From the NCBI GenBank assembly GCA_913055135.1, contig CAJXJV010000030.1, positions 1-10,550 on the forward strand: 10,550 nt of DNA. Reading direction: 5' to 3'. Positions 1 to 10,550 of this stretch are shown here, one piece after another; positions within the stretch are counted from its first letter, which is position 1; every line of letters begins with the position of its first letter. Under the pieces are notes generated by a model. The model had not been told where the DNA came from and ran no database searches. It saw only the letters and a list, made by a program, of their open reading frames with translations. The position numbers and the translations under genes are program-made. Source of the stretch: an uncultured Desulfurobacterium sp. Its GTDB lineage: Bacteria; Aquificota; Aquificia; Desulfurobacteriales; Desulfurobacteriaceae.

Positions 1-264
1 GAGAAAATTGGTTTCCTGATGAAACATCTCGCTTTTGAGTGGGTGAAGATATCAGAAGGTTCTTTCCTTGTCGGGAAGAACATGAAAGAACTGGAAATTC
101 GTAAAAAGTACGGAGTAATAATCGTAGCAATCATCAGGGACGAGAACGTTATCGTTTCACCCTCACCCCTTTTCCAGTTTCAGCCTGGTGACACAATCGT
201 AGTCGTTGGAACTCTCGATAACGTTAAGAAGTTCGTAAAACTGGTTGAGGGTAAGGAAGAGTAA
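1..264 (+). CDS. RCK_C (TrkA-C) regulatory subunit of cation:proton antiporter, 5' partial
   Basis: The frame is open from base 1, so the gene begins before the window; 87 residues are visible. The ATG at 19 is an internal Met rather than a convincing start. The visible part fits an RCK_C/TrkA-C domain: a beta-alpha-beta pattern with G-x-x-L-V-G-K-N-M-K-E-L, a strand VIIVAIIR, then P-S-P and the signature Q-P-G-D-T-I-V-V-V-G. Such domains bind a small ligand (a nucleotide or similar) and gate potassium or proton antiporters on the cytoplasmic side. The next gene is a CPA2 antiporter whose ATG directly follows this stop codon, the arrangement seen in KhtT-KhtU-like pairs. The exact family (a stand-alone subunit of about 160 residues or a longer TrkA protein) cannot be decided because the N-terminus is missing. 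Confidence 0.8.
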   Translation, partial: EKIGFLMKHLAFEWVKISEGSFLVGKNMKELEIRKKYGVIIVAIIRDENVIVSPSPLFQFQPGDTIVVVGTLDNVKKFVKLVEGKEE

Positions 265-1440
265 ATGGAACACTTCATTTCTATTTTCGCTGCATTTGTT
301 ACAACCTTAACGGCATCCTACGCCATTTCGGTAAAGCTGAAATTTCCGGTTATTCCCCTGTATATAATTGCCGGGATTCTCATTTCTCTCATTTTTCACA
401 TTCATGATATCCACATATTCGAAGTCCTTGGTGTTATTCTCCTTCTGTTCTACATTGGACTTGAGTTTTCAATTGCAGAACTCCAGAAAAATTTCAAATC
501 GATTATCTCAGTTGGTCTTGTTGATCTTATTCTCAACACGGTTCCGATTTTCTTCGTTGCAAAGCTTTTAGGATTCAACTCATTTACAGCCTTTGTTATC
601 TCTGTTATTCTCTATCCCAGCAGTTCTGCCATAGTTTCAAAACTCCTTATAGATTTACGGAAACTTGCAAATCCGGAAGTTGACACAGTCCTTGCCATTC
701 TGGTCTTTGAGGACATTGCTGCAGCTACACTCCTTGCGTTTCTTGTCAACTTCACAAGCGGAACAGTAACACCGGCTGAAACTTTACGGATATTTGTAAA
801 GATTGCCCTGTTTATCTCTATAGCCCTCATTGTCATCATGAACGCTGGAAAACTTGTTGACCTTGTCTTCCAGAAAATGGGTACCTCGACAGAATTTTTA
901 GTTCTATTTGTTGCAACTATCCTCTTCATAATCGTTGAGGCTACACTTGGCTTTGGACTGTCTGAATCAATTGGGGCATTTATAGCAGGTATGCTCTTTG
1001 CCGAAAGCAGTTACAAGGAAAATATTGAATCTGTTGTTATTCCTTATAGAGATTTATTTGGAGCTCTTTTCTTCCTGACATTTGGTCTCTCGATAGACCT
1101 CGAGAGTTTCTCATCCTCCATTATCCTTCCTCTCATAGTTCTTCTGATAATATCTTTCATCACAAAGATTTTGACAGGACTTGTATCCGTCAGGTTTTAC
1201 AACCTTGGGGCAAAGAGAGGGCTTTCCGCCGGACTGATGCTACTGCCAAGAGGTGAATTTTCCATTCTTGTAGCTGCAACAACGCCAAAACTTGTACCAC
1301 TTACAGCTGCTTATGTTCTGTCATCATCCATTCTGGGATCAATAGCAGTCAAAGAGTCTTCCAGAGTACTCAACCTCATCTTCAAAGAAAAACCCAAAAA
1401 GAAAAGCAAACTTACCAGATCTCAGCTTCTGGGGGATTAA
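265..1440 (+). CDS. CPA2-family cation:proton antiporter membrane subunit (KefB/KhtU-like)
   Basis: This 391-residue protein is almost entirely hydrophobic, with about twelve predicted membrane helices and a short basic cytoplasmic tail (K-E-K-P-K-K-K-S-K). CPA2 landmarks are visible in order: the early helix with I-G-L-E-F near residues 64-68, P-S-S-S-A-I near 118-123, the acidic pair in V-F-E-D-I-A-A near 147-153 (E149, D150), G-L-S-E-S-I-G-A-F-I-A-G near 231-242, the L-T-F-G-L-S-I-D motif near 271-278, and P-R-G-E-F near 328-332. It should exchange K+ or Na+ for H+ across the inner membrane. KefB/C carry Gln-Asp where this protein has Glu-Asp. It lacks its own nucleotide-binding domain, so the RCK_C subunit encoded just upstream (TAA then ATG, no spacer) is the likely gate. 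The ion it carries cannot be read from the sequence. Confidence 0.88.
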   Translation: MEHFISIFAAFVTTLTASYAISVKLKFPVIPLYIIAGILISLIFHIHDIHIFEVLGVILLLFYIGLEFSIAELQKNFKSIISVGLVDLILNTVPIFFVAKLLGFNSFTAFVISVILYPSSSAIVSKLLIDLRKLANPEVDTVLAILVFEDIAAATLLAFLVNFTSGTVTPAETLRIFVKIALFISIALIVIMNAGKLVDLVFQKMGTSTEFLVLFVATILFIIVEATLGFGLSESIGAFIAGMLFAESSYKENIESVVIPYRDLFGALFFLTFGLSIDLESFSSSIILPLIVLLIISFITKILTGLVSVRFYNLGAKRGLSAGLMLLPRGEFSILVAATTPKLVPLTAAYVLSSSILGSIAVKESSRVLNLIFKEKPKKKSKLTRSQLLGD

Positions 1441-2055
1441 ATGTTTATAACCTTCGAGGGCATTGAAGGATGTGGAAAGAGCACTCAAGCGAAACTCCTG
1501 TATGAGTGGCTCCTTGATAACGGAAAAGAGGTCATCCTGACCAGAGAACCGGGAGGCACTCCTGCTGCTGAGGAGATAAGAAATTTCATTTTAGAACCAA
1601 GAGAAGAATCTTTCCCGCCATTTTCCGAGCTTTGTCTCTACATGGCTGCAAGGGGATTCCACGTTGAAAATCTGATAAAACCCTCTCTGAGAGAGGGTAT
1701 CTGGGTTATATGCGACAGGTTTGTAGATTCAACTGTTGCATACCAGGGGTATGGAAGAGGTATTGATGTTAAACTCATAGAGAATTTGAACAAAGAGGCA
1801 ACAGGAGGACTTGAACCTGATCTTACATTTTTGATAGATGTTCCGGTTGAAGTAGGCTTTGAGAGAATTGAGAAGAGGAAACAGGACAGAATGGAAAAGG
1901 AAGAGATAAACTTTCACAAAAGAGTAAGAGAGGGATTTCTTGAAATTGCCAGAGCTAACCCTGAAAGGGTTGTGGTAGTGGATGGAAGAGGCAGTGCTGA
2001 TGAAGTTTTAAAAAATATCATAGAGATATTGAGGCAAAGAACAGATGCCTTTTAG
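1441..2055 (+). CDS. tmk: Thymidylate kinase
   Basis: At 204 residues this is the usual length for bacterial Tmk, the cytoplasmic enzyme that phosphorylates dTMP to dTDP with ATP for DNA synthesis. The P-loop is G-I-E-G-C-G-K-S-T at residues 7-15. It is followed by T-R-E-P-G-G-T (34-40, dTMP site), the C-D-R-F motif (91-94), Y-Q-G-Y-G-R-G (101-107) and a Lys/Arg-rich LID (about 145-161). The absence of an Arg in the P-loop and the basic LID suggest the E. coli-like type. The ATG follows the antiporter stop directly, with GGGGG just upstream as a possible ribosome site. The 3' end overlaps holB by 11 bases. A tmk-holB pairing is common in bacteria and links nucleotide supply with replication genes. 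Confidence 0.96.
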   Translation: MFITFEGIEGCGKSTQAKLLYEWLLDNGKEVILTREPGGTPAAEEIRNFILEPREESFPPFSELCLYMAARGFHVENLIKPSLREGIWVICDRFVDSTVAYQGYGRGIDVKLIENLNKEATGGLEPDLTFLIDVPVEVGFERIEKRKQDRMEKEEINFHKRVREGFLEIARANPERVVVVDGRGSADEVLKNIIEILRQRTDAF

Positions 2056-2875
2056 CAGTGTTGTTGGACACTCAAAACAGATTTCAATTCTGAAATCTCT
2101 GCTCTCTTCAAAGAGATTTCCATCCAGTTCTCTCTTTGTTGGTCCGGAAGGAGTCGGAAAAAAATTGATAGCCACAGAAGTCCTGAAACTGCTCACGGAG
2201 AATCCACTCAACGTCAGAATCTTAGGAGAGGAAAAACCGGGTACCATAGAGGAAATAAGAGAAGCTTCGGCCTGGCTCTTCACAAAACCTTCATCCGGGA
2301 AAGGGAAAGGGCTGATAATAGACAACGCCGATGAAATGAGAAGTGAAGCTGCAAATGCTCTTCTTAAAACCCTTGAAGAACCTCCAGATTATGGATTCAT
2401 AGTATTAATAGCAAAAAACGAAGAGGCTGTTCTACCGACTCTCAGATCAAGATGTAGAGTATTCAGGTTCGGAAAACTCAGCGATTCTAACATTGAATAC
2501 CTACTTGAAAAACTTGGACTAAAACCCGATAAAAGAGTAGTGAAACTATCAAATGGAAGCGTAGGAATGGCTGTAAGGCTTTCAGAAAGCCAGGTTCCAG
2601 AGCTTATAAAAGAGTTTATAAACCTCATGAAGTCAAAGGATAAGTTAAAGGGAATCATTTCATTCTCCTCAAACTTCTCAAAACTATCGAGGGAAGAAAC
2701 TCTCCTCTTTTTGAATGCTCTTGAAAACCTCCTATCGCAGAAGGACACAGTTTTAAGGTGGTTTGAAGCTATACAGAAGGGAAGAGAGTTTTTAAAGTTC
2801 TATGGAAAGCCCCAATCTGTTGTTGAATGGATTTTGCTGGAAGTGCTACTCAAAACTGAACGTGAATCCTTTTAA
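2045..2875 (+). CDS. holB: DNA polymerase III subunit delta' (clamp loader), short zinc-less form
   Basis: This 276-residue AAA+ protein fits the delta' subunit, which with DnaX and delta loads the beta clamp onto DNA. Visible motifs are a P-loop-like G-P-E-G-V-G-K-K (33-40, with Lys where Thr/Ser is usual), a Walker B-like L-I-I-D-N-A-D-E-M (90-98), the A-N-A-L-L-K-T-L-E-E-P-P segment (103-114) and the L-R-S-R-C arginine-finger/SRC motif (133-137). The cysteine zinc module usually found after the P-loop in delta' and DnaX is absent; residues 52-70 run straight from the P-loop helix into the G-T-I-E-E-I-R-E region. The protein is also shorter than the E. coli delta' (about 334). The start overlaps tmk by 11 bases. 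The SRC motif and the tmk neighbour favour HolB over DnaX. The end overlaps the convergent gene's 3' end by 26 bases. Confidence 0.9.
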   Translation: MPFSSVVGHSKQISILKSLLSSKRFPSSSLFVGPEGVGKKLIATEVLKLLTENPLNVRILGEEKPGTIEEIREASAWLFTKPSSGKGKGLIIDNADEMRSEAANALLKTLEEPPDYGFIVLIAKNEEAVLPTLRSRCRVFRFGKLSDSNIEYLLEKLGLKPDKRVVKLSNGSVGMAVRLSESQVPELIKEFINLMKSKDKLKGIISFSSNFSKLSREETLLFLNALENLLSQKDTVLRWFEAIQKGREFLKFYGKPQSVVEWILLEVLLKTERESF

Positions 2876-3490
2876 CCTTTTGTTTTCTTATAGCCTCAGG
2901 AATATCCTCAAGGAGTTCGTGATTCCTGATTTCATCAGGATCTTTTAATCCATTGAAATTAATTAAATAAAAGTTTATCCTATCTCCATAAATCCCAGAC
3001 TCGTCAAGAACAAGTCCACAAATGTAGAGCTTTCCTTTCGAAACAAGGTTTTCAAACTCTGGAATGGAAAGAAGATTATCTATTTGCGCATCTATGTTAT
3101 TTCCATCAGGGCAGCATTCAACTGCTTCTCATTTCCTTCGTAGAGAGGAAGGAGAATATCTATGTTGTTTTCATAAACCTTTCTGAGAAGTTTAAATTCA
3201 ACCTCTGCTGCCTGAAAACCAAGCTTTATAAATTCCTCAAGGTTTACTGCTGTTGTCCCTGTAATCGCTATAAGTGGAACCTTCAACGTCTTTACTGAAT
3301 AGTAAATAGAAGCAAGGTTTGGAAGAATCTGAGAAGCTGTATTTGAAACTATGCAACTCCCTGGAAGGAGCTGGGAAATTCTCCAGACCATAGATGAAGC
3401 ACAGACTATACAGGAATCATACCTCTCGGGTTTTTCACGGGATATACAATCCCTTATTAAGAGTTTCTCTATTACCTTTACAGCTTCCAT
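2850..3490 (-). pseudogene. Beta-carbonic-anhydrase-like gene, degenerate and apparently frameshifted
   Basis: Two frames together make one protein of about 213 residues. The first runs from the ATG at 3490 to a TAG at 3092 (132 codons). The second is open from 3128 to a TGA at 2850 and has no start codon of its own. The join needs a -1 shift somewhere between 3130 and 3092. Frame one has the beta-CA order: a C-A-S-S-M segment in place of C-x-D-S-R (residues 30-34), L-L-P-G, S-N-T-A-S, S-I-Y-Y-S-V-K-T-L-K-V-P, then I-T-G-T-T-A-V-N in place of G-H-x-x-C-G (76-83). Frame two has the typical C-terminus: N-N-I-D-A-Q-I-D-N-L, then S-K-G-K-L-Y-I-C-G. One zinc cysteine (C30) remains; the His and second Cys positions are Thr and Val, so CO2 hydration is unlikely. 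The start overlaps the previous stop as TAATG. Pseudogene, sequencing error and recoding all remain possible. Confidence 0.65.
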
Positions 3491-3972
3491 TAAACCACTC
3501 TTATCTCAACCAGATTTTGAGAGGTATCAAGTATAGCAAAAGTGGATTTCCCTGTAAGATATCCGCAGAGCTCCCCAGGGTTTACAATCTGACAACCATT
3601 TAAAACTCTTGTATCGATCTCATGGGTATGACCGTAGAGAACGTAATCGAAATCTCCAGATTTTGCCAAGGAATCAACAAAGAGAGGTTCATGCATGATT
3701 GCGAATCTTTCCCCATCAATTTCCCTGTAGATAGGCTGTTTAGCTATCAATCCTCCTGAAACTTTCAACAACCCTCCAACTTCCCCATCGTTGTTTCCAA
3801 AAACTCCAACAAAATCACATTTTAGCTTTGAAAGAAACAGCTTTACAGAAAAAGGAGAGACAAAATCTCCACAGTGAATAACAAGTTCTATATCCTCAGC
3901 GTTAACCATTTCTACAAATTTCTCTATTTTCTCAAGGTTATCATGGGAATCAGAAACCACTGCAATTTTCAT
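3490..3972 (-). CDS. YfcE/MJ0936-type metallophosphoesterase
   Basis: This 160-residue protein is the usual size for the small single-domain calcineurin-like phosphoesterases (YfcE family), cytoplasmic enzymes that hydrolyse phosphodiesters using two metal ions. All metal-site motifs are visible: S-D-S-H-D-N with D8 and H10, H-C-G-D with D36, G-N-N-D-G-E at 59-64, a lone His in M-H-E-P (H94), and Y-G-H-T-H at 113-117. An N-P-G-E segment follows near the C-terminus, typical of the family. The ATG overlaps the topA stop as ATGA, and its own TAA overlaps the next gene's ATG, so the three genes are translationally coupled. The natural substrate is unknown; family members act on model phosphodiesters in vitro. 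Confidence 0.9.
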   Translation of the reverse strand: MKIAVVSDSHDNLEKIEKFVEMVNAEDIELVIHCGDFVSPFSVKLFLSKLKCDFVGVFGNNDGEVGGLLKVSGGLIAKQPIYREIDGERFAIMHEPLFVDSLAKSGDFDYVLYGHTHEIDTRVLNGCQIVNPGELCGYLTGKSTFAILDTSQNLVEIRVV

Positions 3973-6068
3973 TTTCTGTCTCCGGAGGGTGGTTTATTTG
4001 AAATAAAATCACATTCGGGATACCTGCTGCAACCGTAAAACTTCTTTCCTTTCTTGCTTCTTCTTTCAACGATGTCACCCTCACCGCACTTAGGACACTT
4101 TCCGTAGGTAATTGGAGCAGTGTACTTACATTCCGGGTAGTTCGTACAGGCTATAAATTTACCATATCTTCCGCTCTTTATTACCAGATCACCACCACAC
4201 TCTGGACACTTCTCTCCGGTTTTTTCAGGTTCCTCCTTGAGACTTTCCTTATACTTGCATTCAGGATAGTTTGAACAGGCTATAAAGGTTCCATATCTGC
4301 CGTGGATTTTAAGAAGAGGAGCTCCACATTCAGGACACTCTCTACCAATCTCCTCCCCCCTGAGATTCTTCAGCTCCTTTTCAGCCCTTTCAAGCAGTCC
4401 TTTGAACTCTCCAAAGTAGAACTCCTTCAGTACTTCTCTCCACTCCTTTTTGCCTTCCTCTATCTTGTCCAGCTCCTCTTCCACACTCGCCGTAAACTTC
4501 ACATCAACAATCTTAGGAAAAAGCCTTTTCAGTATATCGTTAATAAACTCTCCAAGCTCTGTGGGCTTTAGTTTTTGCTTATCCTTTTCTACGTATCCTC
4601 TCTGAATGATGTTTGAAATTATCGTTGCGTAGGTCGATGGTCTTCCGACTCCTTCTTCTTCGAGTGCCTTAACAAGGGTTCCCTCGGTATATCTTGGAGG
4701 AGGCTCTGTAAAGTGCTGAACTCCTTTTATCTCTTCCGGTTCTACCTTATCTCCTTCGTTCAAATCGGGAAGGAGCTTTTCCTCAACTTCCACAGGATAA
4801 ACTTTTAGAAATCCTTCTTTTTTCAAAGTGCTTCCAGTAGCCCTAAATTTTAATCCGTTTCCCTCAATATCTGCAGAAACTGTATTAAATACTGCATCTT
4901 CCATTTGAGAGGCAACAAACCGTCTCCAGATGAGATCGTAGAGCCTGTACTGTTCAGGAGTCAGGTATTCCTTAACGCTCTCCGGGGTTCTGTAAACAGA
5001 AGTAGGTCTTATCGCTTCGTGGGCATCCTGAGCAGATTTTGGAGTTTTTGTCTCATAACTTCTCTTCGTTTTTGGTAGATACTCCGAACCTATCTCTTTC
5101 TTTATAAACTTTCTGACCTCTTTAACCGCCTCATCAGAAATCCTTGTGGAATCTGTTCTCATGTAGGTAATAAGACCAACCCTCTCGTTTCCAAGGTCGA
5201 TACCCTCGTAGAGCTGCTGGGCAATCTGCATGGTCAACTTTGCAGGAAATCCAAACCGCTTTGATGCTTCCTGCTGAAGAGTTGATGTAATGAATGGTGG
5301 ATAAGGTTTTCTCTTTCTTTCCTTCCTTTCAACTCTTGTAACTGTGAAAGGCACCCCTTTTGCCCTTTCAACTAACTCCTTGGCACTTTTTTCATCAGGT
5401 ATGTCAAACTTATCAAGTTTTTTTCCATCAACTGCAAAAAGCTTTGCAGGGAACTTAGAAGTTTCTTTTCTGAAAATTCCCTCAATTGTCCAGTACTCTT
5501 TTGGAACAAACTTCCTTATCTCCTCTTCTCTGTCACAGATAAGCCTCAGAGCAACAGACTGAACTCTACCGGCAGAGAGAGCCTTCTTAAATCTCTTTGA
5601 GAGTAACGGAGAAATTGTATAACCGACGATTCTGTCAAGAATTCTCCTTGCCTGCTGGGCATTAACCTTGTTTTCATCAATCTGGTCAGGATTTTTGATT
5701 GCTTCTTCTATGGCTTTTTTCGTAACTTCATGGAATCTTACCCTGTAAATGCCATTCTTCTTTATCCTTTTCAGAGCATTTGCAATGTGCCAGCTGATTG
5801 CCTCTCCTTCACGGTCGGGGTCTGTTGCAAGAAGAACTTCATTACTTTCTTTTGCAGCCTTTTTGAGCTCTCTAAGAATTTTGTCTTTTCCCTTTATTGT
5901 TACGTACTTTGGCTTGAAATTCTTCTCTATATCTACTCCAAACTCCTTCTCAGGAAGATCTATAACATGTCCCATGGAAGCTTTTACGATAAAGTCTTTC
6001 CCTAAATACCTCTGGATTGTCTTGGCTTTTGCTGGCGATTCAACTATGAGGAGTTTTTTCTTTCCCAT
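3969..6068 (-). CDS. topA: DNA topoisomerase I (type IA)
   Basis: This 699-residue enzyme relaxes negative supercoils by cutting and rejoining one strand. The TOPRIM domain starts the protein, with V-E-S-P-A-K-A (E10) and the metal site D-P-D-R-E (D83, D85, E87). The catalytic tyrosine is in L-I-T-Y-M-R-T-D-S-T at Y302, with the conserved arginine at 304. G-V-G-R-P-S-T-Y-A-T lies further on, before the end of the catalytic core. The C-terminus carries three four-cysteine zinc ribbons of the C-P-x-C-G ... C-S/T-x-Y-P-E-C type, which bind single-stranded DNA. The start is an ATG with AGAGGT a few bases upstream, and a sigma70-like promoter lies ahead. It is the first gene of a three-gene operon on this strand. 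Confidence 0.97.
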   Translation of the reverse strand: MGKKKLLIVESPAKAKTIQRYLGKDFIVKASMGHVIDLPEKEFGVDIEKNFKPKYVTIKGKDKILRELKKAAKESNEVLLATDPDREGEAISWHIANALKRIKKNGIYRVRFHEVTKKAIEEAIKNPDQIDENKVNAQQARRILDRIVGYTISPLLSKRFKKALSAGRVQSVALRLICDREEEIRKFVPKEYWTIEGIFRKETSKFPAKLFAVDGKKLDKFDIPDEKSAKELVERAKGVPFTVTRVERKERKRKPYPPFITSTLQQEASKRFGFPAKLTMQIAQQLYEGIDLGNERVGLITYMRTDSTRISDEAVKEVRKFIKKEIGSEYLPKTKRSYETKTPKSAQDAHEAIRPTSVYRTPESVKEYLTPEQYRLYDLIWRRFVASQMEDAVFNTVSADIEGNGLKFRATGSTLKKEGFLKVYPVEVEEKLLPDLNEGDKVEPEEIKGVQHFTEPPPRYTEGTLVKALEEEGVGRPSTYATIISNIIQRGYVEKDKQKLKPTELGEFINDILKRLFPKIVDVKFTASVEEELDKIEEGKKEWREVLKEFYFGEFKGLLERAEKELKNLRGEEIGRECPECGAPLLKIHGRYGTFIACSNYPECKYKESLKEEPEKTGEKCPECGGDLVIKSGRYGKFIACTNYPECKYTAPITYGKCPKCGEGDIVERRSKKGKKFYGCSRYPECDFISNKPPSGDRK

Positions 6069-6107
6069 CCAGACCTCTAAGTTTAGTTCAACTTTAGCGA
6101 ATAGAGT

Positions 6108-6136
6108 AATGTAACGAAAGAAAGAGAAGAAGTCAA
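6108..6136 (-). promoter_or_regulatory. Predicted sigma70-type promoter for topA operon
   Basis: On the minus strand TTGACT (6136-6131) and TACATT (6113-6108) are separated by 17 bases, a good match to -35 and -10 boxes. Transcription would begin near 6101, giving a leader of about 33 bases that contains AGAGGT before the topA ATG. It lies in the 92-base gap between the DUF1847 gene and topA. This suggests that topA has its own promoter rather than depending on read-through. Confidence 0.5.
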
Positions 6137-6160
6137 AAAATTTTCGTCAAAAACAGCTAC

Positions 6161-6730
6161 TTATATCAATTTTCTCCTGTAATAGTTACTGTAAAGAGCT
6201 CCAGCAGGGTTGTGGGCTAAAACTCTATCTTTAACAATCAGCGTAGTTACAGGTGCTCTTGAGTGCATCTGGAAAAGCATGTCGTGTCCAACGCAAAGAC
6301 CAACAATTATATTCATATCGGTTTCAACTTCGTTCAGAACCTCTGCCTGACCAACAGGATTACAGGAAGCCTCTAAGAACTCTGGTTTCATCTTTTCAAT
6401 GTTTAGCTCCGCTTTATCTACAGCCCCTACCTTGCAAACCACTGAGAAAACCTCAAACCCATTTGATTCAAGGATTTTCGCAAGAATTCTTGTCTCTTCA
6501 AAAAGACCAATACAAAAAGCTATGCCGATTTTTTTAAACCCCATCCTTTTTGCAAATTCAAGGAGCTCTTCAACCCTTGTCAGCTTGCAGTAGAACTCCC
6601 TTTCAATGTCTGAAGAAACCTCCAATAGCTTTCTCTCAAATTCGGGCAGACCCTTCAAAAGCTCTTTCAGATCCTTACACTCTTTTCCTTCTCTGTAACA
6701 ACCGGGCGAGTGGCATCTGTGACACTTCAA
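6161..6730 (-). CDS. DUF1847 family cysteine-rich protein, TTG start
   Basis: This 189-residue protein resembles the DUF1847 family of anaerobes, whose function is not established as far as I know. It opens with C-H-R-C-H-S-P-G-C and a further Cys at 18, a likely metal or Fe-S site. Further conserved-looking cysteine segments are G-I-A-F-C-I-G-L (C73), V-V-C-K-V-G-A-V (C99), A-S-C-N-P-V-G-Q-A-E (C123) and G-L-C-V-G-H-D (C146). The end has V-K-D-R-V-L-A-H-N-P. The start is a TTG at 6730-6728 overlapping the upstream TGA. A strong GAGGAGGAG Shine-Dalgarno, formed by the Glu codons at the end of the upstream gene, sits just ahead and fixes this start. It is co-transcribed with the NifX-like gene and divergent from the CooS-like gene, which hints at a metal or redox role, by position only. 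Confidence 0.85.
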   Translation of the reverse strand: MKCHRCHSPGCYREGKECKDLKELLKGLPEFERKLLEVSSDIEREFYCKLTRVEELLEFAKRMGFKKIGIAFCIGLFEETRILAKILESNGFEVFSVVCKVGAVDKAELNIEKMKPEFLEASCNPVGQAEVLNEVETDMNIIVGLCVGHDMLFQMHSRAPVTTLIVKDRVLAHNPAGALYSNYYRRKLI

Positions 6731-7098
6731 TGGTGCTCCTCCTCGTTGGGCTCAAGGAGTTCCTCAAGCTCCCCCTTCTTAAACCTCTCAACTGCATCAT
6801 CGAGAAATTTCACCTCAGGTGGAATCAGGTAAATCTTAACTCCTAAAACATTCCTTACTTTATCAAAGGAACCGGGACCCATCTCCTTTACAAGAACAGC
6901 ATCAACTCCTTTCTTTCCAAACATTTCAACGATGCGAATTCCTCTTCCCCTTTCAACGTGGAGCCCTGGATTTTTCACAATCTCAATATCCCCTGTGTTA
7001 GTATCGACAATCGCAAAGTGGTTTGACTTTCCAAAGTGGGCATTAACCAGTCTTCTTCCATGAACCTCAGTATCAAGTACTGGAACTGCAACTTTCAC
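6727..7098 (-). CDS. NifX/NifB-type (dinitrogenase FeMo-cofactor biosynthesis) domain protein, GTG start
   Basis: This 123-residue protein is a single domain of the NifX/NafY/NifB C-terminal type, an RNase H-like fold that in nitrogenase maturation carries Fe-Mo-S clusters. Visible signs are the M-K-V-A-V-P-V start, A-H-F-G-K-S-N-H-F-A-I-V-D (20-32), and the G-V-D-A-V-L-V-K-E-M-G-P-G region (64-76). It ends with E-E-E-H-H. The start is a GTG at 7098-7096 with GGAGGT five bases upstream. No nitrogenase genes are in the window, and stand-alone members are widespread in anaerobes, often near Fe-S handling proteins, so a cluster- or metal-carrying role is inferred rather than shown. The next gene overlaps by four bases (TTGA). 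The divergent CooS-like protein carries an unusual metal cluster, so a maturation role is possible. Confidence 0.85.
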   Translation of the reverse strand: MKVAVPVLDTEVHGRRLVNAHFGKSNHFAIVDTNTGDIEIVKNPGLHVERGRGIRIVEMFGKKGVDAVLVKEMGPGSFDKVRNVLGVKIYLIPPEVKFLDDAVERFKKGELEELLEPNEEEHH

Positions 7099-7166
7099 TT
7101 TTACCTCCAGACTTATATTTAATTGTTAAATTCCAAACAGCTTTGTATTCAAATATTGTCTTTGGT

Positions 7167-7180
7167 TTGATTTAAGTCAA
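7167..7180. promoter_or_regulatory. FNR/DNR-type operator TTGAT-TTAA-GTCAA
   Basis: The 14 bases match the FNR-family consensus TTGAT-N4-ATCAA at nine of ten defined positions. The centre (7173.5) lies 41.5 bases before a start near 7215 predicted from the -10 box, which is the class II activator position. The box sits in the 143-base divergent spacer, so it could also influence the NifX-like gene, but no convincing minus-strand promoter was found at a matching distance. The regulator encoded at 9598-10257 has the E-x-x-S-R recognition helix expected to read TTGAT half-sites. Confidence 0.65.
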
Positions 7181-7202
7181 GGTAATTCTAAGAAATTGCC
7201 TG

Positions 7203-7235
7203 TATTCTTAAAACTGAATAAACTCAATCAGGAGG
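7203..7235 (+). promoter_or_regulatory. -10 box and ribosome site of the CooS-like gene
   Basis: TATTCT at 7203-7208 is a fair -10 hexamer (four of six) located exactly where an activator centred at -41.5 would need it. There is no good TTGACA -35, as expected for an activated promoter. The inferred transcript starts near 7215 and carries GGAGG at 7231-7235, ending six bases before the ATG at 7242. This supports that ATG as the start. Confidence 0.5.
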
Positions 7236-7241
7236 AACAGG

Positions 7242-9206
7242 ATGTTCGGATTCTTTAAGAAAAATGGAAACGAAAACCAAAAGGAACAACAAGGTAACTT
7301 CTGCGTGGAGTCTGACCTCTCCACAGGTGTTGGTCTCAAAATGCCAAGTTTCCATGAGAGTGTTAACTACATGTACCAAAAAGTAAAGGAAGCTCAGCTC
7401 TCAAATGTTGCCGACAGATTCGAGGCAATGGAAAAAGTCAGATGTAAATTCTGTAAAGAGGGCGTTTCATGTACTCTTTGTTCAATGGGTCCATGTAGAA
7501 TCACACCTCAAACTCCAAGGGGTGTTTGTGGTATCGATGCCCATGGTATCGTAATGAGGAACCTCCTCATCAAGGCTAATATGGGACTTGCAGCTTATAC
7601 ATACCACTGTAGAGAAGCTGCTCTAACACTCCTTGAAACTGCAAAAGGAAACACAATCTATGAAATCAAAGACCCTTCAAAGATTGATCTCCTGGCAGAG
7701 GTTCTCGGCATTGACACATCACTGCCGCTCAACGAAAAAGCAAAGTTAGTTGCTGAAGGAGTTCTGAAAAGTCTTTCTGAAAATAACTACTCAGTCTTTG
7801 TTGAAAAACTTGCTCCAGAGAGCAGAAAAGATGTCTTCAGAAAGTTAGGAATAATGCCAAAAGGTCCAATGAACGAACTTGTTGACTCCGTTTCAAGATC
7901 AATGACAAACATCGATGGTGACTACATCACTCTTGCCCTTGCAGCCCTCAGAAACGGCGTAGCTTCAGCATTTGGAGCCCTTGTCCCTCTTGAAATCATT
8001 CAGGATGCTCTCTACGGAACACCTACTCCACACGAGTGTGAAGTTGACTTTGGAATTCTCGATCCAGACTACGTAAACATCCTTCCAAACGGTCACGAGC
8101 CATTTGTTGGAATGGCACTTGTTGAACTGGCTAAAGATCCTGAAATTCAGAAGATGGCAAGAGAAGCCGGTGCAAAAGGAGTAAAGATTGTAGGTTCTAT
8201 TGAAACCGGTCAGGAAATGATGGCAAGACTTGAGTGTGATGATGTTTTTGCAGGTCTTACATCAAACTGGATATCCCTGGAATACTTCCTTTCCACAGGT
8301 GCAGTTGACGTTCTCGCAATGGACATGAACTGTTCACTTGCAAACCTCAAGGAGTATGCAGATAAGTACAACTTCAAGCTAATTGCCGTTTCTAACATCA
8401 TTGGTGTTCCAGGAGCAATGAGACTTGAGTACAAGCCTGGAAAAGAGAGAGAAATTGCAAAAGAAATCATCAAAATAGCAATTGAGAACTTCAAGGAGAG
8501 AAAGAACAAGCCTACAGCAGATGTGGCAAAATTCAAACAGAAGGCTATCGTTGGATTCTCTGCTGAAGCTATTATTAACGCTCTTGGTGGAAGCCTCAAT
8601 CCTCTCCTCGACGTTATTAAGAATGGAGATATTAAAGGAGTTGTAGCTCTTGTTAACTGTACTTCTCTGGCTAACGGTCCACAGGACAGCACGACTGTTC
8701 AGATTGCAAAAGAGCTAATTAAGAGAGATATCCTCGTAATCGGCGCTGGTTGTGGAAACGCAGGTCTCCAGAAGGCTGGACTTGAAACACTCGAAGCTGT
8801 AGATAAATATGCAGGTCCAAAGCTTGCAGGAGTATGTAAAGCCCTTGGAATCCCACCAGTTCTTTCTTTCGGTACCTGTACTGATACAGGAAGAATAATC
8901 ATGACAGTTATAGCTATTGCAAATGCTCTTGGTGCTGACCCATCTCAGCTTCCCGTAGCTGTTACTGCTCCTGAATACATGGAGCAAAAAGCTGTAATCG
9001 ATGGATTCTCAGCAGTTGCAATGGGACTTTACACCCATGTTTCTCCAGTTCCACCTGTCACAGGATCCGATAAAGTTGTCAAACTTCTCACAGAAGACGT
9101 AGAAGGACTTACAGGTGGCAAAATCGCAGTTGGAGATGATCCAGTAGAAGCTGCAAATGGAATCGAGGAGCATATCATGAAGAAGAGAGAGTTACTTGGA
9201 ATATAA
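7242..9206 (+). CDS. cooS: CooS-like protein with hybrid-cluster-type active site (CooS-V-like, probably not a CO dehydrogenase)
   Basis: This 654-residue protein follows the monofunctional Ni,Fe-CODH scaffold from end to end. D-cluster cysteines are C68 and C71 (C-x2-C), and B-cluster cysteines are C77, C80, C85 and C96. C-cluster ligand positions (CODH-II numbers in brackets) are H285 (261), C364 (333), C473 (446), C504 (476), C546 (526) and catalytic K583 (563). The exception is E321 where CODH has Cys295, in S-I-E-T-G-Q-E. The proton-relay His93/99/102 are Y119, E125 and L128; only H122 (96) remains. Around K583 the motif is M-E-Q-K-A-V, with Glu at the place used by Hcp hybrid clusters. 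The N-terminus carries about 25 extra residues including C21. The known variant CooS-V, lacking a canonical cysteine, holds an Fe/S/O cluster, does not oxidise CO and slowly turns over hydroxylamine. No cooC, cooF or acsB is visible. The next gene is the NO-stress gene ygbA. Scaffold certain; activity inferred. Confidence 0.93.
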   Translation: MFGFFKKNGNENQKEQQGNFCVESDLSTGVGLKMPSFHESVNYMYQKVKEAQLSNVADRFEAMEKVRCKFCKEGVSCTLCSMGPCRITPQTPRGVCGIDAHGIVMRNLLIKANMGLAAYTYHCREAALTLLETAKGNTIYEIKDPSKIDLLAEVLGIDTSLPLNEKAKLVAEGVLKSLSENNYSVFVEKLAPESRKDVFRKLGIMPKGPMNELVDSVSRSMTNIDGDYITLALAALRNGVASAFGALVPLEIIQDALYGTPTPHECEVDFGILDPDYVNILPNGHEPFVGMALVELAKDPEIQKMAREAGAKGVKIVGSIETGQEMMARLECDDVFAGLTSNWISLEYFLSTGAVDVLAMDMNCSLANLKEYADKYNFKLIAVSNIIGVPGAMRLEYKPGKEREIAKEIIKIAIENFKERKNKPTADVAKFKQKAIVGFSAEAIINALGGSLNPLLDVIKNGDIKGVVALVNCTSLANGPQDSTTVQIAKELIKRDILVIGAGCGNAGLQKAGLETLEAVDKYAGPKLAGVCKALGIPPVLSFGTCTDTGRIIMTVIAIANALGADPSQLPVAVTAPEYMEQKAVIDGFSAVAMGLYTHVSPVPPVTGSDKVVKLLTEDVEGLTGGKIAVGDDPVEAANGIEEHIMKKRELLGI

Positions 9207-9244
9207 TTTTCCACCCTCAACGCTTCTTCATCTCCTCCCTCCCA

Positions 9245-9264
9245 CCCCTCCCTCTCGGGAGGGG
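9245..9264 (+). promoter_or_regulatory. GC-rich hairpin covering the ygbA ribosome site
   Basis: CCCCTCCC (9245-9252), a TCTC loop and GGGAGGGG (9257-9264) form a perfect eight-base-pair stem in the 67-base gap between the CooS-like stop and ygbA. The 3' arm is the only strong Shine-Dalgarno ahead of the ATG at 9274, so the stem would hide it. What follows, ATCTTTAATATG, is a poor U-tract, so it is a weak candidate for a terminator. It could tune ygbA translation, attenuate transcription, protect the mRNA, or be one copy of a dispersed palindrome. A pyrimidine-rich run (9207-9256) precedes it. Confidence 0.6.
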
Positions 9265-9273
9265 ATCTTTAAT

Positions 9274-9609
9274 ATGGAGCATGCGATGTCCATCGAAAGA
9301 GAAAAACGAACAATAGAAAAGATGATTAAAATATACTGTCGGGCAAAGCACGGCTCTCCAAAAGGAACCCTCTGTCCTGAATGCCAGGAACTCCTCAACT
9401 ACGTCTTCAAAAGACTGGATCTTTGCCCCTTCAAAGAAGAGAAACCCACATGTAAAAAGTGTACAGTTCACTGCTACCAACCGGAAAAGAGAAAAAAAAT
9501 AAAAGAAGTAATGAGATTTAGCGGTCCAAGATTGCTTTTCTATGACCCTTTTGGTTGGCTCATCCACGAGATAAGAGAGAAATTTGTAAGACTTCAATCA
9601 CTCAGATAA
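9274..9609 (+). CDS. ygbA: YgbA family protein (nitrous oxide-stimulated promoter family, NO stress)
   Basis: The 111-residue product matches the small cysteine-rich YgbA family: E-K-R-T-I-E near the start, Y-C-R, L-C-P-E-C-Q-E-L-L at 33-41, R-L-D-L-C-P-F at 47-53, K-P-T-C-K-K-C at 57-63, H-C-Y-Q-P at 66-70 and V-M-R-F-S-G-P-R-L at 79-87. Cysteines at 22, 34, 37, 51, 60, 63 and 67 suggest a metal or Fe-S site. In enterobacteria the gene is NsrR-controlled and induced by nitric oxide, and it helps growth recovery after nitrosative stress; the mechanism is unclear. The ATG at 9274 has GGAGGGG nine bases upstream. An ATG at 9286 with GGAG six bases upstream is an equally reasonable start, and the family homology begins after it. 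It probably shares the CooS-like gene's transcript. Its end overlaps the convergent regulator by 12 bases. Confidence 0.9.
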   Translation: MEHAMSIEREKRTIEKMIKIYCRAKHGSPKGTLCPECQELLNYVFKRLDLCPFKEEKPTCKKCTVHCYQPEKRKKIKEVMRFSGPRLLFYDPFGWLIHEIREKFVRLQSLR

Positions 9610-10257
9610 CTCTAAAAGAGCATTTTTGTTTTTTATCCTGATTAGATTGCCGTTCTTCTCGATAATTCCCATAGATTTAAGCTTTGAAAGCATTCGTGAA
9701 ACAGTCTCTTTCGTTAGCCCAAGTTCCATCGCTGCAATATTCGTGCTGAATTTAAATTCATCGTTATCCACTTCCTTACTGTTTCTCAGAATGTAAGAAG
9801 AAACTTTTGAAAGCGCATCCTTAAGAGAAAGACTCTCTATCAAACCTGTCAAATAGATTAGCCTTTGCGCCATGACAGCAAGAAGTCTCATTCCTATCTC
9901 AGGATCTCTTTTCATCAGTTCCAGAAATTCCATCCTTGGAATAAAAAGAATTTCACTGTCCTCTATGGTCTCTGCCCAGGCAGGAAAGTTTTCTCCTGTA
10001 AAGCTTGCAGCTTCTCCAAAGAACGTTGGTCTGGAGAAAATTCTGATTATCTGCTCTTTCCCCCTACCGGATTTGTAGATCTTTACCTTACCTTTTTTCA
10101 AAATGTAAAAACCCTCTGCTTTCTGAGAGGGATTGAAAATTACCGTTCCTTTGGTGTAACTCCTGACAATTGATATCTCCTTAATTCTGGTGAGTTGTTC
10201 TTCAGAAAGCTCTGAAAGAAGTGGTATCTGCCTCAAGAACCTAATCAAATCTTCCAT
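9598..10257 (-). CDS. Crp/Fnr-family transcriptional regulator (HcpR/DNR-like, cysteine-free)
   Basis: This 219-residue protein has a cyclic-nucleotide-type sensor domain (about 10-125), a long dimer helix (about 120-145) and a winged helix-turn-helix (about 168-208). The sensor has F-F-G-E-A-A-S-F-T-G-E-N-F-P-A-W-A-E (79-96). CRP's cAMP-binding Arg-Ser pair is not kept there (F-P-A instead), so cAMP is unlikely to be the ligand. The protein contains no cysteine at all, so it cannot carry an FNR-type Fe-S cluster. The recognition helix L-T-K-E-T-V-S-R-M-L (181-190) keeps the E-x-x-S-R used by FNR to read TTGAT. This pattern suits DNR/HcpR-like NO or nitrite sensors, some of which use haem, but the ligand here is unknown. 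It is convergent with ygbA, with 12 bases of overlap. It is the obvious candidate to bind the box at 7167-7180. Confidence 0.88.
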   Translation of the reverse strand: MEDLIRFLRQIPLLSELSEEQLTRIKEISIVRSYTKGTVIFNPSQKAEGFYILKKGKVKIYKSGRGKEQIIRIFSRPTFFGEAASFTGENFPAWAETIEDSEILFIPRMEFLELMKRDPEIGMRLLAVMAQRLIYLTGLIESLSLKDALSKVSSYILRNSKEVDNDEFKFSTNIAAMELGLTKETVSRMLSKLKSMGIIEKNGNLIRIKNKNALLELSE

Positions 10258-10277
10258 CCTTAAATCCCCTCTGTCGA

Positions 10278-10305
10278 ATTATACAGAAACCTACCTTCAA
10301 TCAAA
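10278..10305 (-). promoter_or_regulatory. Predicted promoter of the Crp/Fnr-family regulator
   Basis: On the minus strand a perfect TATAAT (10283-10278) is preceded by TTTGAT (10305-10300) at 16 bases, or TTGATT at 15. Transcription would start near 10271, and GAGGGG or AAGG precedes the ATG at 10257. The -35 region overlaps a short inverted repeat ATCAA-N8-TTGAT (10300-10317), a possible autoregulatory site, though not in the canonical FNR-box orientation or spacing. Confidence 0.5.
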
Positions 10306-10356
10306 GAAATTGTTGATGGTTTGAAAGTGATAAAATCCAGATGGAGGAGGATTATT

Positions 10357-10550
10357 ATGAGTAACTGCTTCAACTACCACATTAAAACGGCTCACACCTT
10401 TGAGAGTGTAAGGAAATCCCACTACCTTGACTGGTCAAACTATCCCAACCCGTTTAAGGTTTATAAAGGCGTTAAAAAGTTTCCCCTTCTCTCCTTTGAT
10501 GGACACACTCAGGAGACACTTGATGTTCTCTACAGGATTTGTAGTGAAGG
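10357..10550 (+). CDS. SagB/ThcOx-type nitroreductase-family protein, 3' partial
   Basis: Sixty-four codons are visible before the window ends. The ATG at 10357 has GGAGGAGG about six bases upstream, a strong ribosome site. The N-terminus contains N-Y-H-I-K-T-A-H, Y-L-D-W-S-N-Y-P-N-P-F-K-V-Y-K and a K-F-P-L-L sequence. This resembles the opening of SagB/ThcOx-type flavin-dependent dehydrogenases, which usually begin with Y-H-x-x-T-x-H and L-D-W-x-N-x-P-x-P-F-K-x-Y before the nitroreductase fold. The FMN-binding part lies outside the window, so the reaction cannot be stated. It is divergent from the regulator, with about 100 bases between them. Confidence 0.7.
   Translation, partial: MSNCFNYHIKTAHTFESVRKSHYLDWSNYPNPFKVYKGVKKFPLLSFDGHTQETLDVLYRICSE

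Follow-up and report, generated by a model that had tools for sequence, protein, structure and literature searches.

In the Desulfurobacteriaceae, the gene for a CooS-V type protein lies in a cassette with a Crp/Fnr-family regulator, an operator box and ygbA, and its product is probably a hybrid-cluster enzyme which does not act on CO and takes part in a response to nitrosative stress. The cassette was analysed in a 10,550-nucleotide stretch of DNA from an uncultured Desulfurobacterium sp., a thermophilic vent bacterium (the window; Table 1), whose source genome is 89.6% complete, and was compared among 22 Desulfurobacteriaceae genomes, 16 of which are at least 90% complete. As judged from its sequence, the window protein is a typical CooS-V of the prismane/CODH family and belongs to clade D, structural group D-1. 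This protein type is already known, and the parts worth following are the cassette and the conflict with a published claim on carbon fixation; a family-wide picture of cooS-V, covering its distribution in the Desulfurobacteriaceae and its cassette, was not found in the published literature.

Table 1. Features of the cooS-V region, in window coordinates
Feature	Position	Strand	Basis
DUF1847 protein, adjoins NifX-like gene	6161..6730	-	profile
NifX/NifB-like small protein (PF02579), divergent from cooS-V	6727..7098	-	profile
TTGATTTAAGTCAA, FNR/DNR/HcpR1-type palindrome before cooS-V	7167..7180	.	pattern search; motif from PMC1274295
TATTCT, candidate -10 element	7203..7208	+	exact class II spacing from box
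AGGAGG, ribosome-binding site	7230..7235	+	sequence
cooS-V type gene, 654 aa	7242..9206	+	TIGR01702 by profile, CooS-V type by residues and tree
D-cluster CX2C motif: Cys68, Cys71 (CooS-V Cys38, Cys41)	7443..7454	+	alignment
B-cluster cysteines C77, C80, C85, C96	7470..7529	+	alignment
His285 (CooS-V His259)	8094..8096	+	alignment
Glu321 codon GAA (CODH-II C-cluster Cys295 / CooS-V Glu295)	8202..8204	+	codon read, alignment
Cys364 (CooS-V Cys338)	8331..8333	+	alignment
Cys473 (CooS-V Cys449)	8658..8660	+	alignment
Cys504 (CooS-V Cys480)	8751..8753	+	alignment
Cys546 (CooS-V Cys521)	8877..8879	+	alignment
Glu581 (CooS-V Glu556 / Hcp Glu494), second glutamate typical of hybrid clusters	8982..8984	+	alignment
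ygbA (PF11756 YgbA_NO), 3' neighbour of cooS-V	9274..9609	+	profile; start codon chosen by hand
Crp/Fnr-family regulator, DNR/HcpR-like, recognition helix LGLTKETVSR	9598..10257	-	profile, homologues, helix

A CooS-V type protein with glutamate in the place of Cys295

In a profile search the cooS-V product scored 798 bits against TIGR01702 (anaerobic CODH catalytic subunit, cut-off 478). From Hcp the window protein differs in having the CODH fold and the D-cluster; it is also distant in sequence, and at 51.6 bits to TIGR01703 it stays below the cut-off for the Hcp family (360.8). The original prediction had placed a glutamate at the position of Cys295, with the other C-cluster ligands (H285, C364, C473, C504 and C546) kept, and had likened the protein to CooS-V. 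The GAA codon, read in the context VGSIETGQE, and the alignment to C. hydrogenoformans CooS-V (7b7q), which was the reference for the ligand mapping, bear this out: H285, E321, N363, C364, C473, C504, C546, E581, K583 and the four B-cluster cysteines align one-to-one, and both of the hybrid-cluster columns, Glu581 and Lys583, are present. The window protein and the crystallised CooS-V (7B7Q) thus share the fold, the full ligand set with Glu295 and Glu556, the CX2C D-cluster and 53% identity, and belong to the same clade, while the window gene differs in sitting in a cassette with YgbA, a DNR/HcpR-like regulator and a conserved operator.

Canonical Ni,Fe-CODHs (CODH-II, R. rubrum CooS and L016 of Desulfurobacterium) have the fold, the His, four of the five C-cluster Cys and the B-cluster in common with the window protein, which differs from them in having Glu for Cys295, Glu for Thr at CooS-V position 556 and Tyr119 where L016 has His. 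The functional Ni,Fe-CODH ligand set of one His and five Cys is therefore incomplete, with Glu standing at Cys295. Both canonical CODHs of the Desulfurobacteriaceae (L015 and L016) have Cys-Cys at the place of Glu321 and Thr in the Glu581 column. The column with Tyr119 in the window protein and His in L016 is taken here to be the place of the CODH acid-base His.

Glutamate is found at position 295 of a CooS-V type protein in all 22 family genomes, Thermovibrio ammonificans included (two of them via contig-broken fragments), as well as in the best 120 of 3337 homologues (of which 118 were complete in the ten columns checked and two were partial), and it is invariant in an alignment of 32 hand-picked proteins; chance or a sequencing error as the source of Glu321 was excluded by these comparisons. 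The window protein has 15 Cys, of which only the cluster ligands, kept in all family rows covering them, and C532, which is also present in CooS-V and canonical CODH, are invariant in the family. Another cysteine that might fill the place of Cys295 was sought by alignment; the non-ligand cysteines C21, C123, C266 and C332 vary within the family and are absent from CooS-V. The Cys at CooS-V position 41 (type III D-cluster; Cys71 in the window) was found in 22/22 family rows covering the column, a count which includes near-duplicate rows.

In the tree, all 34 rows with Glu295, the window protein among them, form a single clade (SH-aLRT 100). The exchange is not a new deviation: Jeoung 2022 (PMC9311411) described it as the synapomorphy of the CooS-V subclade, and in Inoue 2019 it defines structural group D-1, which has nine residues of the hybrid cluster in common with Hcp. 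That Hcp has a Glu (Glu268) at the equivalent ligand place, as the original prediction said, is likewise stated in Jeoung 2022.

Two further groups were seen beside the Glu295 proteins. A separate CODH-like group in 14 genomes of the Aquificota groups f3 and f4, the latter including Persephonella (L090-L103), keeps Cys295 (GSLCTGQE) and has Asn for Glu556 and Asp for Lys at CooS-V position 558; its members group together in the tree (SH-aLRT 100), and the branch uniting them with the Glu295 clade has a value of 94. Asp at position 295, combined with Glu556 and Lys558, occurs besides the Cys and Glu types in 35 of 118 proteins listed (P0270, P0273, P0349 and P0351 among them), some of which are long branches.

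The published work on CooS-V describes an Fe/S/O hybrid cluster without Ni and without CO or CO2 activity, the CODH-II C295E variant likewise being inactive with CO, and the equivalent of Cys546 (Cys521) forming a persulfide in the oxidised structure (Jeoung 2022, PMC9311411). By analogy, the active site of the window protein is very probably a [4Fe-3S]/[4Fe-S-O] hybrid cluster that restructures reversibly; since this would replace the Ni,Fe C-cluster, neither CO oxidation nor CO2 reduction is expected of the protein. The warning that an automated annotation as CO dehydrogenase would probably be wrong holds in view of the ligands, the tree and this CooS-V work, and a 2026 marine survey leaves Glu295-type sequences out of its CODH counts, citing the absent CO role. 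The exact role of Glu295 is disputed, as it ligates Fe3 in the oxidised and Fe4 in the reduced cluster according to Jeoung 2022, whereas it is not ligated to Fe according to a 2023 study (PMC10502027). The C. hydrogenoformans protein reduces hydroxylamine slowly (kcat/KM 20 M-1 s-1) and NO not above background (Jeoung 2022), and reduction of hydroxylamine or NO is not established for the CooS-V type.

A conserved operator box and candidate class II promoter upstream of cooS-V

The palindrome TTGATTTAAGTCAA upstream of cooS-V is the sole exact TTGAYN4RTCAA in the window and one of four in 1.68 Mb. In 20 of the 22 genomes, the distance from an exact box to the assigned cooS-V start is 71 to 100 bases; in the remaining two (G009 and G012) the box lies about 420 and 380 bases upstream, by eye seemingly before the gene preceding cooS-V, with one additional box within cooS-V in G009. 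If transcription starts at around position 7215, the centre of the window box is at -41.5. The class II -10 pattern T-A-n-n-n-T is present at offset 36 to 41 from the box in 18/20 promoters, and in no more than two at each of the remaining offsets between 24 and 59; relatedness of the genomes means that such counts lack independence, yet the flanks have diverged, with a box-anchored mean pairwise identity of 41% in the 60 bases before the box and 34% in the following spacer (20 promoters). The box halves themselves were left uncounted, since the pattern used in the search fixes their identity.

The exact box was not enriched genome-wide, with 4 sites vs 8 for the reversed control pattern in the source genome, 7 vs 10 in G008 and 6 vs 1 in G018; with one mismatch allowed, the window contained 2 sites vs 2.2 expected. 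Additional exact boxes precede the genes for a Cys-rich DUF3795 protein (L042:90-475, on G000:C143) and for a second NifX-like protein in G008 (L064:1094-1514). The motifs published in Rodionov 2005 (PMC1274295) are wyTTGACnnnnGTCAArw for HcpR1 and TTGATnnnnATCAA for DNR, and the recognised bases were tied there to regulator residues 180 and 181; the mapping of the helix residues to CRP positions 180/181 is our own.

A cysteine-poor Crp/Fnr regulator and YgbA as neighbours

A Crp/Fnr regulator is found beyond ygbA in all 20 testable neighbourhoods (the window and 19 regions; G014 and G016 were not judgeable), and the recognition helix LGLTxETVSR is kept in each of these 20 regulators. Cys is absent altogether from 18/20, which makes a Cys-ligated Fe-S sensor unlikely, and the window regulator contains neither Cys nor His. 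No obvious equivalent was identified in the regulator sequence for Met68, the residue which serves for heme in the HcpR of P. gingivalis. Among the best 120 of 272 matches, more distant relatives of the regulator are 36 to 45% identical, some perhaps belonging to the same family, and three of those listed carry the automatic name dissimilatory nitrate respiration regulator. The arrangement resembles HcpR1/DNR regulons in that a TTGACnnnnGTCAA-type operator, beside a gene for a Crp/Fnr protein without the Fe-S Cys set, precedes the gene for a hybrid-cluster enzyme, but differs in that the enzyme slot holds CooS-V and not Hcp.

One ygbA gene per genome is located directly 3' of cooS-V on the same strand in all 22 family genomes (in G009 the match was read through one TGA). 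In E. coli, YgbA has been linked to NO as an NsrR target (personal communication within Rodionov 2005, PMC1274295). The box motif, the Cys-poor regulator, the nitrate-respiration regulator names and this YgbA link together make NO our best guess for the signal of the regulator. In the window a GC-rich hairpin separates cooS-V from ygbA (9245-9264; -21.2 kcal/mol for 9207-9280, z -2.68), so that co-transcription of the two genes is not certain; a terminator, a processing site and a repeat are candidates for this structure. On the other side, a NifX-like gene is found near cooS-V in 20/20 fetched regions and a DUF1847 gene in 10/20, and the two (6161-7098 in the window) are possibly a metal-cluster accessory pair.

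Comparison outside the Desulfurobacteriaceae

Within the Aquificota, group f5 has four genomes with a CooS-V Glu, in which ygbA and the regulator are not adjacent; relatives of the regulator (40 to 44% identity) are present in three of the four. The exact box was found in only one of these genomes, and the looser TTGAN6TCAA within 200 bases upstream in 4/4, against a background of 12 sites in 77.5 kb of f5 loci which includes the sites of the four upstream regions. Another f5 genome, G133, has no CooS-V match and contains a true Hcp (474 bits; gene L106:1490-3660), whose gene is preceded by an exact TTGACTGCGGTCAA HcpR1-type box and followed by a Crp/Fnr gene in convergent orientation (28% identical). 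This is the layout of the cassette with Hcp in the enzyme slot, differing in the -10 spacing, as no -10 was present at class II spacing in the G133 hcp promoter.

A prismane-family match was obtained in 48/136 genomes across the phylum, and Hcp and CooS-V did not occur together in any of the 44 genomes examined (G080, G081, G115 and G131 being outside this count). Outside the phylum, the exact box was absent at all five Glu-bearing loci, and no ygbA or Crp gene was seen by eye beside them. In Desulfovibrio desulfuricans 27774, a cooS gene (Ddes_0382) is listed as NO-induced in RNA-seq (log2 2.01; PMC5701242).

Proposed role of CooS-V in the Desulfurobacteriaceae

We propose that CooS-V is the reductase part of this small conserved cassette. 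The DNR/HcpR-like Crp/Fnr regulator would bind the box and activate cooS-V from a promoter which has class II architecture, the trigger most likely being NO or nitrite from nitrate ammonification; T. ammonificans is a nitrate ammonifier, for which the step from nitrite to ammonium has not been settled experimentally. CooS-V would then reduce a small nitrogen-oxide or related oxidant, and YgbA may be its co-induced partner. The substrate may also be something else, since NO reduction by the C. hydrogenoformans protein was not above background and hydroxylamine reduction was very slow. ODP-domain proteins (flavodiiron-type or related) are present in 22/22 family genomes, and therefore other NO defences may exist; these proteins could be the main NO reductases.

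A hybrid-cluster enzyme directed at oxygen, peroxide or general redox stress, under a Crp/Fnr regulator which senses oxidants or the redox state instead of NO, is possible but rather unlikely. For the D. vulgaris CODH, a link has been drawn between oxygen tolerance and the [2Fe-2S] D-cluster that comes with the Cys41 exchange (PMC9311411), and the hybrid cluster operates at a low potential (Jeoung 2022), both of which would suit such an enzyme, whereas the NsrR link of E. coli YgbA, the fit of the box to the motifs of HcpR1 and the NO-responsive DNR (PMC1274295) and the lack of Cys in 18/20 regulators, contrary to an Fe-S FNR sensor, all point away from it. It is improbable that CooS-V is a redox sensor or regulatory protein and not a catabolic enzyme, as was put forward for clade D in a genomic-context study of 2026 (PMC13056359): the very low hydroxylamine turnover of CooS-V (Jeoung 2022) is consistent with this, but conservation of the cluster ligands in every covering family row and a CooS-V structure with a redox-gated substrate channel (PMC9311411) are better suited to a reductase.

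Carbon fixation in the Desulfurobacteriaceae

For T. ammonificans, Giovannelli 2017 (PMC5441870) stated that its type V CODH keeps the NiFeS-coordinating residues and put forward the hypothesis that CO for a reductive acetyl-CoA pathway might be made from CO2 by this enzyme. The T. ammonificans protein (P0005, within the L033 translation) reads GSIETGQE, i.e. with Glu at position 295, and this residue, together with the inactivity of CooS-V and of C295E with CO, makes such a role unlikely. A canonical CODH with Cys295 was found in only two of the 22 family genomes (L016 in G008 and L015 in G014), and in one of the 16 that are at least 90% complete. Neither ACS (PF03598), also in the two genomes with canonical CODH, nor FTHFS (PF01268) gave a match in any of the 22; in 14 control genomes PF03598 matched only in two methanogens, with no bacterial ACS among the positives. 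Hcp was likewise not found in the 22 genomes using the Prismane profile, which does detect Hcp, for instance in G135. That the window protein is a functional CODH supplying CO to the reductive acetyl-CoA pathway is thus very improbable, as the detection of the T. ammonificans enzyme in the proteome and its reportedly conserved Ni,Fe ligands (PMC5441870) stand against its Glu295, the CO-inactive CooS-V and CODH-II C295E (PMC9311411), the missing PF03598 and PF01268 matches, and conserved neighbours which are not C1 genes.

With no canonical CODH found in 20/22 genomes, and no ACS or FTHFS match in any of the 22, the published claim that this enzyme keeps its Ni,Fe ligands and may provide CO for ancestral carbon fixation (PMC5441870) is undercut. 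We see about even chances that CooS-V took over the slot of Hcp in the Desulfurobacteriaceae, YgbA being its obligate partner and CooS-V itself the terminal reductase in a nitrosative-stress response of the DNR/HcpR type. In that event, 20 of the 22 genomes would have no recognisable CO-producing enzyme, and the argument that a reductive acetyl-CoA pathway is ancestral in the Aquificota would lose its enzyme. While clade D had no clear neighbourhood pattern in the 2026 context survey (PMC13056359), cooS-V in the Desulfurobacteriaceae is tied to a single regulator, operator and partner, and the cassette would give the orphan CooS-V group its missing physiological setting. As the gene is universal in the family and usually the only prismane-family gene found, the role of CooS-V is directly testable in these bacteria.
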